Under the pieces are notes generated by a model. It was not told the origin of the DNA, ran no database searches, and saw nothing but the letters and a program-made list of their open reading frames with translations. From positions 3,032 through 62,547 of the forward strand of contig RDYN01000034.1 in assembly GCA_004293365.1 (NCBI GenBank): a stretch of DNA of 59,516 bases, read 5' to 3'. Shown in pieces: positions 1-59,516 of this stretch. Both the position numbers and the translations under genes were made by a program. Positions within the stretch are counted from its first letter, which is position 1. Each line of letters opens with the position of its first letter. This DNA is from Oscillatoriales cyanobacterium. Lineage in GTDB: Bacteria > Cyanobacteriota > Cyanobacteriia > Cyanobacteriales > Microcoleaceae.

Positions 1-134
1 TGATGACTAATGACTAATGACTGATGACTAATGACTGATGACTAATGACTGATGACTAATGACTAATGACTGATGACTAATGACTAATGACTGATGACTG
101 ATGACTAATGACTAATGACTAATGACTAATGACT
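1..134. repeat. Tandem short repeat TGACTAATGAC/TGATGAC
   Basis: Simple tandem array built from the words TGACTAATGAC and TGATGACTAA, starting before the window and running to about base 134. The ATG at 122 lies inside the repeat, which argues against it being the real moxR start. Arrays of this kind are common intergenic material in filamentous cyanobacteria; no promoter can be read in it. Confidence 0.85.
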
Positions 135-154
135 TCTACTTAAAAATCAGGGAT

Positions 155-1063
155 ATGAGAGAAAATATTGAGCGGCTAAAACAAAATCTAGGCAAGACAA
201 TTGTCGGCAAAGCCGATGCTATTCGCTTGGTGCTCGTAGCCGTGCTTTCGGGCGGGCACGCGCTGCTAGAAGACGTGCCGGGTGTGGGAAAAACGCTGTT
301 AGCGAAGTCTTTGGCGCGATCGATCGACGGGAAGTTTCAGCGCATTCAGTGTACTCCCGATTTGTTACCAACGGATATCACGGGTACTAATATTTGGAAT
401 CCCAGCAGCGGCAACTTTGAGTTTTTGCCGGGCCCAGTTTTTGCGAATGTTTTGCTGGCCGATGAAATCAATCGGGCGACGCCGCGAACTCAGTCTGCTT
501 TGCTGGAAGTGATGGAAGAAAAGCAGGTGACGGTAGACGGCGTTTCTCGGAATGTTCCAACGCCGTTTTTTGTGATTGCTACTCAAAACCCGATCGAATA
601 TCAAGGCACTTTTCCGCTACCGGAGGCGCAGATGGATCGGTTTACCTTGTCTTTGACGTTGGGCTATCCGGCGGCGTCGGAAGAGTTGCAAATGTTGGAA
701 AGGCTGTCTGATACTTTTGCAGTGGAAGATTTGCAGCCTTGTATTTCTTTGGAAGAAGTGCAGGAATTGCGCCGTTTGTGCGCTGCTGTGAAGGTGGAAG
801 GCTCTTTGAAGCAGTATATTGTGGATTTGGTGCGATCGACCCGCGAGGATGAAGAGATTACCCTCGGGGTGAGTCCCCGGGGTGCGGTGGCTTTGCACCG
901 GGCTTCGCAGGCTTTGGCGTTTATTTCGGGGCGGGATTTTGCTACCCCGGATGATGTGAAGGATTTGGCGCCGCACGTACTTTCTCACCGGTTGATTCCG
1001 GCGGGGGGAAGGAAGGCGAAGACGATTGTTGATAAGTTGTTGAAATCTGTTCCAATTCCTTAA
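155..1063 (+). CDS. MoxR-family AAA+ ATPase
   Basis: AAA+ ATPase of the MoxR/RavA group, chaperone-like ATPases that help mature or insert metal cofactors and complexes. The protein of about 302 residues has Walker A (GVGKT, near residue 43), Walker B (LLADEINR), the sensor 1 segment IATQNPIEYQG, and the C-terminal lid with SPRGAVAL. The start at 155 gives the usual family N-terminus (MRENIERLKQNLGKTIVGK) with GGGA just upstream. An in-frame ATG at 122 exists but falls in the tandem repeat. MoxR genes are often followed by a DUF58 gene; here a repeat cluster and a convergent glycosyltransferase follow, so partners may lie upstream of the window or elsewhere. Family call is firm; the substrate is unknown. 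Confidence 0.93.
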   Translation: MRENIERLKQNLGKTIVGKADAIRLVLVAVLSGGHALLEDVPGVGKTLLAKSLARSIDGKFQRIQCTPDLLPTDITGTNIWNPSSGNFEFLPGPVFANVLLADEINRATPRTQSALLEVMEEKQVTVDGVSRNVPTPFFVIATQNPIEYQGTFPLPEAQMDRFTLSLTLGYPAASEELQMLERLSDTFAVEDLQPCISLEEVQELRRLCAAVKVEGSLKQYIVDLVRSTREDEEITLGVSPRGAVALHRASQALAFISGRDFATPDDVKDLAPHVLSHRLIPAGGRKAKTIVDKLLKSVPIP

Positions 1064-1066
1064 AAA

Positions 1067-1352
1067 GTTTGTAGTAAGGACTTCAGTCCTCTGTTTGTAG
1101 TAAGGACTTCAGTCCTCTGTTTGTAGTAAGGACTTCAGTCCTCTGTTTGTAGTGAGGACTTCAGTCCTCTGTTTGTAGTAAGGACTTCAGTCCTCTGTTT
1201 GTAGTAAGGACTTCAGTCCTCTGTTTGTAGTAAGGACTTCAGTCCTCTGTCTGAATTTTAGTCAATAAGGACTAAAGTCCTTACTACAAACTTTTTAAGG
1301 ACTAAAGTCCTTACTACAAACTTTTTTAAGGACTAAAGTCCTTACTACAAAC
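1067..1352. repeat. Hairpin-repeat cluster, 7 forward and 3 inverted copies
   Basis: Seven head-to-tail 26-base units, each beginning GTTTGTAGT and carrying the palindrome GGACTTCAGTCC, run from 1067 to 1248. Three inverted units (AAGGACTAAAGTCC then TTACTACAAAC) follow to 1352. The cluster fills the gap between convergent genes. Single units can form a stem, and the two arms could pair into a long hairpin. Related units occur at 20945 and 42850-42945. It may act as a two-way transcription barrier; that is inference. Confidence 0.9.
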
Positions 1353-1357
1353 TATGT

Positions 1358-2572
1358 TTACGATGATTGTTCAATAGCTCCCTGAAATAGCGCCACTAAT
1401 TTCTTTGCCTCTATATCAACATTATGTTGCTGAGCAACTCTTTCGGCTCCTATTTTCCCCATTTCTTCTAGCTTTTCTAAAGGTGCTTCCAATGCCGATC
1501 GCATAGCAACAGCTAATGCTTCTACGGAACCGGGAGGAACTAACCAACCGCAAACACCGGGTTCTACTAACTCTGGAATGCCAGCAACATAGGTGCTAAT
1601 TACAGGCCGATTGAGGGCGAGGGCTTCCATAATTACGACGGGTAAACCTTCGGCAAAACTCGGCAATACCATGGCGCGGGAAGCTAAAATTTCTTTCTGA
1701 ACTCGATCGCCGCTAGCCCAGCCGGTAATTTCTATATAGTTTTGCAGATTGAGTTGTGCAATCTGCTGTTCAATTTCAGCTCGCAGCGGCCCGTCTCCAA
1801 CAAATACCAATTTAAACTCCAAGCCTTGAACAGCTAGCTTGCTGGCCGCTTCTAGCAGTAATAAATGGCCTTTTTGTTCGCTGAGTCTCCCGATGCAGGC
1901 TAAGCGGGGTGCTGCGGGTATGGGGACGTGGGGTGCGGCTAAAAATGCTGCATCGACGCCGCAGTGTATGACGTTGATTTTTGACCAATAAGCGCGATCG
2001 CACCACCGAAATAGCTGACTTTTGCCGAAGGAACTGACTGCTGCGACAAAGGTCGATCGTTTAATTTTTTCATCTAAGGAAAGAAGTGTAGCTTTATCAA
2101 ATTCTTCGGGGCCGTGAACGGTGAAACTGTAAGTCGGGCCGCCAAGGACGCGACATAACATTGCAACAGTTGTGGAATTTGTGCCGAAGTGAGCGTGAAC
2201 GTGTGCTGTACCGGATTCTGCGAACCAGTTTAAAAGAATGCAAGCTTCTGCGAAATAAGCTAAATGCAGCAAAATCCCGCGTTCTGAGTGTAAGCCGACT
2301 TTGAACATTAACCGCAAAGCTTCGAGGAATCGAATTGGTCTAGTTGCGAGAGTGCGGAGCAAGCCCGACGCTAGGCCCTGTACGCCAACTCCTAGGATGA
2401 CTTTGGTCAATTCTTGTTCTTGTTTGTCTGCGCCGTCTACGAGTTCGGATTCGCAGGATCTGATGGAGTAACGCCCGACTTTGAGGCCGCAGGTTTCGAC
2501 TGCTAGGAGTTCTCTGCGGACGAAGCTGTGGCTGACTTTGGGGTATTGGTTGACTAGGTAGGCGATGTTCAT
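1358..2572 (-). CDS. Glycosyltransferase family 4 (GT-B fold)
   Basis: A 404-residue GT4-type retaining glycosyltransferase, probably moving a sugar from a nucleotide donor to an exopolysaccharide or lipid-linked precursor in the cytoplasm. The N-terminal half has the HVHAHFG segment and the C-terminal half opens with the donor-binding block RLACIGRLSEQKGH and carries the E-x7-E motif in SFAEGLPVVIMEALA. Length and layout resemble the colanic-acid WcaL-like GT4 group. It stands alone on the minus strand, and I see no other polysaccharide gene next to it. Donor and acceptor cannot be read from the sequence. Confidence 0.9.
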   Translation of the reverse strand: MNIAYLVNQYPKVSHSFVRRELLAVETCGLKVGRYSIRSCESELVDGADKQEQELTKVILGVGVQGLASGLLRTLATRPIRFLEALRLMFKVGLHSERGILLHLAYFAEACILLNWFAESGTAHVHAHFGTNSTTVAMLCRVLGGPTYSFTVHGPEEFDKATLLSLDEKIKRSTFVAAVSSFGKSQLFRWCDRAYWSKINVIHCGVDAAFLAAPHVPIPAAPRLACIGRLSEQKGHLLLLEAASKLAVQGLEFKLVFVGDGPLRAEIEQQIAQLNLQNYIEITGWASGDRVQKEILASRAMVLPSFAEGLPVVIMEALALNRPVISTYVAGIPELVEPGVCGWLVPPGSVEALAVAMRSALEAPLEKLEEMGKIGAERVAQQHNVDIEAKKLVALFQGAIEQSS

Positions 2573-2753
2573 TAATCGGGAGAAATTTTTGTGGTAAAAC
2601 TCTAGATTAGTCTAGCCTTATGGATGTGCGGGGCGATCGTTTTTGGTGGGCTGGGTGTGGCGGGGGCGGGAAAGTGAATGAGTCCACCCATTTTACACTT
2701 TTAACAGTTCCATCTTTGCTGAGAACAAGAATTTTTAATTGCCATAGTTTTAG

Positions 2754-4868
2754 TCACTTTGGTCGTTGCCAAGCTGCTCGATTGCTACCACCCCCAGATG
2801 ATGGTGGTGGAGAGCCTGGATAATTCCGTTTCTGGTTATCTTTTATCACTTGCGATGAGGTTGGCAAAACAGGGCGCTTTTTATATTCATTTGCCTTACC
2901 ATTTTTTCCTAGCTCACCAATACCTAGCTCACCAATACAAGGTTGTTGCTTCCGCTCAATTTCCATGTATCGGCTTGAATTTTCTGCAACACCAGGCCAC
3001 TGTAACATTCCTAACAGACTTTTAATTCGTGGCACATCATGTAAACGTTTAAGTTTTGGGTCAGTATGATGGAGAATGTAATCTTCAAACTTTTGTAAGC
3101 AATCTTGTTTTACTTCATTAATATCAACGTGATTTTTTTCACCTGTTGCCCAACCTATATCTTGGAATAGATGACAATATCTCTTTTCACGGTTAGTTAA
3201 TGAAAGTTGAGAGCTAATCTCGACTGCCCCCATTCCCAAAGGTTTACCCATGCCTAGTGATAAGCGATAAATTGGAGATGCAGCAAGATATAGTACCCAT
3301 AACAAAGCACCTAATTCAACAGCGCTTAAATTTTCAAAGCAGATGGTGAAGTCAAAAGATACATTTTTTGTGATAGGTTTTATATCTGTGTACTGAGAGC
3401 GTGCCTCTTCAATCTTCTTAGTGTTACTCTCTTCAATCTGACTTTCCTCAACACTTCCCTTATGCCAATAAAGCTTGTGGCCTCGAATTACTGTTTCGTT
3501 ATTGGGCTGACTTGCATAGTGCATTAGTTCACTTTCAACAGCACTATCTTGCACCAAATAGTGCTGAAAAGTGGTAGGTTTTGGACTAGCTAATATCTTG
3601 GATGTCATTGGCTTTGTAATATCACCTTTGAGCCAGATGTCCTCAGCAGAAGATTGTTTACACTTGGCATCACTGACAAATACTCGTCCTGCTTGTGTCT
3701 GGTTTTCTTTTTGTTTGGTATCCCTAACAAACCCAAAGATAGCCTCTGTTAGATCGAGAGTTGGAGAATTGTACGGATAATCTGGAATAAACTGATAGTT
3801 AGCTTCGGGAATAAAGTTTTGAATAGAGTCCTTATAAGGTAAACGAAACATCATTGTGTGTCCAAAAAATACAAGCTTGCCTTCCTCCATTAAATAGAAT
3901 ACAGGGTGCATATGTTTTAGAACACCATCTTTACAGAGTAGCTTTTTCTGCTCTTTTGTTAGCTGCTCTTTATAATCCTGAAGCATTGAGTCTGGATAAT
4001 CTGGAATTGGAATTAATGTTGCTTCATCATCAGGTAAACCAATTACACATTCCATTTTTTTCTTTCCTGGCATTCCACCTGTTTCTACCAAGACTCCCTG
4101 ACATTTAGAATGATGTCCAAATGTAGGCACGGCTTTAGCATAGTACAGTTCGATAAATCCTCCTCTGTGAGAGTGCCAAGTCATTGCCTCAACATGAACA
4201 GTTACCTTGCTAGCGTGTTTGATGTCATACCAACGTGATTTTACTAAATTATTCTTAATTTGTGAGCTCTCTATTTTGGCAAAAGATGCTCCTTCAACGA
4301 GATTCTTTGCTGGTTTAATTGCCCAGCCCGAACCTTGTTGAGTTGGAACCATATAACCAGCTTGCATTAGAAATGAATACTGACGTTCTCCCTCTTCTTG
4401 GAGTAAGCGATCGCGGTAAAATTTACCTAAAGATGTAGTGTCAGCAAAAGCGCGATAAATTAACTGTAGATCAGAAACTTTGTCAATTTTGCTGTAGCTG
4501 ACAATTTCTATTATGGTTCGGAACATACCGCGCAGACTGCTACCTGGAATAGTTGGATATTGATTAGCAGGGTTCTCGAAAAAAGGAGCAAGAATTTCAC
4601 GCTTTTCCTTTTTTTGCTCATCAGTTAAATCTTCATCTGATTTACCACCAAACTTAGCAAAGTCAGTCGGGGACATTCCACAGCGAATGTACAACGGTGA
4701 TGAAGTAGTCAAGGTACACTTAATTTTACCAGTGTGACGGTCATCGTGGTAACAGTTATGTGTGGGTATTGGCTCGGCTGGAACTATTTTTTCAGGGAGT
4801 TCGACAAAGTTGTAAGGTGCAACAGCACGGCGATTGTCTGGTACATTCTCTAAATGTTTGGGATTCAT
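2754..4868 (-). CDS. Type III-D RAMP protein, Cas7 with large insertion (TIGR03986-like)
   Basis: 704-residue RAMP-superfamily backbone subunit of a type III-D effector. The N-terminal half has a RAMP strand (KIKCTLTTSSPLYIRCG, about residues 49-65) and the glycine motif PGSSLRGMFR (about 110-119). The matching C-terminal half, with the G-rich loop LSLGMGKPLGMGAVEI, comes only near residue 545, so about 400 residues are inserted in the fold. This matches the 'Cas7-insertion' subunit of the Synechocystis III-Dv complex. It is the last gene of the operon; its ATG touches the csx19 stop (1-base overlap). The tail is low-complexity (PGSPPPSSGGG). Expected to bind crRNA at the distal end of the filament; that is family knowledge. 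Confidence 0.82.
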   Translation of the reverse strand: MNPKHLENVPDNRRAVAPYNFVELPEKIVPAEPIPTHNCYHDDRHTGKIKCTLTTSSPLYIRCGMSPTDFAKFGGKSDEDLTDEQKKEKREILAPFFENPANQYPTIPGSSLRGMFRTIIEIVSYSKIDKVSDLQLIYRAFADTTSLGKFYRDRLLQEEGERQYSFLMQAGYMVPTQQGSGWAIKPAKNLVEGASFAKIESSQIKNNLVKSRWYDIKHASKVTVHVEAMTWHSHRGGFIELYYAKAVPTFGHHSKCQGVLVETGGMPGKKKMECVIGLPDDEATLIPIPDYPDSMLQDYKEQLTKEQKKLLCKDGVLKHMHPVFYLMEEGKLVFFGHTMMFRLPYKDSIQNFIPEANYQFIPDYPYNSPTLDLTEAIFGFVRDTKQKENQTQAGRVFVSDAKCKQSSAEDIWLKGDITKPMTSKILASPKPTTFQHYLVQDSAVESELMHYASQPNNETVIRGHKLYWHKGSVEESQIEESNTKKIEEARSQYTDIKPITKNVSFDFTICFENLSAVELGALLWVLYLAASPIYRLSLGMGKPLGMGAVEISSQLSLTNREKRYCHLFQDIGWATGEKNHVDINEVKQDCLQKFEDYILHHTDPKLKRLHDVPRIKSLLGMLQWPGVAENSSRYMEIERKQQPCIGELGIGELGKNGKANEYKKRPVLPTSSQVIKDNQKRNYPGSPPPSSGGGSNRAAWQRPK

Positions 4869-5452
4869 TATTTAATCTCCTGTTTAGTAGTTAGATCGAC
4901 AAGACGACTACGATAGATACGAGCTAAACCCGTTTCTTCCTCATATTTAATGTAATGATGCACAAGTAAACGGACTGGATTAACCAAGCGATCGCCCTTC
5001 AACTCGATATCCGTAAATGGTACAGCGTGTTTGAGTCCCTGAGAGCCATCCCACAGCAGCGTAAAATTACCTTTCTTGATACCATGAGTTCCCCAAAGAA
5101 TCTGACTTTCTGATATTTTTTCTTCATTGGGATTGCCGATGAAACGCCATTTAAACTTTTTATCGCTAATTTGCCAAAGCAACAGTTCACCATTGTGACC
5201 AAAGATACGACATTGTTGCAGGGTTAATAACCGCAAGTGAGGGAAATCAACTTTAAATTCGGGCGTGTGAAATATTTTTGCAGCCGTTGTTAACTTTGCA
5301 TTTTCAAGCCGTCCCCAAATTACTCCATCATCAGCATGAGCTAAGAGATAAGGTAATTCACGAGACTTTGCTTGCTCCTCTACCCAACTGCGTAAGTCAT
5401 CATCATTGACAAATTCAAGAATTTTAGATGAAGTAGCGCTCGCTTCACTCAT
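4868..5452 (-). CDS. csx19: CRISPR-associated protein Csx19 (TIGR03984-like)
   Basis: 194-residue small protein of the Csx19/TIGR03984 type, found only in III-D loci, where it is a stable part of the effector complex. Recognition rests on its overall sequence (IFGHNGELLLWQ, ESQILWGT, VRLLVHHYI) and on its position between two Cas7 genes. No catalytic motif is visible. It overlaps the double-Cas7 gene by 4 bases upstream (ATGA type) and meets the next gene by 1 base, so the three are translationally coupled. Confidence 0.78.
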   Translation of the reverse strand: MSEASATSSKILEFVNDDDLRSWVEEQAKSRELPYLLAHADDGVIWGRLENAKLTTAAKIFHTPEFKVDFPHLRLLTLQQCRIFGHNGELLLWQISDKKFKWRFIGNPNEEKISESQILWGTHGIKKGNFTLLWDGSQGLKHAVPFTDIELKGDRLVNPVRLLVHHYIKYEEETGLARIYRSRLVDLTTKQEIK

Positions 5453-6960
5453 GCCTTTACCTCCTTTCCTAAATAGTTTAACAGTGCTTTCACAAATCCC
5501 CCAAGTTCATCTCTTACTGACTCTTGGCTTTTGCTTTTGTCAGCTTTATCAGTAACGTGCAATGTTCCATTTTGCTCGGAAATTTCCCATTGTTGTGGAT
5601 TTTGTGGATGATAATGTATTAAGTCTGCCTTAATTCCTGTTAAACGCCCGCGTCCAATACTGCTTTCACCTCCCACAGGTAAATCACTTGTCCACAAATC
5701 TTTCAGCAAGAGTAACAGCAATCCTATTTCATACTCTTCTGGATTCCGCAGCTCTAGTTCAACACAGACACGAGTTTCATCGCCACCAAAGATAGGTTGC
5801 TCATCAAATAATGCACCGTGATATGCACCTCCTGTAAAGCGATCGATCGCAATTCTATTTTGTACTAAGTCAGTCGCCTTTTCAATGACTTTCTCGTGAA
5901 CGACTAAACGACTTGCCTTAGCTTGTTTTGTCTTGTCTTTGCTGAAGTCTGTCCCAAACATTTCATCTATAATTGTTATGGGTTTTTCCAGAGTATTCAC
6001 AATTCGTTCACCGCGATGGCGCAAGACTCCTGCTAAACTTGTACCTGATAAGACTGGTTTTAGCTCATCATTACGATGAGATTTCAAATGTACGACATCG
6101 GGAGCGCGTCCAGTTGAATCTTGACCGGAACGGATGAGGAGAGAACCCACTAATTTGAATTCGGCGTGGATGAGGAAGCGATCGCGCTTATCGCTCTCAT
6201 TCTCTAATGATACTCCCAGCGCTGTAGCAATTGACGGATAAGTTGTGCGATCGGGTAATAAACCTGTGCGCCAATGTTCAAAATTTAACCAGGAAGTGCG
6301 ATCGCCCGCATCTTCCAAATTAAAACTCCAAACCTGCCACTCTTCGACATGACAGCGACCAAAACCGCGCAGCTTTTTCATGCCAATCCCGATTTCATGC
6401 TGCTCTAAACCTCGTAAAGCCAATGCTAAATCATTAATTAACGCTTGCTGTTCTGTCTGATTTTTGGTTTTTTCAAGAAGCAGTTCAAAGTAGAGCGGAA
6501 ATTTTGTTCCTGCCGCTAACAGTTCCAAGTCGTATTTATGACGTGGTTTTGCCGTGCCAGTTATGGCTTCAATTTCTACACCATCTCTTAATTCAACAGT
6601 GGGAATAGTGCTGCTGATAGCATTATTGATAATTAATGGACTTTGTTCGCCATCAGGATCGCGACGAGTACCACCAAATAAGCGAGTAGCCCGATCGCCA
6701 TTTTGTTCCTCTACGCCATATCCGTGTTCGTGTTCTCGTAAATAGTTCCGCAATGCACCTGCAATGGATGAACCTGTTAAAAGAGCATGGTCACTGACAC
6801 TATCCCTGAGTAATGGTAAATCGGTTGGACTATCAGCATCGCCACTTCCCAAGCAAGTCGGCGTATCTAAGATTAAAGTCCCACGGACAACAATGCGTTT
6901 AATAATATAACGCTGTTTCCGTGTCAATTCATTTTGTCTTGCAGATATATCCTCAGTCAT
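5449..6960 (-). CDS. Tandem double-Cas7 (Csm3-like x2) III-D subunit
   Basis: 503 residues containing two consecutive Csm3-type Cas7 domains. Domain 1 (about 20-215) has strand VVRGTLILDTPTCLGSGD, an Asp in the catalytic loop position (D47 in SPTDLPLLRD), the glycine motif LTGSSIAGALR and KLRGFGRCHVEEW. Domain 2 (about 265-465) repeats the plan: EFKLVGSLLIRSGQD, an Asp in RAPDVVHLK, LSGTSLAGVLRHRG, the thumb signature RFTGGAYHGALFDEQ, and GESSIGRGRLTG. This is the layout of 'Cas7-2x' in III-Dv. Both loops keep an Asp, so both domains may cut target RNA; that is inference. It overlaps neighbours by 4 bases at each end. Confidence 0.87.
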   Translation of the reverse strand: MTEDISARQNELTRKQRYIIKRIVVRGTLILDTPTCLGSGDADSPTDLPLLRDSVSDHALLTGSSIAGALRNYLREHEHGYGVEEQNGDRATRLFGGTRRDPDGEQSPLIINNAISSTIPTVELRDGVEIEAITGTAKPRHKYDLELLAAGTKFPLYFELLLEKTKNQTEQQALINDLALALRGLEQHEIGIGMKKLRGFGRCHVEEWQVWSFNLEDAGDRTSWLNFEHWRTGLLPDRTTYPSIATALGVSLENESDKRDRFLIHAEFKLVGSLLIRSGQDSTGRAPDVVHLKSHRNDELKPVLSGTSLAGVLRHRGERIVNTLEKPITIIDEMFGTDFSKDKTKQAKASRLVVHEKVIEKATDLVQNRIAIDRFTGGAYHGALFDEQPIFGGDETRVCVELELRNPEEYEIGLLLLLLKDLWTSDLPVGGESSIGRGRLTGIKADLIHYHPQNPQQWEISEQNGTLHVTDKADKSKSQESVRDELGGFVKALLNYLGKEVKA

Positions 6961-8597
6961 TTATTACTCTCCTTTTTTGCTTTTTTAGCAACTGCCATAA
7001 TTAAACGCAGGGTATATTCTCTAAATAAATCAGAATCCGGTTCAATTTTTCTAGTAATTCCACCAATATTCACCTCTAAGTCTTGGGGATTTTTCAGCCA
7101 TGAGTCAGTATTTCCAATTGGTTTTATCAACCAATCTTTAAGCTGTTGTTCTAGAGATTTATTGCCAGAAACTTTGGTATTTCTATACTGTTCGTTAGCA
7201 TTTGAAGTCAAGCTACTCAATAACTCTATAATTGGCAGAAAGCTGGGATGATTTGTCAATCCTTTGCGAGCGACAATTTCTAGGCGAGAAAGTTGGCTAT
7301 TGGTGATTTTGCCTTGTATCTTAATATCGCTGACTCGATCTACAAGAAACTGCTCTAGCTTTTGGCGTAAAATATTTTCAGCCATCTGTCCGGCTAAGTC
7401 ATGATACTTCTCGTCTAACTGAGTTTCACTGGCTTTGATTTTCTCAGGTGGTCTCGCTGAAAATTCTCGATATTCTCCTAACCAATTAACCGCAATTCTG
7501 CCAAAACCTTCAATGCAGCGATCGCCAATTCCTTCCGTTTCCAAAGTCTGAATTTGTTCTCTTGTTAGTTGCGCGTCAAAAACAAAAACACTGCCTGCTG
7601 ATAAAGCTTGTATTTGAGGTAAAGGCAACCCCCATGTTTGATTAAATCCACCAACAACAGTGCTACTGATAAAGACATTACTTGCAGCAGGTAACTGGAT
7701 TTGTAACTTATCTTCAATTGCTTGTTGAACTAAACAAGGAGCGGCTGAAAATTGCCCACAGCAATCGCGGATGATTGTGTCACTAAGAAGGGTAATTTTT
7801 AGCCTTTGACGATTGAGTCGATGTTCAGGTTTGATATCTATTTCATTCCACTCATCAAGTTCTTGAGGTTGATGTGGACTAAGAATTTTAATTTTTGTAT
7901 GTCCGTAACCTGCACTTCGAGAACCTCCTAACCATATATCTGTTGGTTTTAGTAAATTCTCAATTGTATCTGCATCATCATCTTCACACAAAATAACGCC
8001 TTGAAAAGTTTGTTTAACGTCCAAAGCTTCATAACGGAAGATTGCACCTTCTCCCTCTTGAATAACTTGATTAGTAACTGGATGGCGTTTTGTAGGCGAT
8101 GAACGTCCTTTAGTGCGATCGCGTGCGGTGTGAATATTAATCCGTCGCTTGTCTCTGTATAAAACAACTTGCCTTTCGTTAACAGTACAAAATCTTTCAC
8201 TTAAGCTTTTCAGTGGCACCTGTTCTGGCTCATATTGACTCAAATCGTAAACATCTAAAGCTGGTTCTTGGCTTAGAAGTAACTCTTCATCTTTCTTTCT
8301 ATACCAAGACAGAGGCAGAGGTAAGGTACGTTTTTTTTTGTTGCTACAGAATAGATAGGCGTTTAAGTAACGGGTACATTCATCAAAAAATAAGCGTTTC
8401 ACCTTTTGATTGATAGCCACATCTGATAAGATATCTTTTCCTAATTCTGGGTGACGCTTGAGGTAACGACCAATCAAAGCACCTCGAATCATACTCCCAG
8501 GAATATAGGAAAAAGACACATCACTATTTGGGTCTCCCTGAAATGAAGTTGCTAAAATTGGCTGTTGCGTCTCTAAAATAAATGTGATTACTTTCAT
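6957..8597 (-). CDS. csx10: Csx10 (III-D Cas5-like RAMP with helical C-terminus)
   Basis: 546-residue Csx10-family protein, the Cas5-group subunit that caps the crRNA 5' tag in III-D effectors. The N-terminus ITFILETQQPILATSFQ followed by SYIPGSMIRGALIGRYLK is typical. A second RAMP strand set appears at RLKITLLSDTIIRDCCGQ, and there is a G-rich loop GIGDRCIEGFGRIAVNW near residue 365. Residues from about 395 to 510 look helical and could be a Cas11-like small subunit; this part is inference from the III-Dv fusion architecture. Its start overlaps the stop of the upstream Cas7 gene by 4 bases. Confidence 0.87.
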   Translation of the reverse strand: MKVITFILETQQPILATSFQGDPNSDVSFSYIPGSMIRGALIGRYLKRHPELGKDILSDVAINQKVKRLFFDECTRYLNAYLFCSNKKKRTLPLPLSWYRKKDEELLLSQEPALDVYDLSQYEPEQVPLKSLSERFCTVNERQVVLYRDKRRINIHTARDRTKGRSSPTKRHPVTNQVIQEGEGAIFRYEALDVKQTFQGVILCEDDDADTIENLLKPTDIWLGGSRSAGYGHTKIKILSPHQPQELDEWNEIDIKPEHRLNRQRLKITLLSDTIIRDCCGQFSAAPCLVQQAIEDKLQIQLPAASNVFISSTVVGGFNQTWGLPLPQIQALSAGSVFVFDAQLTREQIQTLETEGIGDRCIEGFGRIAVNWLGEYREFSARPPEKIKASETQLDEKYHDLAGQMAENILRQKLEQFLVDRVSDIKIQGKITNSQLSRLEIVARKGLTNHPSFLPIIELLSSLTSNANEQYRNTKVSGNKSLEQQLKDWLIKPIGNTDSWLKNPQDLEVNIGGITRKIEPDSDLFREYTLRLIMAVAKKAKKESNK

Positions 8598-9301
8598 GTA
8601 TTGACCTCCTCAATTGTTCCGAAGTGAGAGACAAAATCTTGAGTAATATCTTGCCCACTGGCATCGCATAAACTACATTTCACATGACCTCGCCCTCGGT
8701 TACGTCCACTACCAATGTGCCGAAGTGCTAAAATACCAACTGCCAAAAGAGCTTTCATATGTGGTGTTGGTTCTTCATCAAAAAATAGGAAAGCTGTAAA
8801 GCGGGGTTGGCTATTGGGGCGATCGCGCATCACAACACGAGCCGATCGCAAACTACCGCTATCTGCTGTACCATTGCTAGGATTAATTGCTGTTTGGCGA
8901 CGAATTGTTGTCAGAGAATGCAATATATCTGTTGGCGTTAAAGCTGGCTTATCTTGTTCTCGCTCTTTCTCTATTTGAAGTCCCACTGCTTCCCGTAATT
9001 TATCTGGCAAACAAGCATCGCCAACGTGCATGATAGAAATTGTGTCTATCACGCTACCAGAAACACCAAATAATTTATTCCTGACATCCTTCCAATGTCT
9101 GAACACCTCCTCTTTTAGCAAGATAATCAAGTTATCGCACTCCTCACTCAACAAGCCTTTTAAAGTGCGTCCTCGCAGATAAGGAAACCCATAGGAGTCA
9201 TACTCTACTTCTTGGTCAACTAAACCAGCAACACCATCACCCCGCCCAAAAGTTGTGTCGCTCAAAAGTTTAATGTGTAATTGCAGTTCATAGATGCTCA
9301 T
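8594..9301 (-). CDS. Csm3-like Cas7 RAMP protein
   Basis: 235-residue single-domain Cas7 of the Csm3 type. It shows the first strand (YELQLHIKLLSDTTFGRGDG), a candidate catalytic Asp (D29 in AGLVDQEVEYD), the motif LRGRTLKGLLSEE, a thumb-like segment with RRQTAINPSNGTADSG, and the C-terminal glycine loop IGSGRNRGRGHVKC. The ATG lies 14 bases inside the end of cas10, and the end overlaps csx10 by 4 bases. In III-Dv of Synechocystis a Cas7 is fused in front of Cas5-Cas11; here the same order is kept as two genes. Confidence 0.87.
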   Translation of the reverse strand: MSIYELQLHIKLLSDTTFGRGDGVAGLVDQEVEYDSYGFPYLRGRTLKGLLSEECDNLIILLKEEVFRHWKDVRNKLFGVSGSVIDTISIMHVGDACLPDKLREAVGLQIEKEREQDKPALTPTDILHSLTTIRRQTAINPSNGTADSGSLRSARVVMRDRPNSQPRFTAFLFFDEEPTPHMKALLAVGILALRHIGSGRNRGRGHVKCSLCDASGQDITQDFVSHFGTIEEVNT

Positions 9302-10976
9302 TGTTATCCCCCTTCAATCCCATATAAAAATCGATTGCTTCGATGGCATCAAAATGACCACAACGTTTGTCAAACCAACCTGTTTCTTGCAAGTCATTTA
9401 CTTGCGGAAAAGGTGGTAGTTTTTTGATACCGTATGCTGTCATAAACTGTTTAGTCTTGTCAGATCCTTGACGGAGAGCTTCGCGCAAGGCAATTATTTT
9501 ATTTCGACGGTCTTTCCAAGAATCGTTACCTTCTAAATCATCGAAGCAGCCATTAAAGTGTTCGACTACGCTGCTAAAATTAGCCCAAGTTCGCCATTGG
9601 TCATCATCGCTGTCATTCTCTTTTAGCCGTATGGGTCGCATCATAATATTATTTCCAGATAAAACATCATATTCTCGTTGACGAATTTCTCCAAGAGAAC
9701 CAATTAAACCACTAGCTGCAAAATGCCAATCAAGAGTGGAACAATAGTAGTTATCAGATTCATCCAATCGCTCTCTTTCTTCTCGGATAAACTTTTTGGC
9801 TGTTCCGTATAACTCTTCAACCAGTTGGTAGGCTCTAGCAAATGGATAATGTGTTTTAACTATACAAATTCCAGCACGAGCAGTTAATGGTTTATTATCG
9901 GCAGCTTCCTGTTTTTCAAACTCTCTGAGATAAATTGCTGCCAACTCCAGTCCTAATCTTCCCTCGCAAATAAAGATGAGATCGTCACCGCCATAAACCA
10001 AAGGGCGGAACGGCAAAAAGTATTTACCATCCTGAGACTTTTTCAAAGCAAACTGTCCGATTTTACCTACAACTTCTCCATTATCAATTGAATCATGAAC
10101 TATCTCGACAACTTGTCTTAGTGCAGCGATTCCAGCATCATCAACACTGCGAGAAAGTTTACGCATCTCAATAATGGCGTCTCGATCAGATTTCCCCTCA
10201 CCACACTTTTGAAAACGATTTCCCATGCCATTGCCATCTGCATGAACGATAGCAACATAACTAGAATAATTTTCCGAACGACCTAAATTATCAGTTCGAC
10301 GGGGAAAATCATAAATTGCTGGCTCAAAAGTCCCGGCAAATTTTTCTATTAGTCTTTGATTTGCCTTGGGAACTGCTTTGAGCTTCGCTTCGCTTTCTCG
10401 GGAAATTAGATAACTATCTTCTTCATCAGCATCAATATATTTCTCACTGGTATTGACTGCGGGAAGTTGAGTAGACTGGCAAGCTGCTGTTACTCCTAAA
10501 CCTAATAGAGGTGCAGAAGCAATTCGCTCTCGTTTCTTTTTAGCTAATTGCTTTTCCAAAAGCTGATTTAACGTCTTTTTAAAATCTCCCTTCCCAAATT
10601 CAAATTCTGTGTTATGAGCAACGACAATATTTAAACCTGGTGCATCTTGCAAAACTCGTTTTGTCAAAATTTTGGTGAAGCATTTAGCATATTCAAATTT
10701 TGCAAACAGTAAGACTGTATTGCCACCTCCTGCATAAACCATCTCAGCAGCTACACCCTCATTGCCGATGTGGATTTCCTGTAATGAATTGCCTTTGGGA
10801 ATATGAACTTTTTGGTTAAGTTCTCTTGCTAAATCCTGTAAAGCTTCTTCAGCCCATTCCTTAGTAGCCTGGGACACTAAATAGGATGCTCCAATATTTT
10901 CGCCCAGTCGATTACTACCGAAAACATAGTCTTGAATTCCAGTTGTATCCACTACAGTGACAGTTATTTTTCTCAT
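9288..10976 (-). CDS. cas10: Cas10, type III-D, GGDD present, HD domain absent
   Basis: 562-residue large subunit of the type III effector. It begins directly with the first palm domain (GIQDYVFGSNRLGENIGASY, residues 13-32) with no HD nuclease domain before it, so target-triggered ssDNA cleavage is not expected. A first palm loop has YAGGGNTV (81-88), a cysteine-bearing middle segment reads GVTAACQST, and the second palm has HADGNGMG (245-252) and the cyclase motif YGGDDLIF (328-335). It should convert ATP to cyclic oligoadenylate on target RNA binding. The gene overlaps the upstream CARF gene by 4 bases, so signal producer and likely sensor are made together. Confidence 0.93.
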   Translation of the reverse strand: MRKITVTVVDTTGIQDYVFGSNRLGENIGASYLVSQATKEWAEEALQDLARELNQKVHIPKGNSLQEIHIGNEGVAAEMVYAGGGNTVLLFAKFEYAKCFTKILTKRVLQDAPGLNIVVAHNTEFEFGKGDFKKTLNQLLEKQLAKKKRERIASAPLLGLGVTAACQSTQLPAVNTSEKYIDADEEDSYLISRESEAKLKAVPKANQRLIEKFAGTFEPAIYDFPRRTDNLGRSENYSSYVAIVHADGNGMGNRFQKCGEGKSDRDAIIEMRKLSRSVDDAGIAALRQVVEIVHDSIDNGEVVGKIGQFALKKSQDGKYFLPFRPLVYGGDDLIFICEGRLGLELAAIYLREFEKQEAADNKPLTARAGICIVKTHYPFARAYQLVEELYGTAKKFIREERERLDESDNYYCSTLDWHFAASGLIGSLGEIRQREYDVLSGNNIMMRPIRLKENDSDDDQWRTWANFSSVVEHFNGCFDDLEGNDSWKDRRNKIIALREALRQGSDKTKQFMTAYGIKKLPPFPQVNDLQETGWFDKRCGHFDAIEAIDFYMGLKGDNNEHL

Positions 10977-12274
10977 GCTTTACCCTTATTTGTTTCAACC
11001 CAATCTGCAATTTTATCTTTTAAATTTGGTAAATCTTTTCGGATAAATACAGCTATTTTAGGATTGCTTACAGAGCCTTCAAGCTGACTTTTGAGATATC
11101 TGTCCAAGCTTTGTGGCTTCTTAGGGTCATTATCACAACAGCAGACTAGAGCAACTCTAGCTTCATCACCACCAAGTTGTTTTGCTCTTGTGTATGCCTC
11201 AAATAGTTTCAGTTTACATTCTTTAGGATCTTTACTGGTTGTACAGGAAATAGCAAACAATTGGTAACTTCGCATAAAGGCAACATCAAACTCAAATACT
11301 CCTCCTTCCCTAGTTTGACTTTTTTTCATAAAAAATGACATCTTGCTTTCACCAAGCTGTAAGTCTGGTGTCAAATCCTTAACTTGTTGAAGCACATAAT
11401 GTTCTAACCAAATACCTCCTAGCCACGCACAAACTTGTTGACAATTATCAAATCCTTTGCTTGTCTTGGTCATTCTCAATGAAAGTTGGCTTGCCGAAGC
11501 ATCTAATTTCTGTCGTAGGACTTCGATAATTTCTGAGTGTACGCCTGTTAAACTCAAAGATAAATCAGAAAGCTCGTCTTCAGATTTCCACTGATCTGTT
11601 TCTAAATCTTTTGCTTTTTTAAGCTCTCCAAAGTTGTTGTAACGATGAGTATTAGACCAGGTTCTCCAGGTTTTTGCTATTTCCTCATTTTGGTAAAGTC
11701 TGACAAATTCTGCGGCTGCATCTGGTGAAACTGGCTCAGAGAGAGGTTTTTTGCCTTCTTGCCACTCATACTTGTGGAGTTTAAACAAGACTTCTAGAGG
11801 GACTTCAAGCTGAACTGCTCTGTGAGTAGAATCCGAATTGGGATGATCTATAAATATCTCTAGCGTTTTGGCATCAAGATAGCTATAGACTGTATCAGTT
11901 CTTTGTAAATCAGCTATGGCTCGATAGGCATGAATTGCCATTGGGTTTGTGCCACCTGTGTAGTGCAGACCAATAAGTTCATTAGTAGGTATTTTTTGAG
12001 CATTTTCTTTGATTTTTGTGTAAATTTGATGAGCATTAGATTTATTGCTGGCTGTGTTCTCTTTGTCTAAAGCAACTGGTTGGCTCTTAAAGCCTTGATT
12101 CTTCAGTGCATTTTTTAATTGCTCTTTTGGTGGATTTGTTTGATTAGTATAAACAAGATATGCTGTGCCGCCCGTTTTTAGTAGCTTCATAGCAGCTACA
12201 TAGTTTGGTAAGGGGTTCTCACCCACGAGCAAAAACAAATGATTAACTTTATAATCTATTTCGGATGTACTCAT
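10973..12274 (-). CDS. CARF-domain effector with PD-(D/E)XK-like nuclease (Card1/Can2/DUF1887 type)
   Basis: 433 residues and first gene of the operon. N-terminal CARF domain (about 8-165) with LFLLVGENPLPNYVAAM and the ligand-loop motif HYTGGTNPMAIHAYRA (104-119) as in Card1/Can2 proteins. A linker leads to a restriction-endonuclease-like domain from about 280: WLGGIWLEHYVL (E291), EFDVAF (D330), then AISCTTSK (342-348) where family members usually have E-x-K. Lysines in KECKLKLFEA (350-360) might stand in. Such proteins bind cyclic oligoadenylate from Cas10 and then cut nucleic acid, causing collateral damage or dormancy. Whether the nuclease is active here is unclear. Confidence 0.86.
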   Translation of the reverse strand: MSTSEIDYKVNHLFLLVGENPLPNYVAAMKLLKTGGTAYLVYTNQTNPPKEQLKNALKNQGFKSQPVALDKENTASNKSNAHQIYTKIKENAQKIPTNELIGLHYTGGTNPMAIHAYRAIADLQRTDTVYSYLDAKTLEIFIDHPNSDSTHRAVQLEVPLEVLFKLHKYEWQEGKKPLSEPVSPDAAAEFVRLYQNEEIAKTWRTWSNTHRYNNFGELKKAKDLETDQWKSEDELSDLSLSLTGVHSEIIEVLRQKLDASASQLSLRMTKTSKGFDNCQQVCAWLGGIWLEHYVLQQVKDLTPDLQLGESKMSFFMKKSQTREGGVFEFDVAFMRSYQLFAISCTTSKDPKECKLKLFEAYTRAKQLGGDEARVALVCCCDNDPKKPQSLDRYLKSQLEGSVSNPKIAVFIRKDLPNLKDKIADWVETNKGKA

Positions 12275-12889
12275 ATTGTGTTGCTAAACTTTACTAGATA
12301 CAGATGTAAGTGAACTAAATATTTTGGGTGCTACTCTGGCGGGATGTGCGATCGCCCTCCCCTGCAATGAAAGCTAACTTATTCGTCTTGCCCAATGATG
12401 AAACGATGACACCACTGTCGGCACTTCCCCCCCGAGAAGTCAACGCCCGTCGCATTTCCTGCAACACGCTTAGATCAAAATCAGGTTCCCGCCGATCGCC
12501 CCAAGCGACACACCAAGCAATACCGATCGCAATACTGTCCATATGCAAACCACTCCCAATCCGGTATGACAGCCCAAGATTGCCTTAATAACTGGCAATT
12601 ATTCAACGTGCAACTGCATCTAATTTACTATTGTTACTTAAATTTTCCACAAAAATCAACCGCCCGAAAAATAATCCCCCAACTCCCCCAACTCCCCTCA
12701 AACCAATCATTTTGCAGACATAACTTGCGCTGCACCTACCCAAAATGACAACAAATAAGGTAAAGTAAACGGCACAATAGTTCAAGGTTCTCGAACTGCC
12801 GCAACTCGGCAAACCGAGGCTTGAACTGCAAAACTCGCCAATACAGGCGACATTAACCGCCAATCACCAACCCCTAACAACCGACAAAA
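12275..12889. other. Intergenic region between divergent CRISPR operon and ycf54
   Basis: 615 bases separating two divergent units. No CRISPR repeats are present, which matters because this is where an array or leader next to the operon would be expected. A 77-codon ORF on the minus strand (12315-12548) has no recognisable motif and may be a remnant. A pyrimidine-rich stretch with repeated CCCCCAACT words lies at 12670-12700. The promoters of both neighbours should lie here, but no clear -35/-10 pair stands out. Confidence 0.6.
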
Positions 12890-13216
12890 ATGCAAACCTA
12901 CTACTACGTTTTAGCCAGCCAACGCTTTTTGCTAGAAGAAGAAGCTCTAGATGAAGTGTTTAAAGAAAGAACTCGCAACTACCACGAACAAGAAAAACAA
13001 ATAGACTTCTGGTTGGTAAAACAACCAGCTTTCCTAGAAGCACCGGCAATGAAAGAAGTAAAAGCAAAATGCCCTCAACCAGCCGCCGCTATTGTTTCCA
13101 CAGATCCAGTTTTCATCACCTGGTTGAAACTGCGATTAGAATATGTGCTGACAGGTGAATTTCAAGCACCGTCAGCAACTATTCCCGATGCCCTCGCGTC
13201 CCTACAGACAGCATGA
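12890..13216 (+). CDS. ycf54: Ycf54, Mg-protoporphyrin monomethyl ester cyclase complex subunit
   Basis: 108-residue Ycf54 protein (DUF2488), needed for stable assembly and activity of the aerobic Mg-protoporphyrin IX monomethyl ester cyclase that forms ring E of chlorophyll. The whole sequence is characteristic: YYYVLASQRFLLEEEALDEV, QIDFWLVKQPAFLEAP, CPQPAAAIVSTDPVFITWLK, LEYVLTGEF. Length is as expected. The catalytic partner AcsF is encoded about 17 kb away in this window. The stop overlaps the next ATG by 4 bases, implying co-translation with the downstream gene. Confidence 0.95.
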   Translation: MQTYYYVLASQRFLLEEEALDEVFKERTRNYHEQEKQIDFWLVKQPAFLEAPAMKEVKAKCPQPAAAIVSTDPVFITWLKLRLEYVLTGEFQAPSATIPDALASLQTA

Positions 13217-13950
13217 ATCAACTAGCCCACAAATCCACAGCGAAGCTGGGAAAATTTCGGGGTAAATTGTACAATTTTATTGTTTCTATTCCCCTATTTT
13301 CTGCTACCTCGATCGCCCTTTTGACCTTGACAATTTTAGCGAGTTCTGTTAAGGCTCAGTCGAGCTGCGAACCGCCGAATTCCGACGAATATTTACTGTT
13401 AATTGTCACCAGAACACCCGAAGAGCAAGAAAAAGCAAAGCGCTCTTTCCCGGGCAATACTGACAATATAGTTTGTCGGTACATTAACGATACGGTGACG
13501 CGAGTTGGTGGCTTTCGCAACTCGCAAATTGCGATCGATTGGGTGAAATATATCAAAGATGTTGTCGGATTGCCAGCTTACGTACTTCGATCGCCCGCAG
13601 CAGCACTTCCCCAAAATCTGCCAGTCTACAATCCCCAGCCAGCACCAGGTTCAGAACCAATCGCCAATCCCCAGACTGGGAATAGTGGGTTCAATCCCCA
13701 AGCCCTCGGCCCCGGTTACGCCGTGTTAGTAGATTACTTCAATCAACCGGAATTAGCCGGCCAAGTCAAGCAAGCATTGGGTACGCAAGTAGGCTTAGCT
13801 TCCTACGGCCAACGTCCCTTTTTATTCGTTGCTTATACAACGGATCAAAACGCTGCTACTGCGGCGGTAAAAGCATTGAGCGATCGCGGTTTTTGGCCGA
13901 TGTTGGTAGATAGCCGCCGTGTTACGGTAATTAGTCCTGCTGTTCGCTAA
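13213..13950 (+). CDS. Secreted cyanobacterial protein of unknown function
   Basis: 245 residues with an N-terminal hydrophobic segment (IVSIPLFSATSIALLTLTIL, about 25-44) ending near VKAQSSCE, so probably exported to the periplasm or lumen. After a Pro/Asn-rich linker (NPQPAPGSEPIANPQTG) there is a C-terminal module, YAVLVDYFNQPELAGQVKQA onwards, that looks like a SPOR-type alpha/beta fold; the first half (LLLIVTRTPEEQEKAKR) may be a weaker copy. No catalytic motif is visible. The 4-base overlap with ycf54 suggests one transcript; a functional link is not shown. Confidence 0.85.
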   Translation: MNQLAHKSTAKLGKFRGKLYNFIVSIPLFSATSIALLTLTILASSVKAQSSCEPPNSDEYLLLIVTRTPEEQEKAKRSFPGNTDNIVCRYINDTVTRVGGFRNSQIAIDWVKYIKDVVGLPAYVLRSPAAALPQNLPVYNPQPAPGSEPIANPQTGNSGFNPQALGPGYAVLVDYFNQPELAGQVKQALGTQVGLASYGQRPFLFVAYTTDQNAATAAVKALSDRGFWPMLVDSRRVTVISPAVR

Positions 13951-13991
13951 AACAGGACTTACGCAAGCACAATATATAGCGTGACAAAAGT

Positions 13992-14026
13992 GACGATCGC
14001 CCGTTAAATAGAAATGAGCGATCGTC
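13992..14026. terminator. Hairpin between convergent genes
   Basis: A perfect 9-base inverted repeat, GACGATCGC (13992-14000) and GCGATCGTC (14018-14026), with a 17-base loop. It lies between the end of the secreted-protein gene and the end of the Rpn-family gene. There is no T tract after the stem, so it is at best a weak candidate terminator or a chance pairing of two HIP1-like sites. Confidence 0.35.
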
Positions 14027-14123
14027 GTATTTAAAATTTTGCAAGATGCCTTCGATAACTGCTTGATTTGGATGTGGATCTCGATTCAAATGTTGCGATC
14101 GCACGGACAAGTTCGCAAAATTC

Positions 14124-15011
14124 TTATCTTTCCGACTGCTGGAGATCCAGCCAAGCCTGCAAATCCGCCCCAGTAACAAAATCCAACAGCGCCTCACTCA
14201 AATCTTCGAGTATCGGCAAGGGGAGATTAGCAAGGCGCGATCGCATTTCCTCAGACATTTCCTGCTGTAACCGACGAGTCAATAGTCGGACAATCAGCGC
14301 ACAGGCTTCTGCTTGTCGTCCTTGCTGCAATCCTTGCTGCAATCCTTGCTGCAATCCTTCCGCCTTAGCTTCTTGATAGAATCTCGTTTCCTCTAGTGTA
14401 ATTCCCAACATCGATTCCACCTCCGCTCGACTCAACTGTGTAAATTTGTATGCCATAATAGTTGTCAGTAGTTCTATTATGTCACGATTGGCTTCTGGTG
14501 CAACTTCTTGCTCCACTCGGCTCAGCAAATACCTTGCTTCTGCTGGTGCTTGAGTCTCCTCGACAGTCGTCAACACCATCAGCGCAATTCCTAAAGGCAA
14601 GGCGCGAATATCCCCCAACTCATCTAAGCACACCCGATGCACTTGATTGCTGTTGAGCAGAGCTCGATAAGGATAAACATCGCTTTGTTCAATGCTGCGA
14701 GAGGGATAAATCACCACAGCTTGCCAATCGCTATAACGACTGCGATTGCGGTAAAAATATAAAAACGATTCGCCAAACAACCTTTCGTAAAGTTGTTCAT
14801 CTTTTTGAAACTGAACTTCACAAAAATAGACGATGCCTGCACCTTCAGATTCTGGTGGCAAAAATACGCCGTCAATTTCAAATTTAGGTTCTTTGACTGC
14901 CACCGAGTCAAAGCGATAATTGGCAGCATTTGCTGGAGTTGTAGCCAGTAGATCGAACAGCAAAGTTGGTGATTGCCCGAATAGTTTGTAGAAGATTGAA
15001 TCCCGTCGCAT
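14124..15011 (-). CDS. Rpn family (DUF2887) PD-(D/E)XK nuclease
   Basis: 295-residue Rpn/YhgA-like protein of the DUF2887 kind that is abundant in filamentous cyanobacteria. The N-terminus MRRDSIFYKLFGQSPTLLFD is typical. The nuclease core reads FEIDGVFLPPES with D, followed by VYFCEVQFQKD, an E-x-Q version of the E-x-K motif. The C-terminal part has a Gln-rich repeat (GLQQ units, near 220-232). Related proteins promote RecA-independent recombination in E. coli; the role in cyanobacteria is unproven. Downstream on the other strand is the secreted-protein gene. Confidence 0.88.
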   Translation of the reverse strand: MRRDSIFYKLFGQSPTLLFDLLATTPANAANYRFDSVAVKEPKFEIDGVFLPPESEGAGIVYFCEVQFQKDEQLYERLFGESFLYFYRNRSRYSDWQAVVIYPSRSIEQSDVYPYRALLNSNQVHRVCLDELGDIRALPLGIALMVLTTVEETQAPAEARYLLSRVEQEVAPEANRDIIELLTTIMAYKFTQLSRAEVESMLGITLEETRFYQEAKAEGLQQGLQQGLQQGRQAEACALIVRLLTRRLQQEMSEEMRSRLANLPLPILEDLSEALLDFVTGADLQAWLDLQQSER

Positions 15012-15040
15012 GAAAGATTTGCACTCAAAGAGATAAATTA

Positions 15041-15134
15041 TACCAATTTAAAAAAAGAATGCAACAGTATTCTTCCCCCGCAATACAGCGGGGGGGCTAG
15101 GGGGGGTCGAAGAGTGTTGCACGATTTTAAAAAA
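15041..15134. repeat. Dispersed hairpin element, copy 1 of about 95 bases
   Basis: Begins TACCAATTTAAAAAAAGAAT and ends GAGTGTTGCACGATTTTA, with an inner GC-rich palindrome (CCCCCGC...GCGGGGGGG). A nearly identical copy in the same orientation lies at 53217-53315. The outer parts GCAACAGTATTCTT and AAGAGTGTTGC are roughly complementary, so the unit can fold into a long stem. It has the look of a small non-coding mobile repeat. Confidence 0.8.
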
Positions 15135-15152
15135 ATGGTGATATAAGTCCTG

Positions 15153-17351
15153 TTATTGTTGTTTAGGCTGTTCCGAATTGTTTCCTAACTGACTTTCTGC
15201 GCGCTTTTTTGCCTCCACAGCGGCTCCGTAATCCGGTTTGTAGCGTATTGCTTTGTCGTAGGAGGCGATCGCATCTCCGAATCTTTTCACCGCTACAAGG
15301 GCATTACCGCGGCTGTACCAGGCTTCCGAATAGTCCGGCTTGACATAAACGGCTTCATTGTAAGAGGCGATCGCATCTTCGTATCGTTTCAAATTGTACT
15401 GAGCATTGCCTCTATTGTACCAGCCTTGAGATTCTTTGGGATTTAAATCTAAGGCTTTGCTGTAACACTCAATAGCTGCTTCGTACTTCCGCAACTCGTG
15501 GTAAGACCAACCTAAATTGTACCAGGCTTGATGATAATCCGGTTTTAATTTAACAGCTTTTTCGTAAGCTTCTACCGCTTCTTCATGTCGGCGCATTTTC
15601 AGCAAAGCGATTCCTTTACTGTACCAAGCTTGATAAAAATTAGGCTGAAACCGGACGGCTTTTTCGTAAGCTTCAAAAGCTTCTTGGTTTTTGTTCAATT
15701 CTAGGAAAACATTGCCTAAATTGTACCAAGCATCAGAATTATCAAATTTAATTTCAACTGCTTTTTGATAGGATTCTACGGCGCGATCGTACTGTTTCAA
15801 ATTTTGGTGAGCTTGTCCCCGATTGTACCACGCCTGATATAAATTAGGCTGAAAGTGTACGGCTTTTTCGTAGGATGCGATCGCCTCTTCGTAGCGCTGC
15901 GAGTCTAACAAAGCATCGCCTCTACCTTCCCAGGCTGCGGGATAATCCGGCTGGATTTTCAAAGCGTTGTCAAAAGATGCGATCGCCTCCTTGGACTGCT
16001 GCAACTTATCCAAAGCATAACCGCGCCCCGTCCAAGCCTCCAAATATTCCGGCTTTAATTCTATTGCTTTATCATACGCCGACTGTGACTCCTTATATTT
16101 TTTCAATTCATATAAAGTTTTAGCTTTTTCCTGCCAAACTTCCGCATAATCTGGCCTCAGAGTTATTGCTCGATCGTAAGCTGCTAGAGCTTCTTCAAAC
16201 TTGCTTAAATTGTAAAGAGTAATTCCTCGGTTGTGCAATTCAGTTGCATTGGCAGAATTAAAAGTATTAACACCATAAATTGATGCTAGAATAGTGATGC
16301 CAATAAAACTGGCGATCGCCCCGATTTTCAAATACAGTTTTCGGCGCGGTTTGTGCGGCTGTTTCGCAGCAGCAGCAACCCGAGGTAATACCGGAACAGT
16401 ACCGCTGAAAGAATTTCTCAATTCCTTAATAGCTTGCAATGTTTCGCCGGCACTCGAATAACGCTGCCGAAAATCGTACTTTACCATCCGATCTAAAATC
16501 TTCGCAAATTCAGGACTCACCGATGCTTTATCCTGCCAAATAATTTCCTCTGTATCGGGATTTTTGGGCATTTGGTGGGGATTGATGCCTGTGAGGAACT
16601 GAATTGCGATCGCACCTGCGGCATAAATATCGCTGCTGAGTTTCGGATTGCCGTGAGATTGTTCGCTGGGCATATAACCGGGAGTTCCGATGCTCACACT
16701 CAAGCTATTCTTGGGCTGAGGATTGGTAATTTGAGTAGTAATTTCCTTGACTGCACCGAAGTCAATTAACACTAATTTACCATCTCGATCGCGGCGCAGG
16801 ATATTGCGCGGATTGACATCGCGGTGAATCACATTTTGCTGGTGTACAAAATCTAAAATTTCCAGAAGTTCCTGCAAAATAGCAACAACTTCATCTTCTT
16901 TCATACCTCCGGCATTTCTAGAAGAACCCCCCCCAGCCCCCCCTTGGTAAGGGGGGGAGCCAAGTCCAGCCCCCCCTTGGTAAGGGGGGGAGCCAAGTCC
17001 AGCCCCCCCTTGGTAAGGGGGGGTTTGGGGGGGTGTGATTTCTTGACTTAAATCGTGGCCTTCGATAAATTCTTGAACGAGATAAAACTCTTGATTTTCT
17101 TCAAAGTAAGCAAAAAGTTGCGGAATGCGATCGTGATTTCCCAGCTTATATAAAACTTGTGCTTCTGTATCAAATAAACGTCTTGCTATTCGTAAAGTTT
17201 CGGGATCGGTTGCTTGAGGTTTAAGCTGCTTGACGACGCAGAGGTGATTGCCTGGTAGCTGCTTGTCTTCAGCTAAATAAGTTTGAGCAAATCCGCCGCC
17301 TCCCAAGTGACGGATAATATTGTAGCGCGTGCCGAGTGTTATTCCAAGCAT
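15153..17351 (-). CDS. Serine/threonine protein kinase with TPR repeats
   Basis: 732 residues. N-terminal Hanks-type kinase with G-loop (LGGGGFAQTYLAED), catalytic HRDVNPRN and VLIDFGAVKE, and the activation segment GTPGYMPSEQ. Then one membrane helix (LYLKIGAIASFIGITILASI, about 345) and roughly ten tetratricopeptide repeats to the C-terminus, with the pattern YEEAIASYEKAV. A cytoplasmic kinase with an external TPR sensor or scaffold is the expected topology. Unusually, three in-frame copies of an 11-residue unit (PPYQGGAGLGS) interrupt the kinase domain between HDLSQEI and EDEVVAILQE, encoded by a palindromic G/C-rich repeat. It stands alone on the minus strand. Confidence 0.92.
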   Translation of the reverse strand: MLGITLGTRYNIIRHLGGGGFAQTYLAEDKQLPGNHLCVVKQLKPQATDPETLRIARRLFDTEAQVLYKLGNHDRIPQLFAYFEENQEFYLVQEFIEGHDLSQEITPPQTPPYQGGAGLGSPPYQGGAGLGSPPYQGGAGGGSSRNAGGMKEDEVVAILQELLEILDFVHQQNVIHRDVNPRNILRRDRDGKLVLIDFGAVKEITTQITNPQPKNSLSVSIGTPGYMPSEQSHGNPKLSSDIYAAGAIAIQFLTGINPHQMPKNPDTEEIIWQDKASVSPEFAKILDRMVKYDFRQRYSSAGETLQAIKELRNSFSGTVPVLPRVAAAAKQPHKPRRKLYLKIGAIASFIGITILASIYGVNTFNSANATELHNRGITLYNLSKFEEALAAYDRAITLRPDYAEVWQEKAKTLYELKKYKESQSAYDKAIELKPEYLEAWTGRGYALDKLQQSKEAIASFDNALKIQPDYPAAWEGRGDALLDSQRYEEAIASYEKAVHFQPNLYQAWYNRGQAHQNLKQYDRAVESYQKAVEIKFDNSDAWYNLGNVFLELNKNQEAFEAYEKAVRFQPNFYQAWYSKGIALLKMRRHEEAVEAYEKAVKLKPDYHQAWYNLGWSYHELRKYEAAIECYSKALDLNPKESQGWYNRGNAQYNLKRYEDAIASYNEAVYVKPDYSEAWYSRGNALVAVKRFGDAIASYDKAIRYKPDYGAAVEAKKRAESQLGNNSEQPKQQ
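16926..17032. repeat. 33-base palindromic repeat inserted inside the kinase gene
   Basis: Three tandem units of 33 bases centred on CCCCCCCTTGGTAAGGGGGGG. Because 33 is a multiple of three the kinase frame stays open, adding 11 residues per unit. A related family (CCCCCCCTTAACAAGGGGGGG core) sits in the hydrolase gene at 57180-57420. Confidence 0.9.
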
Positions 17352-17698
17352 GAAATTTACCTGATATTTCCGAGTTTTTCTCCCCTTTCGGAGTAAAACA
17401 GGGGCTGGGGGAGAGGTTTTGTATCTGATTTAGTTTAACTAATTTGCGATCGGCTTTACAGCAGAAAGCCTGTGAAAATACCAGTAGATTCTACCGACAA
17501 GCGGTAAAATCGTCGGCGAATTATCTTTGCTGTGAAAGTTCAGATGCGTAGGGTGCGCACTGCGCACCTTACTTTGATTTAACATGGTTTAGACGCATCG
17601 GCTAGAAACCCGGTTTCTACGAGTTTTGCCAACAATAACGATAAATCTACAAAGAAACCGGGTTTCTGAAGTCGCAAGTACCTCAATCTAATTTTACT
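17352..17698. other. Intergenic region with CCGGGTTTC palindromes
   Basis: 347 bases between the kinase start and the end of the epimerase gene. It holds a GTAGGGTGCGCACTGCGCAC palindrome near 17549 and two copies of the AGAAACCCGGTTTCT palindrome (17604-17618 and 17653-17667). The kinase promoter should lie near 17352-17450. No ORF of note. Confidence 0.7.
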
Positions 17699-18634
17699 TT
17701 AAACGGCTTTCAAAATCTCATCGTCAACGGAAAAATCTATTTCAGCTTTGTCTCTTCCGGAAACTAGATAATCATTCTGAAATGAATCTTTCAATCCCGA
17801 AACCAAGTCAAATTCTGGTTTCCAGTTAAGTTCGGTGACAGCTTTATTAACTGAGGCGAAAAAGTGCTGCAATCTCATGGGGAAAGCTTTCTTTTTGCCA
17901 AAGTCAAATTGTTTCGGATCGTAGTGTACAATCTTGATAGCATCGGGCGATTTGCCTGCCGCTTGAATGCAGGCGCGCGCTAAACCGTCAAAGGTGACAA
18001 ATCGATCGCCCGAAACGTTGTAAATTTGCCCGATCGCCCTTTCATTCCCCAAAACCGCAGCCATCGCCCCCGCCAAATCCTGACAGTGCCCCAACTGCGT
18101 GAAGTGCATACCGTTACCCGGAATCGGAATCGGGCGATCGCGCGCAATGCGATCGAAAAACCAAGCCTCCAAATCGTTATAATTTTGAGGGCCGTAGATG
18201 TAAGTCGGGCGGATCGAAGTCCAAGGTAAACCGGACTCAGCTAAATAATTTTCCGTGTCGCACTTACCCAAATGTCGGCTTTTGGGATCCGTAGCGTCTC
18301 CTTCGATATGAGGCATTTGGTCGGATTTCAAATAAACCCCCGCAGAACTCATATAAACAAAGTGCTGCACCCGCCCCTTAAATATCTCAGCTAAGGGCTT
18401 TGTATCGCTCAGTTCCCGACCGTTGTTGTCAAAAACCGCGTCAAACTCAACCGCAGATAACTGTTCTTGCAATTGTTCGACCTTCGTGCGATCGCCCAAA
18501 ATCTGTTTCACCCCCGAAACCGGTACCGGCTTGTTGCCCCGGTTAAACAACACCACCTCATGCCCTTGTGCTGCTAAAATCTTAGTAAGATAAACCCCGA
18601 TAAACCGAGTACCGCCCATCATTAAAATTCGCAT
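17699..18634 (-). CDS. NAD-dependent epimerase/dehydratase (extended SDR, CSP41-like)
   Basis: 311-residue extended short-chain dehydrogenase/reductase. Rossmann nucleotide-binding loop GGTRFIGVYLTKIL at the N-terminus, VYMSSAGVY with the catalytic-region Ser and Tyr, and substrate-side segments STSIRPTYIYGP-like (WTSIRPTYIYGPQNYND) and FTQLGHCQDLAGAM. The closest type is the cyanobacterial relative of plant chloroplast CSP41 proteins, which bind or cut RNA, so an enzyme acting on nucleotide sugars is not assured. Stand-alone gene with a normal length. Confidence 0.88.
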   Translation of the reverse strand: MRILMMGGTRFIGVYLTKILAAQGHEVVLFNRGNKPVPVSGVKQILGDRTKVEQLQEQLSAVEFDAVFDNNGRELSDTKPLAEIFKGRVQHFVYMSSAGVYLKSDQMPHIEGDATDPKSRHLGKCDTENYLAESGLPWTSIRPTYIYGPQNYNDLEAWFFDRIARDRPIPIPGNGMHFTQLGHCQDLAGAMAAVLGNERAIGQIYNVSGDRFVTFDGLARACIQAAGKSPDAIKIVHYDPKQFDFGKKKAFPMRLQHFFASVNKAVTELNWKPEFDLVSGLKDSFQNDYLVSGRDKAEIDFSVDDEILKAV

Positions 18635-18693
18635 TATTGCCGATGCTCCTTACAGTTAGTCTAAATATTTTACAATAAAGTTATGCCCTAGGC

Positions 18694-18861
18694 AGAAACC
18701 GGGTTTTTCACGAAAAAACACGGTGACAGCTATCAGCCCCGGTACAAAAACCCGGTTTCTTAAGTTTTCGTGTGCCAAAACTACTTAAGCCCAAAGAAAC
18801 CGGGTTTTTAAACAGAAAATCTGGGCTTAATTGAAGTATTTTCGTAAAACACCCGGTTTCT
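18694..18861. repeat. Four CCGGGTTTC palindromic repeats upstream of dnaG
   Basis: Copies of the AGAAACCGGGTTTTT / AAAAACCCGGTTTCTT palindrome at 18694-18708, 18746-18761, 18794-18809 and about 18848-18861, alternating in orientation. They lie in the gap between the divergent epimerase and dnaG genes. The same family is at 17604-17667, 38605-38712, 40334-40400, 53126-53140 and 56289-56407. Confidence 0.85.
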
Positions 18862-18931
18862 ACGTCCAGGAAAACTCAAATTGTGCGATCGCTCAAAATA
18901 AACATAATTTAAAATCACCTAAAATAGCCCT

Positions 18932-20941
18932 ATGCAAGTACCCCGGCTGCACCCAGAAACCATCGAAGAAGTCAAACAAAGAGCCGACATAGTAGACGTA
19001 ATTTCCGGTAGAGTAATCTTAAAAAAACGCGGCAAAGAATACGTCGGATTGTGTCCGTTTCACGACGAAAAATCTCCCAGCTTCACCGTCAACCAAGCTA
19101 AACAAATGTACTATTGTTTCGGCTGCGGTGCAGGCGGAAATGCCTTTAAATTCCTGATGGAATTAGAAAAGCGCTCCTTCAGCGAAGTAGTATTAGAACT
19201 AGCTAAAAATTATCAAGTCCCCATCAAAACAGTCGAACCAGAACACCGACAAGAATTGCAGCGCCAAATTTCACTGCGCGAACAACTCTATGAAATCTCA
19301 GCACTAACAGCCAAGTTTTACGAACACGCTTTGCGGCAATCTCAAGGAGAAGAACCCTTAGCATATCTTAAATCCGAACGCCAACTCAGTGAAGAAACAA
19401 TCCAACAATTTCAAATAGGTTATGCACCCCAAGGTTGGGAAGCACTTTACAGTTATTTAGTAGAACAAAAAAACTATCCGGCCCAATTAGTAGAACAAGC
19501 AGGATTAATTGTACCGCGCAAATCAGGAGGAAGTGGCTATTACGATCGCTTCCGCAACCGCATCATGATTCCCATTCGCGATACCCAAGGCAGAGTCATC
19601 GGTTTCGGCGGGCGAGCTCTCGGCGACGAACAACCTAAATATCTCAATTCTCCCGAAACAGAACTATTCGACAAAGGCAAGACTTTATATGGCTTAGATA
19701 CAGCCAAAACAGCCATTAGCAAAGCCGATCGCGCGATCGTCGTAGAGGGGTACTTTGACGCGATCGCACTTCAAGCAGCCGGCATCTCCAACGCCGTAGC
19801 ATCCCTCGGCACAGCCCTGAGTTTAAACCAAGTGCGGCAGCTACTGCGGTACACTGACTCCAAACAAATTATCCTCAACTTCGACGCCGACAAAGCAGGC
19901 ACCAAAGCAGCAGAGCGCGCCATTGGAGAAATAGAAAAACTCGCCTATCAAGGAGAAGTACAACTGCGGGTACTGAACATTCCCGACGGCAAAGATGCCG
20001 ACGAATACCTCAAAACCTACTCCCCAGAACAATATCGAGAATTGCTCGACAATTCCCCATTGTGGCTAGACTGGCAAATCCAACAAATGCTCGTCAATCA
20101 AGATTTGAAGCAAGCGGATACTTCCCAGCAAATTACCAAAAAAATCATTAACTTATTAACCAATATTAGTGACGACAATCAGTTATCGCATTATCTGCAA
20201 AAGTGCGCCGAAATTCTCAGCAAAGGAGATTTTCGCCTCACAAAAATGATCGCCGAAAACTTGCTCAATCAAGTAGTCAGCGATTGGGGACAGCGGCTGA
20301 ATCAAGACGAAGCTTTGACAATGCCTCTGTTAATTAGAAACAAACTGAGGCCGAGCAAACAATATAAAAAGCAGCGTGGAAGTAGCGACAGCAAAAATTC
20401 AAAAACAGGTTTTTCAGTAGCAGCCCGCAGTCTGTTAGAAGAAGCTGAAGCGCAATTATTGCAGATTTACTTGCACTGTCCCGAATACCGCCAAGAAGTC
20501 AGAGAAGCCATAGAAGCTAGAGACGTGCAGTTTAGCCTTTCTCACCACAGATTTTTGTGGCACCTGATTTTGAATGCAGAAATACTGCACAAAATGTCTT
20601 TACAACTAGCGCCTTCTGAGTTAATATTAAAATTGCAGGATAGCTTTATTGAATATCCAACTCAACTCAATCAAATATCGCATTTATTTCACTTAAACGA
20701 GTTTTCAGAAAAAAATGTTTATCGCGCGCCATTAGTTATTCGATCTGCGATCGCCTGTATCGAGCAAATCATCAGCATCAAACGGCGCAGGATTGCCCTC
20801 GATATGTGGAAAAAAACCGATGCTGCTGTAGAATATTACCAACAACTGTGCGCCGAACAAGAATGGATAGAGGAATTAGAGCGGCTGCGTCAAGTTAATT
20901 TTTACGATTTAACCTCCCTACCTTGGAGTGGGAATTTCTAG
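18932..20941 (+). CDS. dnaG: DNA primase DnaG
   Basis: 669-residue bacterial primase, which lays down RNA primers for replication. N-terminal CHC2 zinc finger (CPFHDEKSPSF...YYCFGCGAGG, residues 42-70), the RNA-polymerase core with RFRNRIMIPIRD and GFGGRAL, and the TOPRIM motif VVEGYFDAIAL followed by LNFDADKAG. The C-terminal third is a divergent helicase-binding region. The first ATG gives the standard N-terminus with RLHPETIEEVKQRADIVDVI. Standard length. Confidence 0.97.
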   Translation: MQVPRLHPETIEEVKQRADIVDVISGRVILKKRGKEYVGLCPFHDEKSPSFTVNQAKQMYYCFGCGAGGNAFKFLMELEKRSFSEVVLELAKNYQVPIKTVEPEHRQELQRQISLREQLYEISALTAKFYEHALRQSQGEEPLAYLKSERQLSEETIQQFQIGYAPQGWEALYSYLVEQKNYPAQLVEQAGLIVPRKSGGSGYYDRFRNRIMIPIRDTQGRVIGFGGRALGDEQPKYLNSPETELFDKGKTLYGLDTAKTAISKADRAIVVEGYFDAIALQAAGISNAVASLGTALSLNQVRQLLRYTDSKQIILNFDADKAGTKAAERAIGEIEKLAYQGEVQLRVLNIPDGKDADEYLKTYSPEQYRELLDNSPLWLDWQIQQMLVNQDLKQADTSQQITKKIINLLTNISDDNQLSHYLQKCAEILSKGDFRLTKMIAENLLNQVVSDWGQRLNQDEALTMPLLIRNKLRPSKQYKKQRGSSDSKNSKTGFSVAARSLLEEAEAQLLQIYLHCPEYRQEVREAIEARDVQFSLSHHRFLWHLILNAEILHKMSLQLAPSELILKLQDSFIEYPTQLNQISHLFHLNEFSEKNVYRAPLVIRSAIACIEQIISIKRRRIALDMWKKTDAAVEYYQQLCAEQEWIEELERLRQVNFYDLTSLPWSGNF

Positions 20942-21283
20942 GAGTTAAGGACTTTAGTCCTTGTTACGAACAATCAAAAATTTAGGACTTGAATCACTGA
21001 TTGGCGATCGCTCAAGTCGTCAACGAGATGCGAGTCACCGCGACGATCGATCGTCGCGATAATTCTCTACCCGCCTCCAAAGCGAGCCACCGCACGCGAA
21101 TTATCCACAGATACTTCTACTAGCACGCTCTCCTAAATCTACCGAAAAAATTCGTGTGAGAGTGGGAAAAGTCATCAATCGTTACCAGGTAGCAAAGCAT
21201 TTTTATCTCAAGATTAGCGACAACCACTTCAGCTACCAACGAAACAGCCAGAAGATGGAAATGGAAGCAAACTTAGATGGGAT
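20942..21283. other. Intergenic, decayed sequence after dnaG
   Basis: A single copy of the GGACTTTAGTCC palindrome begins at 20945, right after the dnaG stop, and could end transcription. The rest has clustered GATCG words (CGACGATCGATCGTCG near 21039-21054) and no clear gene. It grades into the transposase remnant that follows. Confidence 0.6.
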
Positions 21284-21562
21284 ATGCGATCGCCATTAGC
21301 ACCGTTGTTGTTCGAGGATGACGAGTGGTTAGAGCCTTGGGAGTCTGGTTCGGTGGTTGTCCAGGTTTTGTCTGCCACTCCGGCGAAACGGAAAGCTTCA
21401 ACAAAGCGTACTTTGGAGAAGTTTCCCCTTCAAAGTTTTCGGACGTTAGTGACTAATTTATCGACGATCGCTAAAAATCGAGTGCCGCCTAAACAAACGG
21501 GTATTTCAGTTAGTTTCGACCTGACGACGGCAACTCCTTTACAGCATAAAGCCTTCTATTAG
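21284..21562 (+). pseudogene. Transposase remnant, C-terminal part
   Basis: Open frame of 92 codons without a credible start. The stretch RTLVTNLSTIAKNRVPPKQT followed by DLTTATPLQHKAF resembles C-termini of transposases common in filamentous cyanobacteria (from memory, not searched). The last part (21484-21600) is matched by a second, mutated copy at 25016-25128, which supports a mobile origin. The N-terminal catalytic region is absent. Confidence 0.5.
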
Positions 21563-21640
21563 CTGGAGGTTTCGCTGATATCTTCCGTCATGTATCCGGC
21601 GGGGTATCTCATCCCGAGATCCCGACGGATGGGGGCAATA

Positions 21641-21762
21641 CTAGAAAACTTTAAGCTCGCGCGGGGGAAGTTCCATTTCAGGCACAGTTACCTTGAGGTA
21701 ATCGGCGATAAACTCACCATACTTTTTCCTGATTTCGTCAGGCAGAAAGCGGAAGGTGGGAA
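21641..21762 (-). pseudogene. Unidentified coding remnant
   Basis: Minus-strand reading gives FRFLPDEIRKKYGEFIADYL, then KVTVPEMELPPRELKVF and a stop at 21641-21643. It looks like the C-terminus of a real protein but an in-frame stop lies directly upstream near 21765. Unrecognised; low confidence. Confidence 0.3.
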
Positions 21763-21838
21763 TTTAAATATTAGTAGAACAAGAACAGGTAAAATTAGAT
21801 ATTTGGGAATTACCAAATCCACACAAGATACAAGGCTG

Positions 21839-22495
21839 CTACGCCAAAAATTGATTAAAGTTAATCGTAGGAAAAATTAGTAATACAGCTATAAACCACA
21901 TAATGCAGCCAATAATAATGTCAAGAATTCGCCACGCAGATGGACGTTGGAAAAATGGCGTTAGCCAAACAGCGCCATATGCAAGTGCAAAAAACCAGAT
22001 AAAGGAAGCAAGAATTGCACCAAGTGCGAAAAAAATGCGTTCACTCACTGTGTATTGAGCTGCCAAACCACCAACCAGTACCACAGTGTCAAGATAGACG
22101 TGTGGGTTTAGGAGGCTGAGTGCCAGCGTCGTCAGAACATTGCTCCAAAGACTTGTTGGTTGAATATCCAGTTCATTTATATCTATCGCTGCTGGAGCAA
22201 AAGCAGATTTAAATGAATATAAGCCATAAAATAAAAGAAACACAACGCCAGCCCATAGAGCTATATTAGTTAGTTCTGGAATATTCGAGCTTAGTGTACC
22301 GAACCCTATAGTACCGATGATAATTAGAGTGGCGTCACATAGGAAGCAGATGCTTGCAGTCGCGAAAACATGTTCGCGTTTGAGACCTTGACGCAAAACG
22401 TAGGCGTTTTGAGCACCAATGGCGACAATTAGTCCAGCAAACAAGGTAAACCCGTTAAGGAATACTATAGGCAAAAACTCAGGCACTTTACACAA
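21839..22495 (-). CDS. LysE/ArgO-family amino acid exporter
   Basis: 218-residue inner-membrane exporter of the LysE/ArgO family, which sends out basic amino acids such as arginine or lysine by proton exchange. N-terminal GFTLFAGLIVAIGAQNAYVLRQG is the family signature; LCDATLIIIGTIGFG and LLNPHVYLDTVVLVGGLAAQ are the other conserved blocks. Six hydrophobic segments are visible. No LysR-type regulator, usual in proteobacteria, is adjacent. It sits in a remnant-rich region, so local origin by transfer is possible. Confidence 0.92.
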   Translation of the reverse strand: MCKVPEFLPIVFLNGFTLFAGLIVAIGAQNAYVLRQGLKREHVFATASICFLCDATLIIIGTIGFGTLSSNIPELTNIALWAGVVFLLFYGLYSFKSAFAPAAIDINELDIQPTSLWSNVLTTLALSLLNPHVYLDTVVLVGGLAAQYTVSERIFFALGAILASFIWFFALAYGAVWLTPFFQRPSAWRILDIIIGCIMWFIAVLLIFPTINFNQFLA

Positions 22496-23126
22496 TCTCC
22501 TTTAGCATTTGGACTTTGGACAAAAAAGATTACGTTCGTCGCGTAAATTATGATTCTGTTGGCGAATTGCGATATACCTCTGGCGTCAGCCCTTCGGGCA
22601 ATCGCTATGCTCAACCCCTTGAAATATCATAGCAGATCGCACCAGAAATTGCACTTTACATGAATTCGCCAATAAAGTCAAATTATCCACGAACATACTA
22701 CAGGCATAAAAAATGGATAGCCACCAGTTTAATACTGAATAATTAATTTACATCATTTTTTCTTGTGTAAGATGTGAGATAAACAACCTTTGATAAGAAC
22801 ACTGATTCTTAGAAGTTCTTTAATGTCACGGAACTAGGAGTTATATCATGTTCGGTCGGATACCCTTAAAAAAAATGGCTCAACCCCTCGCTATTACAGG
22901 ATTGCAATGATGGTCAACAGACGGGAAATGACAAAAACGCATTGACAAAATCCATCAAATATCGGTTATGCGTTTTTGCCTCTTGTAGGGTGCGTCAGAC
23001 CCGATAATTTGGCAAAAAACAGATGTTCTCTATCTGACGCACCTTACTGACTATAGTAATTCAAAAGTTTGAAACGGCTCAATTTCGTTCATACATATCA
23101 TGGTAAGTTTTTACAGCGCCTAAGTC
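22496..23126. other. Intergenic, 631 bases, with a possible 20-codon ORF and GTGCGTCAG repeats
   Basis: A 20-codon ORF at 22848-22910 (MFGRIPLKKMAQPLAITGLQ) has a good AGGAG site 7 bases upstream but no downstream gene on the same strand. At 22986-23046 an inverted pair TAGGGTGCGTCAG and CTGACGCACCTTA encloses about 30 bases, the same family as 28599-28821. Nothing else is recognisable. Confidence 0.55.
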
Positions 23127-24074
23127 CTAGGAACGATTACTCCTAGCTTTTTGAAATGTTTCCCGAAAGAAATCGAAGTACGATAAACTCAAGTATTCAA
23201 TCTTAGGACGAATGGTATGATGAACTTTCTCAAGATTATGTACCGCTACACTAGGATAGAGATGATGCTCAACATGATAGTTATTGCCGTTTGTAATGTA
23301 ACTAATGATTGGATTAGTTTCAATTGAACGAGTATTTAAAAAAACATCTGTTGTCGTCTTCTTGCAATACAGATGTTCCGGTAACTCGATAAGAAAATGG
23401 AACAATTCGCCAAAAACTAACCACGGTATAAACCAGATTTTGAGAGGTATTAAGGACAGGTCAAACACGCTAATAGATAAGAGTGTTATAAAAATTGTGA
23501 CTAGCACAAGATATTCAATTAAAACATCCTTTTTAGCCTTGTCAGTAGAAAAAACTTCGGGGTATTTACCTTTCATGAAGTTAAATAATGTCGAGAAAAA
23601 AGTTGGTACTCTTGCAAAGTTCCAAGCTCTAACAACGAGTTTATTGAAGCTTTCTAGTGAGGACTCATCATAGTCAAATATCTCAGCATTTTTTTCTGTG
23701 CCTAAATATTTATGATGGTGTAGATGCTGGACTCTGTAATGGGTATATGAAACAAGCATTGGAACACCAAACAAAAAACCGAAAAAGCGGTTTAATATCT
23801 TTGACTTAAAAAAATTGTGATGAAGACACTCATGTTGCAATTCTAAGCCATGAGCAAATGTAAGCCCCAACAGTAATTGAAGTATAATACTTAATTTCCA
23901 ATCCTGAAGAAAAATAATTCCAACACTCAGAAAAACTACCAAAGCAAAATAATTTAATAGCTTTGCAAAAGAGTATACATGGTCAACTTTAGATATGCTT
24001 TTTAATTCAATACCAAAGTTTTCAACCTTCTGAGAAATTTCGGCAGCACCGCACATTTTTTCCATTACTAGCAC
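23127..24074 (-). CDS. Membrane fatty acid desaturase family protein
   Basis: 315-residue integral-membrane di-iron desaturase. The three histidine boxes are present: HECLHHNF (about 80), HYRVQHLHHHKYLG (about 110-123) and NYHVEHHLYP (about 270). Hydrophobic pairs flank the first box. The enzyme should add double bonds to an acyl or terpenoid chain in the membrane; substrate and position cannot be inferred. The gene is more AT-rich than its neighbours and is bordered by mobile remnants and an inverted repeat, which suggests acquisition. Confidence 0.9.
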   Translation of the reverse strand: MLVMEKMCGAAEISQKVENFGIELKSISKVDHVYSFAKLLNYFALVVFLSVGIIFLQDWKLSIILQLLLGLTFAHGLELQHECLHHNFFKSKILNRFFGFLFGVPMLVSYTHYRVQHLHHHKYLGTEKNAEIFDYDESSLESFNKLVVRAWNFARVPTFFSTLFNFMKGKYPEVFSTDKAKKDVLIEYLVLVTIFITLLSISVFDLSLIPLKIWFIPWLVFGELFHFLIELPEHLYCKKTTTDVFLNTRSIETNPIISYITNGNNYHVEHHLYPSVAVHNLEKVHHTIRPKIEYLSLSYFDFFRETFQKARSNRS

Positions 24075-24099
24075 CTATCTAAACTATTAAAAGTTTTTC

Positions 24100-24201
24100 G
24101 TATCCGCCCAATAATCCGGGGTAAATCGCTCAACGATGTACATCAAATGACGCAAAATCGTTTCTTAATGGGTAGTCCGCCCCGAATTATTGAGCGGATA
24201 C
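24100..24201. repeat. 102-base inverted-repeat element upstream of the desaturase
   Basis: GTATCCGCCCAATAATCCGG at 24100 pairs with CCGAATTATTGAGCGGATAC ending at 24201 (arms of 22 bases, 2 mismatches). The 58-base centre has no ORF. It looks like a MITE-type element or a decayed insertion end; it could also be a strong RNA hairpin in the desaturase leader. Confidence 0.7.
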
Positions 24202-24678
24202 TAAAATAGTATACATTAATGGGAGAATCCCAAAAAACTTAAGTTATAGCCATTGGCAGCCTCCCCCTCTTCCCGTCTAAGATTATCATTGTTATTGAGA
24301 ATATTTTAAGTATTTTAACTTATTGACAAAAACTACTTTATCTTAATCTCTCACACTATTTATGGTGCTGACAGTGGACAAAATGATTGCTGATGGAATG
24401 ATGAACCCGCTAGAGGTGCTACACCCTGGAAGAAACGGTAAACGCTCAACAAAACGCACCTCAGAAGTCAAGAACAAGCAAGGTAGAAAAGGAGGAGGAC
24501 CAGATAATGGGACTTAGGCAAAAAACACTGATAAAATAACCTCAAACGTGTATCCCAAAAGACTTTGACATCATTTTGATTGGTTTGTTGGTATATCTGG
24601 GTTTCAGGCGTTTTTGGACATTGGGTGCATTTCCCTTACTGCACAAGGGTTTGAGGTTTATTCCTTCCTCAAAAATGT
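24202..24678. other. Decayed intergenic sequence
   Basis: A 51-codon ORF at 24362-24517 (ends KNKQGRKGGGPDNGT) shares only the short string STKRT with the transposase remnant at 21284 and is probably a fragment. AACCTCAAAC at 24538-24547 and its complement GTTTGAGGTT at 24649-24658 form a loose inverted pair around about 100 bases. No intact gene. Confidence 0.5.
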
Positions 24679-24855
24679 TTAATTCCCCCTAGCTGCTACC
24701 GGTAGGAATCCACCTGCCTGCATTTTCCATAACCTGTAGTAAGCTCTACCTTTTGCTAGTAGTTTAGTGTGAGAACCATCTTCAATAATGCGACCTCGAT
24801 CAAATACCAAAATCCGGTCTAGATGAGCAATCATGGAAAGTCGATGAGCTAGGGG
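24679..24855 (-). pseudogene. ABC transporter ATPase fragment, C-terminal end
   Basis: Minus-strand reading from 24855 gives [20 protein letters not shown], then [20 protein letters not shown] and [18 protein letters not shown] with a stop at 24679-24681. This is the H-loop and C-terminus of an ABC-type exporter ATPase (MsbA/HlyB kind, IAHRLSTI-like). Walker A, the signature motif and Walker B are missing, so only about 58 residues of a gene survive. The break at 24856 abuts unrelated sequence. Confidence 0.8.
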
Positions 24856-25015
24856 TCAAAAGAGCAGCCATGCAAAAAGTTACAATAAGGACTTTATGAA
24901 CTGCTAGTAACATCCTGATTGACATGGATAAAACTGTACTATTTGAACGCCTCCAGTTTTTGTAGTCTAAACTCAGTTGACTAGAGCAGGAAATGTCAAT
25001 ATTTTAAAATAGACT

Positions 25016-25128
25016 GCCGCCTAAACTAACGAGTGTTTCAGTTAGTTTCGACCTGACGAGTGCAACTCCTTTACAGCACAAAACCTTCGATTTTCTGGGG
25101 TTTCGCTGATATTGCAGTCATGTATCGG
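25016..25128 (+). pseudogene. Second copy of the transposase remnant
   Basis: About 113 bases closely matching 21484-21600, including the shared stretch TTTCAGTTAGTTTCGACCTG and TTTACAGCA. Substitutions and small indels separate the copies, so both are old. It ends near GTCATGTATCGG in both. No open frame of useful length remains. Confidence 0.6.
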
Positions 25129-25216
25129 TCAGTGGATAAAGCCCGATCGCCCGACTGCCAGAGGGTTTACATGGAACTCACCCCGCACGCGGGGTAAGTT
25201 TGGTTGAACAAGCCTT

Positions 25217-25738
25217 TTAATAGTCGCAAAAAAGAGTTTCGCGAGTCTCTCTACCAGTCACCGGATTAGTACCTTTTGCCACTTTACAGAGCTTTTCGAT
25301 CATATCGTCTCGCAGCAGAGTGTCTGTAAAATCAGCACCGTCAATCACAGCTCCTTCCAGTCTGGTATTGTAACAAAAAGCACCCTCAAGAATAGCATTA
25401 GTTAGATTTGCTTTCATCATGCGAGCCAAATCCAAAGTCGCACCCCTTAAATTAGCGCCTTCTAAATTTGCCTCTTCCATATTTGCGCCAAACAGACTTA
25501 CGCCTCCTAAATCTGCATTAGTAAAATTGGTGTTGCGAAGATTAGCTTTATTAAAACTGTCGTTCGTCAAAACTTGTCCGCTAAAATCAGCGCCAACTAG
25601 GATTTCTTTGTCGCGATCCAAGGCGAAAGCAGGTGCGGGATTAATGGCGATCGCCAAGGTGGCAATTACTGCTAAAATAACAAAACTCAGCAAGAAAGTA
25701 TAAATATTTTTGCGATGTTGGCGAATTCCAGAATTCAT
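25217..25738 (-). CDS. Lumen-type pentapeptide repeat protein
   Basis: 173 residues. Basic N-terminus and a hydrophobic export segment ([20 protein letters not shown], 15-34) with cleavage likely after APAFA. About 12 pentapeptide units of the A(D/N)LXX kind follow ([28 protein letters not shown]), making a right-handed beta-helix. The C-terminus has two cysteines (KLCKVA and LFCDY) that could pair. It resembles the thylakoid lumen TL15/TL17-type pentapeptide proteins of cyanobacteria and plants; function unknown. Divergent from yraN, with only 12 bases between starts if yraN begins at 25751. Confidence 0.9.
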
Positions 25739-25750
25739 AAGTTAAAGCTA

Positions 25751-26317
25751 ATGGGCAGCAATGACAGTTCAAAATTGAATTCTACCAGAAAACGCTCATC
25801 TTCTGTCGTTCCCACCGCCTCCAGCTCTCCCCAATCCCCAAACTCTCGGGATATCGGCACATTGGGAGAAAACTTAGTCGCCGAGTGGTTAGAGCAGCAA
25901 GGCTGGGAAATCCTGCACCGTCAGTACCGCTGTCGCTGGGGAGAGATTGACATCATCGCCCTCGGAAAAGATGAAGCAAGCGAAAAGAACCCAGGCATTT
26001 GCGATCGCCAATTCCCGATATTAGCCTTTGTAGAGGTCAAAACTCGCCGCCGAGGAAATTGGGATGCTGGCGGAATGCTGGCTGTTAGCGCCACAAAACA
26101 AGCCAAACTTTGGCAAACCGCCGAAATATTTTTAAGCACACGTCCAGATTTAGCAAATAATTCTTGTCGGTTCGATGTCGCCCTAGTCAGGTGCGAGCCT
26201 TCAGGGCAAAAGAGCAAGCAAATATTACCACCAACGACAGCGAACTCTCAATCCGCCCTTGCCGGAAATTACCTGCTTATCCTGCAAGAATACATTCGAT
26301 CGGCTTTCAGCAATTAG
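25751..26317 (+). CDS. YraN family (UPF0102) putative endonuclease
   Basis: 188 residues from the ATG at 25751; a start at 25715 would overlap the divergent neighbour. After a Ser-rich leader the YraN core begins at [20 protein letters not shown]. The PD-(D/E)XK-like motif is seen as GEIDIIA and [10 protein letters not shown], and FDVALVR closes the fold. An acidic/Asn insertion ([13 protein letters not shown]) lengthens the loop between motifs. The family is nuclease-like and its role is unsettled. Confidence 0.88.
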
Positions 26318-26326
26318 AAATGTCAA

Positions 26327-26381
26327 ATTAAAAATTACAGGGTAAAATCAAAAAGTAATACCGCTTGGTAATTTTTAATTG
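26327..26381. terminator. AT-rich stem-loop after yraN
   Basis: AATTAAAAATTAC (26327-26339) pairs with GTAATTTTTAATT (26369-26381), a 13-base stem with a 29-base loop, directly after the yraN stop. It lies between two convergent genes. It is weak as an intrinsic terminator because it lacks a GC-rich stem. Confidence 0.4.
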
Positions 26382-26513
26382 TTAACTTGCCTTGACTATC
26401 GCCCATTGGTTTATTCATCTTTAACGGACGTGGAAAAAGCGCTAAATCCTCTGCCCCTCTCCCCTTGTCCCCCTCTCTCTGTGCGATCGCAGGCAATTTA
26501 TATGCTCCGCAGT

Positions 26514-26903
26514 CTAGGCAAGAGTTTCCGGGCAATATCCCAGACCCTTGACAAACTGCTGGCGAAACGCTTCAATTTCCGTGCGCTCGGGGCTGCCGTG
26601 ACAAACCACAGCCACCTGGTAGCGGCGCATGACGCTCAGCGGCGACTGCCCCGTTTCCAAACTCCAAAGTGCCATTTGCAAGCGAATTTCAGGATCGTAA
26701 GGAATCCCGACTTCGTTCATAAAAGCCCGAAAATCCCCGTGCATTTCTGGAGTCAAATATTGGCTCATTTTCACCTTCACGACCCAGCCGTCAATTTGGT
26801 GAATAACAGTGATAAATTGCAAAGGAAGATGACTAGCCGTGCGTAGGTAATCCACGACTCTCAGAGTGAGGCTAGTATTGGCGATGTAGTAGAGGTATTC
26901 CAT
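26514..26903 (-). CDS. Conserved cyanobacterial protein of unknown function
   Basis: 129 residues, soluble, not assigned. It opens with [20 protein letters not shown], has the segment [20 protein letters not shown] and ends [10 protein letters not shown]. No known motif, export signal or membrane helix is visible. Codon use matches its neighbours, which supports a real gene. It is convergent with yraN and divergent from queA. Confidence 0.72.
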
Positions 26904-27048
26904 AACTATCCTTCGAGCAAAGCTGATGCTACACCTCTATCGTCGCGGGCTATACCCGCCACCACAAGGGGAAAAGCACCCGACTTGGGATGGGGGTTTT
27001 TACCCAATTTGTTACCGAGTTGACAGATTTTTGACAGGAATTCACCCG

Positions 27049-28176
27049 ATGACAGAGATTGACTGGTCTTTGGACGCTTATGACTACGAACTTCCGCCCG
27101 ATCGCATTGCCCAAAATCCCGTAGTGCCGAGGGACAGTTCTCGGTTGCTGGTGGTAGATTCTGCCAGCAGCCACCAACACCGGATTTTCCGGGATTTGCC
27201 GGATTTGCTCGAACCCGGAGACTTGCTGGTACTCAACAACACCCGTGTTCTGCCGGCGAGGCTCTACGGACACAAACCCAACGGGCCTGCTGTGGAGATA
27301 TTGTTGATGGAAGAACGCCAGCACAACTGCTGGCTGGCTTTGGTGAAACCGGGGAAACGCTTAAAGTTGGGAGCAAAAATTGAGTTTGAGCCCGCCTCCT
27401 GTGATGACTCTGCGGAAGGGCCTTGCTGTTGCCTTCCCCAAGCTCTGGGAGTCGATCGGCGATTGACTGCGACAGTTATAGAGAGGGACGAGCAAACTGG
27501 GGGACGGCTGTTAGAGTTTGACATCCCTAGAGATGCGACTCTGGCGAAGTTTTTGGACGAATACGGCCACGTACCTCTTCCCCCCTACATCGAAAATTCC
27601 CAAGCAGCAGCGGAACAGTACCAGACTGTTTATGCCGAAAAACCTGGGGCGGTGGCGGCCCCGACAGCCGGCTTGCACTTCACCGAAGAATTGTTGAGCC
27701 GCTTGGAAGAGCGGGGAATCGAAAAAACTTTTGTCACCCTCCATGTGGGAGTAGGAACGTTTCGCCCGGTGGAGGTTGCAGACGTGACGGCTCACAAAAT
27801 GCACGGCGAATGGGTGGAAGTATCGGCCTCCACTGTCGAGAAAATCCGCGAAACTCAAGCCCGAGGCGGGCGGATCTTTGCTGTGGGTACGACAGCAGTG
27901 AGAGCTTTAGAGGGAGCTGCGGCGGCTGGCGATTTTTCCTTGCAGCCTTTTTGCGGCCAGACAAATTTGTTTATTTATCCCGGTTACAAGTGGCGGGTTG
28001 TAGACGGGATGATTACCAATTTTCACTTGCCGCGCTCTACTTTGATGATGATGTTAAGCGCGATGGTTGGAAGGCCTCGGCTGTTGGATTTGTACCGAGA
28101 GGCGATCGAGCACCAGTACCGATTTTATTCTTTTGGCGATGCCATGCTGATTTTACCGGAGGCAAGGAAGGATTAA
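27049..28176 (+). CDS. queA: S-adenosylmethionine:tRNA ribosyltransferase-isomerase QueA
   Basis: 375-residue QueA, which transfers and isomerises the ribose of SAM onto 7-aminomethyl-deazaguanine in tRNA to give epoxyqueuosine. Start at 27049 gives the standard N-terminus [19 protein letters not shown] and has AGGAA 8 bases upstream; an open frame extends to 26926 but lacks homology. Other signatures: [33 protein letters not shown] ([13 protein letters not shown]) and [17 protein letters not shown] loop insertion around [13 protein letters not shown] is local. Complete and normal length. Confidence 0.96.
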
Positions 28177-28330
28177 CTCATATCTGGCACCATTCTCAAA
28201 CTTTCCTTTAGGGCGGCCCGGAAGTGGCCACCCCACCATCAACTTTAAATCTTGTGGGACAGCCAGGAAAGCCTATTAACCGAGAATGGTGCAAAATATC
28301 AGAAATGCCAATTGTTAATTTTTAATCTAT

Positions 28331-28504
28331 TTAATCTTCCTCCTCTTCTTCATTGCCGGGATACACGAAGCTGTTGGAACGCCCAGTCAGAACAGATTTG
28401 CCCAGGGACAGAGCTTTCTGAGCTGCCACTACAGCTTTGCGCTTCCATGTGGCTTTACGCATATTCTTTCTGGATTTGGAGGTTTTCTTCTTAGGGACTG
28501 CCAT
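28331..28504 (-). CDS. rpmF: 50S ribosomal protein L32
   Basis: 57-residue L32. [20 protein letters not shown] is the typical cyanobacterial and plastid N-terminus, followed by [20 protein letters not shown]. The C-terminus is an acidic run ending EEEEED. The cysteine pairs seen in zinc-binding L32 variants are absent, as usual in cyanobacteria. A longer open frame to 28669 exists but the extra residues come from repeat sequence, so the ATG at 28504 is chosen. Confidence 0.96.
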
Positions 28505-28598
28505 GACGCTAAATACTTTCTGGTTGTATAGACAAACAAACATTCTAGCCGATTTTGCCTCGCTGGCTCGACAAACCACAACAAGCAAGATCAAGTAA

Positions 28599-28821
28599 TA
28601 GGGTGCGTCAGCGATTAACTTCTCCAACAACACGCCGGCATCCCGTAGCTGACGCACCCTACATTTCAATCCCCGTAGGGTGCGTCAGCGATTAACTTCT
28701 CCAACAACACGCCGGCATCCCGTAGCTGACGCACCCTACATTTCAATCCCCGTAGTAGTAGGGTGCGTCAGCCGTTAGCCTCTCCAACAACACATAAAAT
28801 TCCCAGGCTGACGCACCCATT
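28599..28821. repeat. Three tandem palindromic GGGTGCGTCAG units
   Basis: Units start at 28599, 28676 and 28759. Each opens TAGGGTGCGTCAG and closes CTGACGCACCC(TA), enclosing about 40 bases with AACTTCTCCAACAACACG or a variant. The first two are nearly identical; the third has diverged. Each can fold into a hairpin. The cluster fills the gap upstream of rpmF and ends 5 bases before the end of the TM2 gene. Confidence 0.9.
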
Positions 28822-28826
28822 CCAGC

Positions 28827-29303
28827 TTAAAGTTCGTGAAAATAGTACATCACGACGCCAGTAACTGGGTCGTTCTCAATGCTGACATAACCTGTTTTGA
28901 GCATTGCCGTGAAAGCCTCTTCCACTTCGGCAAAAGTAGCACCGGTTGCCATCACCCCTTGAGTGACAGATAATCTGCCGTTTTTGGTATAAGCTGCCTT
29001 CAGGAGTTTAATCCCTAACTGATCGGGGGTTTGCTTCGGGTATGTCGAGGCGATCGCCCCGTTGGTAGAAGATAGCGGTATACCTTGGGGAGATACCCCC
29101 AGTTTGCCCCTGATAGTGGCATTGTGCTCGTCCACCATCTTCGGCAACAGCAGCAAGTCAAACAATTGCCCGAACCCAAATAACCCAAAGGTACACAGCC
29201 ACAGCAAACCCGTGCCAATCTTGCCGTTGTAGAGGCGGTGGAGTCCGAATGGGCCGAAAAAACAAGCTGCCCATAAAAGGTAACTAACACCCAAATTGCT
29301 CAT
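28827..29303 (-). CDS. TM2 domain membrane protein
   Basis: 158 residues. The N-terminal TM2 domain has two membrane helices around the signature [21 protein letters not shown] and [21 protein letters not shown]. The C-terminal soluble half ([20 protein letters not shown]) resembles a winged-helix-like extension found in cyanobacterial TM2 proteins. Function unknown. The stop lies only a few bases from a palindromic repeat that may form its transcript end. Confidence 0.88.
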
Positions 29304-29714
29304 TTTATGCCCGTCCTGCCTGGTTATTTTAACTATTGCGCTCCCTCAATATATATTTTGTACTTTGTATTTAGTGTTTAAACAGCTTGACACCGGAATT
29401 TATTTGTGCATTGTCCGAAATTATTGATTATTCGCTACCAATTACCCGATGCCCTGTTTGGCCGATGCCCCATGCCCCATGCCCCATCCCCAATGAGTAA
29501 TTGTGCGTAGCAATTCTTAACGCCAGCGACATATTTCCGGGTCGAGAGCTTGGTAAACTGGAGGGCGTGGAAATTTCAGCAGCTTTGAGTTGGATGCCAC
29601 AGGGAGCGCCAAAGTGCGCCGCACAGCGCTGGTCGGAGATACCGCAGGCGATCGCCCGCTGTACCCGAAACCTCAAACAAGCGAGCAATTATAAGCAAAA
29701 CATCCAATAAACAT
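29304..29714. other. acsF upstream region with CCCATGCC repeat
   Basis: 411 bases between divergent TM2 and acsF genes. A CCCATGCC tandem run lies at 29464-29490; similar runs occur at 56441-56482. The last 150 bases, with GGAGCGCCAAAGTGCGCC near 29603, hold the acsF promoter, but no clear box is identified. No clear ribosome site precedes ATG at 29715. Confidence 0.55.
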
Positions 29715-30788
29715 ATGGTAGATTCGCTCAAAAAACCCGCTTTTGCAGAACAGCAAGAAGCGAAAACCCCAGCCAAAGAAACTATTCTCACACCGAGATT
29801 TTACACAACAGACTTTGACGAGATGGCCAAAATGGACATCTCCATCAACGAAGCCGAACTCGAAGCAATTATCAAAGAGTTCCGCGTTGACTACAACAAA
29901 ACCCACTTCGTGCGGGATGCCGAGTTCGATCGATCTTGGGAACACATCGACGGCGAAAAGCGCAAGTTATTCATTGAATTCCTCGAACGCTCTTGCACCG
30001 CTGAGTTTTCTGGATTCTTGCTCTACAAAGAATTGGCACGCAAACTCAAAGACAAAAATCCGGTACTCGCCGAAGGTTTCTTGCTCATGTCCCGCGACGA
30101 AGCGCGGCACGCCGGATTCCTCAACAAAGCCCTGTCGGACTTTGGTTTGTCCCTAGATTTGGGTTTCTTGACAAAAAGCCGCAGCTACACATTCTTCAAG
30201 CCGAAATTTATTTTCTACGCCACTTACTTATCCGAAAAAATCGGTTATTGGCGCTACATCACGATTTACCAGCACTTGAAAGCCCATCCTGAAGACCAGA
30301 TTTATCCGATTTTCCGATTCTTTGAAAATTGGTGTCAGGATGAAAACCGCCACGGAGATTTCTTCGATGCGGTGATGAGAGCTCAGCCTCAGATGTTGAA
30401 CGATTGGCGCGCTAAGCTGTGGTGCCGTTTCTTCTTGCTGTCGGTATTTGCGACAATGTATCTCAATGATATCCAGCGGGCCGGTTTTTATCGATCGCTC
30501 GGACTCGATGCTCGCGAATACGACATTGAAGTGATCAAAAAGACCAACGAAACAGCAGGCCGCGTATTCCCCGTCATGCTAGACGTTAACAATCCCGAGT
30601 TTTACGAACGATTGGATATTTGCCTCAAAAACAATCAGCAATTGACCGCGATTGTTGAGTCTAAAACTCCCAAAGTTTTGCAATTGTTCCAAAAATTGCC
30701 TCTGTATGTGTCAAACGGTTGGCAGTTGGTGAAACTGTACTTCATGAAGACAATCGAGTCGCCCTCTGTTGAAGGTGCAGTCCGTTAA
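29715..30788 (+). CDS. acsF: Mg-protoporphyrin IX monomethyl ester oxidative cyclase AcsF
   Basis: 357-residue di-iron oxygenase (AcsF/ChlE/CHL27) that closes the isocyclic ring of chlorophyll using oxygen. Ferritin-like di-iron ligands sit in [27 protein letters not shown] and [14 protein letters not shown]. The N-terminal block [18 protein letters not shown] and the C-terminal [15 protein letters not shown] are typical. Full length. Its accessory subunit Ycf54 is encoded at 12890 in this window. A strong intrinsic terminator follows the stop, so the gene is probably monocistronic. Confidence 0.97.
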
Positions 30789-30814
30789 GTTTTGATTTTT
30801 CATCCTCTGTTACG

Positions 30815-30846
30815 GCGGTTCTGCGGAAGCGGAGCCGCTTTTTTTT
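30815..30846 (+). terminator. Rho-independent terminator after acsF
   Basis: Stem GCGGTTCTGC (30815-30824), loop GGAA, stem GCGGAGCCGC (30829-30838), then eight T residues to 30846. Two of the ten pairs are G-U type. It lies 26 bases after the acsF stop. Confidence 0.85.
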
Positions 30847-30937
30847 GGTATGATGTTAGATAAGTTTTGGTGAAATGGGGATCGAATTTGAAATTTTATT
30901 GAGCAACTTGATGAAGAAGTTAATTGTGAGATGAAAA

Positions 30938-31828
30938 GTGAGTAATATGAACACGGGAAGACGCAACTCTTTTGCAGACTACAAAGCAGATGGACACAAC
31001 TGGATCACATTGACTGCCGGAGAATACTATCCCGATATGTTGCAGGAGGCTTGCCAACTTTACGAACCAGTTTTAGTAATGTTTGGGCAATTACTCAGGA
31101 CTTCTGAATCATCAGTGCGTCTATTTATAAAGATTTCAGATGTTCCCAGCACATGGATGCGAGTTCAACTTTTCAGGGTGTTTCGCAAGTATGTTAGCCC
31201 TGAGCTCCCAGTGGAAATGCTCAGAAGGAAAAAAAAGGCAACAGAAATTTCCAATCAGTTCGGATCGCGTTTTAGGTCAGTTCAAGAAGTTCAAGCTGCA
31301 TATATGACTCGTCCAATTCCCGATGAGGCAATGTCGGCTTTGTTATGGGAATACAAAAGTCGCGGAAAGAAGGGATACGACCTAACTGAAATATTTTTCT
31401 CCTTATTCCGTTTACACTTTCCATACTTGACAATCAAAGGGCCAGAGCGAGCAGGAAAAGATATTATGATGGGAAATCTCCTCGCCAACTATCCCAACCC
31501 GAAACGTCCTGTTGATTTTGCGATTTACGATATTAATGAAAATGACTTGCTGGCAATAGGATTGGCAAGATATGATTCAGATAGAGGTGGTGCACAAGAA
31601 GACGATCGAACAGGTGGTTATCGTAGCTGCGCTGATGAAATCCTCAGTTATACACAAAATCATAACTTAAGAACCAAAGTAATTTTTCTTAATGATGGGC
31701 CCGGTCTTTTACTCGGCTCAATGTGGGATGACTACGCCAACATTGAAAATAGCTGGCAAGATAAGATTATAGTATTGACACTGCGTATGGTTCCAGATCG
31801 GATTACAGTGGAATGGCTGCGTTCTTGA
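30938..31828 (+). CDS. Putative type II restriction endonuclease
   Basis: 296 residues starting at GTG 30938 (an ATG three codons later at 30947 is possible). The segment RPVDFAIYD, then LLAIGLARYDSDRGGAQEDD and RTGGYRSCADE, is of the kind seen in type II restriction enzymes with a divergent PD-(D/E)XK core; I rely on that memory and on the methyltransferase 14 bases downstream on the same strand. Cleavage site unknown. The pair is AT-rich compared with acsF, which fits a transferred defence module. Confidence 0.7.
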   Translation: MSNMNTGRRNSFADYKADGHNWITLTAGEYYPDMLQEACQLYEPVLVMFGQLLRTSESSVRLFIKISDVPSTWMRVQLFRVFRKYVSPELPVEMLRRKKKATEISNQFGSRFRSVQEVQAAYMTRPIPDEAMSALLWEYKSRGKKGYDLTEIFFSLFRLHFPYLTIKGPERAGKDIMMGNLLANYPNPKRPVDFAIYDINENDLLAIGLARYDSDRGGAQEDDRTGGYRSCADEILSYTQNHNLRTKVIFLNDGPGLLLGSMWDDYANIENSWQDKIIVLTLRMVPDRITVEWLRS

Positions 31829-31842
31829 AAATAGGAGTGACA

Positions 31843-33222
31843 ATGGCTACTGGTATTTCAAACAAACAATCACAGGGTCAAGCTGCATCAAATTTTAGTG
31901 AAAGCCAACTAAGCAATAGTTTGGATGTGTGCTTTTCATATCCAGGCAAACTGCCTGCAAGTCAAGTTTTAGACACTAATCAAGCTGAATGTGTAAAACT
32001 GTGGCATAGCAATCAACAGCAAAGTATGGCACATGAAAACCGTCTTTACTATGGTGATAATTTACCAATATTAGCATCTTTGCTTAAAGATAATTCAGTA
32101 AAAGGTAAAGTAAGACTAATTTATATAGACCCGCCTTTTGCAACTAGAAGTGTGTTCCAATCCCGTTCTCAGACTGATGCTTATTCAGACTTATTAGCAG
32201 GCAACAATTATATTGAATTTATTCGTAAAAGGTTGATAATTATTAGAGAATTATTAGCGGAAGATGGCTCGATATACCTTCACCTTGATGAAAATATGGC
32301 ATTTTATATCAAGGTAATTATGGATGAGATTTTTGGTCAGCGCAATTTCAGAAATTGGATTACCAGGAAAAAATGTAACCCTAAAAATTACACAAAAAAG
32401 ACTTACGGAAATGTTTCAGATTTTATACTTTTTTATAGTAAATCAGATACTTATGTCTGGAATCGTCCAGTTGAAGAATGGACAGATAAGCGCGCCAATA
32501 AAGAATATGAATACGTTGAAAAAGAAACTGGGCGGCAATATAAAAAGGTTCCGATTCATGCGCCGGGAGTGAGAAATGGCGAAACAGGAAAGTCTTGGCG
32601 AGGGATGAATCCGCCACCGGGAAAGCATTGGCAGTTTCCACCTAAAACACTAGATGAAATGGATGCTAGAGGGGAAATATATTGGTCGAAAACTGGCAAT
32701 CCCCGCCGCAAGATATATTTGGACAGCAGTCAAGGAATTCCAGTACAAGATATTTGGCTTGAATTTCGCGATGCTCACAATCAGAATATTAAGATTACAG
32801 GTTATCCAACCGAAAAAAATCCCGATCTACTTGCTAGAATTATTCGAGGCTCGTCAAATCCTGATGATTTAGTTCTCGATTGCTTTGCTGGTTCTGGTAC
32901 AACTTTGAGTGTTGCTTCGGAGTTGGGAAGGAGATGGATAGGAATTGATCGTAGTTCGGAGGCGATCGCCACTACTTTGCGCCGCTTTGCTAAGGGTTGC
33001 GAACGGATGGGCGATTTTGTCAGCCAGCAAACATCCCTAAACCAGAATACATCAAATGACGAGTCTCGCCAATTATCGCTTTTTAACTTAGATGAATCTC
33101 GGTTTAAGGCTGAGTCTCTACCTGAAAAAAACGAGATGATTAATAACTTTGCTCTTTATTCAACTGATTCGTTTGCTGCGGAACTAGAAGATATTGTGAG
33201 GCAATGGATAGAATGGCAGTAG
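31843..33222 (+). CDS. DNA adenine methyltransferase (beta class) of an R-M pair
   Basis: 459 residues from the ATG at 31843, which has AGGAG 6 bases upstream and lies just after the nuclease stop; an ATG at 31813 would overlap that gene. Catalytic motif IV is LIYIDPPFATRSVF, and the SAM-binding motif I, VLDCFAGSGTTLSVASELGR, comes near the C-terminus, the beta-class order. DPPF points to N6-adenine. About 200 residues between the motifs should hold the target recognition domain. It protects host DNA from the adjacent nuclease. No transposase or specificity subunit is nearby. Confidence 0.9.
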   Translation: MATGISNKQSQGQAASNFSESQLSNSLDVCFSYPGKLPASQVLDTNQAECVKLWHSNQQQSMAHENRLYYGDNLPILASLLKDNSVKGKVRLIYIDPPFATRSVFQSRSQTDAYSDLLAGNNYIEFIRKRLIIIRELLAEDGSIYLHLDENMAFYIKVIMDEIFGQRNFRNWITRKKCNPKNYTKKTYGNVSDFILFYSKSDTYVWNRPVEEWTDKRANKEYEYVEKETGRQYKKVPIHAPGVRNGETGKSWRGMNPPPGKHWQFPPKTLDEMDARGEIYWSKTGNPRRKIYLDSSQGIPVQDIWLEFRDAHNQNIKITGYPTEKNPDLLARIIRGSSNPDDLVLDCFAGSGTTLSVASELGRRWIGIDRSSEAIATTLRRFAKGCERMGDFVSQQTSLNQNTSNDESRQLSLFNLDESRFKAESLPEKNEMINNFALYSTDSFAAELEDIVRQWIEWQ

Positions 33223-33315
33223 GATCGTACAAAACAATTCACAAAAAGCATTCGCCTGGAATTGATGCTGATTTTTCATCAACTTTATCAAAATTCAGAG
33301 TTTTAAAACCCCGGT

Positions 33316-33345
33316 GTCAACTGTCAACTGTCAACTGTCAACTGT
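33316..33345. repeat. Heptanucleotide repeat GTCAACT
   Basis: Four tandem GTCAACT units directly downstream of the CHAT gene stop. The complementary form (AGTTGAC) occurs at 45149-45171. These short tandem heptamers are typical intergenic repeats in filamentous cyanobacteria. Confidence 0.85.
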
Positions 33346-36300
33346 TTACCGCCATTCACCCTGAAGCGTAAAAGCCGCCCAATAATAGGGAGACTGCCAC
33401 TGTTTCTGCTGCAACATCTCCAATTGCGCCGCCCTTAAAGCCGCCACTGGCGTCAACCCTTTTTTCAGCATTCCCTCATAGAAACTAGCCATTAACTTCG
33501 AGGTTCCTTCATCATCCACATTCCACAAACTCACAACTACTCGCTTCGCCCCAGCATACATAAATCCTCTCGTCAATCCTACCATTCCCTCCCCTTGAAT
33601 GTTCTGCCCCAATCCAGTTTGACAAGCACTTAAAACTACTAATTCTGCCGCTAATTTGAGATTGAAAATATCCGTAAGCCGCAAGAATCCGTTTAAGGGT
33701 TTGCCCTTTGTGTCTACTAAAGACATCAGGATTCCTGATAATTCCGGGTGAGTGCTATTGGCGAAACCGTGGGTGGCAAAATGAATGATTTTATATTGGC
33801 TTAAATTTGAACTGGTTGCGGTGGCACGGTTGGCAGAAAAATCCAAGGATTGCGTGCTAGATTTTTCGGAAACTAAGGATTGAATGATTTCAGCTTCTTT
33901 GCGAGTAAATTTTAAACGGCTCCACTGTCGGTTATTGTCGCGACTAGAGCGGCTTAAACCCAGATTTACTGATTCTATTGCTTCGCGATCTGTATTAGTA
34001 GCGGGTGCTTTGAATCGTTCGTCTTGAGCGCTAAAAACTGGGTCGGCAAACATTGCTAAAGTCCGAGTTGGGCTTGGTCGATCGCGATAATTTTGTCTTA
34101 ATATTCCTAAGGTGGAGGCTGAAGGAAGCAGCACTATTTCACGATCTACAATTAAAGGCTTATGGTCATTTTCACCGGATGTTTCGGGAAGAGAGAGGGC
34201 GGCGAAGGGAAGATAATTCAAAATGCCATCGCCAACTATCAGCAGGCGTTTTTGAGCAAGTTGTGCTGCGACAGGCTGTAAGATGATTTTACTGAGGGCG
34301 TTGCTAGCTTTGGTGACTCGATTGGAGATGTCTCGGTACAGCGGATGAGTCACAGCGTGACGGAAATTGCGGGCGGCTGTTTCGATTTCGGCGCGAGGAG
34401 GCAATTCATAGCTGGTGATGCTGGTTTTACTTACAGCCCAGAGATAACTCTGCTTTTCTCCTAAGCTATATTGGAGTAAGATTGTATTGTCGTCGAGGAT
34501 TTGTTGTTGAATCTGTGAAAGAGTTAAAGGTTGGGGTTGGGTGAGGGCGGCATAACGGGGGCTAGTGGTGCGAATTTTTGCTTGAATTTCTTGATATTGA
34601 GATAGCAGATTTTGGCGCTGTTTTTCTAGTTCTGCTATTTTTGGGTAATTCGGACTTTGGCTGGTGTAATTTTCGATGCTCTGTGTTTCTAAGGTGTCGA
34701 GTTGCTGTTGTAAATTGCGTTCTTGTTGCAATAATTCTGGGGCGACTCCTTGGCGGATATCGGCGTTTGCTTCTTGCAGAAGTTCCAGTAATGTGCGGGC
34801 GCGAGAACGTTCGCTGGCTTCTAAGGCTTTGGTATCATAGCCAGATTTGGGATTGGTTTTGTGCAGTGCCATTAACAGTTGAATGTAGAACTGGTAATAG
34901 TTATTTACTGTGACAAAGTAAGAGGTGCGAAGTTCGTGGCTGCTAATTTTGGTGCGGAGGTTTTCTACGATCTTGATGGAGGCTTCGATGTCAGTGAGGG
35001 CTGGGATTAGATTGCCAAAATTACCTTTAATATTAGCAATATTGTAGAGGGTGAGAGCTTCTCCGGGCCGATCGCCCACAGCGCGAAATAGCGGCAGAGA
35101 TTGGTTGAAATACTCTTGTGCTTTCTGTTTTTCTCCCAATTCTGAGTAGACAACACCTATATTGTTGAGTGTAAGGGCTTCTCCACGCCGATCGCCCACT
35201 TTCCGTCTTAGATGCAGGGCTTGCTTGTAGTAGCCGAGGGCTTGCTGTTGGTTTCCCAAATCGTTGTAGACTAGGCCGATGTTGGTGAGAGCAGTGGCTT
35301 CCTTAGGGCGATCGCCCATAGCGCGGAACAGGGTAAGGGCTCGATCGAAATATTCTCTTGCTTTCTGTTTGTCTCCCAAATCATTGTAAGCTAAGCCGAT
35401 GTTGTTGAGGGTGGTAGCTTCGACCGTGCGATCGCCCGAGGATGTGCGCGTGTTTGGGGATATATTCAATATGTTGCTGAGGGGAATTGCTTGTTTAGGG
35501 CGATCGTCCAAAGAAGTGTCACTGTTTGGGGGTATTTGCAACAGGTTGTTGAGGTTGAGGGCTTCGATCGGGCGATCGCTCATTTCCCGAATCAGCGCCA
35601 GAACTTGGTTGTAGTAGTCGAGGGCTTGCTGCTTCTCACCCAAGGCATAGTATACAGCGCCGAGGTTGTTGAGAATAATGGCTTGTTTCGGGCGATCGCC
35701 TAAAATTTGATTCCCAGAAAGCGCTTGTTTGTAGTAGTCTAGTGCTTGCTGTCTTTCTCCTAATCTATTAGCAATCATCCCCATTTGATTTAATATATAA
35801 GCTTCATTCTTCCGATCTCCAAGCGTTTGATAAAGTGAACGTGCTGCATCAAACTTTTGTAATGCCTCTCGGTAGGATACTGCTGTTTGTCGATCGAATA
35901 GCTGTTGAGCTTCCTGAAGTAATCGATCGGCTGCATCTGTTTTTTGATTTAATATTTGTTTATTTTTCTGAAGTAATCGATCGGCTTCACCATCCGGGAT
36001 TTTATTTCCACCGAGTTCAAGGTTTGTCAGCTTCGTCAATCCCTCTAAAGCTGTCACATCCTGAATTTGATTGCTACTGAGATCGAGGGCTGTCAGATTC
36101 GTCAATCCCCCTAAAGGTTTGACATCTACGATTTGATTGGAGTGGATGAAAAGCAGTATCAGATTAGTCAATGCCGATAATGGTTCCACATCTACGATTT
36201 TGTTTCCACTCAAATAAAGAAATTCTAACTTAGCCATTTTCGATAATGGTGCCACATCTACAAGTTGATTAGATGCGAGGGAAAAGCCTGTTAGATTGGT

Positions 36301-36780
36301 TAATCCCGCTAACGGTGTAGCATCTACTATTTGATTGGCTTCGAGGAAAAGTTCTGTCAGATTAGTCAGTCCCGATAACGGTTTCACGTCTGAGATTTGA
36401 TTGAAGTTGAGGACGAGAAATCTCAGATTAGTCAGTCCCGATAAGGGTTGCACATCTGTTATTTGATTTGAACTGAGGTTAAGCTTTTTGAGATTTGTTA
36501 ATTTTGATAATGGTTGGATATCGACTATTCGATCGCGAATCAGGGAAAGTTCTGTTAGATTAGTTAGTGTTGCTTGAGCGCGATCGCACTCTTGTGTTTT
36601 GGCTTTTGATAGCAACACCTCTACCGTATGTCTGGCTTGGGGGGTTAAATGCTCTTTGTTGGTGCACCAATCGCCAAAGCTTTCAAATGTCTTGGGATTT
36701 GGCGCGGTGGCTGATGCTAGCAGGATACTCGCACCTACAGCTAACCCCACACGCCCCCAAACCCAAAAAGTGAGATTCAT
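33346..36780 (-). CDS. LRR-TPR-CHAT caspase-like protease
   Basis: 1144 residues. A short N-terminal hydrophobic segment ([15 protein letters not shown]) suggests export or membrane anchoring. Residues about 70-265 are internalin-like leucine-rich repeats of 22 residues ([18 protein letters not shown]). A TPR array of the kinesin-light-chain type follows (about 310-600, [20 protein letters not shown]). The C-terminal CHAT domain has the His (HFATHG, H1004) and Cys ([11 protein letters not shown]1053) of the caspase-like dyad plus SLWNVDD and WAAFTLQG. It is probably a protease that senses partners through LRR and TPR parts; target unknown. No CRISPR gene is adjacent. Confidence 0.93.
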
Positions 36781-36816
36781 AAACCCTTGCTCAAAAAAAG
36801 ACCTGCTTAACTGCTA

Positions 36817-36972
36817 TCATAGTCGATCGCACATTGTCATATGCGTTTTTCCTGCCTGGGTGCCAATTACATAGGCAGCATATTGTGAAACAATAGTCGC
36901 TACCGCCGATCGCCCCACGTGACAAGCATTATTGCCTGCATCGGGTTTGTAGCAGCGAAGGTTAAAAGTCAT
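36817..36972 (-). CDS. Possible small ORF upstream of the CHAT gene
   Basis: 51 codons, start MTFNLRCYKPDAGNNACHVG, ending THMTMCDRL. It lies 36 bases upstream of the CHAT gene on the same strand. It has three cysteines and no recognised motif; no strong ribosome site is seen. It may be a remnant or chance ORF; listed because it is co-directional and cleanly placed. Confidence 0.28.
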   Translation of the reverse strand: MTFNLRCYKPDAGNNACHVGRSAVATIVSQYAAYVIGTQAGKTHMTMCDRL

Positions 36973-37059
36973 AATAGTAATTTTTACGCTATTTTCAACT
37001 CATTATTTTAAAATTAGCGATCGCCCCCAAATCTAGCATCTACTATTTTCGGTTATTTT

Positions 37060-38574
37060 ATGCAACTCAACAAAAAACCATTCAACAGATCCACTCTTGT
37101 TTTTGGTCTAGGAATGCTCGGTGTATTCCTATTTTCTTGGATTCTGCGCTTTTGGGAACTGGAGCGATTTAACACCTTCGTATTTGACGAGGTTTATTAC
37201 GCCAAATTTGCCAACGATTATCTCACGAAAACGCCTTTTTTCAACGCTCACCCGCCGCTGAGCCAGTACATAATTGCGATCGGAATTGCGATCGGCACTC
37301 ACCTCCCCTTCGGCAAAACAGCCGTCAACAGTCTAGCAGGCTCAATGCTTTCCCCTTGGGATTACCGCTGGCTGAATGCCCTCACAGGTTCCTTTATTCC
37401 CCTAGTTGTCGGAGCCCTGGCTTATCAGCTAGTACGGCGCCGCACCTTTGCTTTTTTGGCTGCTTTATTTATCGCTTGCGACGGTTTATTTTTAGTTGAA
37501 TCTCGCTACGCGCTCAACAACATTTATCTAGTTTTGTTCGGAATCTTAGGACAACTATTTATTTTAAAATCAGTAGAAGCAGAAGGTAAAAAGCGGTGGC
37601 TTTGGCTGGTGCTATCCGGGATAGGTTTCGGCGCATCTGCTGCTATCAAATGGAATGGACTCTGGTTTCTGTTCGGTACATATCTAATTTTAATCTGCGC
37701 GTGGGCGGTGCGTTTAATCCAGGGAAACCGAGGAGATGAAGAACAGAATGCCGAAATTGATTCAGCTCTAATTCCTCCCGAAAGTCCGGTACAAAAACTG
37801 ACTCAACTAAATTTTAGAGAAGTAGGATTGAGTCTAGCTATAATTCCTGTTTTAGTTTACAGCATCTCCTGGATTCCTCACCTGCATCTCAATCCAACTC
37901 CCAACTTTTGGCAGATGCAAACGGAAATTTTGACTTATCACCAGCGGATCAAAAGCGGGCCTACTGTGCATCCTTACTGTTCCGCCTGGTACAGTTGGCC
38001 TTTGATGCTTCGCCCGATAGTTTACTTCTACAAAACTATTAGCAGCAATGCACAAGTAGATCCAGTTTTGCCACCTTTACCGAGCGGTGTAAATCCGGTA
38101 ATTTTTGACGTGCACGCGATGGGTAATCCTTTTCTTTGGTGGCTGTCAACCTTATCTTTACTGCTGGTAATAGGAGTTTTAGTTCACCGGGTTTTGGTGT
38201 GGATGGAAACGCGCCGGGTGGCTTCTGTTGAGGCGATCGAACAGCAGCGACCGATTTTGTTTCCGCCGACTACTGAAATGTGGCTGGCGCTGTATTTAAT
38301 AGTTAATTGGGCTGCTAATTTGCTGCCTTGGGTGAAGGTGACTCGCTGCGTATTTTTGTATCATTATATGGGCTGTTCTGTGTTTGCAGCCTTAGCCCTT
38401 GCTTGGTGGACTGACAGGTGGCTGCACAGCCCACAAACTCGCCTCAGAGGGATGGGAGTAACAATTATTTTTCTGGTTTTGGGTGCTTTTATTTTCTGGA
38501 TGCCTCTCTATTTGGGATTGCCTTTGTCGCAAATGGAATGGAAAATTAGGATGTGGCTGCCGTCTTGGGTTTAG
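37060..38574 (+). CDS. PMT-family mannosyltransferase (GT39-like)
   Basis: 504-residue polytopic membrane protein of the dolichyl-phosphate-mannose protein mannosyltransferase family. The first external loop carries the catalytic acidic pair in FNTFVFDEVYYAKF, followed by TPFFNAHPPLSQYIIAIG, both diagnostic. About ten membrane helices are visible, with a large loop containing HQRIKSGPTVHPYCSAWYSW. It should move a lipid-linked sugar to proteins on the outer face of the membrane. Alone on the plus strand, with its own upstream gap. Confidence 0.92.
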   Translation: MQLNKKPFNRSTLVFGLGMLGVFLFSWILRFWELERFNTFVFDEVYYAKFANDYLTKTPFFNAHPPLSQYIIAIGIAIGTHLPFGKTAVNSLAGSMLSPWDYRWLNALTGSFIPLVVGALAYQLVRRRTFAFLAALFIACDGLFLVESRYALNNIYLVLFGILGQLFILKSVEAEGKKRWLWLVLSGIGFGASAAIKWNGLWFLFGTYLILICAWAVRLIQGNRGDEEQNAEIDSALIPPESPVQKLTQLNFREVGLSLAIIPVLVYSISWIPHLHLNPTPNFWQMQTEILTYHQRIKSGPTVHPYCSAWYSWPLMLRPIVYFYKTISSNAQVDPVLPPLPSGVNPVIFDVHAMGNPFLWWLSTLSLLLVIGVLVHRVLVWMETRRVASVEAIEQQRPILFPPTTEMWLALYLIVNWAANLLPWVKVTRCVFLYHYMGCSVFAALALAWWTDRWLHSPQTRLRGMGVTIIFLVLGAFIFWMPLYLGLPLSQMEWKIRMWLPSWV

Positions 38575-38604
38575 GTTAGAATATACAAAAATTGTGCACC
38601 ATCT

Positions 38605-38712
38605 AGAAACCCGGTTTCTTTGTGTAAACTAAACTTACGCATCAAGCTAAAGAAACCGGGTTTTACCAATCTGCGGGTTGAAGGAAGGATTTTCGTAAAA
38701 AACCCGGTTTCT
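38605..38712. repeat. CCGGGTTTC palindromes between PMT gene and next ORF
   Basis: AGAAACCCGGTTTCTT at 38605-38620, AAGAAACCGGGTTTT near 38650-38664 and AAAACCCGGTTTCTG near 38698-38712. The open frame of the next gene runs back through this repeat, but its true start is after it. Confidence 0.85.
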
Positions 38713-38745
38713 GACCACCTGCGTGTAAGTCCTAATAGAAATCTT

Positions 38746-39375
38746 ATGTCTGAAAATTCCCCAAAAACCTCAGCGGAAATGGAGGCGATCGCCCGATCGC
38801 CCAATCTCGTCGAAATTAACCAAGAAATCCGCGACTTGATTATAGATTATGCCATTGGAGCCGCTATTCTGGGATTCAACCCGCTGCCGGGAACTATGAC
38901 GGTGACGCTGCTGGTGGCGAGCGTTTTGCTGTTAAAAATGATGCAGGATATTGGGGCAAAATGGGGCTATCCAAAAGGTCAAGATGCGCTGGCGATCGGA
39001 GGCAATCTTTTCGGGGGTTTGGGTTCTTTTTGGGTAGCGTTTATGGCTTGGGTATCGATGTATGGTTTGGGTTTATTTGTGCCGTTTGTGGGCGGTTTTG
39101 CGCTGGCTTCGTCGCTGTTTGCGCTGACTTGGAGGGTGGGACAGGCGACGCACCTTTATTATGCTAGCGGGCGTCAAATGGATGCAGCGGAACTTAAGCG
39201 AGTTTTCGATAGTTCTCAAGCGGAAGCGGAAGCTTTGTTTAAGGGGAATATTCGGGCGATCGCCTCTCAGCAGCAAGTACCAGAAAATTCGATTAAATTT
39301 CTTACTGATGACTTGATAAATGGTAAAATAAGTCAAGAGGAGTTTCAGGAAAAAATTAAAGACATTCTTCATTAA
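38746..39375 (+). CDS. Membrane protein of unknown function (EcsC/DUF697-like)
   Basis: 209 residues from the ATG at 38746 (MSENSPKTSAEMEAIARSPN). An open frame starts at 38620 but that part is repeat-derived. Two or three hydrophobic stretches: LIIDYAIGAAILGFNPLPGT, VTLLVASVLLLKMMQDIG and WVAFMAWVSMYGLGLFVPFV. The motif AILGFNPLPG with a later pair of helices is similar to DUF697-type proteins; assignment is tentative. The C-terminus is charged and helical. Confidence 0.82.
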   Translation: MSENSPKTSAEMEAIARSPNLVEINQEIRDLIIDYAIGAAILGFNPLPGTMTVTLLVASVLLLKMMQDIGAKWGYPKGQDALAIGGNLFGGLGSFWVAFMAWVSMYGLGLFVPFVGGFALASSLFALTWRVGQATHLYYASGRQMDAAELKRVFDSSQAEAEALFKGNIRAIASQQQVPENSIKFLTDDLINGKISQEEFQEKIKDILH

Positions 39376-39397
39376 TACCTGTAACCAAAATAAAAGC

Positions 39398-40273
39398 ATG
39401 AAATTCTCCCTAGATGTAGAAAACAACCCCGCAGGTTGGCCAGATCACACTCAACTACCAGAATCCGACGGCACTTTTGTGAAAAACTTTCAAGAACATC
39501 CCCAAAGCATTCTGTTAACGGATTCTATTACTCCGATCCTCCAAAGCATTCATCCAGATGCTGATTACTGTATCGGTCAAGATAGTGGCATTTACTGGCG
39601 ATTGACAGATCCGCTAGAAAAGGGTTCAGAAGCACCGGACTGGTTTTACGTTCCCAATGTCCCGCCAGCACTTGACGGTCAATTGCGTCGTTCTTATGTG
39701 ATGTGGCAAGAGTTTGTCGCACCGTTAATTGTGTTGGAGTTTGTATCGGGAAATGGTTCGCAAGAACGGGACAGAACACCTTTGTTGCGCTCGGGTCAAC
39801 AGGAAACTAAGCCGGGAAAATTCTGGGTTTATGAAAATGCGATCCGTCCGGCTTTTTACGGGATTTATGAAGTGAGCAAGGCGAGTGTTGAAGTTTATCA
39901 TTTGATAGAAAATAGGTATCAATTAATGACTGCGAACGATCGCGGTCATTATCCTATTCCAGCGTTAGGAGTGGAATTAGGAATTTGGCAGGGAATGTAC
40001 CAAAATGTTGAGTTACCTTGGCTGCGCTGGTGGGATAGTGAAGGGAATTTGTTGTTAACTGGCTTTGAAAGAGTTCAGGAAGAACAACAAATAGCTGAAC
40101 AAGAACGGCAAAGGGCTGAACAAGAAAGGCAACGAGCTGAACAGGAACGGCAAAGGGCTGAACAAGAAAGGCAAATAGCTGAACAAGAAAGGCAAAGGGC
40201 CGATCGCGCTCAAGAAGAATTAGAGCAATTGCGCGCTCAATTGCGATCGGCTGGCATTGAACCTCAATTGTGA
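39398..40273 (+). CDS. Uma2-family (DUF820) putative endonuclease with coiled-coil tail
   Basis: 291 residues. The Uma2 core has the D-E motifs in EAPDWFYVPNVPP, PLIVLEFVSGNGSQERD and GKFWVYENAIRP, giving a PD-(D/E)XK-like fold. The C-terminal 70 residues are heptads of EQERQRA and EQERQIA, repeated about seven times at the DNA level (40089-40202), making a coiled coil. This family is hugely expanded in filamentous cyanobacteria and its function is unknown. Starts 22 bases after the preceding gene. Confidence 0.9.
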   Translation: MKFSLDVENNPAGWPDHTQLPESDGTFVKNFQEHPQSILLTDSITPILQSIHPDADYCIGQDSGIYWRLTDPLEKGSEAPDWFYVPNVPPALDGQLRRSYVMWQEFVAPLIVLEFVSGNGSQERDRTPLLRSGQQETKPGKFWVYENAIRPAFYGIYEVSKASVEVYHLIENRYQLMTANDRGHYPIPALGVELGIWQGMYQNVELPWLRWWDSEGNLLLTGFERVQEEQQIAEQERQRAEQERQRAEQERQRAEQERQIAEQERQRADRAQEELEQLRAQLRSAGIEPQL

Positions 40274-40423
40274 GGGAAACCTTTGCTGGGAGGGGACTGT
40301 ATTGGGAAAGCAGCAGCAATCAAGGACGAAGTGAGAAACCGGGTTTTTTACGACAATCATCCATTGCAGTTAGCAGATTAGGTAAAAAACCCGTTTTTTG
40401 GTATTGATATTTAGAGTTAGTGT

Positions 40424-41614
40424 ATGACTAAGCATATTGCAGCAAAAATTACCCGCAGACAACTGTTGCTCGGAGGATTGGCCGCCGCGTCAGCAGCTAC
40501 GGCAATACCTGAATATTTGCGCCGTCAAGCTGATAGCGATCGCCAAAAACAAGTTTTAGCTTTACTCAACGAAAGAGACGCCGATAAGATTTTCCTGAAA
40601 ACCTTAGAAGCCGATGCCAAAAAAATCAATGAATCGCGGCAAATTCAAGCATCTGTCAAGCTATCTGGGCCGCCAATCCCGTATAACCGCGAGATTTCTA
40701 AACTGCTGATTCTGTGCAGCAAATTGGCAACGCAGCAGTACCTCAAAGGCAAAGTAGATCCTAAATATGACGGCGACATCAAATCGCTACCAGGCTATAA
40801 CGCTGCTAAGTTCAAAGGCTACATTCAATTGGCTGCTCTCAAAGGAGAAGAAGCTAATATTTCCGAAGAAGTTGAGGTGGATATTCCGCAGCCGACGGCT
40901 TCCCCCAATAGCGCAACCGATCCGATCGGGGAAAATGTAGGTACTGCTAAAAAAGCTATTGTAAATACAGCTAAGCAAGTAGTGAAAATCAACCGCAAAA
41001 TTCCGGTTTATTTTGGTTTTGTCCTCAGTTCTAAAAAACACAATATTATTGTCTTTCGCGGCACGCAAAGAACTATCGAATGGGTACTCAATATCAATGC
41101 TGTTTATGCTACTAAAACTCAGGCTTTAAGCAAGTCCTACGGTACAATTCATCCCGGTTTCTCAACCATCTACAGCAATATTGCCGCTCAAACGCTGGAA
41201 ATTGCCAAAAAGCTAAATCCGTCGGTTCCCTGCTACGTATCGGGCCACAGTTTGGGTGCTGCGATCGCTACTTTGGCTGCGATCGACATTGCGGTGAATG
41301 TTCCTCGGTTGAAAAAGCAGGTGCAGTTGTATACTTATGCCAGTCCGAGGGTGGGCGATCCGGTGTTTGCGAGGGAGCACAATCGATCGATACCCAACAG
41401 CTATCGAGTGGTAAATTTGGCGGATGCTATTACGCTGGTGCCTTTTACGGTGTTCTTTAAAACTGAATACGTGCACGTGGGTGAGGAGTGGGCTTTTTTG
41501 GCGCAAAATGGGGATGTGATGCCGAATCATGTGGTGGATACCTACAGAAGTGCGATCGACAAACAAGTCGAAACCAACAAACCCCGAACCTCCCCAAATT
41601 CCGGGTTAAAATAG
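40424..41614 (+). CDS. Class 3 lipase family protein with Tat-like signal
   Basis: 396 residues. N-terminus has a twin-arginine motif (TRRQLLLGGLAAASAATAIP), suggesting Tat export. The alpha/beta hydrolase core includes NIIVFRGTQRTIEWVLNI, the nucleophile elbow CYVSGHSLGAAIATLAA (Ser near residue 275), YASPRVGDPVFAREHN with the catalytic Asp region and a late His (EYVHVGEEW or PNHVVDTY). Probably hydrolyses acyl esters of lipids outside the cytoplasm. Substrate unknown. Single gene between repeats. Confidence 0.9.
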   Translation: MTKHIAAKITRRQLLLGGLAAASAATAIPEYLRRQADSDRQKQVLALLNERDADKIFLKTLEADAKKINESRQIQASVKLSGPPIPYNREISKLLILCSKLATQQYLKGKVDPKYDGDIKSLPGYNAAKFKGYIQLAALKGEEANISEEVEVDIPQPTASPNSATDPIGENVGTAKKAIVNTAKQVVKINRKIPVYFGFVLSSKKHNIIVFRGTQRTIEWVLNINAVYATKTQALSKSYGTIHPGFSTIYSNIAAQTLEIAKKLNPSVPCYVSGHSLGAAIATLAAIDIAVNVPRLKKQVQLYTYASPRVGDPVFAREHNRSIPNSYRVVNLADAITLVPFTVFFKTEYVHVGEEWAFLAQNGDVMPNHVVDTYRSAIDKQVETNKPRTSPNSGLK

Positions 41615-42185
41615 TGTGGAGTAAAACCATCAATTCCCGGTGAATAGAATTCGTGGCTATACAAACAATGTCCGGATGGTGCGCGGACTCAATAAAAGAC
41701 ATATAGCGGTGTTCAAAAAAGTGAGGTACGTTGTTGGGCTTTAGCCCTCTGAGAGTGATTATATAGTAAGCGAGGTCGCATCAAAAACTCCATTTACAGT
41801 CATACCTCATCTCTCTGATAAATGCTATAGCCTTTCTCAAAAATATGAGGTATGACTTACAGCTTATATAACGACTTAGACTAAGAGGGCTGAAGCCCAA
41901 CAACGTACCTGATCTTTCTGATAAATGCTATAAATACAAATTTAAGCAAATAGTATAAAATGTAATTTTAAATAAATTTGATATTATCTCAAACACCAAA
42001 TCAGCTTTTATTGATACTCTTATTTTCTTATATTTGACTGGTTTTATATCCTTTCCGGTTGCATCGGAATAATTTAACCACAGAGAGCGCAGAGGACACA
42101 GAGAGAGAAAGTAGAGAGATTAATACAAGACGATGCAACCGGATTTGATATTATTTGTGAAACATCGCAATTAATTCGGCGGGCT
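41615..42185. other. Intergenic with nested inverted repeats
   Basis: 571 bases. The main structure is the inverted pair at 41724-41750 and 41884-41910 (27 bases, one mismatch), which encloses a second inverted pair, GTCATACCTCAT near 41799 and ATGAGGTATGAC near 41848. The word CTGATAAATGCTATA occurs twice (near 41817 and 41928). No ORF of interest. Confidence 0.7.
41724..41910. repeat. 187-base nested inverted-repeat element
   Basis: Outer arms contain TACGTTGTTGGGCTTTAGCC and its complement; inner arms contain GTCATACCTCAT and its complement. The whole could fold into a two-step hairpin. It has no ORF, so it may be a miniature mobile element or a repeat of the GGGCTNNAGCCC class. Confidence 0.8.
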
Positions 42186-42818
42186 TTATTTGTGAAACAA
42201 CGCACGATAAACTGGTTCCCCGCGTTTGAGAGTAGCAATTTCTCTTTCTGTGGCTACAGGCATGGGATTTTCTGCCAACCATTCGCCGTTATTTGTGCGT
42301 TTAAAAGTAGGATGAGATGAAAAGCGATCGCACATTTCGACTTCTACTTCCTCAATATCCGATTGAATAAACACTTCACCGCCAACAGCCAGATAAGTCG
42401 CCAACTCGCCTACTAATTCCTGCTGCACAACCCGCCGCTTGTGGTGCTTTTTCTTAAACCACGGATCCGGAAATTGGATGCTGACTCGTTGCAAAGTACC
42501 AGCGGGCAAAGTTTCTAAAATTGGCTTGAGAGAACTATTCGCATTGCAAAACAAATAGTGGAGATTTGTCAAGCCTTTTTCGTCGCGCCAAAGATTCGCC
42601 TCATCCACCAGAGGTTCCCGAATTTCTAATCCCAGAAAATTCCAATCAGTTTGGATTTGCGCCATTTGCCACAAAAACCTTCCTCTGGCGCAGCCGATAT
42701 CTAAATGCAGCGGCAAATTTAAGTCGCTATATATTTTCGTCCAATCTGGAGCACTGGCGGATGTTCGATATCTCATCGATAGGGGATTTACGTGTTCCCG
42801 AACTCTTACTCTTGCCAA
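42186..42818 (-). CDS. trmB: tRNA (guanine-N7)-methyltransferase TrmB
   Basis: 210-residue SAM-dependent enzyme that makes m7G46 in the variable loop of tRNA. SAM site [17 protein letters not shown], then [14 protein letters not shown], and the signature [20 protein letters not shown]-terminal [19 protein letters not shown] is typical. Complete, normal length. It is followed upstream by GGACT-type palindromes and a Uma2 gene on the same strand. Confidence 0.95.
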
Positions 42819-42849
42819 TTTTGATGTCTCCTGAATGTAATTTTGTTCG

Positions 42850-42945
42850 TAGTAAGGACTTTAGTCCTAATCAATTAAAAGTCAGAGAGAGGACTGAAGT
42901 CCTCAGTACAAACCGGAGAGGACTTTAGTCCTCACTACAAACCGG
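42850..42945. repeat. Three GGACTNNAGTCC palindromes
   Basis: GTAGTAAGGACTTTAGTCCT near 42851, AGGACTGAAGTCCTC near 42890 and GAGGACTTTAGTCCTC near 42917, between trmB and a Uma2 gene. Same family as the cluster at 1067-1352. Confidence 0.85.
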
Positions 42946-42961
42946 ATATAATTACTGTACC

Positions 42962-43672
42962 TTAGGCTTCTGGTTCGATGCCTGCTGCTCTTAATTGTGC
43001 GGATAGTCGATCGGCTCGCTGTCTTTCCCTTTCCACCATCTCTGCTCCCCACAATAACATTTGTCCGCTCTCATCCCACCAGCGCAACCAATATGCGGTT
43101 CTTTCGGCTTTTGTTCCCTGCCAAACACCTAGAAATAATCCAACTCCTGCAATCCAATAACGCCCATTTGCATCTGGTTGCTGTGCTTGATATCTTTCTG
43201 ATGAATTCAACTGGTAGACTTCTAGCACTCCTGTAGCAGGTTCAAATATGGCATAGATTGGCACTCGCAATACTTGCTCGTAAAAATACCATTTTCCGGG
43301 GGGATAAGTTGGCTTGCTAGAATATTCATCGTTGGGACTAGCTGACAAAAATTCCATGACTATATCTGGAATTTCGCCTTCTAAGTTAGGAGTGTAACTG
43401 CGACGAATTTCTTGACCCGAAAGCGACTGTACGTTGCGGGCATAAAACCAATCGGGAGATTTAATAACTAGCTTGCTGTCTACTGTCGCACAAATCCCCA
43501 TATTTGGAGCAATTAATATTCCCGCTACTATGAGCCCCGCGATTTCTAAGATTTCGCGCAAGGCGGCGGCTAGCAAGGGTTGGTCGATGTTTTCCACAGG
43601 TTCCTCGTCTAAAATGAAATCGTCTGGCAATTTTTCCCAGGTAATTTTTAAGTCGGCTGTACTGACTGTCAT
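42962..43672 (-). CDS. Uma2-family (DUF820) putative endonuclease
   Basis: 236 residues. Core motifs KSPDWFYARNVQ, GEIPDIVMEFLSAS and PGKWYFYEQVLRVP correspond to those of the Uma2 protein at 39398, but the two are only distantly similar. The tail has a short coiled coil (VERERQRADRLSAQL). Position within the fold of the nuclease motif is conserved. Function unknown. It starts 22 bases after the csaB stop on the same strand. Confidence 0.9.
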   Translation of the reverse strand: MTVSTADLKITWEKLPDDFILDEEPVENIDQPLLAAALREILEIAGLIVAGILIAPNMGICATVDSKLVIKSPDWFYARNVQSLSGQEIRRSYTPNLEGEIPDIVMEFLSASPNDEYSSKPTYPPGKWYFYEQVLRVPIYAIFEPATGVLEVYQLNSSERYQAQQPDANGRYWIAGVGLFLGVWQGTKAERTAYWLRWWDESGQMLLWGAEMVERERQRADRLSAQLRAAGIEPEA

Positions 43673-43694
43673 TGTATTTCACCTCTGAATGAGA

Positions 43695-44732
43695 TTACTG
43701 GAGTGCGGTTTGCAATACTTCCTTATGAAAGAGCGATCGCCCTACAATAAATTTTATCCTTTCCGGCGATAGTGCGGCGCCGTTGGCATAGTGATCCATC
43801 CAGGTTTTGCTGATTAAATACGGATCTTCTGGCAATTCTGATAATAAGTATCCCGGCATTTCTAACTCGTCCATCAATTGAGTAACTTTGGGATCGTAGC
43901 TGAGGGCAAAACAGCGACATTCTTCGGATGCTGCCATAATTAAACTGTGGTAGCGCATCCCGATCGCCATTTCGACTCCCCGGAACACTCCTTTCAATTT
44001 CCTCGGATCGTCTAAACTGAGGATGCGGCTTCTTTTCGGCAGTGCTTCGTGTAAATGTTTGGCAATTTCTAAGTCGTGGGAAGCTTGGAAAGGTAGCAGT
44101 AAAATTAAGGTGCGAGTGGCTTTTTGAAAGTCCACTAAAGCTTGAGTTAGGATTGACAAACGGGCGGGTGTTAGTGTAGAGTGCGATCGCAAACAAACCG
44201 CAACTCTCGGCGACGGCAAATCCCACAAACCGGAGACGGGGGAATTTTCTAAAGCCCACACGGGATCGGGCGCTAAAGTAAAGGGAATTTGCCAATCTGC
44301 AAGTAGGGTAGCTGAGCCCTTATCCCGCACGCTGACGGCTGTGCATCCAGCAAAACACCGCTGAGATAATTTACGAGTAATCTCTTTATTCAAAGGGCCA
44401 ATTCCCTGAGCCCAAGCAACAGTTTTTAAGCCCATCTGCTGGGCTAATCCCATCAAACCGCCATAGTAGAAAGGGCTGACAAGGCTGGTACTATCTTGGA
44501 TTAAACTCCCGCCACCCCAGATTAGGGCGTCGGCGCTGCGGAGTGTATCGAGGACACCAAACGCATTCATGCGATCGCGCGCAGCTACTCCGTACCGCTG
44601 ATTTGTCTCGACAGGATTGCCAGATAGGACGATCGGCGTTACCCCATCTGGTAACATTTGCAGTAGCGAAGCCAACAGCGCCTCGTCGCCGCCGTTGCCT
44701 TTTCCGTAATAGCCGCACAAAATTGCTCGCAT
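43695..44732 (-). CDS. csaB: Polysaccharide pyruvyl transferase CsaB
   Basis: 345-residue CsaB-type ketal pyruvyl transferase, which adds pyruvate from PEP to a cell-wall polysaccharide that can anchor S-layer (SLH) proteins. The N-terminus AILCGYYGKGNGGDEALLAS is diagnostic; ALIWGGGSLIQDSTSLVSPF and IGMRYHSLIMAA with the catalytic-region His follow. Cyanobacteria often carry a single csaB like this. Complete, normal length. Confidence 0.93.
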   Translation of the reverse strand: MRAILCGYYGKGNGGDEALLASLLQMLPDGVTPIVLSGNPVETNQRYGVAARDRMNAFGVLDTLRSADALIWGGGSLIQDSTSLVSPFYYGGLMGLAQQMGLKTVAWAQGIGPLNKEITRKLSQRCFAGCTAVSVRDKGSATLLADWQIPFTLAPDPVWALENSPVSGLWDLPSPRVAVCLRSHSTLTPARLSILTQALVDFQKATRTLILLLPFQASHDLEIAKHLHEALPKRSRILSLDDPRKLKGVFRGVEMAIGMRYHSLIMAASEECRCFALSYDPKVTQLMDELEMPGYLLSELPEDPYLISKTWMDHYANGAALSPERIKFIVGRSLFHKEVLQTALQ

Positions 44733-44853
44733 TTCTACTTCTTTGTTTGTTTATGATGGAGAATATAACTATTACAATATCGAATTGTTGCGATCCATAG
44801 ATTCTTTTTTCAACAATAAAATATATCTTTCATCTTCCTTCACAATACAAAAA

Positions 44854-45162
44854 ATGCACGCTTTGTCAATTCCTACCTGGATTATTCATGTCTCTAGCGT
44901 TGTCGAGTGGATTGCCGCCATCTGGTTAATTTGGACTTACGGCGAAGTCACTCAAAACCGAGCTTGGTGGGCCCTTTCCGCCGGAATGCTGCCCGCTCTC
45001 GTCAGCGCTATGTGCGCCTGTACGTGGCACTATTTTGACAACTCCCCAGCCCTAGAATGGATTGTTACCCTGCAAGCCGCGATGACTGTCATCGGTAATT
45101 TTACTCTGTGGGCGGCTGCTTGGTGGATTTGGCGATCGGCTCAGGAGTCAGTTGACAGTTGA
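44854..45162 (+). CDS. Ycf49-like protein (DUF2499)
   Basis: 102-residue membrane protein from the ATG at 44854 (MHALSIPTWIIHVSSVVEWI). Three hydrophobic helices: WIAAIWLIWTYG, MLPALVSAMCACTWHYF and TVIGNFTLWAAAWWIW. This is the DUF2499/Ycf49-like family of cyanobacteria and plastids; function unknown. The longer open frame to 44743 has no homology. DUF3593, a family of similar distribution, is encoded at 53335. Confidence 0.87.
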   Translation: MHALSIPTWIIHVSSVVEWIAAIWLIWTYGEVTQNRAWWALSAGMLPALVSAMCACTWHYFDNSPALEWIVTLQAAMTVIGNFTLWAAAWWIWRSAQESVDS

Positions 45163-45210
45163 CAGTTGATAGAAAATCAGTCATTACTAACAAACTAATG
45201 AGAAAAATCC

Positions 45211-45630
45211 TTGAAAAATCGTACTATCTGGGCAACATTTACAGCAATTTTACTTTTTTTAACGGCGGGATTTTTGGTTCCGGGCCAAGCCAGCAACAAC
45301 CGAGTGCAAATAGCCCAACAGCCAAACTGTAAAAGCCCTCAGACTACTGTTGACATGACTATCTGTTCTAGTCAAGAGTTCAAAGCAGCCGATACAAAGC
45401 TCAATCAATTATATCAGCAACTTCTGCCAAAAATTAACAGCAAACAAAAGCAGAGATTGACTACGGCACAGCGTACTTGGGTAAAATTTAGAGATGAAAC
45501 TTGTAATTATGAAGCAGGGCACTTTGAAGGCGGTACTTTAGCTGCTCCTATCTACGTTTCTTGCAAAGCCACAGTGACGCAACAGCGCGTTAAAGATTTG
45601 GAAGATTATTTGGAACAAGCAAGTTTGTAA
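45211..45630 (+). CDS. LprI-like secreted protein (DUF1311), TTG start
   Basis: 139 residues starting at TTG 45211: an in-frame stop (45199-45201) lies just upstream and no ATG gives the signal peptide. The N-terminus KNRTIWATFTAILLFLTAGF is a signal sequence. The mature part has four cysteines (PNCKSP, MTICSS, ETCNYE, VSCKAT) and the DUF1311 pattern LNQLYQQLLPKINSKQKQRL, AQRTWVKFRDETC. LprI proteins inhibit lysozyme in some bacteria; here that is only a family hint. Confidence 0.85.
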   Translation: MKNRTIWATFTAILLFLTAGFLVPGQASNNRVQIAQQPNCKSPQTTVDMTICSSQEFKAADTKLNQLYQQLLPKINSKQKQRLTTAQRTWVKFRDETCNYEAGHFEGGTLAAPIYVSCKATVTQQRVKDLEDYLEQASL

Positions 45631-45819
45631 AAGCCCGATCGCGATCGACAATAATTCACCGATTAAATCATCAATACATAGCAAACTCATCTTATGCGGT
45701 ATCAAACCCCCCAGCCCAAATTATCTCAAAAGTGATAACAAGCTTTGTTTTTTATTTTATCCTTTGCCACGCGAATGGTGTAAGATTTAGAATCTAAAAT
45801 CTTAATATTTTAAATCCCT

Positions 45820-48483
45820 ATGTCCTTCGTTGGCTTGCACATTCACAGCGACTACAGCCTGCTAGACGGCGCGTCTCAGCTACAGCAGCTAGCTGAACGG
45901 GCGGTGGAATTGGGGATGCCCGCGATCGCCCTTACAGACCACGGCGTGATGTACGGGGCGATCGAGCTAATCAAAGTTTGCCGAAATAAAAATATCAAGC
46001 CCATCATTGGCAATGAAATGTACGTCGTCAACGGCGACATCGAAGTCAAAGTTCGAGGTAGAAGAAAATACCATCAAGTTGTTTTAGCTAAAAACACCCA
46101 AGGCTATAAAAACTTAGTAAAACTTACCACAATTTCCCATTTAAAAGGAATGCCCGAAAGAGGTATTTTTGCCCGTCCTTGCATCAACAAAGAACTCCTC
46201 AAACAATACTCCGAAGGCTTAATTGTTACCAGCGCTTGTTTGGGTGGCGAAGTTCCCCAAATGATTCTGCAAAACAAGCTAGATACTGCCCGCGAAGTTG
46301 CCAAATGGTATAAAGAAGTATTTGGAGAAGACTATTATATAGAAATTCAAGACCACGGTTCCCAAGAAGACCGCATGGTTAATGTTGAAATCGTCAAAAT
46401 TGCCCGCGAATTCAAAATTCAAATAATTGCCACCAATGATTCTCACTATATTTCCTGCAACGACGTAGAAGCTCACGATGCTTTGTTGTGCATCAACACC
46501 AACAAACTAATTGAAGAAGAAAAGCGGATGCGCTACAGCGGCACAGAATATCTGAAATCCGCCGACGAGATGGCGCAACTGTTTCGAGATCATTTAGATG
46601 ATGAAACGATCAAAGAGGCGATCGAAACCACCCTAGAAGTAGCAAATAAAGTATCAAGATACGAACTCACAGGAGAAGCTCGGATTCCCACAATCCCAAT
46701 TCCCCCAGAACATACCGCCGATACCTATGTAGAAGAAATATCTTGGCTAGGACTATTAGAACGCCTCAAAGCCCGTACCAGAAATGAAATCCCCCCAGTC
46801 TACAAACAAAGACTAGAATATGAGCTAAAAATGATTCAGCAGATGGGTTTTTCTGAATATTTTTTAGTCGTCTGGGATTACATGAAATATGCTAGAGACA
46901 ACAATATTCCCGTCGGGCCAGGACGAGGTTCTGCCGCAGGTTCTTTAGTTGCCTACGTCCTCAATATTACCAACATAGACCCGGTACACCACGGACTGCT
47001 ATTCGAGAGATTTCTCAATCCCGAACGTAAATCGATGCCAGATATTGATAGCGATTTCTGCATCGAAAGACGGGACGATATGATTAAATATGTTACAGAC
47101 AAATATGGTACAGACCGCGTAGCGCAAATTATTACCTTTAACAGGATGACATCAAAAGCTGTTTTGAAAGATGTTGCCAGAGTTTTAGGTATTCCCTACA
47201 AAAAAGCCGATGAGATGGCGAAAATGATTCCAGTATCGCGGGGGAAACCGGAAAAACTCAAAGTAATGATTTCCGATAATACACCTGCACTAGAATTTAA
47301 AACTAACTACGAAAATACAATTTGTATTAATGCCGAAACTGGTACTGACGTTCCAGTACGTCAGTGGATTGACATGGCGATTCGTATTGAAGGAACCAAC
47401 AAAACCTATGGTGTTCACGCCGCCGGCGTGGTAATTTCTTCTGTCCCCCTTGATGAAATTGTACCGTTGCAAAAGAATGATAATGGTGCTGTAATCACCC
47501 AATATTTCATGGAAGATTTGGAATTTTTGGGTCTACTAAAAATGGACTTTTTGGGATTAAAAAATTTAACAACGCTTCAAAAAACCGTTGATTATGTTAA
47601 GCAAACTCAAGATATAACTATCAATGCTGAAGGCTTACCTTCTGACATAGAACGCAGAGCTCAAGAGACATTTACTAGGAACAACAAGTTACCCGGTGAT
47701 GTAGCAAAGACTTATCAACTATTAGAAAAAGGAGATTTAGAAGGTGTTTTTCAGCTAGAATCTTCTGGGATGCTGGATGTAGTAAAAAAAATCAAACCTT
47801 CTTGTCTGGATGATATTTCTTCTATTCTGGCGCTTTATCGTCCCGGCCCGCTGGATGCTGGTTTGATTCCACAATTTATCGATCGCAAACACGGTAGAGA
47901 AGTGGTTAAATACGACCATCCGCTGTTAGAACCGATTTTGAAAGAGACCTATGGAACGCTTTGTTTCCAAGAGCAAATTATGCGGATGGCTCAAGATTTG
48001 GCGGGCTATTCTTTAGGTCAAGCTGACTTGCTGCGCCGCGCCATGGGCAAGAAGAAGGCTGATGAAATGCAGAAGCAAAAGGAAACATTTATTGATGGGG
48101 CAACTAAGAATGGTGTCGCTCAAAGAGTTGCCGAAGAGTTGTTCGGGCAAATGCTACAATTCGCTGAATATTGCTTGAGCTATGACACGAAGATATTGAC
48201 TGTGGAATATGGGCCGATGGCTATTGGCAAAATCGTTGAGGAAGAAATTGAATGTCATGTTTACAGTGTTGATAATAATGGCCATATTTATACACAGCCA
48301 ATTGCACAGCGGCATCGCCGAGGTCAGCAGGAGGTCTTTGAGTATTGTCTGGAAGATGGCTCGATAATTCGCGCGACAAAAGATCACAAGTTTATGACTG
48401 CTGACGCTCAAATGCTGCCCGTTGACGAAATCTTTGAAAAAGGATTAGACTTAAAACAAATCAACTCCATCTCACATCTATAA
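45820..48483 (+). CDS. dnaE: DNA polymerase III alpha subunit, N-terminal part with N-intein
   Basis: 887 codons. Residues 1-784 are the N-terminal part of the replicative polymerase: PHP domain ([14 protein letters not shown]), polymerase core with [16 protein letters not shown] and the catalytic PDIDSDF, ending [12 protein letters not shown]. Residues 785-887 are an N-intein: [20 protein letters not shown] with the catalytic Cys1, then [13 protein letters not shown], and [20 protein letters not shown] with the TxxH-like block. It stops after SISHL, matching the end of known split DnaE N-inteins (about 102 residues). Protein splicing with the product of 49257-50975 is needed to make full DnaE. 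Confidence 0.96.
48172..48480 (+). other. DnaE N-intein (103 residues)
   Basis: Coding segment of the N-terminal split-intein half, from Cys1 (TGC at 48172) to the last sense codon. It is a close relative of Npu/Ssp DnaE N-inteins, as seen from [21 protein letters not shown] and DHKFMT. Cys1, Thr and His of blocks A and B are present, so it looks active. Confidence 0.95.
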
Positions 48484-48484
48484 A

Positions 48485-49264
48485 ATGTATCTCGACTATA
48501 GGAAACTAAAATCGGAACACAAGGAACAAATCATTTCTGCTTTTAATCAGGGCATGGAGTGTCGAGAAATTCCTAACTACCTTGGGGTAAGCGAGAGAGC
48601 GGTTTCAAGAGTTTTAAAAGAAGCTGACATTAATACTAAGCGGCGAAACCGCTATACTTTAAATGAAAGCTATTTTGATGTAATTGACTCTCAAGCTAAA
48701 GCCTATTTATTAGGTTTGATAGCTGCCGATGGCTGCGTTACTCAAACTAATTATGTAGCTTTTGAATCTATTGACAAACAACTTACAGAAATGCTCAGCA
48801 GAGAGCTACAATATTCGGGTGAGATTAGAATTGTTCAGCCTCAAAATTATGCTCCTCACTACCGAATAAATTTTTCTTCTGAAAAGCTGGCAAGCTCTTT
48901 ACATGCCTACGGCATCATAACAGGAAGAACTTTTTCAGGAGTTACTTATTTCCCTAACTCAAAATATTTAGCGTCTTATGTGTTAGGCTACTTTGACGGT
49001 GACGGTTGTGCTTATGCAAACAAAGGCAGGAGTGGCGGTTTAGTGTGCATCGTCGGTTCCTTTGAATTTGCCTGCGAACTAGCAAGGCACTTAGGCATGG
49101 GTTCTGTACAAGAGCATCAATTTAAAAAAGTTTATTATTGGAGAATATTTAGTCGAAAAAACATACAAGCGTTCTATGATTTTGTGTATCAGTACCCCAG
49201 ATTGGGGCTGCAACGAAAAAAGACTAAAATTGAGGATATTCTCAGGAGTTACAAACATGGTTAA
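48485..49264 (+). CDS. LAGLIDADG homing endonuclease between the dnaE intein halves
   Basis: 259 residues. N-terminal helix-turn-helix (SAFNQGMECREIPNYLGVSE, about 18-37) then two LAGLIDADG helices: AYLLGLIAADGCVT (73-86, acidic D82) and YVLGYFDGDGCAY (165-177, acidic D173). Both active-site acids are kept, so a functional single-chain endonuclease is likely. Its ATG follows the stop of the N-intein gene by one base, and its end overlaps the start of the C-intein gene by 8 bases. The frame differs from both. Such enzymes cut intein-free alleles at the insertion point and drive copying; the predicted target is the dnaE sequence around TTCGCTGAATAT|TGCTTTAAT. Confidence 0.93.
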   Translation: MYLDYRKLKSEHKEQIISAFNQGMECREIPNYLGVSERAVSRVLKEADINTKRRNRYTLNESYFDVIDSQAKAYLLGLIAADGCVTQTNYVAFESIDKQLTEMLSRELQYSGEIRIVQPQNYAPHYRINFSSEKLASSLHAYGIITGRTFSGVTYFPNSKYLASYVLGYFDGDGCAYANKGRSGGLVCIVGSFEFACELARHLGMGSVQEHQFKKVYYWRIFSRKNIQAFYDFVYQYPRLGLQRKKTKIEDILRSYKHG

Positions 49265-49364
49265 AATTATTAGTCGAAAATCACTAGGAACTCAAGAAGT
49301 ATATGACATTGGTGTGGAACGAGAACATAACTTTATCCTAGAAAATAGTCTTGTGGCCTCTAAT
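49257..49364 (+). other. DnaE C-intein (36 residues)
   Basis: Second half of the split intein: GTQEVYDIGVEREHNFIL with blocks F and G, ending VASN just before the Cys of the C-extein (TGC at 49365). Length equals known DnaE C-inteins (36 residues). The terminal Asn and following Cys needed for splicing are present. Confidence 0.95.
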
Positions 49365-50975
49365 TGCTTTAATAAATCCCATTCAATGGCCTATGCCTAT
49401 ATCACTTATCAAACTGCTTATTTAAAAGCAAATTTTCCTGTTGAATACATGGCTGCACTGCTGACAGCTAACCGAGGCGATCAGGAGAAAGTACAGAGAT
49501 ATATTGCTAATTGTATCAAACTGAAGATTGACGTTGAGCCACCTGATATTAATGGTTCTGAACTTACTTTTACGCCACTTCCTATGGAGATGACAAAGGC
49601 AGAAAAACATAAAATTTTGTTTGGAATTTCGGCGGTCAAAAATGTTGGTGAAGGGGCAATTGAGAATATTTTGGAGGCGCGAAAGGAAGGGGGTAATTTT
49701 AAGTCTTTACCAGATTTGTGCGATCGCGTAAATCTACATTCTGTCAACCGTCGCGCCCTAGAAGCCTTGATTCACTGCGGTGCTTTTGATAAAATCGTAC
49801 CCAACCGCCGTCAATTAATAAATGACCTTGAAGGGGTGATGAAATGGGCCCAAGACCGCAAAAAAGATCGGGAAAGCGGTCAAGGTAATCTGTTTGACTT
49901 GTTAGGTGGGAACAGCTTTGCTAAGTCGGCGAATACCTATGATTCTGCCCCAAAATCAAAAACTGTGAAAGATTTTGACACGCAGGAAAAATTGCGTTTA
50001 GAAAAAGAATTGCTGGGTTTTTATGTATCAGAGCATCCCCTCAAGTTTCTGCTTCAATCCAATCAAGATCCAGATGTGGTGACTCTCGCACAGTTAGCCG
50101 AGAAAAAGGGTAAAGTATCCGTTATTGTCATGCTCAATGCTATCAAACTTGTAGTGACAAAAAAAGGCGATGCGATGGCAATTTTGCAGTTAGAAGATTT
50201 GACACACCAAATCAAGGCTGTTGTGTTTCCCAAGAGTTATGAAGAAGTTAAACAGCATATTACAGAGAATGCTATCTTACAGATTAGTGGGAAAATTGAG
50301 AAGGATGGCGAGGAAATTCAGATCATTGTAGATACTGCAAAGCCTGTAGAGGAACCAAAGGTTACAGAGGAAATCGAGAACCCAGTACCGGAAACACAAA
50401 ATTCTTGGGCGGCGCCATTGCAAACACAAAATTCTTGGGCTCCGCCATCGGAAACACAAAATTCTTGGGCTCCGCCATCGGAAAAACAAAACTCTTGGGC
50501 GACTCAGCCGGAAAAACAAAACTCTTGGGCGAATCAACCAGTCAACTTTGGACGATCGACAAAACCAGTGGAAGTTACAGAAATGGTGATTGTCAAGTTT
50601 ACACCGCCGCAGGTGCAAGATGTCAAAAACCTCAATTCTCTGAAAGCTATTTTGCAAGAACTTTCCAATCGTGGAGAGGATGCTAGCGTTTCTGTCGGAG
50701 GAATCGTTGTCGGTGAATATTCCTGTCAGCCGCTTCGCATCAAGCGTCAATTGTGGGTACAAGATGGCGATGGCGCTGTTAGCCGTCTCAAGTCGGCGGG
50801 ATTTGATGCTTGGGTTTTTCCTCTCGACAGTCGGGGGGATGCTGCGATATTTCGAGAAGTTCGATCGCAACTTAACATACATTCTTGGGCCAATCGCTTA
50901 ATTGACGCAGATGTCGATCGCATATCCCAGTATCTCAACTATCTCGCCCAACTAAACAAACGCCCGCCAAATTAA
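49257..50975 (+). CDS. dnaE: DNA polymerase III alpha subunit, C-terminal part with C-intein
   Basis: 572 codons from ATG 49257, which has AGGAG 8 bases upstream; the frame is open back to 49176 but the standard C-intein Met is at 49257. Residues 1-36 are the C-intein (MVKIISRKSLGTQEVYDIGV, then EREHNFILENSLVASN, ending Ala-Ser-Asn). The next residue is the +1 Cys of CFNKSHSMAYAYITYQTAYL. Then the polymerase C-terminal part with helix-hairpin-helix, the OB-fold (VIVMLNAIKLVVTKKGDAMA) and the tau-binding tail. A five-fold ten-residue repeat (QNSWA units) interrupts the linker near residues 380-428. It overlaps the convergent kinase gene by 24 bases. Confidence 0.95.
   Translation: MVKIISRKSLGTQEVYDIGVEREHNFILENSLVASNCFNKSHSMAYAYITYQTAYLKANFPVEYMAALLTANRGDQEKVQRYIANCIKLKIDVEPPDINGSELTFTPLPMEMTKAEKHKILFGISAVKNVGEGAIENILEARKEGGNFKSLPDLCDRVNLHSVNRRALEALIHCGAFDKIVPNRRQLINDLEGVMKWAQDRKKDRESGQGNLFDLLGGNSFAKSANTYDSAPKSKTVKDFDTQEKLRLEKELLGFYVSEHPLKFLLQSNQDPDVVTLAQLAEKKGKVSVIVMLNAIKLVVTKKGDAMAILQLEDLTHQIKAVVFPKSYEEVKQHITENAILQISGKIEKDGEEIQIIVDTAKPVEEPKVTEEIENPVPETQNSWAAPLQTQNSWAPPSETQNSWAPPSEKQNSWATQPEKQNSWANQPVNFGRSTKPVEVTEMVIVKFTPPQVQDVKNLNSLKAILQELSNRGEDASVSVGGIVVGEYSCQPLRIKRQLWVQDGDGAVSRLKSAGFDAWVFPLDSRGDAAIFREVRSQLNIHSWANRLIDADVDRISQYLNYLAQLNKRPPN
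50391..50535 (+). repeat. 30-base in-frame repeat inside dnaE C-terminal gene
   Basis: Five units of 30 bases, each encoding ten residues with QNSWA at their centre (ETQNSWAAPL, QTQNSWAPPS, ETQNSWAPPS, EKQNSWATQP, EKQNSWANQP). The middle two units are almost identical in DNA. It sits in the linker after the OB-fold and before the tau-binding tail. Confidence 0.9.
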
Positions 50976-52979
50976 CATTTCATCCCCATCGCCACCGGTG
51001 ACTAAAGTTTGACCGTCAGGACTAAAAGCCACCGGATTGCGCCCCACAAGACTCGACAAACATAGGCCTGTTTGCAAGTTCCACAGTTTAACAGTACCAT
51101 CTCGACTGCCGCTAGCCATAGTTTCGCGATCGGGACTGATAGCCACCGAAATCACCTCGTCAGAATGCCCGATCAAAGTATTAATCAATTCCCCGGTATC
51201 GGGATTCCACAATTTTATCGTAGCGTCCGCACTGCCGCTGACAATCATCTTACCATCTTGACTAAAGGCGATCGCATAAACCCAATCAGAATGTCCGACA
51301 AAAGTCCGCACGCTCTCTCGCATCCCTAGGCGCCAAACCTTAATAGTTTTGTCCGCACTACCGCTAGCCAGCATCATACTTTGAGGGCGGAAACTCACAG
51401 ATAAAACCTTGTCAGAATGGCCCGAAAGTTTGTGAACTAAAGCTCCGTTGTGCTGGTTCCACAACTTAATACTCTTGTCCCCGCTCGCACTCGCAATGGC
51501 TCCTCCATCGCAGCTAAAAGCCACCGAATATACGGAGCCGTAGCGGTGACTGTACGGCGACCCATAATCGCTGTAAAACTCGCGAATCATCGCCTTTTTA
51601 TCCAGCTTCCACTCAATAACTTTTCTGTCAAAACTGCCGCTAACCAGCATTCTCCCATCGGGGCTGATAGCCACCGCATCAACCGTCGCGCAATGACCGA
51701 AAAAAGTATGGATTAATTCTCCTGTTTGCAGGTTCCACAGCTTAATTGTTTTATCATCGCTGGCGCTAGCGAGAATATTGCCTTGAGGGCTAATTGCAAT
51801 AGCATTAACCGAGTCTGCATGACCGTGAAGAATGCGCGCGCACTGCCAGTTATGAGACAATAATTGCGGGTTGCTAGCTGCGGTTGTCACCTGCACATTC
51901 TGGGGTGGCGCGGCAGAAACGGCGGTTGCTGTCGTTGTCTGCGAGTGAGTTACAGACGAATTAATGGCTATTTTGGTGCGATAGTTATAGGCAATTTGCG
52001 ATCGGGGATATTGCCCAAATTTTACCAAGTCGTGCAGCACTTCTGCGGCGGATTGATATCGCTCTCTTACCGAATCTTTGAGCAATTTATTTAAAATAGT
52101 TGTTAATTTTTGGCTGACTTTGATGCCTTTTTGTGCTAAGTGCGATCGCCAAATCCATTTGCATTCCAAAGCATCGAACAAATCATTCAGCACCGCCCCA
52201 GTCAGCAAGTGAATGCAGGTAACGCCCAAACTGTAAAGGTCGCTCGCCGGATAGGCCTTACCGCTGCGGATTTGTTCGATCGGCGCATAGCCAGCAGTTC
52301 CCGTTATCGTACCAGTTTTCGCCTCAGAAATAGCGCTAATCTGCTTGGCCACCCCAAAATCTACCAGCACAAACTGACCCCCCCTGGGCTTCCCCTGTAC
52401 AGCAGGACACCCGGCCCGAATTATCCCTTTTTTTCCATTACCAAAAGTCGAGAGAGTTTGGGAATTTCTCCGCAGAATATTTTCCGGCTTAATATCCCGA
52501 TGAATCACCTGCTGCTCGTGAACAAATTGCAAAACAGGCAACAAATTAATCAACAATTCCCAAATTTGTTCCTCGCTAAAAGCTCCCCGCTGCTGCAACT
52601 CCTGAAACAAATTATTTCCTTCGATTAACTCTTCGACAAGATACAGGTGTTTTGCATCTTCAAAAGAAGCCAGCAAACTTGGAATCTGCGGGTGTTCCCC
52701 GAGTTCGTAAAGCCGATGAGCTTCTTGTTTAAACAGTGCAGTTGCCTTTTCTAATTCTGCCTTTTCTTGAAGGTGGGGAAAAAATTGTTTGATGGCGCAG
52801 CGAGTTTTCAACCTATCTTCATCGACAGCTAAAAAAGTGCGGCCAAATGTTCCTTCACCGATAGGTTGAAGGGCGCGGTAACGCTCTTTCAGCAGCAATT
52901 TTGAGCCGCACGCCAGACAAAACTTGGTTGAATCAGGATTCTGCGGCTTCTGGCAATGGGGATTGAGGCAATAGCTCAT
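50952..52979 (-). CDS. Serine/threonine protein kinase with WD40 repeats
   Basis: 675 residues. N-terminal zinc-ribbon-like C4 (CLNPHCQ..., FCLACGSK), then a Hanks-type kinase: IGEGTFGRTFLAVDED, VIHRDIKPENIL, LVDFGVAKQ, GTAGYAPIEQ. About 75 residues of linker follow, then seven WD40 blades from about residue 378 (HADSVNAIAISPQGNILASA, ending LWNL). Between HRD and DFG there is an extra segment (TLSTFGNGKKGIIRAGCPAV) not usual in the family, probably a repeat insertion. It is a soluble kinase with a propeller scaffold; targets unknown. Its 3' end overlaps that of the convergent dnaE gene by 24 bases. Confidence 0.93.
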   Translation of the reverse strand: MSYCLNPHCQKPQNPDSTKFCLACGSKLLLKERYRALQPIGEGTFGRTFLAVDEDRLKTRCAIKQFFPHLQEKAELEKATALFKQEAHRLYELGEHPQIPSLLASFEDAKHLYLVEELIEGNNLFQELQQRGAFSEEQIWELLINLLPVLQFVHEQQVIHRDIKPENILRRNSQTLSTFGNGKKGIIRAGCPAVQGKPRGGQFVLVDFGVAKQISAISEAKTGTITGTAGYAPIEQIRSGKAYPASDLYSLGVTCIHLLTGAVLNDLFDALECKWIWRSHLAQKGIKVSQKLTTILNKLLKDSVRERYQSAAEVLHDLVKFGQYPRSQIAYNYRTKIAINSSVTHSQTTTATAVSAAPPQNVQVTTAASNPQLLSHNWQCARILHGHADSVNAIAISPQGNILASASDDKTIKLWNLQTGELIHTFFGHCATVDAVAISPDGRMLVSGSFDRKVIEWKLDKKAMIREFYSDYGSPYSHRYGSVYSVAFSCDGGAIASASGDKSIKLWNQHNGALVHKLSGHSDKVLSVSFRPQSMMLASGSADKTIKVWRLGMRESVRTFVGHSDWVYAIAFSQDGKMIVSGSADATIKLWNPDTGELINTLIGHSDEVISVAISPDRETMASGSRDGTVKLWNLQTGLCLSSLVGRNPVAFSPDGQTLVTGGDGDEMLIWRAFV

Positions 52980-53125
52980 CTGTGTTCCTGCCTGGAGATT
53001 CCCACCAAAGCTAAACTTAGCAACATGGTAGTTCTAAATATTCTAATGCTTTGGTGAAATTTTGCAGGGCAAGCCGATCGCCAATTGCTATCTCTACAGT
53101 TAACTTTAGGACGCGCTTCACCGTA

Positions 53126-53315
53126 AAAACCCGGTTTCTACCCAAAATTACCAATTGTGAGCCATAGAGGTTAAGACAGAAACCTGGTTTTTGACCCCGC
53201 CTGCGTCCAAGACTAATACCAATTTAAAAAAAGAATGCAACAGTATTCTTGTCCCCCCCGCAATGCAGCGGGGGGGCTGGGGGGGTCGAAGAGTGTTGCA
53301 CGATTTTAGAAAAAT
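53126..53315. repeat. CCGGGTTTC palindrome and second copy of the 95-base dispersed element
   Basis: AAAACCCGGTTTCT at about 53127-53140, followed at 53217-53315 by the element also seen at 15041-15134. The two copies share their ends (TACCAATTTAAAAAAAGAAT and GAGTGTTGCACGATTTTA) and differ mainly in the length of C and G runs of the central palindrome. Confidence 0.85.
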
Positions 53316-53334
53316 TGTATAAACAGTTAACGGC

Positions 53335-53673
53335 TTATTCTCCCGCGTCTGCAAGACACTCTTGCTTTTCGCCACCATTCTGTGAGGATGCTTTGGCTTT
53401 AATCACCGCTTCCCGAAAGCCTAAAACTACTAAAATATTGGCAAGTGTCAAGAATAGTTCCGCAGAACCGTGCAGCCAATCGACATTTGCTAGCGACTCG
53501 TTGTAGGCAACTTTTGCGTAAATTGCGGCAGGAATAGTCACGGCCACAAAAACCAGAGTCCCGTAAAATCCCATCAGAGCTAAACGAGGTGTTTTTCCAG
53601 ATTTTGTCAAAAACCAGAGAAAACCCAAGTAGGGAAATAGAGACAGCACAAATAAACTTTCTTTGGAAATCAT
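53335..53673 (-). CDS. DUF3593 membrane protein
   Basis: 112 residues with three hydrophobic segments (ESLFVLSLFPYLGFLWFLTK, GFYGTLVFVAVTIPAAIYAK, ELFLTLANILVVLGFREAVI). It is the DUF3593 family, found in cyanobacteria and plastid-bearing plants, unknown function, and distributed like DUF2499 (44854). The C-terminus is charged and variable. Short gap to upstream repeats. Confidence 0.86.
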   Translation of the reverse strand: MISKESLFVLSLFPYLGFLWFLTKSGKTPRLALMGFYGTLVFVAVTIPAAIYAKVAYNESLANVDWLHGSAELFLTLANILVVLGFREAVIKAKASSQNGGEKQECLADAGE

Positions 53674-53960
53674 TAGTATTTGGTGAGCGACCAGATACCA
53701 TGATAGATTAAAAAGTTAAAAATTAATGTGAATAATTTTTAACTTTTTATTTTGAATTTTTCATGCCTAATTTGACAAAGGAACCCTTTTCTGTCGAACT
53801 GCTAGAGACTCACCCAAGCCCATAGCTTTTAACCCTCTCCGCAGCAGATCGCTAGTATTAAAAACCAGTGACCTGCGCGGATAAACAACCCTTAACTCTT
53901 TCCCTAACACCGTTATTAGCATAACACATTTTCAACCGTGCCAGTCTGTTAATTGTTACT

Positions 53961-54614
53961 TTACCCAGCAATCCGAAACTGAGATATTTCCAAAGTTGCC
54001 GGTCTGCTAGGTATCAAGCAAGTATCGTTCAAAACCTCTAAATCAGCCAAGCATTTTCTATCTGCTATGATAATTTCCGCGAGCTTAGCATCAAAATCAA
54101 AACGCGGGCCGCAATCCCAAATTTTGAGTTCCCAGTGTCCGTTAAATACCGTAATTTGGAGTTGAATAGGAGTTTCTACGGGCAGATTTTTGTGAGCGTG
54201 GCGAACTGCATTAGTGAAACCTTCAGCTAAAGCTAACTGAAATTGGAACCAAGCCTCAGTGGGGATCGATACATCTTGCAACTGCTCGAACCAATCCAAA
54301 ACTCTAGTTAAAGCATTCACATCTGTGTTGACTTGCAGGTTGATGTTTTTAACAGAACTTTCATTCAGTTCTGCTTCCTGCTCTATGTCATCTTGCCAAT
54401 CCCACTTCTTTTTTAACAAATTCATGAACCCATCTAAAGGGCTAGCCTTTTTTATATTTTGCGATCGCGATCGACTTTCTACTTCGTAACTTTTGCTCAG
54501 CGACAAACAATTTCGACCGTCGAAAGTCCGGGTGTAACTCAGCTCGTCTGCAATCTGCCACATGAGTTTGATCCCTCTGCCGCCTTCTGCCAGTTGATCT
54601 ATGCTGTTCGACAT
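53961..54614 (-). CDS. HATPase-type anti-sigma regulatory protein with swapped halves
   Basis: 217 residues from the ATG at 54614 (GAGGA upstream; an ATG at 54650 is less likely). The C-terminal two thirds match the N-terminal half of a Ser/Thr-kinase-type HATPase: NTDVNALTRVLDWFEQL, the N-box ALAEGFTNAVRHAHKNLP and the G1 box LKIWDCGPRFDFDAKL. The G2 part, normally at the end, is instead at the very N-terminus (LAEGGRGIKLMWQIADELSY, RNCLSLSKSYE). So the order is permuted, and the C-terminus ends in an unrelated tail. It may be a rearranged copy of two adjacent genes; activity is doubtful. Confidence 0.72.
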   Translation of the reverse strand: MSNSIDQLAEGGRGIKLMWQIADELSYTRTFDGRNCLSLSKSYEVESRSRSQNIKKASPLDGFMNLLKKKWDWQDDIEQEAELNESSVKNINLQVNTDVNALTRVLDWFEQLQDVSIPTEAWFQFQLALAEGFTNAVRHAHKNLPVETPIQLQITVFNGHWELKIWDCGPRFDFDAKLAEIIIADRKCLADLEVLNDTCLIPSRPATLEISQFRIAG

Positions 54615-54650
54615 TGATTTTCCTCGTCTGAAAGTATTAGTTGTGTCCAA

Positions 54651-55490
54651 TTTTCACACCCGCCGACACACCTTGTCGTTTTTTATACTTGCTTGTTCGG
54701 TATAATTTCGGCGATCACAACAAAATGCTATCTTTTTTACAGAAGGCATCGCATCAGCAATATGTCTTAAGAGTCTAAGCCAATTGGCTTATTTACCGAT
54801 CGCCTGTACGGAGATCGATCGCAATAGCATCAAAATCCGCCTGCATCCACCAGAAATTACCGAACCACTGCCGGAGCCAGCCATTTACCCCAGCCGTCGC
54901 AAACTAGAAAATACAAGGCATTGAATCACTGCGAACTGCGGCTCGCCGGTAGCCTGCAAAGCTGATTTGAGGTAATCGCTCTCATCCTAAAGGAGTAAGT
55001 AATATCCGCAAAGGCGATCGCCGGCGAACCTCACACCGCCGTGCCCCGTCATTCGATTTTGGATTTTAGATTTTAGATTTTGGAGGCGACCCCACGGATA
55101 AATTCGGGGCCTTGAGGATTTTAGATTTTAGATTTTGGATTGATTCCACGGATAAATCACGTGGCGGGTACCATCAAAAAATTCTTGGTCAATGGACTAG
55201 ACTAGGACTGCTGCAAACAACGCCGTTTCTGCTAAAAATATGGGGTTTGACAGCGAAAAATCTACCAATAAACCCTGTTTTTAGCCCCGCGCGCGTTATT
55301 CCAGCAGAAAACTAGGCGATCGAAGGCAGTTAGAGGAATTACCCCGACTAAGCTTTGCTTGCATCTGCACAGTCTGTTATGTTCGAGGTGGAGAATGGAG
55401 AAAAGAAACAGGGGAAAATCGGAGAATATCGGAGAATTTGACTAATTTTGATAGGGAATTGAAATATACAATTTAAACGCGCAACACCTG
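54651..55490. other. Intergenic, 840 bases, with GATTTTAGATTTT repeat
   Basis: No gene can be supported. GGATTTTAGATTTTAGA arrays lie at 55055-55142, together with a duplicated CCACGGATAAAT segment (near 55092 and 55147). HIP1-type sites are frequent up to 55020. The upstream region of the pentapeptide gene (55350-55490) is AG-rich. Confidence 0.6.
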
Positions 55491-56234
55491 ATGACAAAAA
55501 TTAAACTGACAATTCTGGCAGCAGTGATTCTGTTACTCCCATTTGGCGCAGCAGTTCCCTTACAAGCTCAAAATCTGCCTCTAATCAAGCGGCTGCTAGC
55601 AACAAGAGGATGTCCCGGATGCGACTTATTTGGGGCTTCGTTGAGCCGTGCAGATTTGTTTGGCGCTTCCTTGAGCCGCGCCACTCTCAGCAGGGCCGAC
55701 TTAGTGGATGCGGATTTGACTGCGGCGGATTTAATGGAAGCTAATTTAAACAACGCCAACATGAAAAACGCCTTTTTGGCCGACGCCGACCTCAGCAAAG
55801 CCGACATGAGCAGGGCTGACATCAGGGGAGCAAACTTAGAAAATGCTAACCTCAGCGAGAGTTCTCTGATCGACGCATCTCTCCAGTTGGCCAACTTAAA
55901 ATGCAGTAATTTGAGCGCAGCTAAACTAAGTCGCACCGATCTGAGAAATGCCGATTTTAGTGGTGCAAATCTCAGCGGTGCAGACATCAAAGAAGCTGAT
56001 TTAAGCGGTGCAAATCTCAGCGGTGCAGACCTCAGAGGGGCCGACTTGAGCGATGCGAGATTGAACAAAGCTAATCTTACAGATGCCAATTTCTGCGGCG
56101 CCCGGATGCCGAACCGCAAAATATCTCGGCGAGGTTGTGATGTTAACAAACAACAACCGGTTAGCTCGAACAATTACTGCAATTACTGCCGTGCCGTCAA
56201 TGACTGGTGGTTAGATATTTTAAGGTTGAATTAA
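55491..56234 (+). CDS. Secreted pentapeptide repeat protein
   Basis: 247 residues. A signal peptide (MTKIKLTILAAVILLLPFGA) ends near LQAQN. About 25 A(D/N)L(S/R)X pentapeptides run from about residue 45 to 200 (GASLSRADLFGASLSRATLS), forming a beta-helix. Flanking cysteines occur at both ends: TRGCPGCDLFG in front, RRGCDV and YCNYCRAVN at the end. Such CxxC-flanked pentapeptide proteins are common and uncharacterised in cyanobacteria. The protein is complete. Confidence 0.9.
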   Translation: MTKIKLTILAAVILLLPFGAAVPLQAQNLPLIKRLLATRGCPGCDLFGASLSRADLFGASLSRATLSRADLVDADLTAADLMEANLNNANMKNAFLADADLSKADMSRADIRGANLENANLSESSLIDASLQLANLKCSNLSAAKLSRTDLRNADFSGANLSGADIKEADLSGANLSGADLRGADLSDARLNKANLTDANFCGARMPNRKISRRGCDVNKQQPVSSNNYCNYCRAVNDWWLDILRLN

Positions 56235-56288
56235 GTCTTAAGCTGTTGTGGGTTTGAATTGCATATGGGCGATCGCACTCGCGAAGCC

Positions 56289-56482
56289 AGAAACCGGGTT
56301 TCTTCCGAGAGTTCTCGTTACCAAACCCAAAACTCATAGAAACCCGGTTTCTCACCCCCCATGCGTCACTAATTACTACAAACTAAACTCAAAAACCCGG
56401 TTTCTTGCGATATATAGCGGTTCGATCGCGTGGTGAGGTATGCCCCATGCCCACGGAGCCCACGGAGCCCCATCCCCCATGC
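56289..56482. repeat. CCGGGTTTC palindromes and CCCATGCC run
   Basis: AGAAACCGGGTTTCTT at 56289-56304, TAGAAACCCGGTTTCT near 56338-56352 and AAAAACCCGGTTTCTTG near 56391-56407, followed at 56441-56482 by a GCCCCATGCCC and GGAGCCCACGGAGCCC run. All lie between the pentapeptide gene and the hydrolase gene. Confidence 0.85.
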
Positions 56483-56528
56483 CCAGTCATACCTCATCTT
56501 TCTGAGACTCGGCTACAATAACTTTTAC

Positions 56529-57701
56529 CTACTTGGAACTATCCAAAAATTGCCTGACTCTTTGCAGATATTCTGCACCGCCGATTTGTGCCGCATTATT
56601 GTGTCCTCCATTGGGAACCATGTAAAGCTGTTTGGGCTCGGGTGCTGCATCAAACAGTTTTTTGCTCATTTCGGCTGGAACCACACTGTCAGCAGTCCCG
56701 TGAATAAATAGCACCGGCATTTGCAGGCGATCGACTTTTGACAGAGAATCAAACCGCTGCGTCAGCAACAAATCTATCGGAAACATCAAAAACTGCGGTT
56801 GTTGGAAATTCACCATCGCCCGTATCGAAGTAAAAGAACCCTCCACAATTAACCCAGCCGCCTCCGGGTGGCGCACTGCCAGATCGATCGCAATTGCCCC
56901 TCCCAAAGAATGACCGTAAATATAAATTTGATTCGGATTAATCCCGCGCTGTTTCACCAAATAATCCCAAGCCTGTTGAGCATCCTCATACACCCGAGAT
57001 TCGCTCGGAAAATCGCCTTGACTTTTGCCGTAACCGCGATAATCGATCAGAAATACCGACACACCTAACCGATGAAATCGATTAGCGTGTTCCACATTTG
57101 CTCCCACATTTGAACCATTACCGTGCAAGTACAAAACTACCCGCCCTAACCCCTCTTTGTTAAGTCCAGGAACCGGAACCCCCCCTAACCCCCCCTTGTT
57201 AAGGGGGGGGACAGGAACAGCCCCTCTTGCTCCCCCCCTTAACAAGGGGGGGCTGGGGGGGGTTTCCGATAGAGGAACCGTCTCGGCCCCTCTTGCTCCC
57301 CCCCTTAACAAGGGGGGGCTGGGGGGGGTTTCCGATAGAGGAACCGTCTCGGCCTTTCTTGCTCCCCCCCTTAACAAGGGGGGGCTGGGGGGGGTTTCCG
57401 ATAGAGGAACCGTCTCGGCTTCTCTTACTTCCCCCCGAAACTTGCCGGGGTTTTCCGAGGCCGGAATCCACCACCCGTGGACTGTTTCCACCGCCCCTGT
57501 TTTAGCTGGAATTGGCAGCCAAACATCTTGATATTTCAACTGAAAATCGTCGGGAGTAGTTTCGATCGCCCGCGCCGGAAAAAAGATAAACTTACCTTGC
57601 GCCGCCAATAGAAATACACAAGCAGCAGAATAAGCGATCGCCAAAACTATCCCAAAAGTTATGAGGGGTTTAGACAAAAGAAATACCAGTAACTTGTTCA
57701 T
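56529..57701 (-). CDS. Alpha/beta hydrolase with in-frame repeat insertions
   Basis: 390 residues. N-terminal membrane anchor (ITFGIVLAIAYSAACVFLLA, about 15-34), then WLPIPAKTGAVETVHGWWIP, and, from about residue 190, the hydrolase core VVLYLHGNGSNVGANVEHAN, the nucleophile loop IYGHSLGGAIAIDLA, FIHGTADSVVPAEMS and GGHNNAAQIG (Asp and His). Three 22-residue copies (with RGAETVPLSETPPSPPLLR) and related proline repeats lie between 95 and 185, encoded by palindromic G/C-rich repeats. Without these the protein would be of normal size. Probably an esterase/thioesterase; substrate unknown. Confidence 0.9.
   Translation of the reverse strand: MNKLLVFLLSKPLITFGIVLAIAYSAACVFLLAAQGKFIFFPARAIETTPDDFQLKYQDVWLPIPAKTGAVETVHGWWIPASENPGKFRGEVREAETVPLSETPPSPPLLRGGARKAETVPLSETPPSPPLLRGGARGAETVPLSETPPSPPLLRGGARGAVPVPPLNKGGLGGVPVPGLNKEGLGRVVLYLHGNGSNVGANVEHANRFHRLGVSVFLIDYRGYGKSQGDFPSESRVYEDAQQAWDYLVKQRGINPNQIYIYGHSLGGAIAIDLAVRHPEAAGLIVEGSFTSIRAMVNFQQPQFLMFPIDLLLTQRFDSLSKVDRLQMPVLFIHGTADSVVPAEMSKKLFDAAPEPKQLYMVPNGGHNNAAQIGGAEYLQRVRQFLDSSK
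57180..57420. repeat. 66-base repeats with CCCCCCCTTAACAAGGGGGGG core inside the hydrolase gene
   Basis: Three full 66-base units (57222-57420) plus partial copies toward 57180. Each contains the palindromic core and TTTCCGATAGAGGAACCGTC. The unit length is a multiple of three, so the frame is kept and each copy adds 22 residues. Confidence 0.9.
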
Positions 57702-57823
57702 AGAAAATAGGGCACGCGGGGAATTAGAGATCGGTCAAAAACTAATAACAAATGATTAATTCAGATGATTAGCTTTCGATCGATTACTAACTTCCGCAGC
57801 AGCGTTCCGCCTAATTTCAAAAA

Positions 57824-59284
57824 TTAATCCAATTCTGGATGACGCAAGTGCCAATTGGTGGATTGTTCGTAAGCATGAGCGACTTGAAACAGCCGAGATT
57901 CTTGCAAAACATTACCAATCAGTTGTATGCCCACCGGCAGTCCTTTATCATCAAATCCGCAGGGCAAACTCAAAGCTGGCAAACCAGCAAGATTCACCGG
58001 AATAGTCATCAAATCTGATAAATACATACTCAGGGGGTCGTTGAATTTTTCGCCGGCCTTAAAAGCCGTAGTCGGAGCAGTGGGACAGACCAAAACATCA
58101 ACTTGAGAAAAAGCTTTTTCAAAGTCTTCTTTAATCAAAGTCCTAACTTTTTGAGCTTTGAGATAATAGGCGTCGTAATATCCAGCGGACAACACGTAAG
58201 TACCGATCGCAATTCGGCGTTTAACTTCCGCACCGAACCCTTGAGCCCGAGTTTTGGCATACATATCCAAAAGATTGTCGGGATCGGGCGATCGGAAACC
58301 GTACTTAACTCCATCATATCTCGCCAAATTCGCCGAAGCTTCCGAGGGAGCAATAATGTAGTAAGTGGGCAAACCGTAGCGGAACCGGGGACAAGAAACG
58401 ACTTGAATTTCTGCGCCCAATTGTTGAAATTGCTCGATCGCCTTTGTAACAGCGTCTTTCACCGCCGCATCCAACCCTACACCAAAAGTTTCTTTAATTA
58501 CACCAATTCTAATCTGACCCTTCGGTCGCAAACTGGGTCTCAAAGCTTGGGCGTAGTCAGGAATTGGGACATTGAGACTCGTGGAATCTCTACTGTCATA
58601 ACCAGCGACAGCCCCCAACAAAATCGCCGTATCCTCAACATTCCGGCCAAAGGGCCCGATTTGATCGAGAGAAGAAGCGTAGGCCACCAAACCGTAACGA
58701 GAAACCAATCCATAGGTCGGTTTCAGCCCCACCAAACCGCAAAAAGCAGCAGGTTGACGGATCGAACCCCCAGTATCCGAACCCAAGCTAACGACGCATT
58801 CTCCGCCGGCTACCGCTGCTGCAGAACCGCCAGAAGAACCTCCGGGCACGCGCTCCAAGTCCCAAGGATTCGCGGTAACTTGATAGGCAGAAGTTTCCGT
58901 CGAGCTCCCCATGGCAAACTCGTCCATATTCGCCTTGCCCAGAATGATGGCGCCGGCTGCTTTGAGTTTGGAGACGACGGTTGCATCGTAGGGAGGCACA
59001 AAATTCTCCAAAATCCGAGATCCACAGGTTGTGGGAATGCCTAGAGTGCACATATTGTCTTTAACGGCGATCGGGATGCCGGCCAACAACCCAATTGTTT
59101 CGCCTGCTGCAATTTGGGCATCCACTTTGTGGGCCTCGGCCAATGCGCTGTCTGCTGTCACGCACAGAAAGCTTTTCAATTTCGGCTCTAGCTGGGTAAT
59201 TCGGTCTAATGCTTCTTGAGTAATTTCCACAGCAGAGCGTTCTTTATTGACCAGTTGTCGGTGCAACTCGCGGATGGATGCCAT
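57824..59284 (-). CDS. gatA: Glutamyl-tRNA(Gln)/aspartyl-tRNA(Asn) amidotransferase subunit A
   Basis: 486 residues from ATG 59284 ([25 protein letters not shown] upstream), the usual GatA N-terminus; an in-frame ATG at 59317 adds 11 residues. It provides the amidase that releases ammonia from glutamine for GatCAB. Ser-cisSer-Lys triad: [15 protein letters not shown] (Lys), [15 protein letters not shown] and [15 protein letters not shown]. Full length, normal. gatB and gatC are not in the window. Confidence 0.97.
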
Positions 59285-59483
59285 GCTCGTACCTTTATCA
59301 TTTCTACTTTCAGCCACTTAGCCAATATAGCTGGCAATTGCACGCACTTACAGCCCTTCTTCAACTGCGTCTCTATGCTTGCATCTGCGGTAAAAAAAGC
59401 TACGTATTTGCCGCGACGGGTAGTGCCCTGAAGGAAAGGATCGGAGTAAGCTATAATTAGAGAAGTGTTTCCCATAGCGTGAT

Positions 59484-59516
59484 ATGACATTAGAAATTAG
59501 TTGCCCTAATTGTTGC
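59484..59516 (+). CDS. Start of a gene cut by the window end
   Basis: ATG at 59484 opens MTLEISCPNCC at the window edge. The CPxC pair suggests a zinc-ribbon type N-terminus. Only 11 codons are visible, so nothing further can be said. Confidence 0.4.
   Translation, partial: MTLEISCPNCC

Follow-up and report, generated by a model that had tools for sequence, protein, structure and literature searches.

A three-cistron DnaE intein locus with a free-standing homing endonuclease gene between the split halves in cyanobacteria

The described inteins closest to the locus analysed here are Ssp DnaE and Npu DnaE, and they share with it the host gene, the insertion site, the split point and the size of the two halves (about 103 aa for the N-intein and 36 aa for the C-intein). 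Cyanobacterial split DnaE inteins were reportedly described by Wu in 1998 and Caspi in 2003; to our knowledge the classical halves carry no endonuclease and are regarded as fixed. A second related system is that of the 'fractured genes', said to have been described by Dassa in 2009, in which split inteins occur with a free-standing homing endonuclease (HE). In the fractured genes, as in the present locus, the HE has a cistron of its own that lies between the two intein halves. The former are reportedly phage-like metagenomic genes with an EDxHD nuclease, whereas the present locus has a chromosomal dnaE, a LAGLIDADG nuclease, empty sites and a decay series.

Classical DnaE halves lie at distant loci without an endonuclease, whereas in the window (the whole stretch of 59,516 nucleotides of Oscillatoriales DNA that was analysed) the halves are adjacent, flank an HE and have a patchy occurrence in the genus. 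Because the halves are adjacent with the HE between them, the window intein is a variant and not a typical cyanobacterial DnaE split intein. According to PMC7765530, each classical half has its own gene, and the two genes are located in different genomic regions. A host gene halved around an HE gene, as in the window, is also described for nrdA of Aeromonas phage Aeh1, which differs in the gene and in its phage host. The text of that paper attributes the two nrdA genes to insertion of the HE gene mobE, while a figure legend speaks of an intein split (PMC3653736). No description of an HE between DnaE intein halves was found in the licence-limited literature that was searched, and the arrangement may be known beyond it.

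Anatomy of the locus

The features of the locus are listed in Table 1. The N-intein starts with Cys at codon 785 of dnaE-N (48172), and a single base (48484) separates dnaE-N from the HE. The HE reading frame runs from ATG to TAA, the start codon of dnaE-C is the ATG at 49257 and the terminal Asn of the C-intein is at 49364. The original prediction had given the stretch 48172..49364, the intein lengths of 103 and 36 aa, the 259 codons of the HE, codon 785, the one-base gap and the 8-base overlap, and all of them hold. The use of three frames by the three cistrons was likewise borne out, the start positions modulo 3 being 1, 2 and 0.

Table 1. Positions in the window of the features of the dnaE locus
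Feature	Position	Strand	Description and evidence
dnaE-N	45820..48483	+	784-aa DNA polymerase III alpha N-part plus N-intein; NF007079, E 0
N-intein	48172..48483	+	103 aa, Cys1, stop codon included; TIGR01445, PDB DnaE inteins
HE	48485..49264	+	cistron of 259 aa for a predicted free-standing homing endonuclease of the LAGLIDADG type; LAGLIDADG_3, alignment, model
Overlap	49257..49264	+	8 bases, HE stop codon within dnaE-C start (ATGGTTAA)
C-intein	49257..49364	+	36 aa, terminal Asn, +1 Cys; TIGR01443
dnaE-C	49257..50975	+	C-intein plus DNA polymerase III alpha C-part

The N-intein matched NCBIfam TIGR01445 (E 3e-14) and the solved structures of DnaE inteins in the PDB (E down to 5e-50), and the C-intein matched TIGR01443 (E 3e-6). 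Both halves are homologous to DnaE inteins of solved structure and lie at the identical dnaE site. The splicing residues, named by the standard intein nomenclature as Cys1, block-B TxxH, terminal Asn and +1 Cys, are all present.

The HE was matched by Pfam LAGLIDADG_3 in two stretches (E 2e-11), and a profile comparison aligned it (E 2.5e-7) with 2dch, a putative homing endonuclease. Its motif acids D82 and D173, and also D171, are invariant in an alignment of 23 sequences, in accordance with the predicted LAGLIDADG frame with both active-site acids. The AlphaFold2 model (mean pLDDT 87.5) revealed an N-terminal helical region followed by two similar alpha/beta halves; the N-terminus gave weak matches to helix-turn-helix models, under their curated cut-offs. 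Judged from the two motifs with their acids and the two similar halves of the model, the cistron is a LAGLIDADG homing endonuclease. The median dN/dS of 0.15 over 36 pairs indicates purifying selection, which argues that the HE is maintained.

Recurrence, polymorphism and movement

The HE was searched in an order sample of 291 genomes with a threshold of E<=0.01, and matches were obtained in 25. Fifteen of these are near full length, including one with an internal stop (G041) and one lacking the final residues (G258); three are in pieces (G028, G147, G253) and four are C-terminal fossils (G044, G045, G053, G178). The other three (G090, G271, G272) are weak matches limited to the N-terminal part and were set aside. 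The N-intein lies directly before the HE in all 13 HE-bearing genomes queried outside the source genus. The junction between HE and dnaE-C was examined at 24 loci, and at 21 of them (15 plus 6) the HE frame is readable as far as dnaE-C. Several of these HEs are broken at earlier positions in the frame, and L088 and L100 may represent a single genome. The overlap was exactly 8 bases in all 21. The remaining three are G258, whose HE frame stops 24 bases short, the Microcoleus vaginatus HSN003 locus, whose HE frame is interrupted by an insertion, and G031, which is cut by a contig end. The constant junction is not due to chance, since the 8-base overlap is identical at every readable locus.

The chance that the locus is an assembly artefact or a dead second copy of dnaE is practically negligible. 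The assembly that holds the window is a draft of 218 contigs (completeness 99.99), which would allow for an artefact, but the adjacency of the intein halves around the HE recurs in finished genomes, as the three-cistron locus is found in Oscillatoria nigro-viridis PCC 7112 (G003) and Gloeocapsopsis dulcis (G187) and, with the insertion in the HE, in the complete chromosome of M. vaginatus HSN003. A second intact dnaE, against which the original prediction had cautioned, was sought in the same assembly and none was found; it contains a single match each for dnaE-N, the HE and dnaE-C, and this single dnaE speaks against a dead copy.

Within the source genus, dnaE was read in 29 genomes. It was intein-free in 13, carried the HE in 10, had adjacent halves without HE in four (G002, G008, G010, G021) and a fused mini-intein of 145 aa in one (G009). 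In the last genome (G005, 74% complete) no convincing dnaE was found, and its weak match (E 6e-4, 31% identity) was not accepted. The intein-free genes run continuous across the intein site and read FAEY|CFNKSH with nothing lost. The HE is uninterrupted in eight of the ten genomes that carry it; it is broken by an in-frame TAG in G020 and holds IS630/IS66-type transposase genes in G028. No HE without intein was seen in the 29 genomes. One HE-bearing genome (G024, 670 contigs) has a second, intein-free contig, which may come from a strain mixture.

The rpoB tree included 24 of the 29 genomes. Intein presence required six changes on this tree and a single clade was rejected (p-AU 2e-48, 24 genomes). 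The rpoB topology was also rejected by the HE alignment (p-AU 1e-6, 8 genomes) and by the intein halves (p 0.0005, 7 genomes). The dS of the HE was lower than that of rpoB in 25 of 28 pairs, which are non-independent, the pair G023-G024 having 0.044 against 0.478; it was higher in G000-G011, G024-G004 and G026-G004. Movement of the HE unit between lineages is the simplest reading of these comparisons, and rpoB itself may have recombined. Purifying selection on the HE together with its rejection of the rpoB tree suggests that the unit behaves as a mobile element. The description of the locus as a retained ancestor thus proved too simple for the genus, in which the element occurs patchily and its trees disagree with that of rpoB.

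The same data bear on the idea that the HE is a dead passenger without a role, its patchiness being due to losses from an intein ancestral to all Microcoleus. The broken HE of G020 and G028 and its absence or remnant state in G002, G008, G010, G021 and G009 agree with this idea. It is nevertheless very improbable, as it is opposed by the median dN/dS of 0.15, by the conflict of the HE phylogeny with rpoB and by the exact intein-free alleles of 13 of the 29 genomes, whose origin would call for precise deletions or allele replacements many times over.

Taken as a whole, the locus is with high probability a mobile three-cistron intein element, an explanation that joins the observed anatomy, cross-genus conservation, empty sites, tree conflict pointing to horizontal movement and decay products. 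In this element dnaE is broken into dnaE-N with the N-intein, a free-standing HE and the C-intein with dnaE-C. The three cistrons would be translated in series by coupling, given that stop and start nearly touch at one junction and overlap by 8 bases at the other, and the intein halves would join DnaE by trans-splicing. The HE, most likely drawn from a phage/intron HE family, would cut intein-less dnaE at the sequence of the empty alleles, and repair would copy in the whole unit. After decay of the HE the halves would remain adjacent, become joined in one frame as a cis mini-intein or move away from each other. Halves that have moved away would be the classical split DnaE intein, an outcome shown in the Planktothrix lineage and suggested for other lineages. 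A split intein that still has its endonuclease, conflicts with the host tree and leaves fossils makes it possible to test how natural split inteins arose. One genus contains alleles in the empty, occupied, decayed and fused states side by side, and another contains occupied, fused and separated forms. The adjacent-pair inteins and natural cis mini-inteins are new resources of the DnaE class.

Origin of the endonuclease

The 12 cyanobacterial HEs tested formed one clade (SH-aLRT 100) within a large phage/plasmid family in a tree of 77 rows. Relatives were matched in 155 phage and plasmid records (144 and 11), and the annotated context was read for seven. The relative lies inside a dnaE-like gene in six of the seven, and not detectably so in L401. 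A group I intron was matched in three of these contexts. Two of the introns are at the site of the intein. That of Jeotgalibacillus (L398) scored 63.4 bits and exceeds the curated cut-off of 50; that of Brevibacillus (L397) falls short of it with 34.9 bits (E 6e-6), and its intron point is by eye 4 nt 3' of the intein point. The Cytobacillus intron (L402, 35.2 bits) is at reference residue 223. Outside the cyanobacteria, the closest homologue from the phage and plasmid collections has 33% identity and is found in a group I intron in dnaE.

The two Bacillota plasmid introns L397 and L398 carry an HE homologous to that of the window (33% and 26% identity) at a position in dnaE that differs from the intein site by no more than a few nucleotides or codons. 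They are removed by RNA splicing and have no intein, whereas the window has an intein and no intron; a group I catalytic core was sought around the HE in 47000-50500, and no Rfam match was obtained at E up to 1. One HE family has intron and intein members with a common target site.

The site of the intein is also occupied in Lactococcus phage AM9 and in the IMG/VR locus L387, whose branch is very long in the HE tree, and other relatives were placed near reference residues 223 and 557. A virus-borne element was considered and set aside, as the 80 viral loci kept of 90 reached at most 34% identity to the HE. Similarity to dnaE was present in the available stretch of 13 of these 80, and in six (L360, L361, L363, L364, L369, L387) dnaE lies on both sides of the HE. 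Clustering of the same-site HEs was not seen in the 77-row tree, nor was a clear sister to the cyanobacterial clade.

By sequence comparison, the HE most likely came from this phage/intron HE family, members of which are found repeatedly in dnaE. Its recruitment from an intron is graded no higher than likely, because the sister of the clade is unclear and the same-site HEs do not cluster. Recruitment is favoured over release of a nested domain, since six of seven relatives lie in dnaE and two of them in introns at the site of the intein. The original prediction had favoured such a release, the endonuclease being freed as its own cistron from an intein of 398 residues; in this reading frameshift or stop codons would have broken up one continuous DnaE intein frame. 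The sum of 103, 259 and 36 residues comes close to the length of a full intein, and the nested nuclease of inteins usually occupies a position that corresponds to that of the HE here. A continuous DnaE intein of 415 aa in Desulfonema is moreover described as related to the cyanobacterial ones (PMC6390638). A nested origin is nonetheless improbable: the HE begins at a start codon of its own and is predicted to have an additional helical region at its N-terminus, with weak helix-turn-helix similarity. Its relatives are HEs of phages, plasmids or group I introns, several of them in dnaE and the closest in a dnaE intron, and no DnaE intein with a nested HE at the site was met among the loci read for other purposes.

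Another order of events has the halves already split and adjacent, with the HE arriving later as an independent parasite for which the gap was a safe site and not the cause of the split. Membership of the HE in the phage/intron family fits such an arrival, and the intein halves marginally rejected the HE tree (p 0.048). Even so, a later arrival is judged rather unlikely. The constant junction at all 21 loci and the single clade of the 12 cyanobacterial HEs tested oppose it, G011 and G004 are grouped against rpoB by both the HE and the intein halves, and the genus survey gave no HE apart from an intein.

Decay products and separated halves

In three genomes of the Planktothrix group the halves are separated and the 3' end of the HE lies directly upstream of dnaE-c. 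The halves are 2.26 Mb apart on one contig in Planktothrix agardhii NIES-204 (G044), 1.63 Mb apart on opposite strands in G045 and on different contigs of a draft in G053. These fossils comprise about 30-40 C-terminal residues, keep the usual overlap with dnaE-c and contain in-frame stops in G044 and G045; they scored 45-47 bits, and 0 of 100 shuffles reached each score. The genus code of the three also includes an uninterrupted three-cistron locus (G049) and two fused mini-inteins (G047, G048). Elsewhere, both HE ends are kept around a deletion in G275, and the 3' end is kept in G002 and G178.

The survival of the HE 3' end upstream of dnaE-c shows, at the sequence level, that the separated form in the Planktothrix lineage derives from the three-cistron form. 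The claim of an intermediate or ancestor therefore stands for at least one lineage, in which the separated halves arose from this arrangement. These remnants may hint at the origin of a split-protein system widely used in biotechnology.

The fossil test covered 36 of 37 stretches, G240 being left out as its C-intein was not located. No significant fossil was found at 18 other dnaE-c loci (N-half located elsewhere in 16; its place not seen in G194 and G300) or in the adjacent halves without HE of G008, G010 and G021. A 5' fossil downstream of dnaE-n was absent in G044, G045 and G053 (best 25, 19 and 20 bits) and in 15 other genomes. As for fossils in classical loci, among 20 stretches upstream of dnaE-c and 15 downstream of dnaE-n G178 alone was positive, and its halves are adjacent, so it is no separated locus. 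With fossils missing at the other separated loci, it is the intein tree on which descent of the classical lineages from the HE-bearing arrangement depends.

For this tree 84 genomes or records were listed, of which 69 gave sequence; six fused inteins were added and 75 sequences were used (left out: G031, G064, G112, G133, G149, G182, G240, G279, G316). The HE-bearing, fused and separated forms were intermixed, with supports of 98, 96 and 87 for three such clades, and several deep branches had low support. A single clade of separated inteins was rejected weakly (p 0.029). It is on balance slightly favoured that the cyanobacterial split DnaE inteins, including those used as biotechnology tools, are the decayed form of a three-cistron mobile element that is still living. 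Its HE would have been recruited from dnaE-targeting intron/phage HEs, the split would be due to insertion of the HE and not to breakage of a mini-intein, and several separations would have followed loss of the HE.

In nine further genomes the halves lie 1.7-9 kb apart; no significant HE fossil was found in them, and the order and strand of the halves are kept. Of the two gaps examined, that of G068 contains a kinase gene and that of G220 contains CHAT/iSTAND/FGE-sulfatase genes.

HE relatives in phage and plasmid dnaE

In phages and plasmids, the dnaE gene is interrupted by relatives of the LAGLIDADG homing endonuclease (HE) at places close to reference residue 223, 557 or 599 (phage and plasmid loci L396-L400 and L402; viral loci L360, L361, L363, L364, L369 and L387). 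These three positions suggest that dnaE has hot spots for introns.

Variation at the dnaE intein site

Contiguous natural DnaE mini-inteins of 133-145 aa occupied the insertion point of the split intein at six loci (L204, L209, L203, L207, L208 and L211). The genera of the genomes carrying them (G047, G048, G195, G183, G232 and G009) also contained split DnaE intein forms. Within the genus of the window, IS630- and IS66-type transposase genes lay inside the HE of an M. vaginatus-type genome, G028 (locus L216, 3716-6200). Short repeats with the motif GGCGACGCACC in common filled part of the HE-less gaps of G002 and G010 (loci L212 and L213); they may represent a small mobile repeat. Both occupied and empty dnaE alleles were present in one draft genome of this genus, G024 (contigs C553 and C393), reflecting either a strain mixture or two alleles.

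Features of dnaE-C

The tandem repeat of the dnaE-C linker encoded NSWAPPSETQ-like repeats, and a 24-base overlap joined the 3' end of the gene to the kinase-like, WD40-like reading frame of the opposite strand.

Features in and next to dnaE-C (window coordinates)
Feature	Position	Strand	Remark
30-bp tandem repeat, 4.8 copies	50389-50531		In dnaE-C linker
675-aa kinase-like, WD40-like reading frame	50952-52979	-	Names by sequence reading
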